This document shows positions 1-64,000 of a stretch of 64,000 nt of DNA, piece by piece. The stretch lies in the NCBI RefSeq assembly GCF_019802125.1, contig NZ_JAHVHT010000002.1, forward strand, positions 124,001-188,000, in the 5' to 3' direction. Below the pieces are notes generated by a model. It saw nothing but the letters and a program-made list of their open reading frames with translations, had not been told where the DNA came from and made no database searches. This DNA comes from Tateyamaria omphalii (GTDB lineage: Bacteria > Pseudomonadota > Alphaproteobacteria > Rhodobacterales > Rhodobacteraceae). The translations under genes and the position numbers were made by a program. Each line of letters begins with the position of its first letter. Position 1 is the stretch's first letter.

Positions 1-9
1 GATGGCGCT

Positions 10-486
10 TTATATGGACCTCAATCCACCCGCTGCCAAGTCGGTAAGGTCAATCTGCATCAGCGGCAAGGTACGGCCTGCGATCGCCTCGGATGGCACA
101 CGCCCGACCTCGCGCGCGCCCATGCGCTGATAAAACCGAACGGCATCCGGGTCGGCTTCAATCTCCATCCGGGTCGCACCGGCCGCCCGGGCAGTTTCGA
201 TGGCCCATTGCACCAATGCCCGACCAACACCCTTGCCCATCCCTTCAGGCGCCACAAACAGCTTGTCCAATTCGGCTGTCTCGCCGTGAATGAGAAGCTT
301 GCACAAGCCCTGCGGCCCGTCGGCATCATAAACAAAAAGCCGACCCGTTTCGACGTCGTGGTCAGAAAGCTGCAGCACGGCGCGCGCCGCAGCCATGAAG
401 TTTTCGTCATAGCCCCAGTAGGCTTTGGACCGGTGCATCAGCCCGGTCAAAGCCTCTAGCTCATCAAGCCGCGCAGGACGGATCAC
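10..486 (-). CDS. GNAT family N-acetyltransferase
   Basis: Predicted acetyl-CoA-dependent N-acetyltransferase of 158 residues; the acceptor substrate cannot be told. The acetyl-CoA loop (EGMGKGVGRA) lies at about residues 81-90, and the C-terminal FYQRMGA segment typical of GNAT proteins at about 118-124. I chose the GTG start because it overlaps the xth stop codon as GTGA and gives a protein beginning VIRPARL, at the usual start of the fold. A longer frame extends upstream into xth but adds only arginine-rich, non-homologous sequence. The overlap implies co-transcription with xth. Family is clear, function open. Confidence 0.85.
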   Translation of the reverse strand: MIRPARLDELEALTGLMHRSKAYWGYDENFMAAARAVLQLSDHDVETGRLFVYDADGPQGLCKLLIHGETAELDKLFVAPEGMGKGVGRALVQWAIETARAAGATRMEIEADPDAVRFYQRMGAREVGRVPSEAIAGRTLPLMQIDLTDLAAGGLRSI

Positions 487-1271
487 AGGTCGAACGTTGC
501 GAAAACCGGGGCGTGATCGCTTGGCTTCTCCCAACCGCGAGCGTCCCGCAGAATGCGGCTGGAATGCGCTGCATTCGAGATGTCCGGCGTTGCCCAAACG
601 TGGTCAAGCCGGCGTCCCTTGTCGGCGGCGTCCCAATCCTTGGCCCTGTAGGACCACCAAGAGTAAAGCTGACCGTCCGGGATGTCAGCGCGCGTGACAT
701 CGACCCAATTTCCCGCATCCTGTGTTTCGGCGAGGTGCTCCACTTCGATAGGTGTGTGACTGACGACCTTCAGAAGCTGCTTGTGCGACCACACATCGTC
801 TTCGCGCGGCGCGATGTTTAGGTCACCGACAAGGATGGATTTCTGCGGTTTGTCCCCATGGAACCAGTCGCGCATGTCGGTCAGGTAGTCGAGCTTCTGG
901 CCGAACTTCACGTTCTTCTCACGATCCGGCACGTCACCCCCTGCGGGGACGTAGAAGTTGTGGACAATCACGCCGTTTTCGAGCTGTCCCGCGATATGAC
1001 GCGCGTGGCCAAGGCCAGCGAAATCCTGGGCACTGGTTTCCACCATCGGAATTTTCGACAAGATCGCAACGCCGTTGTACCCCTTGTCTCCGCGCGCCAC
1101 CATGTGGGTGTATCCCAGAGCTTCGAATCCTTCGCGCGGGATCTTGTCGACCGGGCTCTTGCACTCTTGCAGGCAAAGCACGTCGGGCGCTTCTTCCTGT
1201 AGCAGCTTCAGAACGATAGGTTCTCGCAAACGGACGGAATTGATGTTCCAAGTGGCAAGGGTGAAGGGCAT
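483..1271 (-). CDS. xth: Exodeoxyribonuclease III (AP endonuclease)
   Basis: Base-excision repair enzyme that incises DNA at abasic sites and trims 3' blocked ends. The 262-residue length is normal for the family. Visible active-site motifs in order are WNINS (8-12), the metal-binding Glu in LQECK (E36), VGDLNIAP (148-155, catalytic Asp and Asn), LDHVW (222-226) and the terminal SDHAP (251-255, catalytic His). The reading frame starts at ATG and ends by overlapping the acetyltransferase start. Very secure as to family; XthA-type specificity is inferred from overall similarity. Confidence 0.95.
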   Translation of the reverse strand: MPFTLATWNINSVRLREPIVLKLLQEEAPDVLCLQECKSPVDKIPREGFEALGYTHMVARGDKGYNGVAILSKIPMVETSAQDFAGLGHARHIAGQLENGVIVHNFYVPAGGDVPDREKNVKFGQKLDYLTDMRDWFHGDKPQKSILVGDLNIAPREDDVWSHKQLLKVVSHTPIEVEHLAETQDAGNWVDVTRADIPDGQLYSWWSYRAKDWDAADKGRRLDHVWATPDISNAAHSSRILRDARGWEKPSDHAPVFATFDL

Positions 1272-1587
1272 GAGACGGCTCCGGAATTCAGGAATTGGCT
1301 ACAGAGTAGACAGGTCACCCCGGTGCCTCCACCGATAAAATGACATTTTGCGCAGACAAGTACATCGACCAGAAGAGCACGCCCGCCCGGGGGCAACAGG
1401 GCAAGACAATACATGATGCCAAGACTTTGGGCACGTCTCCGCCTTAAGATCCGGCAAGGACTCTATATCTTCGGCAGCACTAACAAGACACCACAACATG
1501 CTGAAGCGATACAACCAGAGGTTCTCTTTCTTGGGTTACGGTCACCGCACCTGCGTGTTACGATTCCGGTGATTTTCAACACAGCGA
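1272..1587. other. Intergenic region between xth and the barrel protein gene
   Basis: A 316-bp gap between divergent genes. It must carry the promoters for xth (leftward) and for the barrel protein (rightward). I see no convincing reading frame, riboswitch or strong hairpin. A short GC palindrome lies near 1380-1395, but no T-tract follows it. No ribosome-binding site of usual strength precedes the ATG at 1588. Confidence 0.5.
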
Positions 1588-2541
1588 ATGATTGAACCAG
1601 TGACCAATCCTTTCACCCGTTTTCCAGCCTGTATCGCCCTGCCTCTCACGATGATCGGACAGTTTGCAGAGGCAGACCCATTTGAAGCACGCGACCCGTC
1701 CTGGGTGGCGCGCGGATATATCGACACCACGGATCGCATTGTCGATCAGGGCAACAGTTCCGTGGCAAGTGAACTGCTGTATGGGCCCATACTCGAATTG
1801 AATGGTCGATACGAATGGCGCAACGACCGGGGCGGTCGCATATTTGTTGATCCCCTGGCGGTCACAAGACTGTTTCCTGATGATTCCGACGTGAACGATC
1901 TGCGCGTCGGTCTGTTTGGCGAATACCGTTTCAGGCCGGACCAGTCCGAGAATACGGAGTTTCGTCTGCGCACCGGAGTGGAAAGAACCACCAGCTTCCC
2001 TGACGAGCGCTTCCGTCGCTACACCCTTCAAGGGGCAGTGAACGTCCGTCATGACAGACGGCAAACCAGCACATTTACCCTGCGCTATCGCTACCGTGAC
2101 CAAAACGAGGAGGCCACGTTCGATGGCTTCGACCAAGACGAATACCTGGGCAGCTGGCGCCGCACCTGGCAACCCGAGGGCAGCGCGATCGAACTGATTG
2201 CCCTAACGCCCTACTTCGACATCCGCGACGCAGATGCACGGAAGTTCAGTTACGATGAAGTCGGTATCCGGCTGCAGGCGCGATATCGTGTGTCGGAAGA
2301 CGTGACCCTGACCGGACGCGCCCGCATGTTCAAGCGCGACTACAAGGACAGTTTTTCAAACGCGTTTGATTTCGAACGTTCGGACGACCGGTTTGGCGTG
2401 GAACTGGAATGGCGCAAAACCTATCCTGCAGGGCGCGCACTTTTCGGCGCCATCGGCTGGGAAGAAAATCGATCCAACGTACCAGTGCGTGCTTTCAGCG
2501 GCGTGACAGTTCGCTTCGGATTCGAGATCACGTTGCTCTAG
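1588..2541 (+). CDS. Putative outer-membrane beta-barrel protein of the polysaccharide locus
   Basis: A 317-residue protein with a short, weakly hydrophobic N-terminus ending in FAEA-DPF, which could be a signal peptide. The rest is dominated by alternating hydrophobic and polar stretches rich in Arg, Tyr and Phe (for example TLRYRYRD, IRLQARYRV, VTVRFGFEI), the pattern of membrane beta-strands. It lies tail to tail with the BcsA-like synthase (10 bp between stop codons). A role in export or surface display of the polymer is a guess from position. It lacks the TPR repeats of BcsC. The ribosome-binding site is weak, so the start is uncertain. Confidence 0.6.
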   Translation: MIEPVTNPFTRFPACIALPLTMIGQFAEADPFEARDPSWVARGYIDTTDRIVDQGNSSVASELLYGPILELNGRYEWRNDRGGRIFVDPLAVTRLFPDDSDVNDLRVGLFGEYRFRPDQSENTEFRLRTGVERTTSFPDERFRRYTLQGAVNVRHDRRQTSTFTLRYRYRDQNEEATFDGFDQDEYLGSWRRTWQPEGSAIELIALTPYFDIRDADARKFSYDEVGIRLQARYRVSEDVTLTGRARMFKRDYKDSFSNAFDFERSDDRFGVELEWRKTYPAGRALFGAIGWEENRSNVPVRAFSGVTVRFGFEITLL

Positions 2542-2551
2542 CAACGCGCAA

Positions 2552-4414
2552 TCACGCCTCGCTTCTCCGAACCGGTTCGCCCTTTCGGCGTTTGATCGTT
2601 TGTGCCTTCGCATTCACGTCTGCGTACATCGATCCCGATGACATCTTGAGATTGATGGACAGGTTGGATTCGAGCGTGAAATACGAACGCAGCAAGCGGA
2701 AAACCACATATTCCGGCAGATACAGGAGCTGCACGAAATAACCGTTCACGATCAGGGCCAGCACAGAGATCAGCATCGGCGCGCCGAGAATGACGGCCAG
2801 GACGGCCTGCAACTGCAGCACATCCAATGTCTTGAACTCGCCGAAATACTCTATGAAACCGAACAGGATCAGTGGGATCATCATCGCCCGGCGCGCCGAA
2901 TTGAGCAGCATGTAAGGCAGGATGATCTTGCCGCGAAAGCTGACTTCGGAACTGAAGACAACGGCACGACATCGCGCGGCAACGTGGTAGGTGGATCGGA
3001 ACCAACGCATGCGCTGTTCGCGCATATGCGCATATGTTCGCGGTACTTCGGAAACAAAACGCACTTCGGGGTCCACAATCAGGCGATAGCCCAGCTCACC
3101 GATACGCAAGGACATCTCCGTGTCCTCGCCGTTCATGCCGCCAGCGAAACCGCCAAGCTGACGCGGCAGTTCTGTCCGATAGATGACGAACATGCCGGGC
3201 ACTCCGACGATGCCGTTGATCGCGGCAAGACCCACCGAGTACATGCCATGTTTCACAATCGCCTCGACCTGGCGGGCGCGGTCAAACAAACCGCCGCCGG
3301 GTGACAATGGCAAACCGCCCAGGGCACCGACCTCATCGTTGAAGAAATAGGTCATGCCCCGCAGAAACGCTCTGGGCTGTATGATCGTATCCGCATCAAT
3401 ACGAACGAAAAAGTCGGTTTCAACCGCGCTGAGACCAAGGTTCAGAGCGTTGGCCTTGCCCGGTCGCGGCTCATGCAGGACCCGGACATCGGCATGTTCA
3501 AGTTCGGCCGACACCCGCCTGACAACTGCGACCGTGTCGTCCGTCGAAGCGTTGTCGACAAACAGCACCGTGACTTTGCCGTCATAGTTAGCCGCTGCTG
3601 CCTCAACACCGCGCAGCGTCTTTTCAATGATGTGCATTTCATTATGCGCCGGAATGACGACAGAAATATCGGGCGCAAAGGTTCGTATCCGGAACAGCGC
3701 CTGATCGACCAGACCACCAAGGAACAGGAAGGCAAAGAATGCCGGGAGGAACAGAAACACCCCGGGCCCGATCCCGCCCAACAACGAATTGCTGCGCAGC
3801 GCCTCAACCACGCCGAAGTCACGGTTCAGCACGAAAATCGCAAGCCAGGTGCAATAGACGGAGATGACGGCGACCCGCAAAAGCGTTTGACGGTTCTGAG
3901 TGGTGTCGATTGTCATCGGCACGGAGGCGGGCATGCGACCGCGCTCAAGCAGTTTTGCAGAAAACACCCCAAACCCCAGGATGCCGGAGAGGATCGCGAC
4001 CGCCGTGAGCGGCAGGGTGTGATCAATCGTCAGGTCAAGCAGGATGGTCGTCAGGTCCAGGGCCAGGCAGAGCACAGCAAAGGACAGGCACAGATCCAAT
4101 CCCATGAGCACCTTCTTGAAGGGGTTGGCATGGCAGAAGACGGAATAGGAAATGAAGAAACTGACGATGAAGATACGTACAGAGATAGAGTGCGCACCCT
4201 GAAAAGGGCCGATGATCAAATCCCCGCTGGGAAATGTTTGTCGAAGAATCGGAACCGTATTGACGGTGAACAGGAGCACGACACTGAGCACGCAAAACAG
4301 CCCGAGCAGCGCGGGACCGTACCAAAGCGGGACGGAATGCGACAGCCCCCGTGGCGTCGAATCGACCGACGCGAACTGGAAGTAAGGCTGTTTCTTTTCC
4401 TTGGGCCTGTTCAT
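2552..4414 (-). CDS. Processive family 2 glycosyltransferase, BcsA-like
   Basis: Membrane polysaccharide synthase of 620 residues. Hydrophobic segments near 34-52, 80-96, 105-152, 178-197 and 211-235 precede the cytosolic GT-A domain (about 248-475), and more membrane segments follow. All GT2 landmarks are present: VVIPAHNE (252-259), VDNAS (Asp 287), DAD (340-342), GED with the likely catalytic base (429-431) and QRMRW (467-471), the product-binding Q-x-x-R-W motif of cellulose, chitin and hyaluronan synthases. The tail after the last helices is short and has no PilZ domain, so direct c-di-GMP control is not expected. The start overlaps the BcsB-like stop by 4 bp. The sugar donor is unknown. 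Confidence 0.88.
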   Translation of the reverse strand: MNRPKEKKQPYFQFASVDSTPRGLSHSVPLWYGPALLGLFCVLSVVLLFTVNTVPILRQTFPSGDLIIGPFQGAHSISVRIFIVSFFISYSVFCHANPFKKVLMGLDLCLSFAVLCLALDLTTILLDLTIDHTLPLTAVAILSGILGFGVFSAKLLERGRMPASVPMTIDTTQNRQTLLRVAVISVYCTWLAIFVLNRDFGVVEALRSNSLLGGIGPGVFLFLPAFFAFLFLGGLVDQALFRIRTFAPDISVVIPAHNEMHIIEKTLRGVEAAAANYDGKVTVLFVDNASTDDTVAVVRRVSAELEHADVRVLHEPRPGKANALNLGLSAVETDFFVRIDADTIIQPRAFLRGMTYFFNDEVGALGGLPLSPGGGLFDRARQVEAIVKHGMYSVGLAAINGIVGVPGMFVIYRTELPRQLGGFAGGMNGEDTEMSLRIGELGYRLIVDPEVRFVSEVPRTYAHMREQRMRWFRSTYHVAARCRAVVFSSEVSFRGKIILPYMLLNSARRAMMIPLILFGFIEYFGEFKTLDVLQLQAVLAVILGAPMLISVLALIVNGYFVQLLYLPEYVVFRLLRSYFTLESNLSINLKMSSGSMYADVNAKAQTIKRRKGEPVRRSEA

Positions 4415-6261
4415 TCCGATATGTCAGGCAAGGTTGCTGTACTCCCCGTTGTGTCAGGCAACGTTTGCGTCCCGGTCGTCGCAGATGATTGGCTGGGAAT
4501 GGGCGACGCATTGCCTTGCTCTGTTGCATCAATTTCAGACGGCTCGGCAGCGGGCTCCGCATCTGGCTGCGGGACTGTGTCGTCCTCTGACGTTGGATCC
4601 TGTTCCGGGTCAGCCGATGTCTCGGTTTCAAGGTCGTCCACTACGGGCATCGGTCGGGGTTTGATCGCAACAATGGCGGCAATCCTGGGCCCTTCGTTCA
4701 ATTCGAAGTCCAGCAAAGAGATGTCAGTCAGTTCGGTCTGGCGGTAGGGCAACTCACCCCGATCATACAAACGGGGAGAAATCAGCCAGAATGTGTGGTC
4801 AGGCCAGGTCTGCTGAATTTCGGCAAAGCGGTTTTGCAGTTCGGACCGGGTGTTGACGAGCACATGGTCGTCCTGAGGTCCGGCAGCATCCCCTGTGATC
4901 CACTGAACGCGGTTTCCGAACGCCTCGGCCAAAAAGGGAACTGCAGTCGACGCCTCCGCCGCATTGAGCTGATCCGAAACCTCAAGATGCAGCGGGCCGT
5001 TCAACGCATTGATGAACTGACCGATGGTCCGGTCTTCGGCCGGGACACCGCCACGGAGCACGGTGCTTTGCTTGAGCTGGGCGGTGATCGGCGAACCCGT
5101 CGTACAGAACTCCTGGTTCTGTCGTTCCGAACTGATCAATCGGATCTCCAGGACATTGCTGAAGTCGTGCAGCCGCTCCGGCAGCTCTACTGTCCGGTTC
5201 AGGTCCAGAGATGCACCTTCGAACTTCTCGGCGAAGACGATTACATCGTTCAATGTGACGGTGAGCAACCATTCGGCTTCGGCCTGCAAGCCAATGGCAC
5301 GCATGCCAAAGGCCAGTGCCGTGGGATACTCGGCATTGGGCGTCGTCCGCAGATCGTAAGCATACCTCCACGCCGTGTCGTACTCGAAATAGCGTGCTTC
5401 AGCGAGACTGCCTTCCAATGCAATAGGAAGAGGCCAGGCAACTTCATCCACCTCGCGGACGGCATTTTCCATCATGCGCGCAGCAGTGGAGAAATCATCG
5501 GGCGAAAAGCGAACGCCGGCAGGCACGACCTCGGCATCCGCAGGCACAAATACGGTGCGGATGTCTCGAAAGCTCTGGTCCACCGCAAAACTGATCAGGC
5601 TCTCGTATTCGATGTTCTCGGGGTTGTCCGGCCAAGAGATATGATAGGGATTGCCGGTTGCGCGCAGGCGATCATTCAGATCCAGCAACGGCCCCTCGGT
5701 CTCGAGCTCGATCCGGCTGGTGGGTTCGATACGGACGATCATGCCGCCATTCCAATCCCGTCGGCAGGACTGGTTGGCGAACGTACCGGAGGCGCCCAGC
5801 GTCACCAGCAACTGACTTTGGGTCAGATCGGAAGGCAGCAGGTTGATGCGGATGGTGTTTGCGTTCACCCCCTCGGACAAGACGATCTCGCCCCGTCGCT
5901 CACCGTTCACGTTGATCCGCATCCGCGCCACGGAGTCGGGTTGCAACTCTGCCCGTACATCCAGGATCAGTTCGCCGCTCACAACGGGCACTTCCTTGGG
6001 CATGTTAAACGAAGCAGAGGCGAAGCCTGGCGACCCGGTCAGGGCCGTCCAGGTATCACTTTCGCGCACGATAAAGGTGTGTTGCGTACCGTCAGCACTT
6101 TGTAGCTCTGTATCCGTGGGAAGCCGGGATACCAGATCGTGCTGAATACGCTGATTGCCGTCCCTCAGGCCAACGAAGCTTTGCACATCCGGTTGCATCA
6201 GGGCGAAGCGTGCAAGCGCCACCATCAAAATTGTAAAAAGCCCAAGGCCAAGAAGACGCAT
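4411..6261 (-). CDS. BcsB-like periplasmic subunit of a polysaccharide synthase
   Basis: A 616-residue protein with one N-terminal hydrophobic segment (about 3-20) and then a long beta-rich periplasmic region resembling BcsB, the cellulose synthase partner with alternating carbohydrate-binding and flavodoxin-like domains. Stretches such as ARMRINVNGERRGEIV and WLLTVTLNDVIVF fit the jelly-roll parts. It differs from classical BcsB in lacking a C-terminal membrane helix; it ends in about 75 residues rich in Asp, Glu, Pro, Ser and Thr. Two Cys (in NQSCRRD and EFCTT) may form a disulfide. Translationally coupled to the BcsA-like gene, so the two probably form one complex. Confidence 0.8.
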   Translation of the reverse strand: MRLLGLGLFTILMVALARFALMQPDVQSFVGLRDGNQRIQHDLVSRLPTDTELQSADGTQHTFIVRESDTWTALTGSPGFASASFNMPKEVPVVSGELILDVRAELQPDSVARMRINVNGERRGEIVLSEGVNANTIRINLLPSDLTQSQLLVTLGASGTFANQSCRRDWNGGMIVRIEPTSRIELETEGPLLDLNDRLRATGNPYHISWPDNPENIEYESLISFAVDQSFRDIRTVFVPADAEVVPAGVRFSPDDFSTAARMMENAVREVDEVAWPLPIALEGSLAEARYFEYDTAWRYAYDLRTTPNAEYPTALAFGMRAIGLQAEAEWLLTVTLNDVIVFAEKFEGASLDLNRTVELPERLHDFSNVLEIRLISSERQNQEFCTTGSPITAQLKQSTVLRGGVPAEDRTIGQFINALNGPLHLEVSDQLNAAEASTAVPFLAEAFGNRVQWITGDAAGPQDDHVLVNTRSELQNRFAEIQQTWPDHTFWLISPRLYDRGELPYRQTELTDISLLDFELNEGPRIAAIVAIKPRPMPVVDDLETETSADPEQDPTSEDDTVPQPDAEPAAEPSEIDATEQGNASPIPSQSSATTGTQTLPDTTGSTATLPDISE

Positions 6262-6311
6262 GATTTTACCTGTTTGCGGCTATCGGTACTGAAATTGGAA
6301 GAAACGATGGG

Positions 6312-7532
6312 TCAAGCGACGCCTTTCATCGGATCCGATCCAATCGTACCCGGCTGTTGTTCAGGTGTCCAAGTGGACCGGGCTGGAATTTGCGCGGGAT
6401 CACACCGGTGCTGGTACTTCTTCGCGATGGAAACGCTCTCATGCAGCAATCCGTCTTCAAGGGTGATGGGCTTCAATCCGTCGTCAAGAAATGACTTGTT
6501 GGACACGCGCAAGTCATTCTCGGCTGCCTCCTTCCGCGGATTGCTGACCATTTCCACAGTGCTTCCGGTGATGCGGGCAACAATCTGGGCAAGATCGCGG
6601 ACACGGTGCGTTTCGGTCATCTGGTTTCGAATGCACACTTTGTCGCCGCGTTCCGGCGGGTTCTCCAATGCCAGGGTAATGCAGTTGACGGTATCGGCGA
6701 TATTGATGAAGGCACGGGTCTGCCCCCCTGTGCCATGCACCGTAAGAGGATGACCGATCGCAGCCTGCATCAGGAAGCGATTCAATACGGTTCCATAGTC
6801 ACCATCATAGTCGAAGCGGTTGGACAGCCGCTCGTCCATCCGCGTTTCATCCGTTTGCGTACCCCAGACAATGCCTTGGTGCAGGTCCGTGATCCGTATG
6901 CCGTCATTTCTGGCATAGAACTGGAACATCAACTGATCCATGGACTTCGTCATGTGGTAGACGCTGCCAGGGTTGGTCGGATACAGGATGTCGCGGTCAA
7001 ACAATCTGCCGTCATCGGCTTCGACCTTGATCGGAAGGTATCCTTCGGGGATTTCCAACCCATCCCCATCGTATCCGTACACCCCCATCGTGCCCAAATG
7101 GACGACATGCGTATCAATTCGCAGGGCAGCAATCGCGCAAAGAAGATTGTGCGTTCCGCGAATGTTGTTGCTGACCGTATATCGTTTTTCGGATGTGCCA
7201 CGCATCGAATACGGCGCTGCACGCTGTTCGCCGAAGTGGATCACCGCGTCCGGCCACAAACGTTCGATACAGTCTTTCAAGGCGTCGTATTGCCTCGCAA
7301 TATCAATGCGTTCAAAGGAAATGCGGCGTCCAGTCACCTGTTCCCAAGTGTCCAAACGGGTGTGTAAGTCCGCGATCGGTGTGAGACTGTCCGCTCCAAG
7401 CGCATCGGCAATTTTTCGCCGGGAGAAGTCATCCACGATGGTGACATCGTACCCCAGGCTCGAAAGCCGCAGGGCAGTTGGCCATCCACAAAATCCATCG
7501 CCGCCAATTACAAGTACGTTTTGTCCACGCAT
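6312..7532 (-). CDS. sqdB: UDP-sulfoquinovose synthase (SQD1/SqdB type)
   Basis: Extended short-chain dehydrogenase of 406 residues that should form UDP-sulfoquinovose from UDP-glucose and sulfite. Diagnostic SQD1 features are the NAD loop VIGGDGFCGW (8-17), DSLTPI (48-53), HFGEQRAAPYSM (99-110), LGTMGVYG (146-153, with the active-site Thr) and YHMTK (192-196, catalytic Tyr and Lys). These set it apart from GalE-like epimerases. I chose the ATG with GGGGG six bases upstream, because homologs begin just before the dinucleotide loop; upstream TTG codons could add about 20 residues. It lies 50 bp upstream of the BcsB-like gene in the same direction. No sqdA, sqdC or sqdD is adjacent. Confidence 0.87.
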   Translation of the reverse strand: MRGQNVLVIGGDGFCGWPTALRLSSLGYDVTIVDDFSRRKIADALGADSLTPIADLHTRLDTWEQVTGRRISFERIDIARQYDALKDCIERLWPDAVIHFGEQRAAPYSMRGTSEKRYTVSNNIRGTHNLLCAIAALRIDTHVVHLGTMGVYGYDGDGLEIPEGYLPIKVEADDGRLFDRDILYPTNPGSVYHMTKSMDQLMFQFYARNDGIRITDLHQGIVWGTQTDETRMDERLSNRFDYDGDYGTVLNRFLMQAAIGHPLTVHGTGGQTRAFINIADTVNCITLALENPPERGDKVCIRNQMTETHRVRDLAQIVARITGSTVEMVSNPRKEAAENDLRVSNKSFLDDGLKPITLEDGLLHESVSIAKKYQHRCDPAQIPARSTWTPEQQPGTIGSDPMKGVA

Positions 7533-7982
7533 GTCGCGCCCCCAGTTGGATGAATGTTCTTGAAGTTTGATGCCTAAGCGTGTCAATTTCAACCTCAGGT
7601 AGAAAAATTATGCTAAGTTTTACAATTTGTTCCAAACACCTGGGTGCTTAAGCATCACTTTCGAGATTTAGGAATCTGCGCAAAATACACGCAGCATCGA
7701 ACTCCAGACGCCACCGTCAGTCGATCGAAAAAAGTGTTAAGACACCGTAACATACCGTATCTCCCAAAGAAAGATGCTACCGGAGGCTGTATCCAAAAAA
7801 CGCATCACCGCAGAAGATATGCGGCGTGGGTTTACTTGGTGGATAAAAAAACCCGGGCACAATGGCCCGGGCAAGTCCAACAGGGAGGTGCATGTATAGC
7901 CGCGAGGCGGCCCCGACATGCGCGGGCTTCGTACCGGTAACTTCAGCCATAGCGGAAAGTTCCGCCATGACCCAAGTCAATC
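7533..7982. other. AT-richer intergenic region upstream of sqdB
   Basis: About 450 bp between sqdB and the response regulator, more AT-rich than its surroundings. It should contain the leftward promoter of the polysaccharide operon, and it contains the terminator of the response-regulator gene at its right end. I could not single out a confident promoter or operator. No convincing reading frame is present. Confidence 0.5.
7845..7872 (-). terminator. Rho-independent terminator of the response-regulator gene
   Basis: Inverted repeat CCCGGGC / GCCCGGG (7852-7858 and 7865-7871) with a 6-base loop. Read leftward it is followed by a run of seven T (7845-7851). It lies about 110 bp past the stop of the leftward response regulator. 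Confidence 0.85.
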
Positions 7983-8669
7983 TCAGGCCATGAGACGATA
8001 TCCGCCGCTTTCGGTCACAAGAAGGCGCGCATTTGACGGATCCGGTTCAATTTTCTGACGCAGACGGTAGATATGTGTCTCCAACGTGTGTGTGGTAACA
8101 CCGGCGTTGTAGCCCCAGACCTCATGCAGCAGCACGTCACGGGCCACCACACCCTCGGTCGAGCGATAGAGAAACTTCAGGATATTCGTCTCTTTTTCGG
8201 TCAGGCGGATTTTGCGATCATCTTCGGTCACCAGCATCTTCACGCTGGGTTTGAAAGTGTACGGCCCAAGGGTAAAAACCGCATCCTCGGACTGCTCGTG
8301 TTGGCGCAGCTGCGCTCGAATACGCGCCAGCAATACCGGAAACTTGAAAGGCTTGCTGACATAGTCATTGGCGCCCGCGTCCAAACCCAGGATCGTATCC
8401 GCATCGGTATCGTGGCCCGTCAGCATCAGGATAGGCGACTTGACCCCCTGCTTGCGCATGACACGGCACAATTCGCGACCGTCGGTATCCGGAAGGCCGA
8501 CATCAAGAATGACGAGGTCATAAATCGCTTCCTTGGCCTTGACCAAAGCATCCTGACCATTGCCCGCTTCGAACACGTCGAAGTCCTCGGTCATGATCAA
8601 CTGCTCGCTCAGCGCTTCGCGTAGATCCTCGTCATCATCAACCAGCAGGATTTTTTTCAGTTGTGCCAT
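7983..8669 (-). CDS. OmpR-family response regulator, CenR-like
   Basis: Two-component transcription factor of 228 residues: receiver domain (about 5-120) with the acidic pocket LLVDDDED, phospho-acceptor in LVILDVGLPD, switch Thr in LMLTGHD and Lys in YVSKPFKFP, followed by a winged-helix effector (about 130-228) ending in GGYRLMA. The effector stretch VWGYNAGVTTHTLETHIYR matches what I recall of CenR, the envelope regulator of Caulobacter and Rhodobacter; this is recognition, not a search. The ATG at 8669 is preceded by GGAG about ten bases upstream; an upstream in-frame ATG lacks such a site. No histidine kinase is adjacent. Confidence 0.85.
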   Translation of the reverse strand: MAQLKKILLVDDDEDLREALSEQLIMTEDFDVFEAGNGQDALVKAKEAIYDLVILDVGLPDTDGRELCRVMRKQGVKSPILMLTGHDTDADTILGLDAGANDYVSKPFKFPVLLARIRAQLRQHEQSEDAVFTLGPYTFKPSVKMLVTEDDRKIRLTEKETNILKFLYRSTEGVVARDVLLHEVWGYNAGVTTHTLETHIYRLRQKIEPDPSNARLLVTESGGYRLMA

Positions 8670-8831
8670 GGGCGTCGTCTCCGTTCCTGTTGGAGGATAG
8701 ATGCGGTTTGAGGGTCGTTTCAGCAAGTTGTGGACCAAATGTTTCACGCCCATGTGTGGCAGACCGGGCAAATGTTTCAATTCCTACGCGATTTGCTTAT
8801 GTCGGACGGTGCACGGAAGAGGATTTGTTAC

Positions 8832-9920
8832 ATGGGGCTCGGCCCGGATATCGTTGAGATGCTGGCGCGGGCGCGTGCTGATCTGCGAATGGGCGTGCCC
8901 ATTGTGGTACTCGGAGAGGAGTCGATCCTTGCCGTTGCGGTCGAGGCGATGACGCCTGAGCGGCTTGCGGCCGTCCGCGCGCTTGGAACGCGGTTGGAAT
9001 TGGCTTTGACCGGTTGGCGTGCGGAGACTTTGAAGGCGCGGGTGTATGATGGTGACATCGCGCGGATTGCCGTGCCGGAGGCTGCCGCATTGGGCTGGCT
9101 CCATTCCCTGGCCGATCCGGCGGACGATCTTGCCACCCCAATGAAGGGTCCACTGCAGTCTCTGCGCGATGGCAATGCGTCTGCGCATCGTGTCGTACTT
9201 CAACTCTGCAAAGCCGCGCGGATCTTGCCCGCCGCGCTGTGCGTACCCGCACCTGACGGATTGAAATTCGCAGTGTCCCACAACCTGACGGCAATCCCCC
9301 TTGCGCTGGCCGAGCCGCTGCTTGAGCAATCGAGCCTGCTGCACCCGGTTGTTCAGGCGCGTTTGCCAGTGGAAGCCTCCGAAGCGGGCCGACTGCATGT
9401 ATTCCGTCCCGAAGATGGAGGAGAAGAGCACTACGCTTTCGAAATCGGACGTCCGGATCGCAGCAAACCGGTGCTTGCGCGCCTGCATTCCGCCTGTTTC
9501 ACGGGCGATGTCATGGGCAGCCTGAAGTGCGATTGCGGCCCTCAATTGCGGGGCGCACTGGCGCAGATGGGTTCGGAAGGATCGGGCGTACTTCTCTATA
9601 TGAACCAGGAAGGGCGAGGCATCGGCCTGGCGAACAAAATGCGAGCCTATGCCCTGCAGGACCAGGGTTTTGATACCGTGGACGCGAACCACAGGCTAGG
9701 TTTTGAGGATGATGAGCGTGATTTCCGACTGGGGTCCGACATTCTGAAATCCATGGGCTTTGGTGCCGTGCGCCTGCTGACCAACAACCCGGCCAAGGTC
9801 GCGATGATGGAAGCCAGCGGCGTCGCTGTCACGGAACGTGTGCCTTTGAAAGTGGGCGAGACCCGCTTCAACCGGGACTATCTGGCAACCAAGGCCGCGA
9901 AATCGGGGCATCTGCTTTGA
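8832..9920 (+). CDS. ribA: GTP cyclohydrolase II with an N-terminal degenerate RibB-like domain
   Basis: First enzyme of riboflavin synthesis, opening GTP to the diaminopyrimidine. The C-terminal half carries the RibA signature: LHSACFTGDVMGSLKCDCG with the three zinc Cys, then NQEGRGIGL. Length is 362 residues against about 200 for a stand-alone RibA. The first 150 residues (MGVPIVVLGEES, VEAMTPERLAA, later AHRVVLQLCKAARILPAAL) follow the order of a RibB domain but lack its acidic active-site cluster. The ATG at 8832 has GAAGAGGA upstream. It overlaps the next gene by 4 bp. Confidence 0.88.
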   Translation: MGLGPDIVEMLARARADLRMGVPIVVLGEESILAVAVEAMTPERLAAVRALGTRLELALTGWRAETLKARVYDGDIARIAVPEAAALGWLHSLADPADDLATPMKGPLQSLRDGNASAHRVVLQLCKAARILPAALCVPAPDGLKFAVSHNLTAIPLALAEPLLEQSSLLHPVVQARLPVEASEAGRLHVFRPEDGGEEHYAFEIGRPDRSKPVLARLHSACFTGDVMGSLKCDCGPQLRGALAQMGSEGSGVLLYMNQEGRGIGLANKMRAYALQDQGFDTVDANHRLGFEDDERDFRLGSDILKSMGFGAVRLLTNNPAKVAMMEASGVAVTERVPLKVGETRFNRDYLATKAAKSGHLL

Positions 9921-10414
9921 CCACTCTGGATATGGTGGTGACGCCGAGCGGGCTGCGCTTTGGCGGGCGGGTCTTTCCCTGCACGGTTGGCAGGGGCGGC
10001 ATCAGCCGGAAAAAACGGGAGGGGGATGGGGCGACGCCCTGGGGCACGCATCGGATCGTTGGTATGCTTTACCGGCCCGACCGTATGGCACCCCCCGCAG
10101 ATTGGGCCGTTCCCATCCGGCCGGGGGATCTGTGGTCCGATGATGGCGAGGATGAGGACTACAACCATATGGTCCGCGCACCCTACGGGGGCAGCCATGA
10201 GGTTTTGCGGCGGGCGGATCCGCTTTATGATCTGGTGATCCTGACGGACTGGAACTGGCCCTATGCCGTGCCGGGGCGCGGGTCGGCCATTTTTGTCCAT
10301 CGCTGGCGCAGGCCGGGGTATCCGACCGAAGGGTGCATCGGGTTGCGGCCTGACCATTTGAAATGGATTGCGCGGCGGATCCGGTTTGAGACGCGGTTGA
10401 TCGTGGGCGGGTGA
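9917..10414 (+). CDS. L,D-transpeptidase family protein
   Basis: A 165-residue protein with a YkuD-type catalytic domain. The active-site segment is HRWRRPGYPTEGCIGL, giving the conserved His, Gly and nucleophilic Cys of enzymes that cross-link or anchor proteins to peptidoglycan. No signal peptide is visible, so the location is unclear; many short members of this family also lack one. The TTG start overlaps the ribA stop (TTGA). An ATG at 9932 is an alternative that shortens it by five residues. Confidence 0.8.
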   Translation: MTTLDMVVTPSGLRFGGRVFPCTVGRGGISRKKREGDGATPWGTHRIVGMLYRPDRMAPPADWAVPIRPGDLWSDDGEDEDYNHMVRAPYGGSHEVLRRADPLYDLVILTDWNWPYAVPGRGSAIFVHRWRRPGYPTEGCIGLRPDHLKWIARRIRFETRLIVGG

Positions 10415-10479
10415 CCCACGCTGGGACATGCAGCCACCCCAGACTTATCAACGGCTTACAGAGGCGCTTTCAGAAAGCG

Positions 10480-11133
10480 TTAACCTTTCACGCGCGCGCC
10501 GAAGATGGCGGAGCCGACACGGACATGGGTGGCGCCCAGCGCGATGGCGCTTTCGAAGTCGCCGCTCATGCCCATGGACAGACCCGCCAGACCATTGCGT
10601 TCGGCGATCTTGGCGAGCAGGGCGAAATGCAATGACGGCTCTTCATCCACAGGCGGAATGCACATGAGACCCTGGACCGGCAGGTCGAGGCTGCGGCACT
10701 CGGCCACGAAGGCGTCCGCGTCTGCCGGCAGCACACCCGCCTTCTGCGGCTCCTCGCCGGTGTTGACCTGTAGAAAAATGTCGGGGCACTGCCCGATCTC
10801 TTGTGCGAGGCGGGCGATGGATTTGGCCAGTTTGGGCCGATCTACGGAATGGATCGCCTGAAAGAGCTGCATGGCCTGCCGCACCTTGTTGCTTTGCAGG
10901 GGTCCGATCAGATGCACCTCTACGTCGCCGTATTGATCGCGCAACCCGGGCCATTTGCCTTCGGCTTCCTGAACGCGGTTTTCACCAAAAAGACGGTGCC
11001 CTTCGTCCAGCACGGCAGTGACACGGTCCAATGGTTGCACCTTGCTGACCGCGATCAGCTTGACGTCTCGCGGATCGCGACCTGCTTTGGCGCAGGCGGC
11101 TTCGATCTTGGCAGTGATTTCGGACAGGGACAT
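10480..11133 (-). CDS. YggS-family PLP-binding protein (PLP homeostasis)
   Basis: A 217-residue, single-domain alanine-racemase-like barrel. The PLP lysine sits in KLIAVSKVQP near residue 31, followed by FGENRVQEA, HLIGPLQSNK, and GMSGDFESAI with the phosphate-binding segment near the C-terminus. Members have no known catalytic activity; they buffer pyridoxal phosphate and influence amino-acid pools. Length is typical. It is a single gene between convergent and divergent neighbours, and no other PLP-related gene lies beside it. Confidence 0.92.
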   Translation of the reverse strand: MSLSEITAKIEAACAKAGRDPRDVKLIAVSKVQPLDRVTAVLDEGHRLFGENRVQEAEGKWPGLRDQYGDVEVHLIGPLQSNKVRQAMQLFQAIHSVDRPKLAKSIARLAQEIGQCPDIFLQVNTGEEPQKAGVLPADADAFVAECRSLDLPVQGLMCIPPVDEEPSLHFALLAKIAERNGLAGLSMGMSGDFESAIALGATHVRVGSAIFGARVKG

Positions 11134-11205
11134 AGCGCACCTATTGCGACGGGATCACCGTGCAGAAAGCATGGCCTGCACCGAATTGCAAAGGGGCGGG
11201 AAACG

Positions 11206-11232
11206 AAAAGGGGCAGACCAAAGGCCTGCCCC
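11206..11232 (-). terminator. Rho-independent terminator of the porin gene
   Basis: Inverted repeat GGGGCAGACC / GGCCTGCCCC (11210-11219 and 11223-11232) with a 3-base loop. Read leftward it ends in TTTT. It lies 25 bp after the porin stop codon, and no other leftward gene could use it. Confidence 0.82.
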
Positions 11233-11256
11233 AAATCGTTGGTATGCGATCAACTA

Positions 11257-12243
11257 TTAGAAGTTGAAGATCACACCCAGGTCGGCAATGGTGTTGCCGG
11301 AAGTGTTTTGGCCAACACCACCGCGCAGCGACACGCCGCCGCCCAGCGAGTGACGGAAGCCGATTGCGACGACTTCGTCTTCTGCGTCCAGACCGGAGTC
11401 GGAGAACGCGAAGCGAATTTCAGTCGCAGCGCCAACGTCGTACTTGGCGGACAGACCATACATGGTCTCGTCGTTGATGTCGGAGTCGCCAACCAGGATC
11501 GAGAAGGCAAACGCGCCGATCTCACCACCGAACGAGATGACCCAGAAGTCGTTGTCCAGAGCAGCAACGCCAGCACCGTTCACGTCGGTGTCTTCGTTAC
11601 CGAACGCAACACCGGCGGAGTAGTTGCCGAAGTTGTAGCCGAAACCAATCTGGTACTCGGAGCGGTTGACCGTGTCACCAACGGCGATGCCGGTGGATGC
11701 TTCGGTTGCAACAGCAGCGGAGTCGTCGGTGATCGACGCAGCAACGGTGAAATCACCTGCTGTGTAGCGCAGCTTGACAGTCGGAGCGACGTCGTCTGTG
11801 CCCGTGCCGAAGCCGGAAGCAGGAACGTTGTTGAACGCCGACGATTGTTCAGCAAACGATGTCAGACCAACGCCGTAGCCGTAGTAGTCAACCACGTCAC
11901 CCGAGTCGATCACGTCGGAGACGTGACCCACGTCCAGACGGAAGCCACCGGTCGAAACCGCGAAGCCCGCTGCGGAGTTGTTAGCAACGTTGGATGCGCC
12001 GCTCGACTGGTCGTCTGTTTGGAAACGGATACGACCTTCGAACTCCAGACCGTTGTCGGAAGTCGCGGTGCCAGTTGCGGTCAGACGGAAGCGCTGTTCG
12101 ATGCGCAGTTCGTCGGTTGTCGCGGAGTCGTTGCCTTCATCGTAGAAGAGGCCGAAACGGCCAAAGCCGCCAAACGTCACTTCCGCAGCTGCCATGCCGG
12201 TCGTGGCGATGAGCGCGGTTGTAGCGAAGAGAACTTTTTTCAT
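11257..12243 (-). CDS. Rhodobacter-type outer-membrane porin
   Basis: A 328-residue general porin. There is a clear signal peptide (MKKVLFATTALIATTGMAAA, cleaved before EVTFGG), an acidic, Gly- and Asn-rich body of amphipathic strands, and a final strand LGVIFNF ending in Phe, the signal for barrel assembly. The composition (high Asp and Glu, no Cys) and the FGGFGRFGLFYDEG opening are typical of Rhodobacter porins. Codon usage is strongly biased, as in abundant proteins. A dedicated terminator follows it, so it is probably transcribed alone from the 264-bp gap upstream. Confidence 0.93.
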   Translation of the reverse strand: MKKVLFATTALIATTGMAAAEVTFGGFGRFGLFYDEGNDSATTDELRIEQRFRLTATGTATSDNGLEFEGRIRFQTDDQSSGASNVANNSAAGFAVSTGGFRLDVGHVSDVIDSGDVVDYYGYGVGLTSFAEQSSAFNNVPASGFGTGTDDVAPTVKLRYTAGDFTVAASITDDSAAVATEASTGIAVGDTVNRSEYQIGFGYNFGNYSAGVAFGNEDTDVNGAGVAALDNDFWVISFGGEIGAFAFSILVGDSDINDETMYGLSAKYDVGAATEIRFAFSDSGLDAEDEVVAIGFRHSLGGGVSLRGGVGQNTSGNTIADLGVIFNF

Positions 12244-12507
12244 GAGTTTTCCCTCGGTTTTCAGTCACACGCCCTAACCGGGGAATCCGGCGAGGGGATG
12301 GATGCTGTCTCAACCATTTGCCGCGCCACCTCAAGCAACGCATCGCACCCTGCCCCCAATTACGGCAATGTTGGTGCAGCTTTGCCACAGTGCTGCCCCA
12401 GCGCAACGTGACGGTTTCGCGCGTGACGCCAGCGTGCACCGGCCCGCCTTGCGAGCCTAGGGCAACTTGTCTATCACGGTGCGAAAGAACTGGGATTGGG
12501 ACATCCA

Positions 12508-13002
12508 ATGCGCAAAACGCGAGTAGTCGGCCGAGTGGCGGCCCTGTCTTTGGCCGTGTTTCTGGCCGCCTGTGGGGGCCGGATTGGCGTCACCGACCCC
12601 GATTCCGAACGTATTGTTGGCGACGGTGACAGCGCGCGCGAACGGGATATTCGCACCGGCACGACGCTGGGCGAAGCCTTGCGTGCACGGCGCAATCAGG
12701 AATCTATTGTACGGGTCAACAAATATATCTGGTCCGCGTCGCTTCAGGTTCTTGATTTCCTGCCGATTCAGTCGGTCGATCCGTTTACGGGCGTGATCGT
12801 GACAGGTTACGGCACGCCCCCCGGTGGCGGTCGTGCGTATCGTGCGACGGTGTTGATTGGTGATCCCGCGTTGGACGCGCGGTCATTGAATGTCGCCTTG
12901 CAGACCCGCAGCGGTCCAGCCAGCACCGCAACCGTGCGCGCGATCGAGGATGCGATCTTGACCCGCGCACGTCAGCTACGGGTGGCCGACAACCGGCTAT
13001 AG
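12508..13002 (+). CDS. DUF3576 lipoprotein
   Basis: A 164-residue predicted lipoprotein. The N-terminus is positively charged (MRKTR), then hydrophobic, with a lipobox LAAC giving lipidation of the Cys in AACGG. The body ([19 protein letters not shown] onward) fits DUF3576, a family found upstream of leuS in alphaproteobacteria. Function unknown; periplasmic or membrane-attached by prediction. ATG at 12508 preferred over an in-frame TTG four codons upstream. It is followed by a hairpin before leuS. Confidence 0.8.
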
Positions 13003-13038
13003 GCCCTTTTCGCGCATCACTTTCCACTCTATCACACG

Positions 13039-13062
13039 CGCCGGGCCCTTCGCCCGGCGTTT
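13039..13062 (+). terminator. Hairpin between DUF3576 gene and leuS
   Basis: Perfect 8-bp inverted repeat CGCCGGGC / GCCCGGCG (13039-13046 and 13052-13059) with a 5-base loop, followed by only TTT. It could be a weak terminator or attenuator in front of leuS. No leucine-rich leader peptide or T-box is visible. Confidence 0.5.
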
Positions 13063-13081
13063 GCACATTCAGGACCAGACC

Positions 13082-15619
13082 ATGGCAACCTATACCCCAT
13101 CCGAGATCGAAGCCCGCTGGCAGGCCGCCTGGGAGCAGGCGGACGTGTTCAAGGCCAAGCGCAGCGCCGACAAGCCCAAGTATTACGTGCTTGAGATGTT
13201 CCCGTACCCGTCGGGCCGCATCCATATGGGCCACGTGCGCAACTACACGATGGGCGACGTGATCGCCCGCTACAAGATGTCGACCGGCCACAACGTGCTG
13301 CACCCCATGGGCTGGGACGCCTTTGGGATGCCGGCCGAGAATGCGGCCATGGCCATTGGCGGGCATCCGAAGACCTGGACCTATGAAAACATCGCCGACA
13401 TGCGTGGGCAGATGAAGCCCCTTGGCCTGTCCATCGACTGGAGTCGGGAGTTCGCGACCTGCGATCCCGAGTATTACGGTCAGCAGCAGGCGCTGTTCCT
13501 CGACATGCTTGAGGCCGGACTTGTGTACCGCAAGAACGCGCAGGTGAACTGGGATCCGGTCGACATGACCGTGCTTGCCAATGAGCAGGTCATCGACGGC
13601 AAGGGCTGGCGGTCGGGCGCAGAGGTGGAACGGCGTGAGTTGACGCAGTGGTTCTTCAAGATTTCCGACATGGCCGGGGAGTTGAAGGATGCGCTGAGCG
13701 GCCTCGACAACTGGCCTGCCAAGGTCCGGTTGATGCAGGAGAACTGGATCGGTGAGAGCCGCGGGATCGAGATCACCTTTCACCGTACGGATGGGAACGG
13801 CGCGATCCAGTGCTATTCGACCCGTCCCGACACGATGCGCGGTGCATCCTTTATTGCCGTGGCTCCCGACCATCCGGTGGCGAAGGCGCTTGAGGCGGAC
13901 AACCCGGACTTGGCGGCCTTTATCGATGAGTGCCGCAAGATGGACACCACTGAGGCGGCCATGGAGAAGGCCGAGAAGAAGGGTGTTGATACGGGCATTC
14001 GCGTCAAGCACCCGGTCTATGCCGACCGTGAATTGCCCGTATGGATCGGCAATTTCGTGTTGATGGATTATGGGACGGGCGCTGTCTTTGGCTGCCCGGC
14101 CCATGACCAGCGCGATCTGGATTTTGCGCGGAAGTACGATTTGCCGGTGCAGAATGCGTTTCGTATGCCGGGTAATGAAACCGATGTCGAGAACGAGGCG
14201 CTTATCCCGGCCAAGACGGAGCCGGTTGTCTATATCGACCACTTCGCGGGCATCGTGAACGCGACGAGCGAGGACGGCATCAACGCCACCCTCGACTATT
14301 TCGAGGCGCATGGGCTGGGCAAAGGGCAAACGCAGTACCGCCTGCGCGACTGGGGTCTCAGCCGCCAGCGCTATTGGGGTTGCCCGATCCCTGTCGTCCA
14401 TTGCGATGCGTGCGGCGTGGTGCCGGAGAAGAAGGAAAACCTGCCTGTCGAGCTGCCCGACGATGTGACCTTTGACATCCCCGGCAACCCGCTTGACCGC
14501 CACCCGACCTGGCGCGATGTGCCCTGCCCTGCTTGCGGCAAACCCGCCAAGCGCGAAACGGACACGATGGACACCTTTGTCGATTCGTCCTGGTACTTTG
14601 CGCGCTTCACGGCGCCTCATGCTCCGACGCCAACCGATCTCGACGACGCGGCCTACTGGATGAATGTCGACCAGTACATCGGCGGCATCGAGCACGCGAT
14701 CCTGCACCTGCTCTATTCCCGTTTCTTTGCACGGGCGATGCGGATCACTGGGCATTTGCCGCAGGGATGCGAAGAGCCATTCAACGCGCTCTTTACCCAA
14801 GGGATGGTCACGCATGAGATCTACCAGACCCGCGACGCCAAGGGGCGCCCGGTCTATCACCTGCCCGAAGAGGTCACAGGCGGCAAACTGGCGGACGGAA
14901 CCGAGGTGGAAATCATCCCCTCGGCCAAGATGTCGAAGTCCAAGAAGAACGTGGTGGACCCGGCGAGCATCATCGCCAGCTACGGCGCGGACACCGCGCG
15001 CTGGTTCGTGCTGAGCGACTCGCCGCCCGAGCGGGATGTGGAATGGACGGCCTCGGGCGCTGAAGCGGCCTACAAACACCTCGCCCGCGTCTGGAACCTC
15101 TGCGATCGGATCGGGGAGATGGACAAGGAAGCGCCGGGCACGGGCGACGATGACTTGCTGCGCGCCATGCACAAGACCATCCACGACGTGACCATGGGCG
15201 TGGAATCCTTCGGCTTCAACGCCGCCATCGCCAAGCTCTATGGCTTCACGGCGACCTTGCAGAAGTCCAAGGCCAGCTATGCCGCCCAACGGCAAGCGGT
15301 CATGACGCTTGCGCAGCTCATGGCACCCATGACGCCACACCTGGCCGAAGACATCTGGGCGCATCAGGGCGGCGAAGGGTTGATCATCCATGCGCCTTGG
15401 CCCATCGCGGACGCGGCCATGCTCGTCTCCGACACCGTCACCCTGCCGATCCAGATCAACGGCAAGCGGCGTGGTGAAATCACCGTCGCTGCTGACATGG
15501 ACAAGGCCGAGGTTGAAAAACAAGCGCTGGCAACCGAAGCTGTGCAAAAGGCGCTGGATGGCGGCACCCCCAAAAAGGTGATCGTGGTCCCGGGCCGTAT
15601 CGTCAACGTGGTGGTCTGA
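13082..15619 (+). CDS. leuS: Leucyl-tRNA synthetase
   Basis: Class I aminoacyl-tRNA synthetase of 845 residues, normal for bacterial LeuRS. The HIGH-type motif is in [10 protein letters not shown] (42-51), the KMSKS loop at 616-620, and the CP1 editing domain lies between them, with the Thr-rich stretch around CYSTRPDTM. The zinc-like insert (CDACG, CPACG) is visible near 440-490. I chose the ATG giving [10 protein letters not shown]; a second in-frame ATG seven codons upstream adds nothing conserved. It is followed after 6 bp by lptE, a common alphaproteobacterial order. Confidence 0.97.
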
Positions 15620-15625
15620 TCCGAC

Positions 15626-16093
15626 ATGCGCCTGCTTGCTGCCCTCGCCTTTGCCCTGACCGTCGCCGCCTGCGGTTTTGAACCGGTCTATGGACCCGGC
15701 GGTACGGGCACCAAGCTGCAAAACCAGGTGCAGGTGGACCCGCCACGGGACCGCGAAGGCTTCCTGCTGGTCCGGCAACTGGAAGAGCGGCTGGGGCGCG
15801 CGGCCAATCCCGCCTACAAGCTCGCCATCGACCTGTCCGTGGGTGAAGAGGCGCGCGCCATCGACCCCGATGGCGACATCCGCCGCTACCATATGATCGG
15901 CTCCGCCGCCTTTGCCCTGTCGGACGCCACAACCGGAGAGGTTATCCTCTCCGACCTTGTGGATAACTTCGTGGGTTATTCTGCGACGGGTACAACCGTT
16001 GCGACATTGTCGGCCCAGCGCGACGCGACGGAGCGGCTGATGACCATCCTTGCGGACGAAATTGTGCTGCAATTGCAAACATCTGACCTATGA
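15626..16093 (+). CDS. lptE: LPS-assembly lipoprotein LptE
   Basis: A 155-residue lipoprotein that plugs and supports the LptD barrel in lipopolysaccharide export. The signal peptide ends in a lipobox with lipidated Cys at residue 16, followed by GFEPVYG, the usual start of mature alphaproteobacterial LptE. The remainder has the alternating helix-strand pattern of the family (RRYHMIGSAAFAL, ERLMTILADEIVLQL). Position between leuS and holA supports the call. It overlaps holA by 4 bp (ATGA). Confidence 0.88.
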   Translation: MRLLAALAFALTVAACGFEPVYGPGGTGTKLQNQVQVDPPRDREGFLLVRQLEERLGRAANPAYKLAIDLSVGEEARAIDPDGDIRRYHMIGSAAFALSDATTGEVILSDLVDNFVGYSATGTTVATLSAQRDATERLMTILADEIVLQLQTSDL

Positions 16094-17091
16094 AGTTGAA
16101 CACGGGCCAGGCGACCGCGTATTTCGCCAAACCGGACCCGGATGCGGCGGGGCTGTTGATATACGGCGCGGACGGGATGCGGATCGCCCTGAAGCGGCAA
16201 CAGGTGGTGGCCGCACTGATCGGCCCGCAGGGTGAGGAAGAAATGCGCCTGACCCGCATCGGCGCGGGCGATCTGCGCAAGGAACCCGCCCTGCTTCTTG
16301 ACGCGGTCAAGGCCATCGGCTTCTTTCCTGGTCCCCGCGTCGCGCTGGTCGAGGATGCCAACGAAAATGTCGGCCCGGTCATCACCGACGCGCTGTCGGA
16401 CTGGGCGCCGGGCGACGCGCAGATCGTGGTCACGGCGGGCGCGCTCAAACCGACGTCAAAACTGCGCAAGGCGTTCGAGGCACATACCAAGGCCTATGCC
16501 GCAGGCATCTACGACAACCCGCCAACACGGGACGAGATTGAGCGCGACCTGATGGCTGCAGGCATCACCAACCCACCGCAGGAAGCGATGCACCTGCTCA
16601 TGGACCTTGCCCGGCAACTCGAACCCGGTGATTTCCGCCAAACGCTTGAAAAGGTCGGGCTCTACAAACTGAACGACCCGGAACCGCTGAGCGCCGAAGA
16701 CATTGCCGCCTGCGCGCCCGCGTCGATCGAGGCCGATGTGGACGACGTGTTGCTGGTGGTCGGCGACGGCAATGCCGCGGCCATCGGCCCGGTGATGCAA
16801 CGCCTGCAAGCGCAGGGCGTGAACGCAGTGGCACTGTGCATCGGGGCGATGCGCCACTTCCGCAGCTTGCACCGGGCCGCAAGCGATACATCAGGCCGCC
16901 CGCAAATCTGGGGCCCCAACCGAGATAAGATGCTGGCGCAGGCCCGCAGCTGGGGCGCACCGAAACTGGAAATGGCGCTGACCGAACTGACGGACACCGA
17001 CCTGCAACTCCGCTCAGCCGGTCAAAACGCCCCGGCCCTCGCCCTCGTCGAGCGCTGCTTCATCCGGCTCGCCATGCTCGCGCGCAGATAG
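16090..17091 (+). CDS. holA: DNA polymerase III delta subunit
   Basis: The 333-residue clamp-loader subunit that opens the sliding clamp. Features of the family are the early YGADGMRI segment, DLRKEPALLLDAV, and the helical collar region near the C-terminus (KMLAQARSWGAPKLEMALTEL). Like other delta subunits it lacks a working Walker A motif. Length is normal. It is coupled to lptE, and its stop is followed by a repeat in a convergent gap. Confidence 0.9.
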   Translation: MKLNTGQATAYFAKPDPDAAGLLIYGADGMRIALKRQQVVAALIGPQGEEEMRLTRIGAGDLRKEPALLLDAVKAIGFFPGPRVALVEDANENVGPVITDALSDWAPGDAQIVVTAGALKPTSKLRKAFEAHTKAYAAGIYDNPPTRDEIERDLMAAGITNPPQEAMHLLMDLARQLEPGDFRQTLEKVGLYKLNDPEPLSAEDIAACAPASIEADVDDVLLVVGDGNAAAIGPVMQRLQAQGVNAVALCIGAMRHFRSLHRAASDTSGRPQIWGPNRDKMLAQARSWGAPKLEMALTELTDTDLQLRSAGQNAPALALVERCFIRLAMLARR

Positions 17092-17095
17092 TCCC

Positions 17096-17174
17096 TTCTT
17101 CTGGCTGGAAATACTTTCGGGGGAGCTCGAGGGGGCAGACAGCCCCCTCGTCAGCAAAAACAAATCGCGTCGCG
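17096..17174 (+). repeat. Dispersed intergenic repeat, copy 1
   Basis: The gap between the convergent holA and GFA genes holds a repeat unit: a CTTCTTCTGG start, a hairpin CGAGGGGGC / GCCCCCTCG, then an A-rich tract and AAATCGCGT. The 38 bases 17117-17154 are identical to 49386-49423. The hairpin may act as a terminator, but a strong T-tract is missing on either strand. Confidence 0.75.
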
Positions 17175-17188
17175 CAGCGGCCTTTGGA

Positions 17189-17632
17189 TCACGCCTGCTC
17201 CGGAGGCGGTGCGGCAAACATCGCTTCCACCTCGGCCTGTGTCATCACGTGCCGCCCCTCGCCAGCAAAGGCGTAAGCGTCGGGCTTTCGGTCGATATAG
17301 ATCTCGCCTGTGAATGCGATGCCGGACGGGTCATCGAAACTGCCCATGCCCACATGCATCTGGCCATTCAGCGGCCCCGGCGCGGTGATGCGGTAGAACA
17401 GGGACGACCCGCAGGTCTTGCAAAACACCCGCTCGGCCCAGGGGGATGAGGTGTAGATTGACAGGTTCTCCTCGCCCTCGATCTCCATGCCGCCCTTGGG
17501 CACCTGGATCCCCATGAACACGCCGCCCGACCATTTGCGACACATGCCGCAGTGGCAGGCGCCGGTTTCGGTGACGGGATGGGTAACGGTGAACTTGACC
17601 GCGCCGCAGACGCAGGACCCTGTTTGTGCCAT
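17189..17632 (-). CDS. GFA/CENP-V-fold zinc protein
   Basis: A 147-residue member of the glutathione-dependent formaldehyde-activating (GFA) fold family. The zinc ligands are visible: CVC (Cys 7, 9), CHCGMC (26, 28, 31) and CKTC (71, 74). Most such proteins have not been shown to act on formaldehyde, so the activity is open. The ATG giving MAQTGSC has AGGAG upstream; longer frames are unsupported. A glutathione S-transferase gene is transcribed divergently next to it, so a thiol-related role is possible. Confidence 0.85.
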   Translation of the reverse strand: MAQTGSCVCGAVKFTVTHPVTETGACHCGMCRKWSGGVFMGIQVPKGGMEIEGEENLSIYTSSPWAERVFCKTCGSSLFYRITAPGPLNGQMHVGMGSFDDPSGIAFTGEIYIDRKPDAYAFAGEGRHVMTQAEVEAMFAAPPPEQA

Positions 17633-17754
17633 TGAAATCTCCTTGGGCATGAATGTTGCGGATACTCTAGCAGGACGTTGCGACAATTTCTGACAGCAGG
17701 GTTGTGGCTCTGCCCCGGCCCTGCAATCGTGCGCATCAAAGGGAGGGTCTGTCC

Positions 17755-18345
17755 ATGTATCGCGTCATCGGAACCGTCAAAAGCCGCGCTTTCCGTGTGC
17801 TGTGGATGCTGGAAGAGTTGGGCCAGACGTACGAGTTGGTCGAGGCAGGTCCACGTTCGGATGTGGCGCGCGAATTCAACCCGCTGGGCAAGATCCCGGC
17901 GCTGGTGGATGGCGATGCGGTGTTGACCGACAGCGTCGCCATCATGACGTATCTCGCCGACAAACATGGCGGTCTGACCGCCGCCGCAGGCACGCCGGAG
18001 CGCGCCCGGCAGGACGCCATGACCCTGTGGCTTGTCGACGAGATGGACGCGCTTTTGTGGGCCGCCAGCAAGCACGCCTTTGTCCTGCCGGAAAAGCTGC
18101 GGGTGCCGGGTGTGGTGCCGACGCTGCACAAGGAGTTTGCGCGGAATGCAGACGCCTTGGCCGGCATGTTGGAGGACTCCGGTGACTTTTTGATGGGCGA
18201 CAAGATCACGTTGCCCGATCTCTTGGCCGTGCATTGCCTCGGCTGGGCGTTCGGCGCGCAGTTTCCAGCCCTGCCCGAGCCGATCAAGGCCTACAGCAAG
18301 CGGTTGCGCGCCCGCCCGGCCTTTCGTGCGGCGGCTGCCGCTTAG
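17755..18345 (+). CDS. Glutathione S-transferase family protein
   Basis: A 196-residue protein with an N-terminal thioredoxin-like domain (YRVIGTVKSRAFRVLWMLEE; NPLGKIPALVDGD with the cis-Pro; LTDSVAIMTYLAD for glutathione binding) and an all-helical C-terminal domain (about 85-196). It should conjugate or reduce electrophiles with glutathione; the substrate is unknown. GGGAGG precedes the ATG. It ends tail to tail with the flavoprotein gene, overlapping by 4 bp. Confidence 0.9.
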   Translation: MYRVIGTVKSRAFRVLWMLEELGQTYELVEAGPRSDVAREFNPLGKIPALVDGDAVLTDSVAIMTYLADKHGGLTAAAGTPERARQDAMTLWLVDEMDALLWAASKHAFVLPEKLRVPGVVPTLHKEFARNADALAGMLEDSGDFLMGDKITLPDLLAVHCLGWAFGAQFPALPEPIKAYSKRLRARPAFRAAAAA

Positions 18346-19514
18346 GTTTTCAGGTAGCGTACCACGCCCTGCCCTGCCCAGCGTCCGGTGGCGAGGCAGG
18401 CTGTGAGCAGGTAGCCGCCCGTCGGTGCCTCCCAATCCAGCATTTCGCCTGCGCAGAACACGCCGGGTTTCGCGCGCAGCATCAGCGCGTCGTCCAATGC
18501 CTCGGCGGGTACGCCACCTGCGGTCGAGATTGCTTCGTCCATGGGGCGCAGGCCCTGATGCGCCACGCGTAGTTTCTTGAGCCGCCGTGCGATGCGGAGC
18601 GTATCATCCGGCCAGGGGCGGCCCCATTCCTGTGCCAGCGCGATTTTCAGGGGTGTGAGTTTCAGCGTCTTGCGCAGATGGTTTGCAAAACTCGCCTTGC
18701 CCCGTGGGCGGGCGAGCCTTTCTGCGACCTCGTCAACGCTGAGGTCGGGCAGCAGGTCGATGTAGAGGTCGTGCCCCTCGCGGACGCCGCGTGAGACGGA
18801 GTAGATGCCGCCTCCCTCGAGCCCGCGTTTCGAGGCCACGGCTTCGCCCCGCGAGCGGTAGGGGCCTGCGCGCCAGGCGACGCCCTTGATCGGGTGGCCC
18901 ATGTGTTTGTCCATGTGCGGGGACCACGGCACGGAGATGGCGGCGTTGGAGGCGGCGAAGGGGGCGGTGTCGAGGCCGATCCAGTCGGTCCAAGCGCCGT
19001 CTGAGCCGAGCCTTGCCCAGCTTGCGCCGCCGCAGGCGAGAAGCGTTGCGTCTGCATCCACAGTCACGGGTGTGCCGTCGAGGTCGGTGATGCGGGGCGC
19101 ACCATCTTCCCAGCCGGTCCAGCGGTGGCGGGTGCGGATGGTGACGCCCAAGCCGTCAAGCCGCGCGAGCCATGCGCGCAGGAGGGGGGAGGCTTTCATG
19201 GCCCTTGGAAAGACGCGGCCGGTGGAGCCTGTGAACATCTCTTGCCCCAACCCTTCGGCCCATGCCACGATTGCGTCGGCGTCCCAGGCGTGCAGGGCGG
19301 GGGCGAGCCAGGGGGCGGCTTCGGTGTAGTGGGGCAGCATCGTTGCCACGTCTTCGGACTTGGTCAGGTTGAGGCCGGATTTGCCTGCCATCAGGAACTT
19401 GCGGGCGACGGTTGGTTTCGCCTCGTAAACCGTGACCGACAGACCGGCCTCTGCCATCACCTCTGCCGCCGCCAAACCGGCGGGGCCGCCGCCGATGACG
19501 GCGACGCGGGTCAC
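18342..19514 (-). CDS. FAD-dependent oxidoreductase, BaiN/TIGR03862-like
   Basis: A 390-residue flavoprotein. The dinucleotide loop VIGGGPAGLAAAE lies at residues 5-17, followed by EAKPTVARKFLMAGKSGLNLT, which defines the HI0933/BaiN-like group, and a C-terminal FAD segment APTGGYLLTACLATGR. It is somewhat short, like the TIGR03862 branch. Substrate unknown. Its start overlaps the MscS gene stop by 4 bp, so the two are co-transcribed. Confidence 0.85.
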   Translation of the reverse strand: MTRVAVIGGGPAGLAAAEVMAEAGLSVTVYEAKPTVARKFLMAGKSGLNLTKSEDVATMLPHYTEAAPWLAPALHAWDADAIVAWAEGLGQEMFTGSTGRVFPRAMKASPLLRAWLARLDGLGVTIRTRHRWTGWEDGAPRITDLDGTPVTVDADATLLACGGASWARLGSDGAWTDWIGLDTAPFAASNAAISVPWSPHMDKHMGHPIKGVAWRAGPYRSRGEAVASKRGLEGGGIYSVSRGVREGHDLYIDLLPDLSVDEVAERLARPRGKASFANHLRKTLKLTPLKIALAQEWGRPWPDDTLRIARRLKKLRVAHQGLRPMDEAISTAGGVPAEALDDALMLRAKPGVFCAGEMLDWEAPTGGYLLTACLATGRWAGQGVVRYLKT

Positions 19515-20842
19515 TCGGACACCGTCCGCAACTCGCCCTTCATCTCGACCACGCGGTGCGGATAGGGGATTTCGATGTCGTGCTCTTTCAGCGCGTTCCA
19601 GATCGCGAAGAGGACATGGCTTTTGTACTTGTTCTTGCCGTCATCGATGCCGTTCACCCAGTATTCCACGGCAAAGTCGATGCCGCTGTCGCCGAAACCA
19701 ACCAACTCACAATCCGGCCCCTCGGGCACTTGGAGGACAAAGTCTAGCTTGGACACGGCTGCATTGATGATGTCCGGCACCGTGTTGATGTCGGTGTTGT
19801 AGCTGACAGAAAACGGCGCTTCGTAGCGGTTGGCAGAGCCGCTGTCGGAATAGTTCACGACGCGGGTGGTGATGAAATCCTCGTTCGGGACGACGATCCA
19901 GCGGCCATCATAGGTTTCGAGGATCGCGGCGCGGGCGGTCATCTTGACGATTGTGCCCGCCTCACCCCCGTCGAGCTCAACATAGTCACCAACCGTCGCC
20001 TGCCCTTCGACCAGAAGGATCACACCGGAAATGAAGTTCGACGCGATCTTTTGCAGGCCGAAGCCGAGGCCGACACCGATGGCACCACCCAGCACCGCAA
20101 GGGCCGACAGGTTGATGCCCATGATGTTCATCAGCACCAGGAACGCGACGCCAAAGATCAGGAACTCGACCGATTTTGCCACCAGTTGCCGGAGGGAGGG
20201 GCGCATCTCCTCCTGCTTCTGAATGAAGGTCGTGGACTGGCTGTTCGACCACTGGCCCAGCCAGAAGATCACGCCGCCGACGGCCACGAATTGCAAAAGC
20301 CACAGCAGGTTGAAAGACAGGTTGCCCAGCGGCACGACCGTCTCTTCCAGCCGGGTTGCGACCGGCCCCAGCAAATTCAGCGCATAAAGCGCGGCGATGG
20401 GCACAAGAACGTAGCGGCCCAGCAGCTTGAGGAACGGGTCGGAGATGATGTCGCGCACCAGCGCGCGGACGGCGAGGAACAGGAAGACGCGCTTGCCAAA
20501 GGCGATCACTGCGCCGCTGTCAAAGATCGAGCGCACGACACCTTCGCCAATGCCCGTCAGGACGTAGGCCATCAGCGGCAAGAGCAGCGGCAGGAATTGC
20601 GCGACAAAACGGCGTGACGTCGCAATGACATTGTCGCTGTCACCGGGATCCAAGAGACGCGCCAGCATCGGGCGCAGACGCCGCGTGATGACCACGGCAG
20701 CGAGGTAGGCCACGATCAGCAGAGCGAATTGCGACCACGCTGCCGGGCTGAGCAGCCACGTCAGCGCCAGTTCCCACCCTTGCAGGGCATAAGCTGCAAT
20801 CGTCTGCACAATCTCGGGCTGACTTTCGAGATCAAACTCCAC
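19511..20842 (-). CDS. Mechanosensitive ion channel of the MscS family
   Basis: A 443-residue membrane protein with several N-terminal helices (about 13-230) followed by the conserved MscS pore and beta domain: LSALAVLGGAIGVGLGFGLQKIASNFISG (split across the pore helix), then GQATVGDYVELDGGEAGTIVKM and IVVPNEDFITTRVVNYS. These channels open under membrane tension and relieve osmotic shock. I chose the GTG at 20842 because AAGAGGT precedes it; an upstream ATG adds only 12 residues without homology. The divergent neighbour is an HNH protein gene. Confidence 0.92.
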   Translation of the reverse strand: MEFDLESQPEIVQTIAAYALQGWELALTWLLSPAAWSQFALLIVAYLAAVVITRRLRPMLARLLDPGDSDNVIATSRRFVAQFLPLLLPLMAYVLTGIGEGVVRSIFDSGAVIAFGKRVFLFLAVRALVRDIISDPFLKLLGRYVLVPIAALYALNLLGPVATRLEETVVPLGNLSFNLLWLLQFVAVGGVIFWLGQWSNSQSTTFIQKQEEMRPSLRQLVAKSVEFLIFGVAFLVLMNIMGINLSALAVLGGAIGVGLGFGLQKIASNFISGVILLVEGQATVGDYVELDGGEAGTIVKMTARAAILETYDGRWIVVPNEDFITTRVVNYSDSGSANRYEAPFSVSYNTDINTVPDIINAAVSKLDFVLQVPEGPDCELVGFGDSGIDFAVEYWVNGIDDGKNKYKSHVLFAIWNALKEHDIEIPYPHRVVEMKGELRTVSE

Positions 20843-20908
20843 CGGCGCACCTCTTGCCTCGTCCTCACACCGCGCCAATTGTCACGGACGATACCGTTTG
20901 CGCAAGGA

Positions 20909-21211
20909 ATGACGCCCCTGTCCGATCCGATCTGTCCCTTATGTGGCCGTCCCATCCCACCTGATGCGCCACAAAGCCTGCACCACCTGATCCCTAAGCT
21001 AAAAGGGGGCAAGGGCGGTCCGGTCGTGCTGCTGCACCACATCTGTCATAGGGAAATCCACGCGACACTGACCGAGGCAGAGCTTGCCCGTGACTACAAC
21101 ACGCCCGAGGCGCTGCGTGCGCATCCGAGATTGGCGAAATTCTATGCGTGGGTGTCCAAGCGACCGCCCGGCTTTGCATCGAAAGTGCCGGGAGCGCGTC
21201 GCAAACGCTAA
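20909..21211 (+). CDS. Small HNH-endonuclease-like protein
   Basis: A 100-residue protein with a zinc finger and His-rich core of the HNH type: CPLC (Cys 9, 12), HHLIPKLKGG (His 25-26) and LLHHICHREIHATL (His 43-44, Cys 46, His 47, His 51). The spacing fits a His-Me finger nuclease fold, though nuclease activity is unproven. There is no partner methylase or phage context. The start is the first ATG with AAGG just upstream. Conserved as a short single-domain protein in this group, as far as I recall. Confidence 0.75.
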   Translation: MTPLSDPICPLCGRPIPPDAPQSLHHLIPKLKGGKGGPVVLLHHICHREIHATLTEAELARDYNTPEALRAHPRLAKFYAWVSKRPPGFASKVPGARRKR

Positions 21212-21381
21212 CGTTTGCTCGATGCGGGCTCTTGCGCGTGCTTTTCCTCGATCTGCACGCAGACCCTGTTCAGCACGTCCGCCACCAGCAATTGCACACG
21301 ATCCGACGTCGTCAGGTCCCGCTCTGTATTTGAGGGGTGTGGATCGCGTTTGGCGCGCTCTATGCGGTTGTCACGGGCCAT
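21208..21381 (-). CDS. Small hydrophilic hypothetical protein
   Basis: A 57-codon frame beginning MARDNRIERAKRD and ending SSKR. It starts with ATG preceded by AGGG about nine bases upstream, and its stop overlaps the HNH gene stop tail to tail. It is charged, with a central amphipathic helix (DRVQLLVADVLNRV). Third-position GC is high, as in neighbouring genes. I do not recognise a family. It could be a chance frame filling the gap. Confidence 0.45.
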   Translation of the reverse strand: MARDNRIERAKRDPHPSNTERDLTTSDRVQLLVADVLNRVCVQIEEKHAQEPASSKR

Positions 21382-21447
21382 CGACTCAACCCTACATCGT
21401 GTAACGTTAAGTTGACAACCTCTGTGTTGAAATATCTGACACTCGCC

Positions 21448-22053
21448 CTAGCACATCGCCTTGATCGCCCGCGCCGTTTCGGGTGTGGCCGCTGCAATAT
21501 CCGTGCACAGCGCCCGCGCGCGTTCGGTCACGTCGTCACCCTCGACCAGTTCATCAACGAGGCCGAAAGCCAGCGCTTGGTCTGCGGTGATCTTTTGCCC
21601 TGCCAGAAAGATCATCTTGGTCCGTGCCGGTCCGATCAGGGCCGCCATCCGCACAGGATCGCTAGGTTGCGGCAGGTAGCCGAGTTTCATCACCGGATAG
21701 AAGAACTTGGCCGAGGGCACGGCGATCCGCAGGTCGCAGGCCAGCACCATGCCGGTTGCGCCCCCCGCGACGGTGCCGTTCAGCGCGGCAATGGTCAGGC
21801 CCGGCAGGTCGGCGATGGCGCCGGACAATTCCTCCCATAGCGGCGAGGTGGCAAGACCCGCGCGCGCGGCATCAAGGTCGGCCCCGGCGCTGAACACCTT
21901 GCCAGTGCCCGTCAGGATCAGGGCCGCTGCGTCTTGGGCATCGCGCACGGTGTCACGCAGGTCGGTCAGCATCTGTTCGGTCAGCGCGCCCGCCTTGTCC
22001 GGGCGGTTGATGGTGAGCGTCCAGATCGGGCCGGTGCGGTCGATGTCGATCAT
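21448..22053 (-). CDS. Enoyl-CoA hydratase/isomerase family protein
   Basis: A 201-residue crotonase-fold protein, shorter than the usual 255-260. The CoA-binding and oxyanion segments are present: LTINRPDKAGAL, FSAGADLDA (about 55-63) and LNGTVAGGATGMVLACDLRIA. The typical catalytic Glu pair is not evident, so the reaction is uncertain. It ends soon after the core (ETARAIKAMC), lacking the usual C-terminal helices. Its ATG overlaps the stop of the SDR gene (ATGA), so the two probably form one lipid or acyl-CoA operon. Confidence 0.82.
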   Translation of the reverse strand: MIDIDRTGPIWTLTINRPDKAGALTEQMLTDLRDTVRDAQDAAALILTGTGKVFSAGADLDAARAGLATSPLWEELSGAIADLPGLTIAALNGTVAGGATGMVLACDLRIAVPSAKFFYPVMKLGYLPQPSDPVRMAALIGPARTKMIFLAGQKITADQALAFGLVDELVEGDDVTERARALCTDIAAATPETARAIKAMC

Positions 22054-22802
22054 GTGAGGCCCACCTGTTTGCGAATGTCCGGATCGCGCAGGGATATTTC
22101 CTGTCCGATCCAGTTGTTGGCGTCTGGCGAGCACATCCACAAGAGCGCCTTGGCCGGCCAGTCCGCCGGGATGTGGTCGGACCAGTCGAGCTGGCTGACG
22201 GGGTTGATGCCGCTTGCCTTGATCTCGCGCTGCATCTGGGTGGCGACGGTGCCCGGTGACAGGCCCATTGCGCGGATGCCCGCGGGGCCGTTTTCCTTGT
22301 CCACGCAACGGGTGAGCATGGCCGCGCCCGCCTTGGAGGCGCAGTAGTGCGACCATGCTTCGACCGGGCCGTGGGCGGCACCGGAACTGATGGTCAGGAT
22401 GGTGCCGGTGCCTGCCTTGAGCATCACCGGAAGAGCCGCGCGCATCCCGTAGAACACGCCCTTGAGGTTGATGTCGATGACGTGGCCCCAGTCGTCGGGG
22501 TCTGCCTCTGCCAGATGCGAGATGGGTTCGATGGCGCCCGCGTTGCCGATCAGGACGTCGAGGGTGCCGAACCGGTCCACGGTTTGTGTTACCGCATCGT
22601 TGACGGCGGCAAAGTCGCTGACATCGCAGGGCAGCGCGATGGCTTGCGGGCCGATTTCATCCGCGAGCGCACCGATGGCGTCAGCCCCCCGTGCCACGAG
22701 CGCGACATTGGCCCCGGCCTGCGCAAAGACGCGCGCCGTGTCGGCCCCGATGCCCCGGCTGGCCCCGGTGATCAGCACCGTTTTTTCGCTCATATCGTGC
22801 AT
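22050..22802 (-). CDS. Short-chain dehydrogenase/reductase
   Basis: A 250-residue classical SDR: nucleotide loop TGASRGIG, NAG motif in LIGNAGAI, catalytic Ser in TISSGA and the YCASK pair of Tyr and Lys. It should be an NAD(P)-dependent oxidoreductase; the substrate is unknown. I chose the ATG giving MHDMSEK because GGAGG lies five bases upstream; the ATG three codons later is possible. Coupled to the enoyl-CoA hydratase gene. Transcribed divergently from the DUF2125 gene. Confidence 0.9.
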   Translation of the reverse strand: MHDMSEKTVLITGASRGIGADTARVFAQAGANVALVARGADAIGALADEIGPQAIALPCDVSDFAAVNDAVTQTVDRFGTLDVLIGNAGAIEPISHLAEADPDDWGHVIDINLKGVFYGMRAALPVMLKAGTGTILTISSGAAHGPVEAWSHYCASKAGAAMLTRCVDKENGPAGIRAMGLSPGTVATQMQREIKASGINPVSQLDWSDHIPADWPAKALLWMCSPDANNWIGQEISLRDPDIRKQVGLT

Positions 22803-22930
22803 TGCACCCTCCGCAGTGACGTGTTGGCCTTGTGGTACGGCGATGCGGCGCATAGGTCCAGCCTGTGGCCTTGACGCATTAGGCGTCGTCCCAGACGATA
22901 TGGCCAACACAGCATTCTAAGGATTCTATC

Positions 22931-24466
22931 ATGTCTCGTATTTCACATCTTATTTCCGGCACGGCATTGGCGCTGTGCCTGCCTGCTTCGGCGGCCTTGG
23001 CGGATCTGACGGCCGAACAGGTCTGGTCCGACTGGCAATCCTATATGGAAAGTACCGGCTATTCCGTGACCGCATCCGAAGCCATCGGGTCGGGGTCGGT
23101 CGAGGTGTCGAACATGACGCTGACCGTGGAAATGGACGACGATGCCGGGGGCGGCGCGTTCAAGGTGGTTCTGGACTCGATCAACTTTGTGGAGCAGGGC
23201 GACGGAACCGTCGCGATCGAGCTGCCCGACACCACCGAAATGAACATGACGTTCCAGCCCGAAACGGGTGAGACAGTGACGGCCGTTATCGACTTCACCC
23301 AGACCGCGCCCGACATGGTGGCGGCAGGCGATCCGGGTGACCTGACCTACACCTACGCCGCCGAGGCAGCGGCCATGGCACTGCAAAGCGTCACCATCGA
23401 CGGCGTGTCGGTCGGGCCGGAGATTGCCAAGATCGACATCCGCATGACCGACCTGGCCCAGACCATGAAAACAACGGTGGGCGACCTGCGGACGATGGCG
23501 CAGGACATGACGGTCGCGAAGGTCGATTACGACATGGCCTTCAACGACCCCGAGAGCGAGGACACCTTCACGCTCAAGGGCACGATGAACGGGCTGACGC
23601 TGAACGGCACGGGCGATCTGCCGCTGGACACGGATGTGCAGGACGTGAACGCCATGCTGAACGACGGGTTCAAGGCGGTCGCCGCATTCACCACGAATGG
23701 CGGCAATTACGACATGTCGTTCAGCAGCGAAACGGATGGCAGCGGCACGGCCAATGCCACGTCGACCGGGGCCGCGTTTGACGTGTCCTTTGGCCCCGAG
23801 GGGCTGCTTTATGACGTGTCGCAAACCGGCGTCGACATGAACATGTTGATGACCGAACTGCCGCTGCCCATCTCGTTCTCTGCCGCAGAGATCGGCACGC
23901 GCTTTCTGATGCCGTTGCAGAAGTCGAACGAAGAACAGGATTTCGGCCTGGCCGTCACGCTGAGCCAGTTCGTGATGTCCGACATGCTCTGGAGCCTGTT
24001 TGACCCGACCTCGCAATTGCCCCGCGATCCGGCCACGCTGCTCGTTGATCTGAGCGGCAAGGCCAAGGTGCTGTTCGACTTCCTCGACCCCGCGCAGGCT
24101 GAGGTTCTGGAACAGGCCGATGCCGTTCCCGGTGAGCTCAATGCCCTGACCATCAACAAGATCGAAGTGGACGCCGTAGGCGCAAAACTGACCGGCGCGG
24201 GCGACTTTGTCTTTGACAACAATGACCTGCAAACCTTTGACGGGATGCCCCGGCCCGAAGGCGCGGTTGACCTGACCCTTGTGGGCGGCAACGGCCTGCT
24301 GGACAAGCTGGTCGGCATGGGCTTGCTGCCCGAGGATCAGGCGATGGGTGCGCGCATGATGATGGGCCTTTTTGCCGTGCCGGGTGAGGGCGAAGACACC
24401 CTGAACTCCAAGATCGAAGTGAACGGAGAGGGCCACGTGCTGGCCAACGGTCAGCGCATCCGCTGA
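22931..24466 (+). CDS. Secreted DUF2125 protein
   Basis: A 511-residue exported protein with a signal peptide (hydrophobic core ALALCLPASAALA, cleaved before DLTAEQ). The body is acidic, Asp- and Thr-rich, with repeated beta-like units such as VSNMTLTVEMDDD and VTIDGVSVGP, and belongs to DUF2125, a family common in Rhodobacteraceae. Function unknown; the periplasm or outer envelope is the expected place. A GC hairpin follows the gene. Confidence 0.8.
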   Translation: MSRISHLISGTALALCLPASAALADLTAEQVWSDWQSYMESTGYSVTASEAIGSGSVEVSNMTLTVEMDDDAGGGAFKVVLDSINFVEQGDGTVAIELPDTTEMNMTFQPETGETVTAVIDFTQTAPDMVAAGDPGDLTYTYAAEAAAMALQSVTIDGVSVGPEIAKIDIRMTDLAQTMKTTVGDLRTMAQDMTVAKVDYDMAFNDPESEDTFTLKGTMNGLTLNGTGDLPLDTDVQDVNAMLNDGFKAVAAFTTNGGNYDMSFSSETDGSGTANATSTGAAFDVSFGPEGLLYDVSQTGVDMNMLMTELPLPISFSAAEIGTRFLMPLQKSNEEQDFGLAVTLSQFVMSDMLWSLFDPTSQLPRDPATLLVDLSGKAKVLFDFLDPAQAEVLEQADAVPGELNALTINKIEVDAVGAKLTGAGDFVFDNNDLQTFDGMPRPEGAVDLTLVGGNGLLDKLVGMGLLPEDQAMGARMMMGLFAVPGEGEDTLNSKIEVNGEGHVLANGQRIR

Positions 24467-24478
24467 CACCATCACGCG

Positions 24479-24501
24479 GGGCGGCGCAGGTCGCCGCCCT
24501 T
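24479..24501 (+). terminator. Hairpin after the DUF2125 gene
   Basis: Perfect 8-bp repeat GGGCGGCG / CGCCGCCC (24479-24486 and 24492-24499), 5-base loop, followed by only TT. A weak or Rho-assisted terminator is likely, since the next gene begins 88 bp after the stop. Confidence 0.5.
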
Positions 24502-24554
24502 GCACACCACCCCCTGCCCCGCTACCTGATGGCGCAACCAAGCGGAGCAGATGA

Positions 24555-25904
24555 ATGACCCCTTCCGACCTGTCGACCCTGACCGAACGGCTGCTTGCTG
24601 CTGCAAAGTCCGCAGGCGCGGACGCGGCCGACACCATCGCGGTGCAAGGCACATCCGTGTCGGTCGACGTGCGCGCGGGCGCACTGGAACAGGCGGAACG
24701 GTCGGAATCCATCGACATCGGGTTGCGCGTGTTTGTCGGTCAGAAGCAGGCCAATGTCTCGGCCTCTGACATCAGCGACCGGACCATCGAGGAGATGGCA
24801 ATGCGCGCCGTTGCCATGGCGGGCGAAGCGCCCGAGGACCCCAATGCGGGCCTTGCCGATCCGGACCAGCTGACAAACGGCTGGGACATCGACGCGCTTG
24901 AGATGAACGACCAGACCCCGGAGCCCGCTGCCGACGCCCTGCAGGCCGATGCGCTCGCAGCCGAAGCCGCCGCGATGGCAGTCGAGGGTGTGAGCCAGGT
25001 CCAGCAAGCCTCTGCCGCGTACGGGGCGCGAGACATCTGGCTGGCAGCCAGCAACGGGTTTTCCGGTGGCTACCGCCGCACCGACCGCGCGCTAAGTTGT
25101 GTGGCGATTGCAGGCACGGGCACCGGGATGGAGCGCGACTACAGCGGTGACAGCCGCATTTTCCAATCCGACCTGCGCAGCGCCGAAGAGATCGGGACCG
25201 AGGCGGGCACACGCACTGTCGAGAGGCTGGGCGCCCGCAAGCCGCCCACCGGCACCTACCCGGTTCTGTTTGACGAGCGCATTTCGTCAAGTTTGATCGG
25301 GCACCTCTTGGCAGCCGCCAACGGGTCGAGCGTGGCGCGGGGATCATCCTGGCTGCGCGAGAAGCTGGGGCAACAGGTGCTGCCCGATGGCCTGAACCTG
25401 GTCGAGGACCCGCACCGCCCGCGCATCTCTGGCTCGCGCCCCTTTGATGCCGAGGGTCTGGCGACGCAACGCCGCGTGATTGTCGAGGATGGCGTGTTGA
25501 CGGGCTGGACGCTTGATCTGGCAACCGCCCGCAAACTGGGCATGACCTCTACCGGCAATGCGGCCCGCGGTACCTCCGCCCCGCCCAGCCCATCGAACTG
25601 GAATGTCATGCTGGATGCGGGCACCGCCACCCGCGATGACCTGATCCGTGACATGGGCACCGGGCTGCTAGTCACCTCGATGATCGGGTCGACCATCAAC
25701 CCCAACACCGGCGACTATTCCCGTGGCGCCTCAGGCATGTGGGTCGAGAATGGCGAGATCGCCTATCCGGTCAATGAATGCACCATCGCGGGCAACCTGA
25801 TCGACATGCTGCGCACCATCGTGCCCGCAAATGACGCGCGTGCGCATCTGAGCCGGGTGGTGCCGTCGCTGCTGGTTCCTGGAATGACCCTTGCCGGCAA
25901 CTGA
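24555..25904 (+). CDS. pmbA: TldE/PmbA-family metalloprotease partner
   Basis: A 449-residue member of the TldD/PmbA family (U62), which forms a heterodimer with TldD and degrades unfolded small peptides and modified peptides. Family features are the early IDIGLRVFVGQKQANVS, the central ERLGARKPPTGTYPVLFDER, and the C-terminal INPNTGDYSRGASGMWVENGE. PmbA subunits lack the zinc HExxxH of TldD, and none is seen here. tldD itself is not in this window. It overlaps the next gene by 14 bp. Confidence 0.9.
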   Translation: MTPSDLSTLTERLLAAAKSAGADAADTIAVQGTSVSVDVRAGALEQAERSESIDIGLRVFVGQKQANVSASDISDRTIEEMAMRAVAMAGEAPEDPNAGLADPDQLTNGWDIDALEMNDQTPEPAADALQADALAAEAAAMAVEGVSQVQQASAAYGARDIWLAASNGFSGGYRRTDRALSCVAIAGTGTGMERDYSGDSRIFQSDLRSAEEIGTEAGTRTVERLGARKPPTGTYPVLFDERISSSLIGHLLAAANGSSVARGSSWLREKLGQQVLPDGLNLVEDPHRPRISGSRPFDAEGLATQRRVIVEDGVLTGWTLDLATARKLGMTSTGNAARGTSAPPSPSNWNVMLDAGTATRDDLIRDMGTGLLVTSMIGSTINPNTGDYSRGASGMWVENGEIAYPVNECTIAGNLIDMLRTIVPANDARAHLSRVVPSLLVPGMTLAGN

Positions 25905-26679
25905 CCTACCCTTGTTGATTGATGCGGCCCGGATTGCGGGCCGTGTGGCGACCAGTTTTGCTGGCCCCACAGCCGCGCGCTGGGACAAGCCCGGTGATGC
26001 AGGACCCGTGACCGAGGCCGATCTGGCCGTGAACGAGGTGCTGGAACGGTCCCTGCGCCTGGCGCGGCCCGACTATGGCTGGCTGTCCGAGGAAACCGAG
26101 GATGATGCCGCCCGATTGGGCGCGGACACCGTGTTCATCATCGACCCGATTGACGGCACCCGCAGCTTTGTCGAAGGCGGGCGGACCTGGGCCATTTCCA
26201 TCGGTGTGGCGCATCAGGGTATCGTGACGGCGGCGGCGATCTATCTGCCCCTGCGCGACAAGCTTTATGCCGCGGGCACGGGGATGGGTGCCACACTGAA
26301 CGGCGCGCCGCTTGTGGCAACGCAGGGCAACATGACGCCTGACAGCAAGGTCCTGGCCGCGCGCCCGACCTTTGACAGCAAGCATTGGCGCAGCAGCGCC
26401 CCATCGGTTGAACGGCATTACCGCCCCTCGCTGGCCTACCGCCTGTCGCTGGTGGGTGAGGGAAAGTTCGACGGGATGCTGACCCTGCGCCCCACGTGGG
26501 AGTGGGACATTGCGGCCGGATCCCTGATCGTGGCCGAGGCCGGTGGCACCATCACCGACCGCACGGGGGCGCCCTTGCGCTTCAACAATGCGCATCCGGC
26601 TTTGAACGGTGTCGTGGCTGGTGGTCCCGATCTGCACCGTGCGCTTGTGGGGGAATTGGGGCCGGGTCACACCGTCTGA
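25891..26679 (+). CDS. Inositol-monophosphatase family phosphatase (CysQ-like)
   Basis: A 262-residue lithium-sensitive phosphatase fold. Metal sites are visible: WLSEETEDD (Glu of motif 1), FIIDPIDGTRSF (the DPIDGT motif) and WEWDIAAGSLIVAEAGG (the second Asp site). Substrates may be inositol phosphate or 3'-phosphoadenosine phosphates; context does not decide. Start is TTG, the best in-frame choice, inside the pmbA end. It precedes an envelope-lipid gene group. Confidence 0.85.
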   Translation: MPATDLPLLIDAARIAGRVATSFAGPTAARWDKPGDAGPVTEADLAVNEVLERSLRLARPDYGWLSEETEDDAARLGADTVFIIDPIDGTRSFVEGGRTWAISIGVAHQGIVTAAAIYLPLRDKLYAAGTGMGATLNGAPLVATQGNMTPDSKVLAARPTFDSKHWRSSAPSVERHYRPSLAYRLSLVGEGKFDGMLTLRPTWEWDIAAGSLIVAEAGGTITDRTGAPLRFNNAHPALNGVVAGGPDLHRALVGELGPGHTV

Positions 26680-26754
26680 TCGCCTTGACCCCAGGGGGCA
26701 TATGCGCAAACTGCGCGCAGGCATGCCCAAGCCCAGTGATCAAAGGAAAATACG

Positions 26755-26997
26755 ATGACACAGCGCCTGCACCTCGTCTTTGGCGGCGAACTGGTCGACC
26801 CTTCGAAGAACGTGTTCAAGGACGTGAACGACCTGCATATCGTAGGGATCTTTCCCAACTACCAGGCCGCTTATGACGCCTGGAAATCCGAAGCGCAGCG
26901 CACCGTGGACAACGCCCACATGCGCTACTACATCGCGCACCTGCACCGCCTGCGGGACGAGGAAAACGCCGCCGCGACGACCGAAGAGCTTGGCTGA
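26755..26997 (+). CDS. DUF4170 protein
   Basis: An 80-residue soluble protein (MTQRLHLVFGGELVD onward) that fits DUF4170, an alphaproteobacterial family. It reads as a small alpha/beta domain with the conserved FPNYQAAYDAWKSEAQ helix. Function unknown. It overlaps the start of the Kdo-transferase-like gene by 8 bp and lies upstream of lpxK, so a link with lipid A or LPS core synthesis is plausible but inferred only from order. Confidence 0.82.
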   Translation: MTQRLHLVFGGELVDPSKNVFKDVNDLHIVGIFPNYQAAYDAWKSEAQRTVDNAHMRYYIAHLHRLRDEENAAATTEELG

Positions 26998-28225
26998 CGC
27001 CCGCGTGCGCGGGTCGCTTGGGCTGACGGCCTATCGCACGCTGTCGGGGCGGCGCAAACCGCCCACCTTCGCGCCGGTCCGGGACCGACCGGAGGGCGAG
27101 CTTGTGTGGATCCATGCGGCCGAGCCCGGCAACAATCGCGCGCTCAACGATCTGGCCCACAGGTTGCTGGTCACGCGGCCTGAATGTCACGTGCTGCTGA
27201 CCGCTGCCCATGATGATTTTGGCGACCGGGGCGTGCCCGACATCTGGCAAGACGCGATGCCGCCCGATCACCCCGCTGTCACCGACGCCTTTGTCGCGCA
27301 CTGGAAACCGGACGTGCTGATCTGGGCGTGGGGCGATCTGCTGCCCAATCTGATCCTGTCCACCGCCGAAAGCGGCGCCCATATGATGCTGGTCGATGCG
27401 GATGTGGAGGGCTTTGACGGCCGCCGCGACCGCTGGTTGCCCGAAGTGCCGCGCGCGTTGCTTGCGCAGTTCAACCACGTCACCGCCCGGGACGAAAGCG
27501 CGCATCTGAAGCTGGCCCAGATGGGCCGCCCCGTGGGCGCGATGGAAGTGGCCGAGCCGCTGCATCCATTTGGCAAGATGATGCCCGTCCATGACAGCGA
27601 CCTCGCCGACCTGACCGCGGCGCTGTCCGGGCGACCCGCCTGGTTGTCAGCCCGTACGTCGCTCAAGGAATGCGCGACCATTCTGGCCGCCCACAAGCTG
27701 GCGCTCAAATCCTCGCACCGGCTGTTGCTGATCCTGCACTTCTCCGATCCCGCTGACGCGCTCAAGGCGGAGGACGCCGCGCGTGCGCAATCCCTGCTGG
27801 TCGCGAACTGGAGCGACGGGGCCTTTCCCGACGACAACACCCAGGTGCTGATCGCGGATGAGGATGCCGAGCTTGGCCTTTGGCTGCGGGTGGCTATCGT
27901 CACCTTTCTGGGCGGCTCCATGCAGGCGGGGGTCGAGATCTGCGATCCCTATTCGGTGGCGGCCCACGGGTCGGCCATCGTCTATGGCCCGAATGTCGGC
28001 GAACATGTCGATGCCTTTACTCGGCTCATGAACGCGGGTGCGGCCCGGATCGTGAACGACACGCCGTCGCTGGGCCGGGCCATCAGCCAGATGATCGCGC
28101 CCGATCACGCCGCGCATATGGCAATGGCCGGCTGGGATGTGGTCACGCGGGGTGCAGACAGCCTCGACCGGATCATATCGCTGACCCAGACGCGCCTCGA
28201 TTCCCGCAAATCGGAGAAACGGTGA
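26990..28225 (+). CDS. Divergent Kdo-transferase (WaaA/KdtA)-like glycosyltransferase
   Basis: A 411-residue GT-B protein located directly before lpxK. The family layout is recognisable: [10 protein letters not shown] in place of the WaaA segment holding the catalytic Glu, [40 protein letters not shown] and the C-terminal [24 protein letters not shown]. The Glu of the usual VGE or IGE motif aligns with Asn here, and the N-terminal membrane helix is absent. It may transfer Kdo or another sugar to lipid A. The TTG start overlaps the DUF4170 gene; no ATG fits. Confidence 0.7.
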
Positions 28226-29223
28226 TGCGCGCGCCCGGTTTCTGGTCGCAACCTGCGCCCGATTGGCGCGCGCGCCTGCTGTCGCCCTTGGGTGCGCTTT
28301 ATGCTCGTGGCACGGCGCGGCGCCTGGCGCGCGGAACGCCCGAACGGATGCCTGTGCCGGTGATCTGCGTGGGCAACATCAACGCGGGCGGGACGGGCAA
28401 GACGCCAACCGTGATCGCCGTGGCCGAACGGCTGCGCGACGCCTTTCACGAGCCGCATATCGTCAGCCGGGGCTATGGGGGAAAGGAAACCGGACCGACC
28501 GAGGTCAATCCGACCAGTCACAGCGCCGAGCGCGTCGGTGACGAACCCCTGCTGCTCAGCGCCTTTGCCCGCACATGGGTGGCGCGCGACAGGGCGGCGG
28601 GCGCGCAGGCTGCGATCGAGGCCGGAGCCACGGCCATCATCCTCGACGACGGGTTTCAGAACCCGGCACTGTCCTACGACCTTTCCATCGTCGTGGTGGA
28701 TGCAGAGACGGGGTTCGGCAATGGCTTGTGCCTGCCTGCCGGGCCCTTGCGCGAACCCGCGGCGGTGGGCCTGTCCCGTGCCGACCTGCTGCTGAGCATC
28801 GGGGATGACGCGGCGCAAGCCAGGTTTGCGGAAACCAAACTGCCGGACGGACTGCCACACATCCACGCGCGGCTGGAGCCACTGCAAACCGGGATGCCGT
28901 GGGCGGGCATGAATGTGATTGCCTTTGCGGGCATCGGACGGCCCGAGAAGTTCTTTGACACGCTCCGTGGGCTGGGTGTGAACCTGATGCGGACCGAAGC
29001 CTTGGGCGACCACGAAAAGCTGAGCACAGCCTTTCTCACGCGGCTGGAACGCGACGCGCACGCGATGGGCGCGCAGCTTGTCACCACGGAAAAGGACGCT
29101 GCCCGCCTGCCCGCAGCCTTTCGGCCAAAGGTGATCACTTTGCCCGTGCGTTTGACGTTTGATGATCCATCGGCGCTGGATGCGGCCCTCGCTGCGTTGC
29201 CAGCAGCGAAAGGTGCATCCTGA
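28225..29223 (+). CDS. lpxK: Tetraacyldisaccharide 4'-kinase
   Basis: Inner-membrane lipid A enzyme of 332 residues that phosphorylates the 4' position of the tetraacyl disaccharide. The P-loop is [13 protein letters not shown] (49-61). Other LpxK landmarks are [40 protein letters not shown] and [10 protein letters not shown]. Length is typical. Its ATG overlaps the stop of the previous gene by one base (TGATG), so expression is coupled. Confidence 0.95.
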
Positions 29224-29251
29224 AAAAAAACGCCCGACCAAAGGCCGGGCG
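29223..29251 (-). terminator. Rho-independent terminator of the DsbA-like gene
   Basis: Stem CGCCCG / CGGGCG (29231-29236 and 29246-29251) with inner CC/GG pairs. Read leftward it is followed by eight T (29223-29230). It lies 24 bp past the stop of the leftward thioredoxin-fold gene and abuts the lpxK stop. Confidence 0.85.
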
Positions 29252-29275
29252 CTACACTGTGTCTGACCGAAGGGC

Positions 29276-29974
29276 TTAGCTGCCAGCCGCTTCGTCGATC
29301 AGGCCCGACATCTCGGAATAGGCCATGTTGTTGTAGGTGGTGCCGTTGATGACAAAGCTGGGGGTCGAGTTGATCCCGTCCTCGGCCGCGTTTTCCTGAT
29401 ACCACGCGACCAGAGTGCGCAGGTTGTCGGCGTCCGTCAGGCAGGCTTCGAGAGTGGTGCCGTCCAGCCCTGCGAGGCGACCGATCTTGCGCAGCTCTTC
29501 CGCGATCTGGGCCGGATCACCGCCGCCCGCACGCGCCCATTCAGCCTGACCGGCATAAAGCATTTCAGTGATGCCAAAGAAGGTTTCGGGCGTGCCCGCG
29601 CAGCGCGCGATGGCCGAGGCCCAAAGGCCGAAGCGGTCAAAATACACTTCGCGGTAGATGAAGTTGATCTTGCCGGTGTCGATATAGTCCGCCTTGAGCT
29701 GCTTGTAGGCACCCGCGTGGAAGGTGGCGCAGTGCGGGCAGGTGTAGCTGGCATATTCGATGACCGTCACGGGCGCATCCGGGTTGCCCAACTGCATCTC
29801 GACCACCGAAGAGGTGTCGATGTCGCTCGAGGCTTCCTGCGCATTGGCGGCCCCCAGCAAACGCTCGGCCTGTGCCTGTTCCTGAGCGGTCGGACCGCTG
29901 GATTGCATCGAGCTGTACAGAAAGTACCCGCCGACGCCGACGATCACGGCGATAAGGGCAACGATACGGTTCAT
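29276..29974 (-). CDS. DsbA-family thioredoxin-fold protein
   Basis: A 232-residue protein anchored or exported by an N-terminal hydrophobic segment (about 4-20). The thioredoxin fold begins near residue 65; the active site is CPHC in YASYTCPHCATFH, and the cis-Pro loop is STPSFVINGT. This is the DsbA/DsbG-like group common in alphaproteobacteria, likely a periplasmic disulfide oxidase or thiol donor. Coupled by ATGA overlap to the DUF721 gene upstream and followed by its own terminator. Confidence 0.9.
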   Translation of the reverse strand: MNRIVALIAVIVGVGGYFLYSSMQSSGPTAQEQAQAERLLGAANAQEASSDIDTSSVVEMQLGNPDAPVTVIEYASYTCPHCATFHAGAYKQLKADYIDTGKINFIYREVYFDRFGLWASAIARCAGTPETFFGITEMLYAGQAEWARAGGGDPAQIAEELRKIGRLAGLDGTTLEACLTDADNLRTLVAWYQENAAEDGINSTPSFVINGTTYNNMAYSEMSGLIDEAAGS

Positions 29975-30492
29975 GTGCGTGTTCCTTGTTTTTGTTTTGT
30001 CAGGATGTGCGCGCCCAGCTTTTCGAGGGCGTCGCGCAATGTGTCGTCCTGGACCGGGGCCACCATCTGGCTGGAGGCGGCGGTCATTTCAGGGGCGGGA
30101 GCCTTCGGCCCTTCATCCTTGCGGCGATGTTCGAAAGACACTTGCCCGTCCTCGAACCCGGTCGCGGCGGTCTGGGTGATCCGAATGCGCGCGATGGCAT
30201 TGTAGCCGTAGACGGCGTTCACCCTTTGGCGCAGCTGGTCCTTTTGCATTTCGAGCATCGGCGCCTGTGCCCCGGTGGTCAGCAGAGTCAGCGTCGCGCC
30301 CATGCCGCCCCGGCCATAGCTCACCTCGACCGGGCGGGCGATGGCGGCCACGTCGGCGCCTGCAACCTCGGCCCAATCGGTCAGCAGGCGGCTTTGGGCG
30401 AACCCACGGCTTTCGCTGGCCTTCCGAATCCGCCCGGTCAGCAGTGATGCTGTCCGCTTGAACCCTTTTGTACTGGCACGGCGCGCGACCAT
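29971..30492 (-). CDS. DUF721 (DciA-like) protein
   Basis: A 173-residue basic protein beginning MVARRASTKGFKRTASLL. The conserved DUF721 core covers about 20-115 (FAQSRLLTDWAEVAGADVAAIARPVEV; LTLLTTGAQAPMLEMQKDQLRQRVNAVYGYNAIARIRI). Some DUF721 proteins (DciA) load the replicative helicase, but the alphaproteobacterial branch has not been settled to my knowledge. The ATG at 30492 follows a long frame with no homology. It lies divergent to mutY. Confidence 0.82.
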   Translation of the reverse strand: MVARRASTKGFKRTASLLTGRIRKASESRGFAQSRLLTDWAEVAGADVAAIARPVEVSYGRGGMGATLTLLTTGAQAPMLEMQKDQLRQRVNAVYGYNAIARIRITQTAATGFEDGQVSFEHRRKDEGPKAPAPEMTAASSQMVAPVQDDTLRDALEKLGAHILTKQKQGTRT

Positions 30493-30574
30493 GGCTATGT
30501 TCCCTCTCACTCGGGCGTGATCATAGCGGATCAAAGCGTGATCACCAGACATCTCAAGTGGGAAAGCATAACTC

Positions 30575-31618
30575 TTGCGTGACCTCAGCGGCGATCTTTT
30601 GGACTGGTACGACGTACATGCGCGCGCGATGCCGTGGCGCGTGGGGCCCGCGGACAAGATGGCCGGGGTGCGCCCGGACCCATATGCCGTCTGGATGTCC
30701 GAGATCATGTTGCAGCAGACAACGGTTGCGGCGGTCACCGAGTATTTCAAACGCTTCATTGCGCGCTGGCCGACGGTGTCCGATCTGGCAGCGGCAGAGG
30801 ATGCGGAGGTCATGGGCGAATGGGCCGGCCTTGGCTACTACGCCCGCGCGCGCAACCTGTTGAAATGTGCGCGTGCAGTGGTGGCGGATCATGGCGGTGC
30901 GTTTCCTGCGGATCATGCCGCTTTGCTGAAGCTGCCCGGCATCGGGCCTTATACGGCGGCGGCCATCGCCTCGATCGCGTTTGATTTGCGCCACGTTGTG
31001 GTGGACGGGAATGTCGAGCGGGTCATGGCGCGTATGTTCGATGAACACACGCCTTTGCCTGCGGCCAAACCGATCCTGACCGAACATGCCGACCGTTTGA
31101 CGCCCAACGCGCGCCCCGGCGATCATGCACAGGCGGTCATGGATCTGGGTGCCACGATCTGTACGCCCAAATCGCCGGCCTGCGGCATCTGCCCATGGCG
31201 CGACCCATGCAAGGCACGGGCAGAGGGCACCGCGCCAGAGTTACCCAAGAAAACTCCCAAGAAGGCCAAGCCGATCCGCCATGGCACCGTCTACCTTGCC
31301 CAGCGCAGCGATGGCGCGTGGCTGGTGGAGACCCGGCCCGACAAGGGACTGCTGGGCGGCATGATGGGCTGGCCGGGCAGTGATTGGGTGGATGTGTCAG
31401 AGCCGCGCCCCATCGCCGTTCCGATGGTTGCAGATTGGGTAAAATTGAACGGAGAAGTGCGGCACACGTTTACGCATTTTCACCTTATTCTCGACGTTAT
31501 GGTCGCGCAGGTTGCGGACACTGAACCAGAGCGAGGATACTTCCTGCCCCGAGACCAGTTTCGCCCATCGGACCTGCCCACCGTGATGCGCAAGGCGTTC
31601 GATCTGGCGCAGTCGTGA
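30575..31618 (+). CDS. mutY: A/G-specific adenine glycosylase
   Basis: Repair glycosylase of 347 residues that removes adenine opposite 8-oxoguanine. Seen in order: PWR opening, EIMLQQT (catalytic Glu), the helix-hairpin-helix LPGIGPYTAAAI, VDGNVERV with the catalytic Asp, and an iron-sulfur cluster site spaced Cys-x6-Cys-x2-Cys-x5-Cys (CTPKSPACGICPWRDPC). The C-terminal NUDIX-like domain (GTVYLAQR to the end) recognises 8-oxoguanine. The start is TTG. Confidence 0.95.
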   Translation: MRDLSGDLLDWYDVHARAMPWRVGPADKMAGVRPDPYAVWMSEIMLQQTTVAAVTEYFKRFIARWPTVSDLAAAEDAEVMGEWAGLGYYARARNLLKCARAVVADHGGAFPADHAALLKLPGIGPYTAAAIASIAFDLRHVVVDGNVERVMARMFDEHTPLPAAKPILTEHADRLTPNARPGDHAQAVMDLGATICTPKSPACGICPWRDPCKARAEGTAPELPKKTPKKAKPIRHGTVYLAQRSDGAWLVETRPDKGLLGGMMGWPGSDWVDVSEPRPIAVPMVADWVKLNGEVRHTFTHFHLILDVMVAQVADTEPERGYFLPRDQFRPSDLPTVMRKAFDLAQS

Positions 31619-31702
31619 CCAACGCGGCGTAGCGTCACGCTTGGCAGATTTGCCTGACTGCGCCTAAGCTGTGGCGCGCGCAAACAGAGGACAGACAACC
31701 GT

Positions 31703-32839
31703 ATGACCTTGCCCCCGGAAACCGTCGCCAAGGTGCAGAATGCCCTGCCCTTTGCCATGTCATTCCTGCTGATCCCGCTGGCGATCATCACCGCCATCTA
31801 CGGCGGCTGGACCGTGATCCTGCTGCCGGTGGTGACATGGTACATGTTCTCGATCCTCGATTTGGCCGTGGGGCTGAACACGGACAACGCCGACCTTGAG
31901 GCGACGGATGACGACCTGTTCTGGTACCGCGCCATCACCATCGCATGGGTGCCCGCGCAATTCCTGATGCTGTTTGGCCTGATCGCCTATGTGGCCCCTG
32001 CGGACCATCTGAACACGGTCGAAAAGCTCGCGATCTTCTTCGGCGTCGGCGTGATCACCGGTACCGTGGGCATCAACTACAGCCACGAGCTGATGCACCA
32101 GAAAAACAAGCTGGAGCGCTGGTTGGCCGATGCTCTCCTGGCTATGGTGCTCTATTCCCACTTCCGGTCCGAACACCTGCTGGTGCACCACCGCTATGTC
32201 GCCACCCCGCGCGATCCCGTAACGGCGCGGATGGGGGAGAGCTTTTACAGCTTCTATCCCCGCGTGCTGAAACAATGCTTCCTGTCTGCCTGGAACGCGG
32301 AAAAGGCGATGCTTGCGCGCAAGGACCTGCCCGCAACCGACAGTTCAAACCCGTTCTGGAAATACGCCTATCTGCAACTTGTCTGTTTCCTGCTGGCCTT
32401 TGCCCTTGGCGGCTGGGCGGGCGTGGGCCTGTTCATCCTGCAAGCGGGCGTCGCCATCTGGCAGCTCGAACTGGTGAACTACATCGAACATTACGGCCTG
32501 ACGCGGAAACACCTGGGCGAGGGCAAATACGAACATGTCCAGCCACGCCACTCGTGGAACGCGGCGCACAAGGCGTCGAACTGGCTGCTGATCAACCTGC
32601 AAAGGCATTCCGATCACCACTACAAGCCCGACCGGCGTTTTCCCGTTCTGCAAAACTATACCGAGGCGGACGCACCACAACTGCCCTACGGCTACCCGGT
32701 GATGACCATCGCCGCGATGATGCCAAAGGTCTGGAAACGGGTGATGAACCCGCGCGTGCAGAAATGGCGGGACATGTACTATCCCGAAATCACGGACTGG
32801 ACAGCCTACAACAAGGCCGCCAACCCGCTGCCGCGCTAG
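31703..32839 (+). CDS. alkB: Alkane 1-monooxygenase (AlkB-like)
   Basis: Integral-membrane di-iron hydroxylase of 378 residues. The histidine boxes are HELMH (128-132), HLLVHH (158-163) and HSDHH (302-306), together with the signature NYIEHYGL. Membrane segments lie near 17-55, 78-95, 105-120 and 225-260. It should hydroxylate medium-chain alkanes or related aliphatics using electrons from rubredoxin; no rubredoxin or reductase gene is near. GAGGACAG precedes the ATG. Its stop overlaps the adenylate cyclase stop at CTAG. Confidence 0.92.
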   Translation: MTLPPETVAKVQNALPFAMSFLLIPLAIITAIYGGWTVILLPVVTWYMFSILDLAVGLNTDNADLEATDDDLFWYRAITIAWVPAQFLMLFGLIAYVAPADHLNTVEKLAIFFGVGVITGTVGINYSHELMHQKNKLERWLADALLAMVLYSHFRSEHLLVHHRYVATPRDPVTARMGESFYSFYPRVLKQCFLSAWNAEKAMLARKDLPATDSSNPFWKYAYLQLVCFLLAFALGGWAGVGLFILQAGVAIWQLELVNYIEHYGLTRKHLGEGKYEHVQPRHSWNAAHKASNWLLINLQRHSDHHYKPDRRFPVLQNYTEADAPQLPYGYPVMTIAAMMPKVWKRVMNPRVQKWRDMYYPEITDWTAYNKAANPLPR

Positions 32840-34188
32840 TCCATCACCCAGACGGACAAGGGGTCGGCCACGCCGCGCACAACCTGATCGGAAACGCGGT
32901 GAAAGCCGTCTGCGCCGCCTGCCGCTGACATCGCGGCATCGCTGACAATGGCTCGAACACCCATGCTGCGGGTCATCGCCTCAAGCCGGTTGGCGACGTT
33001 CACCGTGTCGCCAAGCACCGCGAATTCCATGCGGTTCGCGCCAATGTCGCCCAGCACGACAGGCCCGAAATGCAGGCCGAAGCGGGCGTCGATTTCGGGC
33101 AAACCATCTGCCCGCCGATCATCGTTCAGCGCCCGCATCCGGTTCATCATTCCCAGCACACAGGCCACGGCGCGCGCGGCGTCGTCGTCTGACGGCAGGG
33201 GCGTGCCAAAGGTCGCCATCAACCCGTCGCCCAGATATTTGTCGAGGGTCCCGCCATGGGCGAACACCTCGCTCTCCATCCTTGCGTGAAAGGCGCGCAA
33301 GGTCTCGATCACCTCTTCAGCCGGACGGCCATCGGCGTAGGCGGTGAAGCCCGCGATATCGACAAACAGCACAGCCGCGTCATGGCTGCGGATCTGGCCC
33401 AGTGGCTCATCCTTGGTCGACAACTCCTCGACCATGGATGGCGAAAAGTAACGCGCCAGGTTCGTCCGCTCACGCGCCATCTCGGCACTGTCGAGGACGA
33501 GCATCTGATACCGGCGCACGGCGACAGCAAGGATCAGGGCGACCACCAGAAACACGACGACCTGCTGAAACCGCAGGTCCCAGTTCACGTCATTGGGATC
33601 GAACAGTTGGGCAAGGTCGGGATGGTTCGGGAACATCGCATTGGCCGCATCGGTCAGTCCGGGAAAAGTCCGACCAAACCACCAGACGCACAACGTACCG
33701 GCCAACCACATCGCCATGGTCCAGTTGCCAATGGCAATGATGGTGCGCCAGGAATAGGTCAGCACACCGGCGGCCAGGATAATGAAGAAGTACTGGAATA
33801 CCTCGAAATTGTAGATGAGCGCCGTTGGCATCACTTCGGTCTGCAACGGGTTCGGCACCAGCAGCGCCAGCGTCATCAAAAGCAGGTCCGCAAACAGCAG
33901 CGCCAGTTCGGCACGCGACTGCCCCACGCGCCCCACACGCCGCTGCGCGAGACCCACAAGCACCAGGCAGAACAGCAAAAACAGGTACCAGATCACATCC
34001 CAGTTCGGGTTCAGAAACACCAGCATCACGGCGGTGACGGACAACGCCCCGACGCGCGCCTTTACCGCCAGGTCCATGCCCTCGCGCTTGTTGCGGGCCA
34101 GTGCTTCCTGCGCGTGCCGGTGCGCCGGTATTTCGTCTTCACGATCGGTGCGTCGCGATATCGGCAACGCGCTGCTTGCATCCACCAT
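32836..34188 (-). CDS. Membrane-bound class III adenylate/guanylate cyclase
   Basis: A 450-residue protein with about six N-terminal membrane helices (roughly 45-220) and a C-terminal cyclase homology domain. Catalytic landmarks are LFVDIAGFTAYAD (metal Asp), DKYLGDGLMATFG (second metal Asp) and FAVLGDTVNVANRLEAMTRS (transition-state Asn and Arg). It probably makes cAMP in response to a membrane signal. The Lys and Asp/Thr pair of adenylate-specific enzymes is plausibly present but I cannot fully assign it. It ends tail to tail with alkB. Confidence 0.9.
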   Translation of the reverse strand: MVDASSALPISRRTDREDEIPAHRHAQEALARNKREGMDLAVKARVGALSVTAVMLVFLNPNWDVIWYLFLLFCLVLVGLAQRRVGRVGQSRAELALLFADLLLMTLALLVPNPLQTEVMPTALIYNFEVFQYFFIILAAGVLTYSWRTIIAIGNWTMAMWLAGTLCVWWFGRTFPGLTDAANAMFPNHPDLAQLFDPNDVNWDLRFQQVVVFLVVALILAVAVRRYQMLVLDSAEMARERTNLARYFSPSMVEELSTKDEPLGQIRSHDAAVLFVDIAGFTAYADGRPAEEVIETLRAFHARMESEVFAHGGTLDKYLGDGLMATFGTPLPSDDDAARAVACVLGMMNRMRALNDDRRADGLPEIDARFGLHFGPVVLGDIGANRMEFAVLGDTVNVANRLEAMTRSMGVRAIVSDAAMSAAGGADGFHRVSDQVVRGVADPLSVWVMD

Positions 34189-34234
34189 TGTGTTCGCCCT
34201 CTTGGCCTCTGGGCAGCAATGTAAGCACTCCTAA

Positions 34235-34262
34235 CAAAAAAGCCCCGCCAAAAAGGCGGGGC
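34235..34262 (-). terminator. Rho-independent terminator of ccrM
   Basis: Perfect 8-bp stem GCCCCGCC / GGCGGGGC (34242-34249 and 34255-34262). Read leftward it is followed by TTTTTT. It lies about 65 bp past the stop of the leftward methyltransferase gene. Confidence 0.88.
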
Positions 34263-34326
34263 ATAGGTGCAGTGCCACTTATGGGCCTTGGGTAAAGGCC
34301 GCAGGCACCTGGCGGTGTCTCTTGGA

Positions 34327-35517
<1,191 letters not shown>

Positions 35518-35539
35518 AGCAACTTAAGAAAAATACTTG

Positions 35540-36130
35540 TCACAACATCTTGTGGACGGGTTTGAAGGTTCGTCTATGGTGTGGGGTCACCCCAAGATTT
35601 TCCAACGCCAACCTGTGGCTTTTTGACGGGTATCCCATGTTCGTCTCCCAGCCATATCCGGGATGCTGTTGCGCCAAATCCACCATGATGCGATCGCGAC
35701 ATATTTTGGCCACAATTGAGGCCGCCGCGATGCTCAGTGACTGGGCGTCGCCGCGCACCACCGGTGTCGCCGGCAAGGTCAAGCCACGCGGCAACATGGT
35801 CCCATCAATCAGCGCATGATCGGGACGATTGCGCAGACCATCGAGCGCGCGGATCATCGCCAGATGCGAGGCGCGCAAAATGTTCAACTCCTCGATCTCG
35901 GAGACAGTCGCATGGGCGACGGACACATCCGCGCTTTCCAGGATGGCATCCCAAACAGCTTCGCGCTTTCGGGCTGTCAGCTTCTTCGAATCGTCCAACC
36001 CATCGGGAATGCAATCCGGATCCAGCACAACAGCCGCCGCGGTCACGGGCCCAGCCAATGGCCCGCGCCCCACTTCATCAACGCCCGCGACACGGCCACC
36101 CATCCGCGCTTCGATCTCAAAGTCAGGCAC
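35540..36130 (-). CDS. rnhB: Ribonuclease HII
   Basis: A 196-residue type 2 RNase H that removes ribonucleotides from DNA hybrids. Active-site acids are visible in GVDEVGRGPLAGPV (Asp and Glu) and ALIDGTMLP (Asp), plus the GYPSKSH and HRRTFKPV C-terminal elements. The GTG start (VPDFEIEA) has AGAGGA seven bases upstream; a longer frame from an upstream ATG runs into a repeat-like element and has no homology. The gene lies just upstream of ccrM, a frequent arrangement in this group. Confidence 0.93.
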   Translation of the reverse strand: MPDFEIEARMGGRVAGVDEVGRGPLAGPVTAAAVVLDPDCIPDGLDDSKKLTARKREAVWDAILESADVSVAHATVSEIEELNILRASHLAMIRALDGLRNRPDHALIDGTMLPRGLTLPATPVVRGDAQSLSIAAASIVAKICRDRIMVDLAQQHPGYGWETNMGYPSKSHRLALENLGVTPHHRRTFKPVHKML

Positions 36131-36233
36131 TGACCGTCCTCTTCTCTGGTTCAAAAAATCCCCGCCGGAGGCACAAAACGCACTTTCCAGCGGAAAGTGC
36201 AAACATCACGTGTCGCCGACAGGCGACGCAATG

Positions 36234-36263
36234 AAAAAGGGGCGGTGCCCGAACACCGCCCCT
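36234..36263 (-). terminator. Rho-independent terminator of the Cys-repeat protein gene
   Basis: Stem GGGGCGGTG / CACCGCCCC (36239-36247 and 36254-36262) with loop CCCGAA. Read leftward it is followed by TTTTT. It is 40 bp after the stop of the leftward small secreted protein gene. Confidence 0.85.
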
Positions 36264-36303
36264 GCCGAGGTGAGCCATGGGGGCATGGCCCATCCGCCCG
36301 CTC

Positions 36304-36753
36304 TTAGCGACGGGCCAACTGGTAACCGTGACGGTTCAGGCAGCGCGCACCGTACCCACGACGCCACCCGCGATCGGTGTAAAACTCGCGGTGGCAGGCA
36401 GCGGGCAGGCTGCGAACAAACTGGTAGTGGTTGTTCAGACAGCGCTGACCAAAGACGCGGCGATGTCCGCGGTCCGTGTTGAAGCTGCGCAAACATTGCT
36501 GCGGCAACAGTTTTCGGTTCACCCGCTTGGGCAAGGGTTTGGGATGCACGGGCGTATGCACGGCATGGCGCTTTTTGCGATCCTTCTTCTTCTCATGGAT
36601 GACGGCCCCGACAATCGCCAGACCCAGCAACGCGGCCAAAGCGGCGCCAACCTCATCTTCCCCCGCACGGGCCGGGGCAGCAGAGAAACCGGTGATGGCA
36701 ATGGCGGCAGCAGCAACTGCGCCGATGAACTGGCGGTGAATACGAAGTGTCAT
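36304..36753 (-). CDS. Small exported protein with duplicated TDRG/RCLN motif
   Basis: A 149-residue hypothetical protein. It has a signal peptide (to about APARA, residue 30), a hydrophobic stretch (AALAALLGLAIVGAVI, 38-53) that may be a membrane anchor, a very basic linker (55-80), and two copies of a 30-residue motif at about 83-112 and 116-146, each reading LPxxC, then F-x-TDRG-x-RR, then RCLN. Four conserved Cys could form two disulfides. I do not recognise a named family. It is likely periplasmic or surface-associated. Confidence 0.7.
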   Translation of the reverse strand: MTLRIHRQFIGAVAAAAIAITGFSAAPARAGEDEVGAALAALLGLAIVGAVIHEKKKDRKKRHAVHTPVHPKPLPKRVNRKLLPQQCLRSFNTDRGHRRVFGQRCLNNHYQFVRSLPAACHREFYTDRGWRRGYGARCLNRHGYQLARR

Positions 36754-36842
36754 GAGGCGTCCTTTCCAGAGGGTACAGATACGAGGCAGACCAGGCGTGT
36801 GCCGGTGCTGTCCTCAACCTGGGCCGCCCCCTTTCAGACAGG

Positions 36843-36897
36843 CAATAACGCCCCCCTGTTATCGAATAACGCAGGCCCCACACCCCTGTCGTTATTG
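36843..36897. promoter_or_regulatory. Cluster of CGTTATTS-like inverted repeats between divergent genes
   Basis: Three related sites lie in the promoter gap: CAATAACG (36843-36850), the palindrome GTTATCGAATAAC (36858-36870), and CGTTATTG (36890-36897). The outer two are mutual inverted copies. This arrangement suggests operators for an unknown dimeric regulator acting on one or both flanking genes. Confidence 0.5.
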
Positions 36898-36929
36898 AAT
36901 ATCCCGCCCACCCGGCGCAGGTTGGGGCC

Positions 36930-37211
36930 ATGAAACAGATCACTCTCACACTCGCCTTGATCATGGCATTAGCCGGGACCGCACAGGCCCAGTGCTTTGC
37001 CGATTACAAGGCAAAACAGGACGACCCCCTGCGCCTGCACTACGGTGTTGCGCAGGTGTCCGGCGCCTGCACTGCGGGCAATGCCACCGGACAACTCCGA
37101 TCACGACTTGCCGCACAAGGCTGGACATTGCTTCAGGTTCAGTCCGTGTTTGGTCCCGAAGGTCTCGATCAAAGGAAAGCCAGTGCAGGACAATACTACC
37201 TCCGCTTCTGA
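36930..37211 (+). CDS. Small secreted hypothetical protein
   Basis: A 93-residue protein with a clean signal peptide (MKQITLTLALIMALAGTAQA, cleaved before QCFADYK). The mature part of 73 residues has two Cys (likely one disulfide) and ends GQYYLRF, an alpha/beta look. No family recognised. Its end overlaps the start of the next gene by 29 bp, so both are probably expressed from the promoter that carries the CGTTATT-type repeats. Confidence 0.72.
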   Translation: MKQITLTLALIMALAGTAQAQCFADYKAKQDDPLRLHYGVAQVSGACTAGNATGQLRSRLAAQGWTLLQVQSVFGPEGLDQRKASAGQYYLRF

Positions 37212-37887
37212 CATGCGGCGCGCAGGCGGGCGGCTCGTGATCCTCGGGATCGCGGGTATCGTCGTGCTTCTGATCCTGGCCGCCGCACTCCTCTTCTTCA
37301 CCCTCCCCGATGCGGGCGCTTTCGACGCGAGGGTCGAGCGGATGTTCATCGAGAACGCCGACCTCACCAGCCAGGCCGAGATCAAGCTACTGGAGATCCT
37401 CGCCCAATCCGGCACCGCTTTCGCCGACACACTGGCCAGCTACCGTCTTGTCATCTTCGTCCTGCTGGTGTTCGCGACGGGCATGATGATTGCGGCCCTC
37501 GTCTTCCTCGTCCTGCTGGTCGGTTTCAACCGCCGCATGGCGCAGATCGAACGGGCAGGCATCCAGGTCAACTCGCTCCTGATCAGCCGCGAGGAAAACA
37601 CGGTCTACCTCAACAACCTCGGTTTCAAGCTGACGGATGCCGCCATGGAAACAATGTCGATCCTGGCCGAAGCACGCATGGATGACGACGTACTGTCGGG
37701 CTCCGAAATCGAGGGGATGATCTCGGGCCGCTCCGCCGCCGATTGCGAAGAGGCCGCAGGTGCGACCCGCATCAAACGCCTCCGCGACACGCTCGGCAAC
37801 CAGATCGTCAGCGAGCTTCTGGTCAAAAACATCGCAAGACGCGGCTACATGCTGGCCGTGGAAAAAGACGTGATCAAAGTCCTCTGA
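37183..37887 (+). CDS. Membrane protein with C-terminal winged-helix-like domain
   Basis: A 234-residue protein with two membrane helices (about 18-41 and 89-114) enclosing a short loop outside the cytosol, then a cytosolic region. The last 95 residues (LNNLGFKLTDAAMETMSIL to LLVKNIARRGYMLAVEKDVI) resemble an OmpR-type winged helix, including the C-terminal RGYxL wing. This gives a ToxR- or CadC-like logic in reverse order, but the similarity is by eye only. I chose the GTG at 37183 because AGGA precedes it by about seven bases; an ATG at 37213 is an alternative. Confidence 0.65.
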   Translation: MQDNTTSASDMRRAGGRLVILGIAGIVVLLILAAALLFFTLPDAGAFDARVERMFIENADLTSQAEIKLLEILAQSGTAFADTLASYRLVIFVLLVFATGMMIAALVFLVLLVGFNRRMAQIERAGIQVNSLLISREENTVYLNNLGFKLTDAAMETMSILAEARMDDDVLSGSEIEGMISGRSAADCEEAAGATRIKRLRDTLGNQIVSELLVKNIARRGYMLAVEKDVIKVL

Positions 37888-37889
37888 CC

Positions 37890-37985
37890 CACCCTTTCTT
37901 CTGGCCAAAAATACTTCGGGGTCTGGGGCAGAGCCCCAGTACACCATCTGCTGGAAGCAGATGTATAAAATCGCGTGGCGCACAG
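37890..37985 (+). repeat. Dispersed intergenic repeat, variant copy
   Basis: After the membrane protein gene comes CTTTCTTCTGGCC, AAAATACTTCGGGG, a hairpin CTGGGGC / GCCCCAG, a second hairpin CATCTGCT / AGCAGATG, and then AAATCGCGTGGCGC. The start and the AATCGCGT end match the copies near 17.1 kb and 49.4 kb, while the middle hairpins differ. It is probably a mobile or structural RNA-like element; no coding capacity. Confidence 0.65.
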
Positions 37986-38056
37986 GCGCCGCATTTCACC
38001 AGTAGCCACCAGCGCAACCACAGGTCTAGGGTGCGACCAGACAAAGGAGACCGCCC

Positions 38057-38824
38057 ATGCCCGCCCCCACCAACCCGTTCAAGGCCGCGATCAAGAACGG
38101 CGAGACCGTCATCGGCTGCTGGCTGTCACTCGGCGACCCGCTCGCCACCGAGATCGCGGGCACGGCGGGCTTCGACTGGCTGCTGATCGACGGCGAACAC
38201 ACGCCTTACGACATCTCGCGCATGCGGATGCAGCTTATGGCACTCGAGGCGTCCGACAGCCACGCGGCAGTGCGGGTGCCCGTGGGCGAGACCTGGATCA
38301 TCAAACAGGTGCTCGACGCGGGCGCACAAACGGTGCTGGTCCCCATGGTCGAAACGGCGGAACAGGCACAGCAACTGGTCCATGACGTCCGCTACCCACC
38401 CACAGGCGGGCGCGGCGTCGGCTATTCCGGCGCACGGTGCAGCCGGTTCGGGGCGATCACGGATTACGGCCCAACAGCCGACGACCAAATCTGCCTGCTC
38501 ATCCAGGTGGAAAACCGTGCGGGAATCGCCAATCTCGACGACATCCTCGCCGTGGACGGCATCGACGGCGTCTTCATCGGTCCGGCGGACCTCTCCGCAG
38601 ACATGGGATATATGGGCCAACTCACGCACCCAGAGGTGCAGGCCACGATCAAGGGCGCCATCGCCTGCATCGAAGCCGCGGGCAAAGCCCCCGGCATCCT
38701 CGCCACAACGCCGGAGTTCACCCAAGACGCGCTCGACTGGGGCGCCCGCTTCGTGGCGACCGGCCTAGACCTGCTGATTCTCGCCAAAAGCCTGCGGGAG
38801 CTGGCGCAGCGTTGGGTGAGATAG
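38057..38824 (+). CDS. HpcH/HpaI-family aldolase
   Basis: A 255-residue class II pyruvate-dependent aldolase. Features are GCWLSLGDP, WLLIDGEHTPYD, the metal and catalytic residues in RVPVGE and LVPMVETAEQA, GGRGVGYSGARCSRFG and IGPADLSADMG. It reversibly cleaves 4-hydroxy-2-oxoacids to pyruvate and an aldehyde; the physiological substrate may be from homoprotocatechuate breakdown, but no other genes of that pathway lie nearby. AAAGGAG precedes the ATG. Confidence 0.9.
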   Translation: MPAPTNPFKAAIKNGETVIGCWLSLGDPLATEIAGTAGFDWLLIDGEHTPYDISRMRMQLMALEASDSHAAVRVPVGETWIIKQVLDAGAQTVLVPMVETAEQAQQLVHDVRYPPTGGRGVGYSGARCSRFGAITDYGPTADDQICLLIQVENRAGIANLDDILAVDGIDGVFIGPADLSADMGYMGQLTHPEVQATIKGAIACIEAAGKAPGILATTPEFTQDALDWGARFVATGLDLLILAKSLRELAQRWVR

Positions 38825-38855
38825 GCGGAGGACACCTCCGCCTTACGGGTCGCGT

Positions 38856-39983
38856 TTATCCGGACTTCAGCCCGACAGACGCCTGCGTATACCCACCAGC
38901 AGCCCCATCGATGAAATGCACATGCGTGTCGTCCATGATCGACGGCACGATACAGGTCATCATCGCCTCATCCTGCGTGTGCATCCCATAGCGCGCCACA
39001 CCGTCCGCGCGCGCCTTGTCCAGCACGGCGCGCAGGCGCGACACCGTGCCTGCATCGCAATCCACCGTCATCTTCAACCCGTCATCGAACTTCCGAAAAT
39101 CGGCATTGTCGCCCACGGTCTTGCGATAATGCGTGGGATCAAACCCGCCCAGCTTGATCCCGGTCTTGATCAGAACCCACGCGATCAACGTCTCGAACAG
39201 CACTTGACGCTTGCGCGACTTCACCCCCTTGCCGCCATGGCTCGCATGGGCCTCGAGCGTCGCACCCACCGGCGGCCAGCCCGTGCCCGGCCCCTCGGGC
39301 GGCGCGGGGTGTCCACCCCGTTCCAGATGCGCCACTTCGGCCAGCACCGCCTCCACAACCGCGCCAAAGCGCGCGGTATCGGCACCCTCTTCCGGCGATA
39401 ACAGCAACGACAGGATCGTCCCGTTCCGCGCCTTCATATGGCTCCAGCGGCAGCTCAGCCCCGTCAGGTCCGGCTGTGTCCCCGCGGGGACAGGCGGCAC
39501 AGTCTCAACCCCGGCCTTCATATGCGCCTCCGCCCAACTGACACCACCGCCCGCGAACATGGCATAGTCCACCCCGTCAGACACAGCGTAGCGCGCAACG
39601 GCCACCTCCGGCCCGGCAGCACGAATGTCAGCGACAGTGAAAAGCCCCACGCGCAGGCCCATCCCAAACTCCGCCTGCGCCCAGACCTGAACAGCGCCCA
39701 GTGCCTGCGCCGCCTCTGCCGCGAACTCCGGCGGATGGGCAAAAGCCGCGCCATCACCACCAAACACATAGGGAAAAGCCCGGCCTCCGGCTGCGTTGAT
39801 CTGGGCCGAAATCACCGCCGCCCCGATCATGTTTACCGTCTTGTACTTGCCTGCTGCCACCGCATCGGTTGACCCGACAATGTCGGACACACCGACCACC
39901 CAATCATCGGGCAAGGGCGTGTAGTGGCTCAAATCCGCCACATCCCCGAACACCGTCAATCGCGGCAGGTCGTCATAAAACAT
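38856..39983 (-). CDS. DUF3095 protein with nucleotide-cyclase-like motifs
   Basis: A 375-residue protein beginning MFYDDLPRLTVFGDV, matching DUF3095. The N-terminal half contains GVSDIVGSTDAV (31-42) and YVFGGDGAAF (72-81), in the order and spacing of the metal-binding segments of class III cyclases and GGDEF enzymes. The second half is mixed and ends in ASVGLKSG. Function unknown. The ATG at 39983 has AAGAGG seven bases upstream; the frame extends further but without homology. It is divergent from an MFS gene. Confidence 0.75.
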   Translation of the reverse strand: MFYDDLPRLTVFGDVADLSHYTPLPDDWVVGVSDIVGSTDAVAAGKYKTVNMIGAAVISAQINAAGGRAFPYVFGGDGAAFAHPPEFAAEAAQALGAVQVWAQAEFGMGLRVGLFTVADIRAAGPEVAVARYAVSDGVDYAMFAGGGVSWAEAHMKAGVETVPPVPAGTQPDLTGLSCRWSHMKARNGTILSLLLSPEEGADTARFGAVVEAVLAEVAHLERGGHPAPPEGPGTGWPPVGATLEAHASHGGKGVKSRKRQVLFETLIAWVLIKTGIKLGGFDPTHYRKTVGDNADFRKFDDGLKMTVDCDAGTVSRLRAVLDKARADGVARYGMHTQDEAMMTCIVPSIMDDTHVHFIDGAAGGYTQASVGLKSG

Positions 39984-40086
39984 CTTGTACCTCTTCACCC
40001 CGACCCTAGCACGGGCCCGCCCCATCACAATGCGCCTTGCACCTCCCCGCCCCCCATGCCACGCAAGCGGCAGGAGTGAGGACCCC

Positions 40087-41259
40087 ATGCAAACCGGACT
40101 GATCCTACTGGCGCTGGCCTATGTGCTGAGCCAGTTCTTTCGCGCCTTCCTGGCCGTTCTGACCGGCCCGCTGGAGGCCGAATTGGGCATCACCCCCGAC
40201 GTGCTTGCCACAGCGTCCGGCTACTGGTTCCTTGCCTTCGCGCTGATGCAACTGCCCGTGGGCAAAGCACTCGACACGCTCGGCCCGCGTCGCACGGGTG
40301 GCTGGCTGTTCCTGATCGGGGGCGCAGGCGGTGCCGCTCTCTTTGCCGTGGCCCAAGGCCCAATCTACATCCACGCCGCCATGGCCCTGATCGGCATCGG
40401 TTGCTCACCCGTCCTGATGGCCAGCTTCTACATCTTCGCGCGCGAATTTGACCCGGCCCGCTTCGCCACACTCGCCGCCCTGATGATCGGCATCGGCACC
40501 ATCGGTAATCTGATCTCCAGCTACCCCACCGCCTTCGCCGTCGACACCATCGGATGGCGCAACACGATGTGGGCGCTCTCGGCAATCTCCGCCACCGTCG
40601 CCCTCGGCGTCCTGCTGTCCGTCCGCGACCCGGCCAAGGCGGAAGAGGCGGGCAAAGGGTCCCTCTTCGACCTCCTGCGTATGCCGGTCCTGTGGTTCAT
40701 CATCCCGATCATGTTCGTGAACTACGCGCCCGTCGCCGCCGTACGTGGCCTCTGGATCGGGCCATACCTGCGCGACGTCTTCGACCAGAAGACCGCCCAA
40801 ATCGGCATCGCGACACTGGTGATGAGCCTCGCCATGATCGTCGGCACCATCGCCTATGGCCCGCTCGACCGGATCTTCGGCACACGCAAATGGGTCGTGT
40901 TCACCGGCAACGCGCTCACCATAGTCGCCCTCGCGCTCGTCATCTTCTGGATCGACGCAGGCCCCTGGACCTCCATCGCGCTCTTTGCAGCCATCGGCGC
41001 GCTCGGCGCGTCCTTCCCGGTGATCATCGCCCACGCGCGCAGCTTCTTCCCCCCGCACCTTACGGGGCGCGGCGTGACACTGATGAACCTCTTTGGAATC
41101 GGCGGCGTGGGCGTCATGCAAACCATCTCGGGCCGCATCCACACGGCGACCGCAGGCAGCGACCCAACAGCCCCCTACATCGCGATCTTCGGCTTTTTCG
41201 CCATTGCACTTGCGATAGGTGTGGCCATCTACGCACTTAGCCGTGACTCCACCGACTGA
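40087..41259 (+). CDS. MFS transporter
   Basis: A 390-residue carrier with twelve predicted membrane helices. It shows the NarK/nitrate-nitrite-like and sugar-acid-like opening (LSQFFRAFLAVLTGPLEAELGI) and the loop LDTLGPRRTG between helices 2 and 3, a form of the MFS motif A. The substrate is not evident. ATG at 40087 preceded by AGGAG; the longer frame upstream crosses the DUF3095 promoter. Divergent from the DUF3095 gene and followed by asd. Confidence 0.88.
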   Translation: MQTGLILLALAYVLSQFFRAFLAVLTGPLEAELGITPDVLATASGYWFLAFALMQLPVGKALDTLGPRRTGGWLFLIGGAGGAALFAVAQGPIYIHAAMALIGIGCSPVLMASFYIFAREFDPARFATLAALMIGIGTIGNLISSYPTAFAVDTIGWRNTMWALSAISATVALGVLLSVRDPAKAEEAGKGSLFDLLRMPVLWFIIPIMFVNYAPVAAVRGLWIGPYLRDVFDQKTAQIGIATLVMSLAMIVGTIAYGPLDRIFGTRKWVVFTGNALTIVALALVIFWIDAGPWTSIALFAAIGALGASFPVIIAHARSFFPPHLTGRGVTLMNLFGIGGVGVMQTISGRIHTATAGSDPTAPYIAIFGFFAIALAIGVAIYALSRDSTD

Positions 41260-41322
41260 CGCCCTTTCCCCCAGCAGACATTGGGTGTAAGGGCCACGCA
41301 CCTACCCGAAAAGGAGTCTATT

Positions 41323-42345
41323 ATGGGGTATCGTGTCGTCGTCGCAGGCGCCACCGGCAATGTGGGCCGCGAAATGCTGAACATCCTGGCCGAGCGCCAG
41401 TTTCCCGTGGACGAGCTGGCCGTTCTGGCAAGCCGCCGTTCGCTGGGCACGGAAGTGTCCTTCGGGGATCAGACACTGACGACAAAGGACCTCGACACAT
41501 TCGACTTCACGGGCTGGGACATGGCGCTTTTCGCCATCGGCTCGGATGCGACCAAGAAATACGCGCCCGTCGCGGCCAAGGCCGGTTGCGTGGTCATCGA
41601 TAACTCGTCGCTCTACCGTTACGACCCCGATGTGCCACTGATCGTGCCTGAGGTGAACGCCGACGCGATCGAGGGATATGCGAAGAAGAACATCATCGCC
41701 AACCCCAACTGCTCGACCGCGCAAATGGTCGTGGCGCTCAAGCCGCTGCACGACCGGGCAAAGATCAAGCGCGTGGTGGTTTCGACCTACCAATCCGTGT
41801 CCGGCGCGGGCAAGGAAGGGATGGACGAGCTCTGGGACCAGACCAAGGCGGTCTACAACCCCACGTCCGAGGTTGAGCCCAAGAAGTTCCAGAAGCAGAT
41901 CGCCTTCAACGTGATCCCGCATATCGACGTCTTCATGGACGACGGCTCGACCAAGGAAGAGTGGAAGATGGTCGCCGAGACGAAAAAGATCGTCGACCCG
42001 TCGATCAAGGTCACGGCCACCTGCGTGCGCGTGCCCGTGTTCGTCGGCCACTCGGAATCGATCAACATCGAGACCGAAGACTTCCTGGACGAGGACGAAG
42101 CGCGCGACATCCTGCGCGAAGCGCCGGGTATCATGGTGATCGACAAGCGCGAGGACGGCGGCTACGTCACGCCGATCGAGTGCGTGGGTGACTTTGCCAC
42201 GTTCATCAGCCGCATCCGTCAGGACAGCACAATCGACAACGGCCTGAACTTCTGGTGCGTGTCGGACAACCTGCGCAAGGGCGCCGCCCTGAACGCCGTG
42301 CAGATTGCCGAGGTGCTGGGCCAGCGGGTTCTGAAAAAGGGCTAA
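41323..42345 (+). CDS. asd: Aspartate-semialdehyde dehydrogenase
   Basis: A 340-residue NADP-dependent enzyme converting aspartyl phosphate to the semialdehyde for lysine, threonine, methionine and diaminopimelate synthesis. Motifs: GATGNVGREML (8-18, NADP loop), ASRRS, IANPNCSTAQM with the catalytic Cys, the substrate Arg and His region in VRVPVFVGHSE. Length is normal. GGAG lies nine bases before the ATG. A strong terminator follows, so it appears to be transcribed alone. Confidence 0.96.
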   Translation: MGYRVVVAGATGNVGREMLNILAERQFPVDELAVLASRRSLGTEVSFGDQTLTTKDLDTFDFTGWDMALFAIGSDATKKYAPVAAKAGCVVIDNSSLYRYDPDVPLIVPEVNADAIEGYAKKNIIANPNCSTAQMVVALKPLHDRAKIKRVVVSTYQSVSGAGKEGMDELWDQTKAVYNPTSEVEPKKFQKQIAFNVIPHIDVFMDDGSTKEEWKMVAETKKIVDPSIKVTATCVRVPVFVGHSESINIETEDFLDEDEARDILREAPGIMVIDKREDGGYVTPIECVGDFATFISRIRQDSTIDNGLNFWCVSDNLRKGAALNAVQIAEVLGQRVLKKG

Positions 42346-42370
42346 GGCCAAACCGCATATCGCGGGGAAC

Positions 42371-42397
42371 AAGGGGCCAATCGGCCCCTTTTCTTTT
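42371..42397 (+). terminator. Rho-independent terminator of asd
   Basis: Stem AAGGGGCC / GGCCCCTT (42371-42378 and 42383-42390) with 4-base loop, merging into TTTTCTTTT. It lies 26 bp after the asd stop codon. Confidence 0.9.
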
Positions 42398-42442
42398 GGG
42401 CCACGCGGTGCAGACTATGGGCATCCAACGAAAGATGCCCCA

Positions 42443-44056
42443 ATGCGCCTTGCCCTGATCCTCGCCATCATGCCCCTGCCCGCCCTTGCTGACACCATAG
42501 TGGTGCAGGCCCCACCCGTGGCCGCGACGGTCTATGCCCAAGGGGCATTGGTGTCCCGCACCGCGACGTTCGAGCTGCCCGCAGGCCAGCACACGATCGA
42601 ACTGCGCGACATGGATCCAGACCTGTCGCTTGATGCGATGAATATCGGCCTGACCGGCGCGACGATCACGGCCCGGAGTTGGACACAACGGCCCGACACG
42701 CCTTACCGTGCACCCCGCACGCCCGAATGGCTGACTGCCAAAGATGCACTGGACACCGCGACCGAAGCCTTGGCCGCACTCGATGACCGGATTGCGCTGA
42801 CGCTGGCCTCGGCTCAAGCCGCCCAGGATCAAGTCCTGTTCCTGAACGGCCTGACAGTCCCCGACGATGCCGCTACAAATGTGGACACGCTTCGAGCCAT
42901 CGGCCATTTGATCGCAAGCGACGGCACCGCCGCCCGCGCCGCCATGCGCACCGCCGAATCGGAGGCGCGACAACTGCGCCGCGACCGTCCCGATCTGGAA
43001 TTTGCCGTCGCGCAGGCGCAGGCCGCGCTCGATGCAGCAACACCCACAAACACCGCACCCGCCACGCTGGCGCTGAACGTCACTGTCACGGAACCTGTCG
43101 AAGCCACGCTCGACCTGTCTTATCTTACAGACGGTGTCGCATGGGCACCGTCCTATGCCTTTGACTTGGTAGACGAAACAGCGCTGTCCATCGCGCGCAG
43201 CGCCCTCGTCACCCAATTCACGGCCGAGGATTGGACAGACATCCAATTGACGCTCTCCACACTGGATCCCCTCGCCCAATCCGAACCCAGCCGCCTCTGG
43301 CCGCAACTCCGCCGGATCGAAGACCCCGTGGCCCAGAAACGCGAACTGTCACGTCTGCAGGCCGACAGCGCCATGGGCATGGCCGAACCCATCATAGAAG
43401 CACCCGTGATCGTGGAAGAGGTCGCAGCCGCCAATTTCGACGGCATCGGCGTCTCCCATACCCTGCCCACACCCGTCACCATCCGCGCACAAAGCGAAGA
43501 GCTTGAGATCGCGCTGGATACACTCGACATGGCAGCAACGCTCAGCGCCCGCGCCATCCCCCGCTTTGACGACACCGCCTTCCGTCTGGCCCAAATCACC
43601 AACACGACGCCCGAGATTCTGTTGCCCGGGCGTGCCACCCTTTCTGTTGACGGCCAGCTTGTCGGGCAAGCCAGCATCGACGCCCTGCCGCCGAATGCCG
43701 AGACCGAGCTGTTCTTTGGCCGCATCGACGGGCTGCGCCTGACCCGCACCGTTCTGGGCCGCAACGAAGGGGATCGCGGGATCATCACCCGCTCCAATGA
43801 AGAGACGGAAAACATCCGGATCGAGGTCGAGAACCTGACCGACCGCACATGGGACATATCCGTGCGCGACGCCGTGCCGTTTTCCGAGCAGGAGGACCTG
43901 GTCATAGACTGGACCGCGACACCGCGCCCGGACGTGCAGGCGGTGGACGACCAACGCGGCATTCTGGAATGGCAATTGTCGCTGGACGCCGGAGACAGCC
44001 AGACCATCAACATCGAAACCCAACTGACCTGGCCGGAAGGCAAGGTGCTGCGGTAA
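42443..44056 (+). CDS. Secreted DUF4139 protein
   Basis: A 537-residue exported protein with a signal peptide (to ALA-DTIVV, residue 16) and the layout of the DUF4139 family, whose N-terminal DUF4140 part opens with YAQGALVSRTATFELPAG. A helical middle (about 100-200, Ala-rich and coiled-coil-like) is followed by beta-rich DUF4139 (LSYLTDGVAWAPSYAFDL onward). Some relatives are called mucoidy inhibitors; no mechanism is known. Located in the periplasm by prediction. Confidence 0.85.
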   Translation: MRLALILAIMPLPALADTIVVQAPPVAATVYAQGALVSRTATFELPAGQHTIELRDMDPDLSLDAMNIGLTGATITARSWTQRPDTPYRAPRTPEWLTAKDALDTATEALAALDDRIALTLASAQAAQDQVLFLNGLTVPDDAATNVDTLRAIGHLIASDGTAARAAMRTAESEARQLRRDRPDLEFAVAQAQAALDAATPTNTAPATLALNVTVTEPVEATLDLSYLTDGVAWAPSYAFDLVDETALSIARSALVTQFTAEDWTDIQLTLSTLDPLAQSEPSRLWPQLRRIEDPVAQKRELSRLQADSAMGMAEPIIEAPVIVEEVAAANFDGIGVSHTLPTPVTIRAQSEELEIALDTLDMAATLSARAIPRFDDTAFRLAQITNTTPEILLPGRATLSVDGQLVGQASIDALPPNAETELFFGRIDGLRLTRTVLGRNEGDRGIITRSNEETENIRIEVENLTDRTWDISVRDAVPFSEQEDLVIDWTATPRPDVQAVDDQRGILEWQLSLDAGDSQTINIETQLTWPEGKVLR

Positions 44057-44520
44057 CCGATTCCTGTCGAACGTGGTTTCCACTGTCCTAACACTGGGGT
44101 GCGCAGAACGCGGTCAATGCCCCTCTGACACCGATAAATCCAAGTTTATCTAACTGGTTCAGCCCGGTAAGGGTTTGATCTTGCAAGGTGAATCCTGGGA
44201 TTCATCACTTCGTTAAATCTGGGCCTTTCAGCGCAAGATATTAGTAATTTCGACCTGTCATACACGTCTTACCGGACGGACCAATGCGCATGTCAGCGCA
44301 CCGACCGGCAGGGCGCAGCAGCAGGCACACACGCCCTGAATACGGCAGAATGCCACCTTTCATCCCGCGACAGCGCGCCCGGACCATCGGGTGTTTCGGA
44401 CCGGTGCGCATGTCCTGCACACGCAGATGAAAGATCGGCACATGCCAGCAATATCCGCGCGGAGAAGGAACCAGTGAATGGGGTGAGTGACGCGCGGATC
44501 TGTGGGGTAACGAGTGGTCT
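44057..44520 (+). other. Gene-free region, candidate small RNA locus
   Basis: More than 460 bp without a convincing protein gene. It holds a 7-bp-arm palindrome TGAATCC-TG-GGATTCA (44189-44204) that includes two GANTC sites, two copies of a 17-base motif GGACC-nn-TGCGCATGTC at about 44278 and 44398, and a 9-bp stem ATCCGCGCG / CGCGCGGAT (44453-44461 and 44491-44499) just before a rightward terminator. A structured RNA transcribed rightward would fit. No known RNA family was recognised. Confidence 0.4.
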
Positions 44521-44556
44521 GGGCGGCGCATCCGGTGGGAGGCGCCGCCCTTTTTT
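44521..44556 (+). terminator. Strong rightward Rho-independent terminator with no gene just before it
   Basis: Perfect 9-bp stem GGGCGGCGC / GCGCCGCCC (44521-44529 and 44542-44550) followed by TTTTTT. The nearest rightward coding sequence ends 465 bp earlier, which suggests that it ends a non-coding transcript. It does not read as a terminator for leftward sbtB, which has no T-tract on that strand. Confidence 0.85.
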
Positions 44557-44566
44557 CGTGCCGTGC

Positions 44567-44878
44567 CTAGAACCGTTCCGCCCGCAGAACTTCGCAATCG
44601 CCCACGGTGACAATCCCGATGTGCCGCTCCACCACGGCAAAGGCCGCCTCAAGCAGGGGGTCCAACCGCTCGGGCTTGATGACGCAAATCACCTGCACCA
44701 TCCCGGTGCCCCGGCTGACCTGCCCCTCACGGCTCCAGGTGCCGGAATCGCCGGACCCGCCCAGCACGGGCAGCACGGTCCAGCCGGTCACGCCTGCCTT
44801 TTCCATGGCATCGGTCAGACGGCTCTGCATCACCTGTTCGATGATGATGGCAACACGTTTCGCCTTGTGGGTCTTCAT
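44567..44878 (-). CDS. PII-like regulatory protein, SbtB type
   Basis: A 103-residue PII superfamily protein (MKTHKAKRVAIIIEQ onward). The ferredoxin-like fold strands and the T-loop region (SGDSGTWSREGQVSRGTG) resemble SbtB, which binds adenine nucleotides and inhibits the bicarbonate transporter SbtA in cyanobacteria. It lies 4 bp after sbtA in the same direction. It lacks the Cys-containing C-terminal loop of some cyanobacterial SbtB proteins. The assignment rests on fold and context together. Confidence 0.85.
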   Translation of the reverse strand: MKTHKAKRVAIIIEQVMQSRLTDAMEKAGVTGWTVLPVLGGSGDSGTWSREGQVSRGTGMVQVICVIKPERLDPLLEAAFAVVERHIGIVTVGDCEVLRAERF

Positions 44879-44882
44879 GCGC

Positions 44883-45860
44883 TTATCCTCCGGTCAGCGC
44901 GCTGGCGACGGCGACGTAGATCGGAATGCCCAGCGTCAGGTTGAATGGGAACGTGACCCCCAGCGACAGGGTCAGGTAGATCGACGGGTTCGCCTCGGGC
45001 AGGGCCACGCGCATCGCGGCAGGCACCGCAATATAGCTGGCCGACGCCGAAAGCACCATGAACAGCGCCACACCGCCCGTGCTGACGCCCAGAAGCAGGC
45101 CAGCGATACACCCGAACGTCGCCCCCACCAGCGGCATCACCATGCCAAAGGTCAGCACACCGGGGCGGAGCACACCCGACCCGCCACGCAGGCCCCGACC
45201 GGCAACCAGCCCCATGTCCAGCAGGAACAGGCACAGCACACCCTGAAACGGCGACACGATGAACGCTTCGATCTTCTCCAACCCGTCGGTTCCGGTGATC
45301 CAGCCAATGACAAAACTGCCCACCAGCAAGACGATAGAGCCATTGAGCAGGATCTCCCGCATCAGCTCGGGGTCCATCCTGCGGCTGTCCCCGCCACGCG
45401 AGATCAGCCACAACGCCGACAGGATTGCGGGCGCTTCCATCGCCGCAGCCACGGCCACCATGTAGCCTTCGGACGCAATCCCGCTGCTCTCCAGAACCGA
45501 GGTGGCCGCCACGAATGTCACGATCGAAATCGAGCCGTAATGCGCTGCCACGGCGGCCGCATCCAACCGGCTCAGGTTGCCCATCACCTGCAACAGGCCA
45601 AAGGCCACGATCGGCAACGCCGCCGACAAAGCGATCCCCGCCAGCAACGACGCCGCAAGCGTCCCGTCGATCCCGTGATCGGCCACGCTGACCCCGCCTT
45701 TGAACCCGATGGCGAAAAGCAGGTAAATCGACATCCCCTTGGCGACCGCCTCGGGAATGTTCAGGTCCGACCGGGCCAGCGACGCGGCCACGCCAAGCGC
45801 GAAACTCAGGATGATGGGCGACAGCAGGTTTGTCGCCGCAAGGCTCAGGATCTGATCCAA
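44883..45860 (-). CDS. sbtA: Sodium-dependent bicarbonate transporter SbtA
   Basis: A 325-residue membrane protein with about ten hydrophobic helices. The signature stretches of the SbtA (DUF897) family are plain: NLLSPIILSFALGVAASL, IYLLFAIGFKGGVSV, AAHYGSISIVTFVAA, ALFMVLSASASYIAVPAAMR and LGVTFPFNLTLGIPIY. It imports bicarbonate with sodium. Placed between a beta-carbonic anhydrase and a PII-like gene, all leftward with small gaps, consistent with one operon. Confidence 0.92.
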   Translation of the reverse strand: MDQILSLAATNLLSPIILSFALGVAASLARSDLNIPEAVAKGMSIYLLFAIGFKGGVSVADHGIDGTLAASLLAGIALSAALPIVAFGLLQVMGNLSRLDAAAVAAHYGSISIVTFVAATSVLESSGIASEGYMVAVAAAMEAPAILSALWLISRGGDSRRMDPELMREILLNGSIVLLVGSFVIGWITGTDGLEKIEAFIVSPFQGVLCLFLLDMGLVAGRGLRGGSGVLRPGVLTFGMVMPLVGATFGCIAGLLLGVSTGGVALFMVLSASASYIAVPAAMRVALPEANPSIYLTLSLGVTFPFNLTLGIPIYVAVASALTGG

Positions 45861-45884
45861 ATCTGTCCCCTCGGGTACTCCGGC

Positions 45885-46535
45885 TTAAACCGGTTGGAAA
45901 TCAAGCGTCTTGCCCATGAATTGCTTCAGGCCACCCTCGGCAATGTCAGTCCACAGCCCATGGATGCTGAGCGAACCATTGTTCACCCGCTCTTCGACAA
46001 AGGGGAAGGTCATCAGGTTCTCCATCGAGGTGACGACAGCCAGCTGTTCCAGCCGCTCGGCCTTGTCCTCGGGGGTCTTCATGTCGGCCACTTCGGGGAA
46101 TTTCGGACGCAGGATATCCATCCAGCGGCCCACGAAGCTGCCCTTCTCTTCCAGGTCCGGCGCACGGCCCTCGCACATGTCGATGCAGCCCTGCACGCCG
46201 CCACAGCGGGAATGGCCCAGCACGACAAGATGGGCCACCTGCAACACGTTGACGGCGTATTCGACTGCCGCAGAGGTGCCGTGATGCTCACCATCCGGCT
46301 CGAACGGCGGCACGAGATTCGCGATATTGCGGTGGATGAAAAACTCGCCCTGATCGGCACCAAAGATCGACGTGACGTTCACCCGGCTGTCACAGCAGGA
46401 AATGATCATCGCGCGGGGCCGCTGCCCCTCGGTCGCAAGGCGTTTGTACCATGCGCCGTTCTCGGCATAGGTCGTCGCCTTCCACCCTTGATAGCGTTGC
46501 AAAAGAAAGCTCGGAAGCGGCTTCATCCTGTGCAT
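45885..46535 (-). CDS. Beta-class carbonic anhydrase
   Basis: A 216-residue zinc enzyme interconverting carbon dioxide and bicarbonate. Zinc ligands are in IISCCDSRVN (Cys and Asp-Arg pair) and LVVLGHSRCGGVQG (His and Cys). Length fits the beta class. I chose the ATG giving MHRMKPLP; a longer frame adds about 18 residues with no homology. It is the first gene of the leftward operon with sbtA and the PII-like gene, 24 bp ahead of sbtA. Confidence 0.92.
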   Translation of the reverse strand: MHRMKPLPSFLLQRYQGWKATTYAENGAWYKRLATEGQRPRAMIISCCDSRVNVTSIFGADQGEFFIHRNIANLVPPFEPDGEHHGTSAAVEYAVNVLQVAHLVVLGHSRCGGVQGCIDMCEGRAPDLEEKGSFVGRWMDILRPKFPEVADMKTPEDKAERLEQLAVVTSMENLMTFPFVEERVNNGSLSIHGLWTDIAEGGLKQFMGKTLDFQPV

Positions 46536-46707
46536 ATGCGTCCCCGATGCGTCTGTCCCACGTCTGTTGGGGGCGGTGATTACCCCCAATTCGCAACAAA
46601 TTCGAGCGAAAAGACAGGCCGCGCATAACGATTTGGGAACAGTCTGTGACCTAAGCCTGATAACAGCCGTGGGGGCGGGATACTTTTGGGTGAGTAGAGG
46701 TGACGTT

Positions 46708-47088
46708 TTGTCAACAGTAACGCAAATTCAACTGCACGAGTCCGTGCAGGTCAATCACGACCGCCTTCATGCGCTCTATGGCGAGATGGACCCGGTCAAT
46801 GCCGAGGATGTCGTCTGCCGCGCGATGGAGGAACTGGCGCTGCGCATGGCCCATTGCGACCGGGTCTACCGCAAGGGCGAACTGGACGAACTGCGCCGCT
46901 CCGCCAAGTCGCTGATCGCGATTGCCGACCAGATCGGCATGGATGTACTGGCGAACGTGGCCAAGGATGTCGTGCAGTGCACCGAAACACGTGATCAGGT
47001 GGCACTTGCCGCAACGCTCGGACGCCTGCTGCGCACCGGTGAGGGATCGCTGACGGCGATCTGGGACTTGCAAGACATCCAGATCTAG
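46708..47088 (+). CDS. Conserved hypothetical protein, all-helical
   Basis: A 126-residue soluble protein that starts at TTG, with AGAGGT six bases upstream (an in-frame GTG at 46690 is less favourable). It is predicted mostly helical (HDRLHALYGEM, AMEELALRMAHCDRVY, LRRSAKSLIAIADQIG, TRDQVALAATLGRLLRTG) and ends with DLQDIQI. I believe similar proteins occur in roseobacters but cannot name a family. Divergent from the carbonic anhydrase gene. Confidence 0.65.
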   Translation: MSTVTQIQLHESVQVNHDRLHALYGEMDPVNAEDVVCRAMEELALRMAHCDRVYRKGELDELRRSAKSLIAIADQIGMDVLANVAKDVVQCTETRDQVALAATLGRLLRTGEGSLTAIWDLQDIQI

Positions 47089-47225
47089 GGCGCATATGCT
47101 CCGCCGCGCGACAGTCTACGGCACGCGCGCCACACCAATCCGCCGAAATGAATGTCGGTGGGGTGCCATTTATGCGTGTGTGTCCTACGGTCTGCCACAA
47201 CAGACCCTGCAGGACCCTTGCCGCC

Positions 47226-48596
47226 ATGACGCTCAGCTTTGCCACACCGGACGATACCACGCGGTCCGCTCACCTACTGTCGGACAGCGCCCTGTCGGAC
47301 TGGCTGGCCGAACAGCCCGAAGATGTGCGGGCCTGGGTCGAGACGCACGGTTTTACCGCCGCCATCGGCCAAGCCCTGCTGCTGCCCGGCGGGGACCGGG
47401 CGGTGATCGGCTACGGCAACGAAACCACCCGCGGACGCGGACGCTTTCACGCGGCTGCGGCAGCTGCAAAACTGCCCAAGGGCACCTACAGGCTCGTCTC
47501 GGAACTGCCTGCCGACCAGCTGCAAACCGAAGCATTGGGATGGCTGCTCGCCACCTACCGCTTTGATCGGTACAAGGATCAATCCCCGATGGGCGCGCGC
47601 CTAGTCGCACCCGACGGCATCGACGCCGCACGCGTCGAAGCCATCGCCGGGGGCGAGGCGCTGACCCGCACACTCATCAACACCCCGGCCTCCGACATGG
47701 GGCCACCCGACCTCGAACAGGCGGCACGCGATCTGGCCGAGACACACAGCGCGCGTATCACGGTCATCACGGGCGACGACCTGCTGACCCGGAATTTCCC
47801 GATGATCCACACCGTGGGCCGCGCCGCAGACCGTGTGCCCCGACTGATCGACATGACATGGGGCGACAACGGTCCGAAACTCACGCTGGTGGGCAAGGGG
47901 GTCTGCTTTGACACCGGTGGCCTCAACCTCAAACCCGGCGCATCGATGGGCCTGATGAAAAAGGACATGGGCGGATCCGCCGCTGTCCTCGGCCTCGCGC
48001 ACATGATCATGGCGACCGGGCTATCAATCCAACTCCGCGTCCTGATCCCGGCGGTCGAAAACAGCGTCTCCGGCAACGCCTTCCGCCCGCAGGACATCCT
48101 GACCAGCCGCAAGGGGTTGACGGTCGAAATCAACAACACGGACGCCGAAGGGCGACTGGTGCTCGCCGACGCGCTGGCTCTCGCGGACGAGGACACACCG
48201 GACCTCATCATCTCCATGGCCACACTCACGGGTGCGGCCCGCGTCGCCGTCGGCCCCGACCTCGCGCCCTACTACACCGATGACGCGCCCCTGTCCGCCG
48301 CGCTTGAAGAGGCAGCAACCACCACAGCCGACCCGGTCTGGCGCATGCCCTTCCACGCGCCTTACGAATCCATGATCGAACCCACCATCGCGGACCTCGA
48401 CAACGCGCCCAAGGGCGGATTTGCGGGCTCCATCACCGCCGCCCTGTTCCTGCGCCGCTTTGTCGAGAACACACCCTACATCCATTTCGACATCTACGGC
48501 TGGCAACCCACCAGCGCCCCGGCCCGTCCCAAGGGCGGCGTCGGCCAAGGCACCCGCGCGCTGCTCGATGCGCTGCCAAAGATACTGAACCTATGA
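47226..48596 (+). CDS. M17 leucyl aminopeptidase family protein
   Basis: A 456-residue metallo-aminopeptidase. Active-site blocks: VGKGVCFDTGGLNLK (Lys and Asp metal ligands), MKKDMGGSAA (Lys, Asp), and NTDAEGRLVLADAL (the family signature with Asp and Glu). The N-terminal domain (1-160) is shorter and divergent, like the alphaproteobacterial PepA-like group. It removes N-terminal residues from peptides in the cytosol. ATG chosen at 47226; an upstream ATG lacks homology. It overlaps the NlpC gene by 4 bp. Confidence 0.92.
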   Translation: MTLSFATPDDTTRSAHLLSDSALSDWLAEQPEDVRAWVETHGFTAAIGQALLLPGGDRAVIGYGNETTRGRGRFHAAAAAAKLPKGTYRLVSELPADQLQTEALGWLLATYRFDRYKDQSPMGARLVAPDGIDAARVEAIAGGEALTRTLINTPASDMGPPDLEQAARDLAETHSARITVITGDDLLTRNFPMIHTVGRAADRVPRLIDMTWGDNGPKLTLVGKGVCFDTGGLNLKPGASMGLMKKDMGGSAAVLGLAHMIMATGLSIQLRVLIPAVENSVSGNAFRPQDILTSRKGLTVEINNTDAEGRLVLADALALADEDTPDLIISMATLTGAARVAVGPDLAPYYTDDAPLSAALEEAATTTADPVWRMPFHAPYESMIEPTIADLDNAPKGGFAGSITAALFLRRFVENTPYIHFDIYGWQPTSAPARPKGGVGQGTRALLDALPKILNL

Positions 48597-49363
48597 CGGA
48601 CCGGCGCACCACACCCGACCCACATCTGGTTGACGGCACGGCCCCAGGCCAGATCACGGCCCCACATGTCGACCTGCTCCGCGCGCCCAACGGCCCGCGC
48701 GATCGGCAATTGATTGCAGGGGCAAATGTCACGGTGCTCGGACAAGCGGACGGACACGCCTATGTCCGCGCCGATCTCGATGGCTATGTCGGCTTCGTCC
48801 CGGCCAGCGCCGTCGGCCCGGTGACCGAGCCAACCCATATGGTCACGACACCCTCAGCACACAGCTACGACCGCGCGACCTTCAAATCACCGGACACAGC
48901 CACACTGACTTTCGGCACCAAACTGACCGCCCTGTCTGAAACTGCGGACTATATCGAAACCAACCACGGCCACGTGCCCAAAGCCAACCTGTCGCCCCTG
49001 CCCTATACGGCAAACCCAATCGAAACGGCGCGGCTCTTCCTAGGCACGCCGTACCTCTGGGGCGGCAACACACGGGCGGGCATCGACTGCTCCGGGCTTG
49101 TCCAGATCGCGCTCACGACGGCAGGCATTTCCTGCCCCGGCGACAGCGACCAACAGGAAGCGGCGTTCAAGGAGGCGACCGGCCCCTACCAACCGGGCGA
49201 CCTGCTGTTCTGGAAAGGGCACGTGGCCCTCGTCACCAGCCCCACCCACATGATCCACGCCAACGCGACCCACATGACGACGGTCGAAGAACCCATCGCC
49301 CCCGCCATAGAACGCATCGAAGCCAGCGGCGACGGCGACATCACGAGCCACAGACGTCCTTAA
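48593..49363 (+). CDS. NlpC/P60 family peptidase with SH3-like N-terminus
   Basis: A 256-residue protein with two SH3b-like segments (about 20-140; APHVDLLRAPNGPRDRQL, GHAYVRADLDGYVGFVP) and a C-terminal NlpC/P60 cysteine peptidase: LWGGNTRAGIDCSGLVQ (catalytic Cys), GHVALV (His) and MIHANATHM (third polar residue). It should cleave stem peptides of peptidoglycan. No signal peptide is visible. It is coupled to the M17 aminopeptidase, which suggests cooperation in recycling cell-wall peptides. Confidence 0.88.
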   Translation: MTDRRTTPDPHLVDGTAPGQITAPHVDLLRAPNGPRDRQLIAGANVTVLGQADGHAYVRADLDGYVGFVPASAVGPVTEPTHMVTTPSAHSYDRATFKSPDTATLTFGTKLTALSETADYIETNHGHVPKANLSPLPYTANPIETARLFLGTPYLWGGNTRAGIDCSGLVQIALTTAGISCPGDSDQQEAAFKEATGPYQPGDLLFWKGHVALVTSPTHMIHANATHMTTVEEPIAPAIERIEASGDGDITSHRRP

Positions 49364-49368
49364 CTTCC

Positions 49369-49440
49369 CTGTTTCAAAAAAATCCTCGGGGGAGCTCGAG
49401 GGGGCAGACAGCCCCCTCGTCAGAAAAAATGAATCGCGTG
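49369..49440 (+). repeat. Dispersed intergenic repeat, copy 2
   Basis: In the gap between convergent genes, the 38 bases 49386-49423 are identical to 17117-17154, including hairpin CGAGGGGGC / GCCCCCTCG. It is followed by A-rich sequence and AATCGCGT, as in the other copies. Both identical copies sit between convergent stop codons. Confidence 0.75.
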
Positions 49441-49457
49441 CGCCGTCAGGCGCGCAC

Positions 49458-49805
49458 TCACTCAACAGCCCGGATCAGCTTCCGCTCCAACACCCGCAAT
49501 ACGGTCTTCAGGTCCTGCCCCCGGCGCAACACCTGCCCGTCCATCCCGATGACGGCATACATCCCCTGCTTCCCACGCAGCTTGGGCCGCTTCTCGATCC
49601 GATAGATCGGGTTCTCCGCCGTCCGCCGAAACACCGAAAACACGGCCACATCGCGCAAACAGGAAATCCCGTAATCCCGCCACTCACCTGCCGCCACCAT
49701 GCGCCCGTACAGCGACAGGATCACGGACAGCTCCGTCCTGTGAAAAGCCACCTGCGGGCTCGGCATTTCGCGAAGGTTGGACGGGGGCGGCGTCTGAAGC
49801 GTCAT
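49458..49805 (-). CDS. DUF2794 protein
   Basis: A 115-residue protein (MTLQTPPPSNLREMP onward) that fits DUF2794, found only in alphaproteobacteria as far as I know. Conserved core: VAFHRTELSVILSLYGRMVAAGEWRDYGI, then FSVFRRTAENPIYRIEKRPKL and GQVLRRGQDLKTVLRVLERKL. Likely a small cytosolic alpha/beta protein of unknown role. The ATG at 49805 is chosen over a longer frame that runs into non-conserved sequence. Confidence 0.85.
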   Translation of the reverse strand: MTLQTPPPSNLREMPSPQVAFHRTELSVILSLYGRMVAAGEWRDYGISCLRDVAVFSVFRRTAENPIYRIEKRPKLRGKQGMYAVIGMDGQVLRRGQDLKTVLRVLERKLIRAVE

Positions 49806-49977
49806 GTAACCACACTTGCGCGGGCCGCGCATAAATTCAAGAGCCGTGCCAACACGCCTGAACGCGCTACAAAAACCACGGCGCACGCCTTGCGGATCAC
49901 GCCAATCATCCCGATCAGCGTCGACGCGACCGCCCGGGCAATGTCCGGCACGGCGAAGCAGCGCACCATCGTTCCCG

Positions 49978-50340
49978 TCACGACAGCTGATCGAGAAGCG
50001 CGGCTTTCAACGCATCATATTCACGCTGCGGGATACCATCCATCGCGGCATCACGGTCTGACAGTTCGTCCTCATACGGGTCCGGCGCAGCAAAACGCGC
50101 ATCCGGCCGGACGAATTGGCTATCGGTCAAATCACAGCGCCGACCACCGATGCGATTGTAGTAGTGCCAAACCCCCGGATAGCGCGTACGCAGAACCTCC
50201 CCACCGAACAGGTCATGGATCACGGCACTCGTGACATTGCATTGACCGTTTGCCGGGTTCTCTTTCGACCATTGCTTTGCAGTGTCCAATGACCAGGCCG
50301 TTTCAAGAGCAACCCGCACGCGATCTTCATCAAACTCCAT
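49978..50340 (-). CDS. YunG family protein
   Basis: A 120-residue soluble protein. The conserved segments WSKENPANGQCNVTSAVIHDLFGGEVLRT, YPGVWHYYNRIGGRRCDLTDSQF (read here in parts) match the YunG family known from Bacillus; the single conserved Cys, His and Asp (GQC, WHYY, DLTDSQ) suggest a papain-like transglutaminase fold, which is my inference. The gap to DUF2794 (172 bp) holds nothing I can identify. No functional context. Confidence 0.78.
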   Translation of the reverse strand: MEFDEDRVRVALETAWSLDTAKQWSKENPANGQCNVTSAVIHDLFGGEVLRTRYPGVWHYYNRIGGRRCDLTDSQFVRPDARFAAPDPYEDELSDRDAAMDGIPQREYDALKAALLDQLS

Positions 50341-50604
50341 CTGTACATCCCCCGCGATCCGTCTGTTGCATCACGTTCGTAGACATGTCGGCATATCCGT
50401 CAGTGGCAACCATTCCAAGAACCGGCAGGCGATGCAAAGCACATGGCAGGCGTGCGCCGCCGTCCTTGGAACACGCGCACGCTTTCGGCAGGTATCAGCC
50501 GACACCGAACGCCGCCAGTCTTCGACCGCTTTCCAACGGAAATTCGGTCGGCCACAGTACTCTGGTCACACGCGTCCTCGATCACATTCCAACACAGAAG
50601 AGCC

Positions 50605-51192
50605 ATGCCCTTGTCCCCATCCTCAAATTCCGTCGTCAATCCCATCGGGATCGGCGAAATGTCGTCTCTTTGGAAGGTCACATTTGTGATCTGCGGCACG
50701 CTGTTCCTTGCGCTGTCGTCCTATATCGAAGTGCCAATGGTCCCGGTGCCGGTGACCATGCAAACCTTCGCGGTGACACTGATCGGCGCGCTTTACGGGT
50801 GGCGATTGGGCGCCGCGACCATCATCGCCTGGCTTGGTCAGGGGGCACTTGGCCTTCCCGTGCTGGCCGGCGGTGCGGCAGGTGCACATCATTTCATCGG
50901 CCCGACCGGCGGCTACCTTTTCGCGTTTGTCATTGCGGGTGCGCTGACGGGCTGGCTCGTGGAACGTGGCTGGAACGGCCATCGGCTGGGTCTCGCCTTT
51001 GCCGCGATGCTGGCGGGCAATGCGCTTTGCCTCGTTGTGGGCGCCGCATGGCTGGCGGTTCTGATCGGTGTCGAAGCCTCGATCACCAGCGGCGTGCTGC
51101 CCTTCATCGTCGGAGGCGTCCTGAAATCCGCACTCGGCGCGATGATCCTGTTCGGGATCGCAAAAAGGGTCAAACGCGCGCCCGGTTCGTGA
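50605..51192 (+). CDS. bioY: BioY biotin transporter substrate-binding protein
   Basis: A 195-residue membrane S component for biotin uptake, with six helices. The conserved start of BioY (SSYIEVPMVPVPVTMQTFAV), the GALYGWRLGAATI and PVLAGGAAGAHHFIGPTGGYLFAFV segments are all present. BioY can import biotin alone or with the ECF energising module; bioM and bioN are not adjacent. The ATG at 50605 has AGAAGAG upstream. No BioR operator or riboswitch was seen in the 264-bp gap upstream. It overlaps the DUF1284 gene by 4 bp (GTGA). Confidence 0.92.
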   Translation: MPLSPSSNSVVNPIGIGEMSSLWKVTFVICGTLFLALSSYIEVPMVPVPVTMQTFAVTLIGALYGWRLGAATIIAWLGQGALGLPVLAGGAAGAHHFIGPTGGYLFAFVIAGALTGWLVERGWNGHRLGLAFAAMLAGNALCLVVGAAWLAVLIGVEASITSGVLPFIVGGVLKSALGAMILFGIAKRVKRAPGS

Positions 51193-51644
51193 CGGTCCGC
51201 CTGCGCGCGCACCATCTGCTGTGCGTGCTGACCTATGTCGGCAAAGGCTACAACCCGGACTTCGTTGCCAACCTCAACAGGATTGCCGCGCGTCTCGGCA
51301 ATGGTGAGGATGTACTGATCGTCGAAGGACCGGACGACATCTGTGCCCCCCTTCTCGAAGGGGGGGACGGGCACTGTCTGACGGATCGTGTCCGATGGCG
51401 CGACCGGATCGCACAAGCAGAGGTCGCATCCGCTCTTGAAAGCGAGGTTGTGGCTGGTGAAAAAATGACGCTCGGCGCGGCGCAGCTTGCCCAGTTGCGC
51501 GCGTCATATGCAGCCGAACAGGTCCGCGGAGCGTGTGTTGGTTGTCAATGGAAACAGCTATGCGCATCCGTGGCGGCGAACGGTTATCGAGACACCCGGC
51601 TCAGGGCCAGATCTTCCACACCAGCGGAGGGTGGAGAAACCTAG
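51189..51644 (+). CDS. DUF1284 protein
   Basis: A 151-residue protein starting at a GTG that overlaps the bioY stop. The core VRLRAHHLLCVLTYVGKGYNPDFVANLNRI fits DUF1284. Two His and several Cys (LLC, DDIC, GHC, CVGC, QLC) suggest a metal or iron-sulfur site, mainly CVGCQWKQLC near the C-terminus. The link to biotin is known only from the overlap. Cytosolic; function unknown. Confidence 0.8.
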   Translation: MTVRLRAHHLLCVLTYVGKGYNPDFVANLNRIAARLGNGEDVLIVEGPDDICAPLLEGGDGHCLTDRVRWRDRIAQAEVASALESEVVAGEKMTLGAAQLAQLRASYAAEQVRGACVGCQWKQLCASVAANGYRDTRLRARSSTPAEGGET

Positions 51645-52016
51645 CACAGCCCGTCATTGGTCGTCACCCGAACCATCCATAACCACGCCCGGTTCAAGGC
51701 ATGCACATGTCGGTCCAAACCTCCGCATTCCGGAGCGGCAAGATGAAATGACCACCCATCCGCCTGCCTGTGCCGCCCCGCCATTTATCAATTCTTTACC
51801 AAGATGAACGGCCAAGCGATCCTTGCCAAAAGGTTAAGGCCACAGCCATGATCTGCGATCCGGAAATATGCAGTTTCCGGGCGAAACTTCGCGTTTTCTG
51901 GAAAGCACCCCTATTTCACCCCATATCCGTACATGCAAAACATGCAGTTTCGGGCCAAAACTCCGCAGTTTCGCGCGCTCGAAGCCGCCGTGCGCCCCAT
52001 TAACCCCACCGTACGG
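51645..52016. other. Gene-free region with two similar repeat units
   Basis: About 370 bp between two convergent genes. Two related 33-base units, 51868-51900 and 51942-51974, each begin ATGCAGTTTC and continue with GGGC and GAAACT- or AAAACT-like sequence. A 7-bp inverted repeat CCGGAAA-N7-TTTCCGG (51860-51880) overlaps the first unit. I see no gene, though short frames cross the repeats. The region may be a regulatory array or the residue of a small element. Confidence 0.45.
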
Positions 52017-53675
52017 TCAGGCAAAGGATCCGTGACAAAACCACCCCGGCGACATCGCGCCGCCATGGGCATAGAACAGCCACAGCCGCTGCCCATCCGT
52101 CGTGTCCGTCACCCAATAATCCCGCGTGCCTGACCGCCAATTCGGATCGTCCAGCCACCATTCCGGCGCGATCCGCTCGGGTCCAATGGCCCGGTGCCGG
52201 GTCAGATCCATACCCCGCCAGCGAAAGGTGTCCGGCATCTTGGGCGTGGCCGGGGCGTGCACGGGCTCGGGGTGCCACAGCAGCAAAGGGCGCGGATTCG
52301 TGGGATCCGGCCACGGCCCCTCATGCGGTTTCGACCAGGCAGCGGACATGATTTTATGTGACTTTTCAGGGATATGGCTGTCTGCCGGTTCAAAGCGCCG
52401 GATGGAATCCAGCCCCACCCGCGCACCCAGCCGCCCGATCAGATCATCCATTGCATTGGCGTTGTTCAACCGCGCCTGCACGGCCGCACCGGCCTCGCGG
52501 TGGCCCACGGTCATCACGTCGTGAATGGGCTCCACCTGCGTGGCCAGCATGCGGATCATGTCGATGCCAAAGCCCGCGTCGATCTCTTCGATCTTCATCT
52601 CCAGAAGCGGTCGGATACGATGCGGATCATGGTTCGGGCGGGCCAACCCGACCTCGATGATCTCAACCGCGTGGTCGCTACGATAGGCCTGCAGCATCAC
52701 ACGCCGCGCGCCTTTTCCTTTATCTTCCAGCATCTTACACAAACGGGGCAAGGTCCGGTCAATCGCAGCCATCATATCCTCGGCCAACCCGATCGGGTCC
52801 GGCAGGGTCATACGGACGGCAAAGTGATCCGGCGGCTTGGCAGGCGACACCGGCTCGGGCGCGCTGCCCATCGCCTGATCCAGTCGCATGACCAACCCAC
52901 GCCCGAACCGCCGGGCCAGTCCCGCCCGCGGCTGACCCAGCAAATCCCCCACCCGGCGAAGGCCCAGACGGCCCAGTTGCGCCGTCATGTCCGCGTCCAG
53001 GCGCAAGGCGGCAATGGGCAAGGGCGACAGCGCGCCATAGGTCTGCCCAGGCGGCGCAATACGTGTAATATCAGAGGGTTGCATGGTCACCGCGGGGGCG
53101 GCACCCCCCTTGGTCCAGTGTCGCCGCCTGCCTGCACGGGACCGCGTGGCCCGCGCCTCCTGATCGATGGCATCCCCCGACCGATCCGACCCGGCGGCTT
53201 TGCCCGCATAGCGCGCCAAGGCCCACGCCGCCCCACGGGTATCCGCCAGCCCCAGCAACACGCTCAGCCCCAGATCGGTGCAATCATCCTGCACGACCTG
53301 CATCAGCTCGGGCTCTCCCCCAAACAGATGCGCGCACCCCGTCAGATCAACGACAAGGGCATCCCCATCCTCGGGCGCAACCCAGGGGGAAAACTTGCCC
53401 GCCCAGCGCTGCAGCGCCTCCAGAAACCGCTTCTCCTCCTGCGCGGCTCTGGGAAACGTCAACAATCCCGGGCACATAGCATGGGCGTCCCGCACGGGCT
53501 GACCGATTTGCAAACCATCAGCCTGCGCAACCCCGTTCAGGGCCGTGATCACCTGCATGTTCTGCTGTTCCTCGACCACGGCCACAGGCTGATCCGCCAG
53601 CACAGGCTGGCGCCTGATCAGACGCTCGGCCCCCAGCCGGGGGAACCAGATGGACAGGATACGACGGTTGGGCAT
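52017..53675 (-). CDS. imuB: Y-family DNA polymerase-like protein ImuB
   Basis: A 552-residue protein of the ImuB/Y-family branch. The N-terminus is IWFPRLGAERLIRR, lacking the two acidic metal ligands of active Y polymerases, as known for ImuB, which acts as a clamp-binding platform for the mutasome. The little-finger region and a long C-terminal tail (YHTE-like end replaced by WLFYAHGGAMSPGWFCHG) follow. The ATG at 53675 fits the position of the SOS box just upstream; an ATG nine codons earlier would lie over that box. No imuA or dnaE2 is next to it. Confidence 0.88.
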   Translation of the reverse strand: MPNRRILSIWFPRLGAERLIRRQPVLADQPVAVVEEQQNMQVITALNGVAQADGLQIGQPVRDAHAMCPGLLTFPRAAQEEKRFLEALQRWAGKFSPWVAPEDGDALVVDLTGCAHLFGGEPELMQVVQDDCTDLGLSVLLGLADTRGAAWALARYAGKAAGSDRSGDAIDQEARATRSRAGRRRHWTKGGAAPAVTMQPSDITRIAPPGQTYGALSPLPIAALRLDADMTAQLGRLGLRRVGDLLGQPRAGLARRFGRGLVMRLDQAMGSAPEPVSPAKPPDHFAVRMTLPDPIGLAEDMMAAIDRTLPRLCKMLEDKGKGARRVMLQAYRSDHAVEIIEVGLARPNHDPHRIRPLLEMKIEEIDAGFGIDMIRMLATQVEPIHDVMTVGHREAGAAVQARLNNANAMDDLIGRLGARVGLDSIRRFEPADSHIPEKSHKIMSAAWSKPHEGPWPDPTNPRPLLLWHPEPVHAPATPKMPDTFRWRGMDLTRHRAIGPERIAPEWWLDDPNWRSGTRDYWVTDTTDGQRLWLFYAHGGAMSPGWFCHGSFA

Positions 53676-53683
53676 TACCAAAT

Positions 53684-53698
53684 GTTCGCAATTTGTTC
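53684..53698 (-). promoter_or_regulatory. LexA/SOS box of imuB
   Basis: GTTC-N7-GTTC (53684-53687 and 53695-53698) is the alphaproteobacterial LexA operator. It lies nine bases before the imuB start codon, where bound LexA would block transcription or initiation. Exact match to the consensus. Confidence 0.85.
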
Positions 53699-53715
53699 TC
53701 ATTGCAAACTAGGCC

Positions 53716-53738
53716 GAGTCGGCACCCGGAGTCGAGTC
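53716..53738. promoter_or_regulatory. Three GANTC methylation sites upstream of imuB
   Basis: GAGTC at 53716-53720, 53729-53733 and 53734-53738, three sites in 23 bases, directly upstream of the SOS box. On average a GANTC site would occur about once per 256 bases, so this is dense. A role in cell-cycle control of imuB is inferred only. Confidence 0.5.
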
Positions 53739-53753
53739 AGCCCAACTGCGGCA

Positions 53754-54371
53754 TCACGCGCCGTAGCGCGCCAGGAATGTCTCGACTGCGCTGTCGACCA
53801 CCCGGTCGATGTCATCATCCGTGACACTGTCGATCACCCCGAACATCAGCCGTGGCCAGATGTCCGCCTTGCACAGCTCGCCGAACTGGTCAGCGGCAAG
53901 GGTGTAGTCGTCAATCTTTAGATCCCCGCGGGCCACGGCCGCCTCGAAATACTCACCCATTTCGTCGCGCATCCGTTCCGGGCCGGACTTGTAAAACGCA
54001 CGCCCGATCTCGGGAAACCGGTCCGATTCCGCAACGCAAATGCGAAACACCTGTTGGCCGAACTTGGATGTGATGAACTTGAGGAAATGCTTGCCTGCCT
54101 GGCAAAGAACATCCCGGGGCGGGGCATTCATGTCGATGTTGTCGATCGCATCCTGGCTCTGACGCGCGCATTCCGAATTCGCGACTTCCATGAAAAGCAA
54201 TCGCTTGTCGGGAAAGTAGCTGTAGAGCGTGGCCTTGCTGACATTCGCCGCGCGGGCGATGTCGTCCACGCTTGCCCCCTCGAACCCGTCAGCCATGAAC
54301 ACATCCCGCGCACCCTCCAGAACCTGGTCAAACTTTCGGCCCCTGCGGACAATAGGCGTTGCGTCGTTCAT
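53754..54371 (-). CDS. TetR/AcrR-family transcriptional regulator
   Basis: A 205-residue repressor with the DNA-binding helix-turn-helix at about 15-65 (ASVDDIARAANVSKATLYSYFPDKRLLF), and an all-helical ligand domain after it. It carries a Cys (RICVAESDRF) and ends FLARYGA. The ATG at 54371 has AGGAAG five bases upstream. Its promoter gap contains an inverted repeat likely to be its operator and is shared with a divergent AEC transporter gene, which may be its target. Confidence 0.9.
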   Translation of the reverse strand: MNDATPIVRRGRKFDQVLEGARDVFMADGFEGASVDDIARAANVSKATLYSYFPDKRLLFMEVANSECARQSQDAIDNIDMNAPPRDVLCQAGKHFLKFITSKFGQQVFRICVAESDRFPEIGRAFYKSGPERMRDEMGEYFEAAVARGDLKIDDYTLAADQFGELCKADIWPRLMFGVIDSVTDDDIDRVVDSAVETFLARYGA

Positions 54372-54405
54372 CTGGCTTCCTGTGTGGCGGGATACTGCAC
54401 AATAT

Positions 54406-54424
54406 AAACCGTTTCGTTCAGTTT
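54406..54424. promoter_or_regulatory. Probable TetR operator
   Basis: Inverted repeat AAACCG-N7-CAGTTT (half-sites 54406-54411 and 54419-54424), differing by one base between arms. It lies 35-53 bp before the TetR gene start and 131 bp before the divergent transporter start. Similar half-sites (AAACYG) bind TetR-type regulators in alphaproteobacteria; the pairing with this protein is inferred. Confidence 0.5.
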
Positions 54425-54555
54425 CTATAAGAAAATCGAAAGCGCGCCCTGCATCCCACATCGTCAACCCGTCGCGCGAAAGGATGTAACACCTTTCCCG
54501 ACAAGTGGGTCGATCGGCGGTAGCTAGGCGACGCAACACGCGCTATCCCTGATCC

Positions 54556-55479
54556 ATGTTGCCCATCCTTTTGAAGACCCTACCCTTTTTTGCGTTGATC
54601 GGCCTTGGCTACTGGGCAGGCCGCACCCGCTTCTTCACCGAGGAGGCGACGGCCTATCTGACCAAGTTCGTTTTCTATTTCGCCCTGTCCGCGATGATCT
54701 TCCGCTTTGCCGCGAACCTGGAGCTGGCACAGGTCTGGGATGGCCGGTTGGTGGCCGCCTACCTATGGGGCACCGCGTTCGTCTATGGCATCGCGACCAT
54801 GGTCGGCTTTCTGCGCGGGCTCGACGTGCAGACAAACGCGGTCGAGGCGCAATGCGCCGTGATCGGCAATGCCGGATTTCTGGGCTTGCCCATGCTTGCC
54901 CTGCTCTTCGGCCCCGAAGCCATCGGCCCGGTGATGCTGGTGCTCGCCACGGACCTCATCGTCTTTTCCAGCCTGATCGTCATCCTGATTACTGTGGGCC
55001 GCGATGGGCGGATGTCACCCGCAATCATCAAGACCATCGGCATCGGCCTGATCAAGAACCCGATGATCGTGGCCATGGCGCTGGGGCTTTTGTGGTCCGG
55101 CCTGCAAATCCCGATCCCTGATCCGATGAACGACTTCCTGACGATCCTTGGCGGGGCCGCCACTCCAGGCGCGCTCTTTGCCATCGGCGCATCGCTGGCC
55201 TCAAAATCCGCCGAACGGATCCAGATCGCGGGCTGGCTCAGCTTCTGCAAGCTGGTCCTGCACCCGGCCTTTGTCGCCTTTTCGGCGATCTACCTCTTTA
55301 GCGTCGAACCGTTCGGCGCCGCGATGATCATCGCCTGTGCCGCCATGCCGGTGGCGGGCAACATCTACATGCTGGCGCAGCACTACGGTGTCGCGCCACA
55401 ACGGGTCTCTGCCGCGATCCTCGTCTCGACCACCCTCAGCATTGCTACTCTCACTGCCGTCATTGCCTGGGTGAGCTGA
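54556..55479 (+). CDS. AEC-family transporter
   Basis: A 307-residue membrane protein of the auxin-efflux-carrier (AEC) family with about ten helices. Conserved features: GLGYWAGRTRFFTEEATAYLTKFVFYFALSA, VIGNAGFLGLPMLALLFG, IKNPMIVAMALGLL and the half-helix-breaking GGAATPGALFAIG. It may export organic acids, auxin-like compounds or malonate; the substrate is open. A divergent TetR gene lies next to it. A variant repeat begins just after the stop. Confidence 0.88.
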   Translation: MLPILLKTLPFFALIGLGYWAGRTRFFTEEATAYLTKFVFYFALSAMIFRFAANLELAQVWDGRLVAAYLWGTAFVYGIATMVGFLRGLDVQTNAVEAQCAVIGNAGFLGLPMLALLFGPEAIGPVMLVLATDLIVFSSLIVILITVGRDGRMSPAIIKTIGIGLIKNPMIVAMALGLLWSGLQIPIPDPMNDFLTILGGAATPGALFAIGASLASKSAERIQIAGWLSFCKLVLHPAFVAFSAIYLFSVEPFGAAMIIACAAMPVAGNIYMLAQHYGVAPQRVSAAILVSTTLSIATLTAVIAWVS

Positions 55480-55579
55480 TCCTTCTTCATTTCGCCAAAT
55501 AAACCGCCGCCGGAGGCTCCCGAAACTTGCCGCACGCGCCAACGCCCGGTAGCGATGGGGAAACGAAAGGAACATGCCC

Positions 55580-56410
55580 ATGGATACTGTCTCTGAAAAC
55601 GCCTGCTTTGGCGGCACCCAAGGGGTCTATACCCACGCCTCTATCGCTTGTTCCTGCGACATGACCTTTGGTCTGTTCCTGCCAGCCGAGGCCAAAGACG
55701 GCCCGGTGCCCCTGCTCTGGTACCTTTCGGGCCTAACCTGCACCCACGAAAACGCCATGACCAAGGCAGGCGCACAGGCGTGGGCCGCCGAACACGGTAT
55801 CGCACTGTGCTTCCCCGACACCTCCCCACGCGGCGATGAGGTGGCGGATGATGATGGCTATGATCTGGGGAAAGGCGCCGGATTTTACGTGAACGCCACC
55901 GAAGAGCCGTGGGCATCGCACTACCGCATGTGGGACTATGTGATGGACGAGTTGCCCGTGCTGCTTGAACGGAACTTCAGCCTCGACATGGACCGCCAGT
56001 CGATCACGGGGCACTCCATGGGCGGGCACGGCGCGCTGACCATGGCGATGTCCCCGCGGGGACAGTTCCGGTCGGTGTCGGCTTTTTCACCGATCACCAA
56101 TCCCACGGCGAGCGACTGGGGGCGCAAGCAGCTATCTGCATATTTGGGGAACAATGAAGACATCTGGTCGCCCCATGATGCGACCCTGTGCATGCGGGAT
56201 CGCGGTTTTGACGGCCCGATGCTGATCGACACGGGCACCAACGACCAGTTCATCGACCTGCTGAAACCCGAGGCGCTTGCCGAAGCCGCTGCAGCCCGCC
56301 GCCAGCAAATCCAGTTCCGGATGCAGCCGGGATACGACCACTCCTACTTCTTCGTTTCGACCTTCATGGAAGACCACGTGGCCTTTCACGCCGAACATCT
56401 GTGGGCATGA
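55580..56410 (+). CDS. fghA: S-formylglutathione hydrolase
   Basis: A 276-residue serine hydrolase of the formaldehyde oxidation route; it releases formate and glutathione from S-formylglutathione. Conserved segments: [28 protein letters not shown], the nucleophile elbow [20 protein letters not shown] (catalytic Asp) and PGYDHSYFF (catalytic His). The ATG at 55580 is preferred since AAAGGA lies eight bases upstream; the first ATG is only two bases from it. It overlaps the DUF188 gene (ATGA). A formaldehyde dehydrogenase is not nearby. Confidence 0.95.
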
Positions 56411-56856
56411 CAACGCTTTACATCGACGCCGATGCCTGCCCCGTCAAAGCCGAAGCGGAACGGGTTGCCACACGGCACAAGGTACAAATGAAAGTCGTGT
56501 CGAACGGGGGACTACGACCGTCACAAAACCCATTGATAGAGACTGTTATCGTGCCCGAAGGGCCCGACATTGCCGACATGTGGATTGCCGATCGCGCGGG
56601 CCCGGGCGATGTGGTTGTGACGGGTGACATCCCGCTGGCCGCCAAATGCGTCGAGGCCGGGGCGCGGGTGCTGAAGCACAATGGCGAGGCGCTCACGCAG
56701 GCCAATATCGGCAATGTCCTTGCCACCCGCGATCTCATGGCGGATCTGCGCGCGGCGGATCCTTTCCGCCAAGGCGGCGGCAAAGGCTTTACCAAGGCTG
56801 ACAGATCGCGTTTTCTGGACGCACTGGAACGAGAACTGAGAGCAGCAAAAAGATGA
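56407..56856 (+). CDS. YaiI/YqxD-family (DUF188) protein
   Basis: A 149-residue protein ([20 protein letters not shown]) of the DUF188 family. The conserved DADACPVK motif and [32 protein letters not shown] segments suggest a PIN-like nuclease fold with acidic residues, though no activity is established. It is coupled at both ends (ATGA overlaps) to fghA and the HAD gene. Confidence 0.88.
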
Positions 56857-57473
56857 GTATTCAGGCCGTCGTGTTCGACATCGGCAATGTGCTGATTGAG
56901 TGGAATCCCGAGCGTTTCTACGACAAGGAAGTCGGCGAAGAGCGGCGGCGCAAACTGTTCAAGGAAGTCGATCTGGAAGGCATGAACCTCGAGGTTGACC
57001 GCGGCGCACCCTTCGCCAGATCGGTCCATGATCTGGCGGCCAAACATCCCGAATGGGTGACGGAAATCCGCATGTGGCATGACCGCTGGATCGACATGGC
57101 TTCGCCCCAGATCGACCATTCCGTCCGCATCATGGGCGCCTTGCAGGCCAAGGGCATCCCCGTCTTCAGCCTGACGAATTTCGGCATCGACACCTATGAC
57201 CGCGCAGCCAGGGACTACCCCTTCATGCATCAGTTTGATCGCGACTTCATCTCGGGCCACATGAAGGTCATCAAACCCGACCCGACCATCTACGAAATGC
57301 TGGAAGACGCCAGCGGCCTGCGCGGCGAAAGCCTGATTTTCACCGATGACCGCAGCGAGAATATCGCGGCAGCACAGATGCGCGGCTGGCGTACGCATCG
57401 TTTCAAGGGCCCAGAAGGGTGGGCCAAGCGCCTTGTGACCGAAGGGTTGCTGACAGAAAGCGAGGCGGCGTGA
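56853..57473 (+). CDS. HAD-family hydrolase
   Basis: A 206-residue haloacid-dehalogenase-like protein with [10 protein letters not shown] (nucleophile Asp at 9; the second Asp is replaced by Gly as in YihX-like proteins), FSLTNFG (motif 2 Thr), [11 protein letters not shown] (motif 3 Lys) and [10 protein letters not shown] (motif 4 acids). Probably a sugar-phosphate or nucleotide phosphatase; the substrate is unknown. It overlaps the DUF188 stop and the next start, so it lies in one operon. Confidence 0.88.
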
Positions 57474-58384
57474 CCTCCGTCCCCTATATCCCCTTTGCCG
57501 AGGGTGAGGCTGTGCTGGACTGGATCGGCCTGACCGACGCATTGGCGGCTGGCCACGCGCTGCCCAAGGCAGAGATTGGTGATACATTCCTGTACCGCGA
57601 TCCGGACACGCTGCTCAGCCGGGCGGCATGGATCGATGGGATTGGCATGGCGGTGAAAACGGCCACAGTCTTTCCCGGCAATCCGGGGCGCGGTGCGCCG
57701 ATGATCAATGGTGGCGTAAACCTCTATTCCGACGGCGATGGCACCTTGCAGGCCATCATCGACTTTCACCTGGTGACCAAATGGAAGACGGCAGGCGACA
57801 GCTTGCTCGCCGCGCGCAAGCTGGCGCGTCCGGACAGCCGCAACATCCTGATCGTGGGCGCGGGCACCGTGGGCCGCGCGCTGCACGATGCCTATTCCGC
57901 GATCTTCCCCGACGCCCATTTTCAGGTCTGGAACCGCACCCGCGCCAATGCCTTGGCCATGGCGGCAGAGCGCCCCATGCTGACGGTCGCGAACGATCTG
58001 GAACAGGCCGTGCGCAGCGTCGACATCATCACCAGCGCCACCATGTCGACCGAGCCGCTGATCCAAGGTGACTGGCTGCAACCCGGCCAACATATCGACC
58101 TGATCGGCGCCTACCGCCCCGACATGCGAGAGGTGGACGATTCGGCCCTGCTGAAATCGCGCGTTTTCGTTGACAGTTTCGACACCACTGTGGGGCATAT
58201 AGGAGAGGTAAAGATCCCTCTGGAGGCTGGCACAATCACCCGCGATCACCTGCTCGCAGACTATTACGATCTGGACGCCTTTGCCCGCGACCCGGACGAC
58301 ATCACCCTGTTCAAGAACGGCGGTGGCGCGCATCTGGACCTGATGACCAGCCGCTACATCCTGGATCGGTGGACCGCCACTTGA
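57470..58384 (+). CDS. Ornithine cyclodeaminase/mu-crystallin family protein
   Basis: A 304-residue NAD(P)-binding enzyme: GGRGAPMING-like substrate segment, the dinucleotide loop ILIVGAGTVGRAL, SATMSTEPLI, LIGAYRPDMREVD and the C-terminal FKNGGGAHLDLMTSRYIL. Relatives act on ornithine, lysine, alanine or as ketimine reductases; its own substrate is not evident. The GTG start overlaps the HAD stop (GTGA). Its stop and the hydrolase start share one base (TGATG). Confidence 0.88.
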   Translation: MTSVPYIPFAEGEAVLDWIGLTDALAAGHALPKAEIGDTFLYRDPDTLLSRAAWIDGIGMAVKTATVFPGNPGRGAPMINGGVNLYSDGDGTLQAIIDFHLVTKWKTAGDSLLAARKLARPDSRNILIVGAGTVGRALHDAYSAIFPDAHFQVWNRTRANALAMAAERPMLTVANDLEQAVRSVDIITSATMSTEPLIQGDWLQPGQHIDLIGAYRPDMREVDDSALLKSRVFVDSFDTTVGHIGEVKIPLEAGTITRDHLLADYYDLDAFARDPDDITLFKNGGGAHLDLMTSRYILDRWTAT

Positions 58385-59295
58385 TGTGGGCGATCCTGAT
58401 CGTTCTGGGCATCGTCGCGATCCCCCTCACGATCGAACTGACGCGCAAGGGCGTGACCGAAGCGGACCGGGCCAAGGCGCCGGGCCAGTTCGCCTTGCTG
58501 TCTCAGGGCACTACGCATTTCGAATGGCTTGGGCCGGAGCGTGGACCGGTGGCGGTTTGCATACATGGGCTCACCACGCCCTCCTTTGTCTGGTACGGGA
58601 CGGCCAAGGGGCTTGCGCTGCTTGGGTTTCGTGTCCTGATCTATGACCTTTATGGGCGCGGATATTCTGACCGGGTGCAGGCCAGCCAAACGGCAGACTT
58701 CTTCGATCAGCAACTGACGGATTTGCTGGCCCATGAACAGGTCACGGAACCGGTGACCGTTTTGGGCTACTCCATGGGCGGCGCCATCGCCACGCACTTC
58801 ACCGCACGTCGACCGCAGGCTGTCACGCAACTCATCCTTCTGGCACCAGCGGGGATGTTCAAACTGGCGAGCGGGAAGCTCGCACTGTCGCGCGATCTGC
58901 CGGTGATCGGTGACTGGTTGTTCCTTGCGACCTACCCGTGGATCTTGCGCCGGGGTATCTCGGCAGAGGCGGGCGCGCCATCATCAGTGGACGGTATCCA
59001 CGACCTGCAACATGCGGAGACAGCGCGGCGTGGCTTCTTTCCCGCTGTGTTGTCCAGCCTGCGCGGCCTGCTGCGCGACACCTGCGAAGAACAGCACAAG
59101 GCCATTGCGGCGGCCGGTGTCCCAGTGCTTGCCGTTTGGGGCGCGCAGGACGACGTCATACCGCTGCCGTGTCAGGATACCTTGGCCTCATGGAACCCGT
59201 CGGCGCGACAAGCCGTCATCGCTGATGCTGGACACGGCTTACCCTACAGCCACACCGAAGCCGTTCTGGAGGCGATCCGCGCCTCGCGCAGTTAG
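58384..59295 (+). CDS. Alpha/beta hydrolase
   Basis: A 303-residue protein with an N-terminal hydrophobic segment (MWAILIVLGIVAIPLTIEL) that may anchor it, followed by an alpha/beta hydrolase core: CIHGLTTPSFVW, the nucleophile elbow VLGYSMGGAIA, PVLAVWGAQDDVIP (Asp) and ADAGHGLPYSH (His). It could be an esterase or lipase. It is last in a coupled rightward operon from fghA. It ends tail to tail with the MFS gene, overlapping by 4 bp. Confidence 0.88.
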   Translation: MWAILIVLGIVAIPLTIELTRKGVTEADRAKAPGQFALLSQGTTHFEWLGPERGPVAVCIHGLTTPSFVWYGTAKGLALLGFRVLIYDLYGRGYSDRVQASQTADFFDQQLTDLLAHEQVTEPVTVLGYSMGGAIATHFTARRPQAVTQLILLAPAGMFKLASGKLALSRDLPVIGDWLFLATYPWILRRGISAEAGAPSSVDGIHDLQHAETARRGFFPAVLSSLRGLLRDTCEEQHKAIAAAGVPVLAVWGAQDDVIPLPCQDTLASWNPSARQAVIADAGHGLPYSHTEAVLEAIRASRS

Positions 59296-60533
59296 GCAGC
59301 GGCTGGTTGAGCCAGTGGCCGTTCGCGGATGGGGAGGTGCACGATGGCACTGAACGCTCCCACTGCGACACCAATCCACCACACCTGTTCGTAAGACCCG
59401 TAAAGATCGTACATCCGGCCACCCAGCCAAACCCCGAGGAAGGAGCCGAGTTGGTGGCTGAAAAACACGATGCCATACAACGTGCCCATGTAGCGCAGCC
59501 CGTAAATATGCGCGACCAGCCCGCTGGTCAGCGGCACCGTGGCAAGCCAAAGCGACCCCATGGCAATGGAGAACACGATCACTGTCATCGGCGTCATGGG
59601 GAAAATGATGAACAGCGCGGCCACCAACGTGCGGGCCGTGTAGATGCCCGCCAGCAGGTATTTTTTTGAAAATCGCTTGCCCGCCCAACCCGCAGCGAGC
59701 GTGCCCGCGATATTGGCCAGCCCAATCAGCGAAATTGCCCACGCCCCCAGCGCAGAGGTCGTGGTGATGCCAATGTTGTGCAACATGCTGCCCGGCAGGA
59801 TGGGGCCGCACACCTCTGTCACGAAGGCGGGAAAGTGCGCCGTGACAAAGGCCAATTGATAACCACAGGAAAAGAAGCCAAGGAAGATCAGGGTATAGGA
59901 CGGATCCTTGAACGCCTTGATCAGAATGGCGCCCATGCTTTCCTCAAGCTCGGCCTTCGACGCCATGGCAGGCGCGCGCATCAACGGCAGGCACAGGATC
60001 AGGGCCAGGATGGCCGTAGCAAAGATCACGAAGACGCTTTGCCAGGTCATCATTGTCAGCATCCATTCGGCCATCGGCGCGCCAAAGACCTGACCCGCGG
60101 ACCCCGCGGCTGTGGCAATGGCAAGGCTCATCGACCGGTTTTCGTCGCTCGATGCACGGCCCACGACCGCCAGGATCACGCCAAAGCCTGTGCCCGCCAC
60201 ACCAAAGCCCACCAACCAAGCGTAGAGCTGGTGTTCCAGCGGGGTGGTCGACCACGCCGACAGGACCATGCCCGCCGCATAGGTCAGCGCGCCCATGATG
60301 ATCGCCTTGCGGTCCCCGATCTTCTCCGCAATCGCGCCAAAGATCGGCTGCCCGATCCCCCAGGCCAGGTTCTGGATCGCTATGGCGAGCGAAAACTCGG
60401 TGCGCAGCCAGCCGAACTCCTCCGCAATGGGAATCTGGAACACGCCAAAGGAGGCACGCACGGCGAAGCTGACCATGATGATCACGCAGCCCACGATCAG
60501 GACAGGTGTGAAAAGCGGGGTGCGGGTGGTCAT
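59292..60533 (-). CDS. MFS transporter (OFA-like)
   Basis: A 413-residue carrier of about twelve helices, starting MTTRTPLFTPVLIVGCV. Typical elements are VRASFGVFQIPIAEEFGWLR and GIGQPIFGAIAEKIGDRKAI (motif A region). The fold and opening resemble the monocarboxylate/oxalate-formate antiporter branch; the substrate is unknown. The ATG at 60533 is chosen over an upstream frame of 85 non-conserved residues. Divergent from zapE. Confidence 0.88.
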   Translation of the reverse strand: MTTRTPLFTPVLIVGCVIIMVSFAVRASFGVFQIPIAEEFGWLRTEFSLAIAIQNLAWGIGQPIFGAIAEKIGDRKAIIMGALTYAAGMVLSAWSTTPLEHQLYAWLVGFGVAGTGFGVILAVVGRASSDENRSMSLAIATAAGSAGQVFGAPMAEWMLTMMTWQSVFVIFATAILALILCLPLMRAPAMASKAELEESMGAILIKAFKDPSYTLIFLGFFSCGYQLAFVTAHFPAFVTEVCGPILPGSMLHNIGITTTSALGAWAISLIGLANIAGTLAAGWAGKRFSKKYLLAGIYTARTLVAALFIIFPMTPMTVIVFSIAMGSLWLATVPLTSGLVAHIYGLRYMGTLYGIVFFSHQLGSFLGVWLGGRMYDLYGSYEQVWWIGVAVGAFSAIVHLPIRERPLAQPAAA

Positions 60534-60670
60534 GGCGATACTCTCAAGGCTGCCCGGCGACTGTATGGACGTGCGCGGCTGCGTCAAATCAGGAATTCTT
60601 GGTGTCACATCACCATTCCTGAACTGAGGGCGCTTTCCATGGACGGGTGCGCGCGCTACGACAGACGGCA

Positions 60671-61726
60671 ATGAGTGATTTGCTGACAGAATACCAAGCG
60701 CTTGTGGACAAGGGCGAATTGCAGCCCGACCCGGCGCAACTGGCCGTGCTGCCCGAATTCGAACGCATCCGCGCAGCACTGGTGGCACCGGTCAAGAAAG
60801 GCCTCTTTCGCAAAGCCCCGGAGCCACCGAAGGGGCTGTACCTCTGGGGCGGTGTCGGTCGCGGAAAGTCGATGTTGATGGACTTTTTTGCATCGCGAGT
60901 GGATGTGCCTGCACGTCGTGTCCACTTCCACGCCTTCATGCAGGAAATCCATGCGGCCATCCACGCCGCCCGCCAACGCGGCGTTGACGATGCGATTGCG
61001 CCCGTGGCCGCCGATGTCGCCGCCTCGGTCCGGCTGCTCGCCTTTGACGAAATGCAGATCACCGACATCACAGACGCCATGATCGTCGGGCGGCTGTTCG
61101 AGGCGCTGTTTGCCGCCGGGGTCGTGGTGGTGACCACATCCAACCGCGTGCCGGATGACCTGTACAAAGACGGGTTGAACCGGCAGCTGTTCGTGCCGTT
61201 CATCGACCTGCTCAAGGACAAGATGGTGGTGTGGGAACTCGTCTCTCCCACCGACTACAGACAGGACCGGCTGTCGGGCAGCCCCGTCTACTTCTCACCG
61301 CTTGGCGCCACCGCGCGGGCTGAGATGGATGCAATCTGGGCCGATCTATCAGGCGGGCAGGCCGAACCGCTCGACCTGACGATCAAGGGGCGCACCGTGA
61401 CGATCCCGCAGTTTCGCAACGGGATCGGACGCAGCAGCTTTTTTGATCTGTGTTCCAAACCGCTGGGACCGGGCGATTACCTCGCCATCGCCGACGCCTG
61501 CAAGGTGCTGATGATCGACGACATCCCGTGCCTCGGCCGCAGCAACTTCAACGAGGCCAAGCGCTTCGTCACCCTGATCGACGCGCTGTATGAGGCGCAT
61601 GTGCGGCTTATCTGCTCGGCCGCCGACACGCCGGAAATGCTGTATCTTGAGGGTGAAGGCACGTTCGAGTTCGAGCGCACCGCCTCGCGCCTGCGCGAAA
61701 TGCAAAGCGCGGACTGGGCGGCCTAA
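60671..61726 (+). CDS. zapE: AFG1/ZapE-family ATPase
   Basis: A 351-residue AAA-like ATPase that in other bacteria acts with the Z-ring under stress and in mitochondria (AFG1) in respiratory-chain quality control. Walker A is GGVGRGKS, Walker B LLAFDEMQ, with sensor regions VTTSNRVPDDLY and LICSAADTPEMLY. Length fits. ATG giving MSDLLTEYQ, first in a short frame; no strong ribosome-binding site. It meets the next gene tail to tail. Confidence 0.92.
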   Translation: MSDLLTEYQALVDKGELQPDPAQLAVLPEFERIRAALVAPVKKGLFRKAPEPPKGLYLWGGVGRGKSMLMDFFASRVDVPARRVHFHAFMQEIHAAIHAARQRGVDDAIAPVAADVAASVRLLAFDEMQITDITDAMIVGRLFEALFAAGVVVVTTSNRVPDDLYKDGLNRQLFVPFIDLLKDKMVVWELVSPTDYRQDRLSGSPVYFSPLGATARAEMDAIWADLSGGQAEPLDLTIKGRTVTIPQFRNGIGRSSFFDLCSKPLGPGDYLAIADACKVLMIDDIPCLGRSNFNEAKRFVTLIDALYEAHVRLICSAADTPEMLYLEGEGTFEFERTASRLREMQSADWAA

Positions 61727-62298
61727 CCCTGTGACTGACGCACCAGGGCCACCAGCAAGGCTTCGGTGTCCAGTCGTCCTGCGGCCGTCGTGAGCTTGCG
61801 CGGTACGGTAAATTCGTTGCGCGCCGCCGCGGTGTTTAGCAATGCGTCGATGTAAGCATTCGACTGCCCTTCGGTCAGGGCCTGCACCAGCAGGGCTTGC
61901 AGCCGGTCGCCTTGCTGCGGCGTGTATCCGAACCCAATCAGGACCGCTGATGTCAGGCTGCGCAGGTCCGTGTGCCGGGCATCTGTATCTGTCAGGCGAA
62001 TGGGTTGGCGCAACTGTCGGCTGACCGCTTCGGACGCCGATACTGCCTGCAGATCAAGCAGCGACGCATCGGCGCGCGTCACTTCGGGGGCGGAAGCGAC
62101 CACATCATCCGCCAAGGGAACGGTGGCAAACTCCTGTGCAGGCTCTGTCGCGTCGCTTGGCTGTAGAAGGATCAGGACAATGGTGACCATCAGAAAAGCG
62201 GCGGCTATGACCAGCATTTTCATGTTGGACGATGCGTATTCCTCTGCATCATCCGTGACCTGGGACGGCAATTCGCCCGCATTCTTTCGCCTGAACAT
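61723..62298 (-). CDS. Single-pass membrane hypothetical protein
   Basis: A 191-residue protein with an N-terminal cytosolic stretch (MFRRKNAGELPSQ), one membrane helix (about 25-46, MLVIAAAFLMVTIVLILL), and an external, Ala- and Asp-rich part with helices (LRSLTSAVLIGFGYTPQQGDRLQALLVQAL). I do not recognise a family. The ATG at 62298 has GGGGA about eight bases upstream. Likely membrane-attached and facing the periplasm. Confidence 0.65.
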   Translation of the reverse strand: MFRRKNAGELPSQVTDDAEEYASSNMKMLVIAAAFLMVTIVLILLQPSDATEPAQEFATVPLADDVVASAPEVTRADASLLDLQAVSASEAVSRQLRQPIRLTDTDARHTDLRSLTSAVLIGFGYTPQQGDRLQALLVQALTEGQSNAYIDALLNTAAARNEFTVPRKLTTAAGRLDTEALLVALVRQSQG

Positions 62299-62437
62299 AC
62301 TGCTTCCCCAAAAGCAAACCCGTCGTGGTTGTTCCACGTTAGGGTGAAAAACTGGGCTAGATGTAGCAAATTCGGCACCGAATGGTCAACATAATGCGGG
62401 TTCGCCCAAATATTGAGACATCGGCAACAGCGGCAGA

Positions 62438-63709
62438 TCAGCCGTTTTCGCGCAGGATCGCACCAGCCAGATACAGCGATCCGCAGATCAGAACACGCGC
62501 TTGATGCTCATTTGCGATGATCGCCTGCAGTGCGGCTGCTGCGTCCTCTGCCTCGTGCGCCACCATCCCGACATCGCGCGCCGCTTGCGCCGTTTCAGCG
62601 GCGGGCAATGTGTTCTTCTCGCCGGGGATCGACAGCGCGGTCAGGCTGTCCACATGCGGCGCGAGCGGGCGCAGGTAGCCCCGCGCATCCTTGGTGTTCA
62701 GCATACCGCAGATCAGGTGCGTGGGACGTTTGGGCAGGCCCTGCAAGACAGCGGCGAGGGCTTCGCCAGCCGCCGGGTTGTGCCCGCCATCCAACCACAG
62801 CTCGGCCTCGCCCGCCTGTTCGACCAGCGGCCCGGTACGCAGCCTTTGCATCCGCGCCGGCCATTGCGCTTGGGTCACAGCAGCCTCGCACGCCGTCGCA
62901 TCGCACCCCAGATGGCGCAGCGCGGCCAGCGCCATCCCTGCATTCTGGATCTGGTGATCCCCCGGCAGGACAGGACGCGGCAGGTCCAACAGACCGACCT
63001 CATCCTGATAGATCATGCCATCGCGTTCCGGTGCTGCGTGCCAATGCTGACCATAGGCAAGCACCGGCGCGCCCAGCCGCATGGCCTGTGCCTCGATCAC
63101 GTCGAGCCCGTCATCCTCTTGCGGGCCCACGATCACGGGCACCCGCCGCTTGATGATCCCGGCCTTTTCGCCCGCGATCTTGGGCAGCGTGTCGCCCAGA
63201 AAAGCCTCGTGATCCATGGACACGGGCGTGATGATCGTGAGCGCGGGTTGGTCGATTACATTGGTTGCATCCAATCGACCGCCTAAACCCACTTCAAGCA
63301 GCGTGTAGTCCGCAGGCGTTCGGGCAAAGGCAAGGATCGCGGCGCAGGTCGTGATCTCGAAGTAAGTGATGTCCGCGCCGCCATTGGCCTCGTAGCATTC
63401 ATCAAGATAAGCGGTCAGATCCGGTTCAGAGATCAACTCCCCCGCCAGCCGGATCCGCTCGTGAAACCGCGCCAGGTGGGGCGACGTGTAGGCATGGACA
63501 CGATGCCCCGCCGCTTCCAGACCAGCGCGAATCATGGCTTGGGTCGATCCCTTGCCGTTCGTACCGGCGATGTGGATCACCGGCGGCAAGTCGTTCTGCG
63601 GATTGCCCAGCGCATCAAGCAAACGCCACACACGATCCAGCGTCAGATCAATGATCTTGGGGTGCAGCGCCATCATCCGTTCCAGGATGGCGTCGGAACC
63701 GGTGCTCAT
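62438..63709 (-). CDS. folC: Dihydrofolate/folylpolyglutamate synthase
   Basis: A 423-residue Mur-ligase-like enzyme that adds glutamate to dihydropteroate and folate. P-loop [14 protein letters not shown], then [46 protein letters not shown], and the C-terminal [13 protein letters not shown] and [14 protein letters not shown]. All standard for FolC. The ATG start overlaps the accD stop (ATGA), the usual accD-folC order. Confidence 0.95.
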
Positions 63710-64000
63710 TCCTTGGCGGCGTCCTCGGTCGCAACCTCCTCAACCGGGAGGGGCGCAGGGGCGGGCAGATCACCTTTGACGGCAGGTGGCTCGCCCATCA
63801 GCATCCGGGTGATCGTGATCAACTCGTCCCGCATCTCGGTCCGCTTCGTCACGCGGTCAAGCATACCGTGATCCAGCAGGTACTCGGCCCGCTGGAAGCC
63901 TTCGGGCAACTTCTCGCGAATGGTCTGTTCGATCACGCGCGGACCGGCAAAGCAGATCAGGGCGTTGGGCTCTGCAATATGCACATCGCCCAGCATGGCA
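63706..64000 (-). CDS. accD: Acetyl-CoA carboxylase carboxyltransferase beta subunit (3' part)
   Basis: The leftward gene enters from the right edge, so only the C-terminal part (about 97 residues) is present. The segment [22 protein letters not shown] and [19 protein letters not shown] is the end of the AccD carboxyltransferase domain. A variable Pro- and Glu-rich tail ([19 protein letters not shown]) completes it. The enzyme makes malonyl-CoA for fatty acid synthesis. Truncated by the window only. Confidence 0.95.

Follow-up and report, generated by a model that had tools for sequence, protein, structure and literature searches.

Coupling of a UDP-sulfoquinovose synthase homologue to a BcsA/BcsB-like synthase: a possible system for sulfonated exopolysaccharide

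Introduction

The available extract of one review presents sulfoquinovose as a photosynthetic lipid head group and as part of archaeal N-glycans, and names no other forms (PMC12890257). UDP-sulfoquinovose, the activated sugar, is made by SqdB, which is best known for synthesis of the sulfolipid SQDG; according to the available part of another paper, the archaeal Agl3 pathway provides it for a Sulfolobus N-glycan rather than for a lipid (PMC4388408). Cellulose is polymerised by BcsA with BcsB, the latter having a tail anchor at its C-terminus; in the experiments covered by the accessible text, BcsA needs no more of BcsB than this part in vitro (PMC11470070). Among the papers listed by searches of the open-access literature, outside which most subscription papers lie, none deals with a polymer of sulfoquinovose from bacteria or with an SqdB alongside a BcsB-type synthase. 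The roseobacter clade is otherwise discussed, in the part available of a further paper, as an organosulfur degrader (PMC13372026).

Here we describe a locus in a 64,000-nucleotide stretch of the Tateyamaria omphalii genome (hereafter the window) in which an sqdB homologue precedes genes for a BcsB-like protein and a membrane glycosyltransferase of family GT2. The original prediction, made without database searches, was that this operon supplies an unusual sugar to a polymer synthase and so yields a sulfoquinovose-containing polysaccharide. Comparative genomics supports that reading; the chemistry is a prediction from it.

Results and discussion

Layout of the locus

The genes and motifs are collected in Table 1. 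An SQD1/SqdB-type gene had been placed 50 bp ahead of a BcsB-like gene, itself overlapping a GT2 gene with DAD, GED and QxxRW motifs, and a barrel-like gene had been placed convergent to the last; every one of these positions and motifs was recovered, as were the SqdB motifs taken to be diagnostic. The BcsB-like gene and the GT2 gene overlap by 4 bp, and the ends of the GT2 and barrel genes lie 10 bp apart. Since a terminator-like hairpin lies 3' of the upstream response-regulator gene, sqdB may start its own transcript, although the hairpin is a pattern match and eight such hairpins were found against 6.9 expected in shuffles. The window operon contains no sulfite-supplying gene. The arrangement is more than chance, for it recurs in many genomes.

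Table 1. Positions in the window of the genes and sequence features discussed
Feature	Position	Strand	Details
sqdB, UDP-sulfoquinovose synthase homologue	6312..7532	(-)	406 aa; ATG at 7532; Pfam Epimerase
SqdB GTMGVYG motif	7074..7094	(-)	by alignment; T148 equated by homology with the Thr of the SDR triad
SqdB YHMTK motif	6945..6959	(-)	by alignments; Y192 and K196 of YxxxK
BcsB-like co-polymerase gene	4411..6261	(-)	616 aa; Pfam BcsB and predicted fold
Processive GT2 membrane synthase gene (protein P0002)	2552..4414	(-)	620 aa; Pfam Glyco_tranf_2_3, E 1.2e-24
GT2 DAD (DxD-type) motif	3389..3397	(-)	residues 340-342
GT2 GED motif	3122..3130	(-)	residues 429-431
GT2 QRMRW (QxxRW) motif	3002..3016	(-)	residues 467-471
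Outer-membrane beta-barrel gene, proposed export channel	1588..2541	(+)	Pfam SlipAM, E 4.9e-5
Terminator-like hairpin	7851..7872	(-)	between upstream response-regulator gene and sqdB; pattern match alone

Conservation across genomes

Adjacency of SqdB-like, BcsB-like and GT2 genes in other genomes had been proposed as a check, and scans of the genus, the family and named genomes show it to be conserved. Among 20 genomes of the genus (that of the window, G000, included) the BcsB-like protein is present in eight and SqdB in the same eight. Counting alone would give this exact overlap once in 125970, a figure that ignores shared descent and so, for related genomes, is no real probability. In a family sample of 149 genomes, with at most nine BcsB candidates scored in each, BcsB was matched in seven and SqdB in 37; all seven fall within the 37, and in all seven SqdB lies beside the BcsB-GT2 genes. 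The remaining 30 SqdB genomes are without a BcsB match, which we count against a coupled function. In the class (n = 337) BcsB was matched in at least nine genomes and SqdB in at least 30, and in the phylum (n = 398) BcsB was matched in at least four, two of them weakly; with three to five candidates scored per genome these counts are lower bounds. SqdB lies beside BcsB in three of the nine class genomes (G000, G410 and G219). In six others (G207, G314, G325, G341, G404 and G437) the BcsB matches are partial, at 47-71 bits, and SqdB is missing at E <= 1e-50; these matches are taken for other BcsB proteins. The system is thus real but uncommon.

The triad SqdB-BcsB-GT2, in one order, is found in 18 of the best 80 of 579 SqdB relatives; the other 62 lack it, a few of their contigs being too short to tell. 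Carriers are Monaibacterium, Litoreibacter, Pseudoruegeria, Ruegeria atlantica, Octadecabacter, Pseudooceanicola, Roseicyclus, Tateyamaria, Pseudogemmobacter, Rhodobacteraceae HTCC2150, Dinoroseobacter, an alphaproteobacterium, a Rhizobiales bin and the gammaproteobacterium Alloalcanivorax marinus. Thirty loci with system genes were tabulated, counting the window and leaving out the short genus loci L007-L012 (L025 is probably the same as G011), and 25 of them keep SqdB-BcsB-GT2 on one strand. The exceptions are L096, with no SqdB; L110 and L111, where BcsB-GT2 is accompanied by a convergent SqdB; L113, with barrel-SqdB-BcsB; and L114, with SqdB-GT2. By genome, G189 has SqdB-GT2 with BcsB missing at the locus, and G219 has barrel-SqdB-BcsB with no GT2 beside them. 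In the Rhizobiales bin, whose locus counts among the 25, the BcsB-like gene is split between two frames (L067:11212-12868).

In G001 the barrel, GT2 and BcsB (79% identical) are kept without an adjacent SqdB; the single SqdB match of this genome is on a separate contig (L095, G001:C10), in a different glycan cluster. This cluster also holds PAPS-reductase-family, two-domain GT2/GT1, GT25-like, WcbI-like and sulfotransferase-like genes, the first of which is a possible source of sulfite. Two SqdBs that the tree places with those of triads (L023, 9902-11185; L093, 10004-11263) have no synthase nearby, and no lipid gene was seen among their scanned neighbours. Nor was any polysaccharide hydrolase or lyase found among the subset of neighbours scanned with Pfam. 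Bacillales and Corynebacterium, too, have SqdBs that share 61-65% identity with the clade query (L027, L029, L035-L037, L039, L046, L050, L055, L062, L064, L076, L080 and L085).

A second set in the same genome

The original prediction spoke of one SqdB-BcsB-GT2 set; that set stands, and the count is amended, as the genome (4.49 Mb in 12 contigs) holds two. It contains two strong SqdB matches, each inside such a set, and a third match at 22 bits. The second SqdB (C1:341117-342304), 67% identical to that of the window, has behind it a BcsB-like protein and a GT2 of its own, and after these come RTX repeat and Sel1/TPR-like proteins. Gene order is unchanged between the two sets, the BcsB proteins being 24-29% and the GT2s 44-45% identical. 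Neither BcsB-like protein of the genome has a match in 72,556 plasmid records, and plasmid-borne spread was rejected accordingly.

Loci of the second type, such as L004, have three genes upstream, encoding a response regulator (of LuxR type by eye), a small periplasmic protein of PF00174 and a hybrid histidine kinase (L004:5122-8962; similarly L015-L021 and L025). Homologues of all three occur at at least 10 of 20 loci compared, and the window is without them. The PF00174 (sulfite-oxidase-type) protein, of 164 aa, has its only cysteine in the apparent signal peptide and is possibly a cofactor-free sensor. The trio suggests control by a signal, in place of the PilZ-mediated c-di-GMP control of cellulose systems. 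Directly after GT2 stand the RTX calcium-binding repeat and Sel1/TPR-like proteins (L004:13873-16573; L025:14735-17418), for which calcium-mediated binding of an acidic polymer is conceivable.

SqdB and its product

The best solved relative of the window SqdB is Arabidopsis SQD1 (1i24), matched over the whole length (residues 11-392, E 1.3e-95). Against the NCBIfam model UDPsulfquin_syn it scores 326 bits, under the cut-off of 575, and two SqdBs of the sqdB-sqdD type fall below it likewise (327 and 337 bits). The Thr, Tyr and Lys of the SDR triad and the neighbouring Met are all present, roles being assigned within YHMTK by homology to Tyr182 and Lys186 of SQD1, as given in the available part of the source (PMC4388408). 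GTMGVYG was found in 104 of 105 aligned SqdB rows, in 12 of 12 lipid-type (sqdB-sqdD) rows and in 29 of 29 synthase-type rows; as it is common to lipid-type and synthase-type SqdBs, the same product is expected of both. According to the same extract, SQD1 and Agl3 have Glu where this motif has Val, and the Glu is proposed to be important in Agl3 (PMC4388408). Altered chemistry caused by the Val was rejected because the SqdBs of lipid operons also have it, in all 12 rows. Homology therefore points to UDP-sulfoquinovose as the presumed product of the window SqdB.

The SqdBs of this branch might instead make another UDP-sugar, through a different nucleophile or as an epimer such as sulfofucose, with a polymer containing that sugar. 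Thirteen alignment columns (one a gap) do separate 26 triad rows from 12 sqdB-sqdD rows, and at three of the 13 the triad residue is, in addition, not the one most frequent in the 61 other rows; the comparison was made without L110, L111, L113, L101, L106 and L107. The catalytic motifs, however, are identical, and two synthase loci (L110 and L111) have SqdBs of another lineage, so that we regard a different UDP-sugar as very unlikely.

Lineages of SqdB were followed in a quick tree of 105 sequences, drawn without bootstrap and with long branches for L107, L101 and L106. The original prediction had called for comparison with lipid-type SqdBs in a tree, and here, in a tree that does not include Agl3, the 12 rows with an SqdD neighbour group together (100*), separately from the SqdBs of triads. 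A BcsB or GT2 neighbour is present in 29 rows, for which seven label changes are required against a shuffled mean of 25.6; starred branches force three of them, and counts of this kind do not distinguish a synthase neighbour gained from one lost. L110 and L111 join L095 of G001 in a clade (98*) apart from the window SqdB, and gene orientation at L110 and L111 differs too. SqdB partners of the synthase therefore come from at least two lineages, for which independent recruitment of SqdB would be the simplest reading.

Lipid or polymer

The most familiar role for an SqdB is in SQDG synthesis, and the active-site motifs of the window protein are those of SqdBs from sqdB-sqdD lipid operons. It might, then, be an ordinary sulfolipid enzyme with an unrelated synthase beside it. 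SqdD was found in four of 15 genomes tested, each with an sqdB-sqdD locus (G026, G113, G058 and G044); it was found in none of the eight genus carriers, G000 among them, and was likewise not found in G124, G051 and G119. Lipid glycosyltransferases other than SqdD were checked only weakly, with a query presumed to be SqdX, namely the gene adjoining sqdB in Corynebacterium L050, which NCBIfam identifies only as GT4-like. It matched in five of the 15 genomes, best in G410 (31-36% identity), and gave no match in G000 at E <= 1e-15. An sqdB-sqdD locus and a triad coexist in G044, and both G044 and G124 hold a separate second SqdB besides that of the triad. With the adjacency conserved, and the synthase partnered by SqdBs from at least two lineages, we consider an ordinary sulfolipid enzyme with a chance neighbour highly improbable. 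A plain SQDG operon was rejected because SqdD was not found, and the earlier claim that the locus does not serve plain sulfolipid synthesis agrees with this, both strong SqdBs of G000 sitting in synthase sets.

The synthase

The window GT2 belongs to a conserved family and has several hydrophobic segments; in a GT2 tree it groups with those of G001 and Monaibacterium. Its similarity to BcsA is weak (about 30 bits), it scores 22.5 of the 699 bits of the BcsA equivalog TIGR03030, and no PilZ match was found in it with Pfam. The best NCBIfam model, PgaC/IcaA, is matched far below its cut-off and does not tell the donor.

The assignment of its partner to BcsB is weak by sequence and clear by predicted fold. 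The Pfam BcsB match is confined to residues 73-200 (E 6.6e-6), and the same model matches 12 of 17 members of the family; there is no NCBIfam match, and a profile of the protein run against PDB sequences matched no BcsB. When its predicted structure (pLDDT 72.7) was searched with Foldseek, all of ranks 1-22 were BcsB or BcsA-BcsB chains, with E from 4.2e-18 (E. coli BcsB) to 1.8e-14 and TM of 0.34-0.40. Judged by hydropathy only, the eight members checked each have a single hydrophobic segment, which is N-terminal (residues 3-21 in the window protein), and none has a C-terminal tail anchor. A plain cellulose synthase was rejected on the missing PilZ and tail anchor and on the TIGR03030 score, as the original prediction had also held.

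A candidate export channel

The barrel had been noted as a neighbour of the synthase; it now looks like part of the system. Its match to Pfam SlipAM covers residues 92-273 at 23.5 bits, just over the cut-off of 22, and its G001 homologue reaches 18.0 bits; in those from L049, L072 and L105 Pfam recognises nothing at E <= 0.01, and no TPR was matched in the window barrel. The predicted structure has about 15 strands (pLDDT 64.8; built from four sequences and confident only in the C-terminal half), and fold searches with it return generic porins (best E 1.5e-5). Barrel homologues are present at eight of the 30 loci (the window, L026, L049, L072, L096, L105, L112 and L113, the last at 60 bits). 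In five cases the barrel shares the direction of the rest of the set, after GT2 at L112, L105 and L026 and before SqdB at L049 and L113, and at L112 the barrel overlaps GT2 by 4 bp; the barrel is divergent at L072 and convergent at L096, as in the window. Six aligned barrels share YR(D/E)QN...F.G(F/Y)DQ.E, which reads YRDQN...F.GFDQ.EY in the window and is changed in L113. Within the genus the barrel is limited to two of 20 genomes, G000 and G001, and the second type would therefore have to export by other means.

Proposed function

From the observed genes, their order, conservation and co-occurrence, the pairing of the synthase with SqdBs from at least two lineages, and the failure to find SqdD, we infer each chemical step. 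SqdB would make UDP-sulfoquinovose from UDP-glucose and sulfite. The membrane GT2, judging from its motifs and hydropathy, would use this as its donor, or as one donor, and push the chain across the inner membrane, where the BcsB-like protein, held in the periplasm by an N-terminal helix, would guide it, as its fold suggests. At loci of the window type the beta-barrel, on the strength of linkage and predicted fold, would pass the chain through the outer membrane. The product would be a permanently anionic, sulfoquinovose-containing exopolysaccharide or capsule. That SqdB feeds UDP-sulfoquinovose to the GT2/BcsB-like synthase, so that a sulfoquinovose-containing polysaccharide is exported, we regard as probable. 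Weighing against it are the many SqdBs outside such sets, the loci that lack one member of the triad (G001, G189 and G219) or any synthase (L023 and L093), the missing sulfite-supplying gene and the Pfam-scanned neighbours devoid of hydrolases and lyases, and the occurrence of the barrel at a minority of loci.

How much sulfoquinovose such a polymer would contain is a separate matter. GT2 might polymerise an ordinary sugar such as glucose, sulfoquinovose serving only to cap or decorate the chain. The available part of one study reports that the hyaluronan synthase PmHAS adds sulfoquinovose from UDP-sulfoquinovose in vitro as a chain terminator (PMC11673988); this result cuts both ways, since it shows a polymer synthase accepting UDP-sulfoquinovose, in favour of the main reading, while stopping after one residue suggests that GT2 may not polymerise it. 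The distant PgaC/IcaA match leaves the donor unspecified. Against this, no second glycosyltransferase or sugar-nucleotide gene was seen among the annotated part of the neighbours shared between loci, and the existence of SqdB-GT2 without BcsB suggests that these two form the core of the system. Capping or decoration of an ordinary chain accordingly seems unlikely to us. One sugar-nucleotide gene with one synthase suggests a simple polymer, perhaps mostly of sulfoquinovose. A polysaccharide built mainly of this sugar would be a new class of strongly acidic biopolymer, with the sulfonate added at the sugar-nucleotide stage and not by sulfotransferases. It would also be a marine reservoir of sulfoquinovose outside lipids that has been overlooked; we put this forward tentatively, as a possibility that we somewhat doubt.

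Marine bacteria may, then, build and export a sulfonated polysaccharide of an undescribed kind. If so, a bacterial sulfoquinovose polymer would add a source to the marine sulfur cycle, within the roseobacter clade, and would offer a short genetic route to sulfonated polysaccharides. As the system consists of three or four genes, it is directly testable.

Comparison with known systems

Like BcsA-BcsB, the locus sets a processive membrane GT2 with DxD, ED and QxxRW motifs beside a periplasmic protein of BcsB fold. It differs in a GT2 that is only weakly BcsA-like and lacks a PilZ match, in a BcsB-like protein anchored at the N-terminus instead of by a C-terminal tail, and in an operon that carries sqdB. 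With the sqdB-sqdD-sqdC operon it shares identical SqdB active-site motifs, but SqdD was not found in G000 and the window SqdB is placed elsewhere in the tree. The Agl3 pathway resembles the proposed one in directing UDP-sulfoquinovose to a glycan; it serves protein N-glycans, whereas the window couples the sugar nucleotide to a polymer synthase. Finally, the barrel matches the SlipAM (Slam) barrels in Pfam, but it differs from them in having no TPR match, in three homologues that Pfam does not recognise at E <= 0.01 and in being linked to polysaccharide genes.
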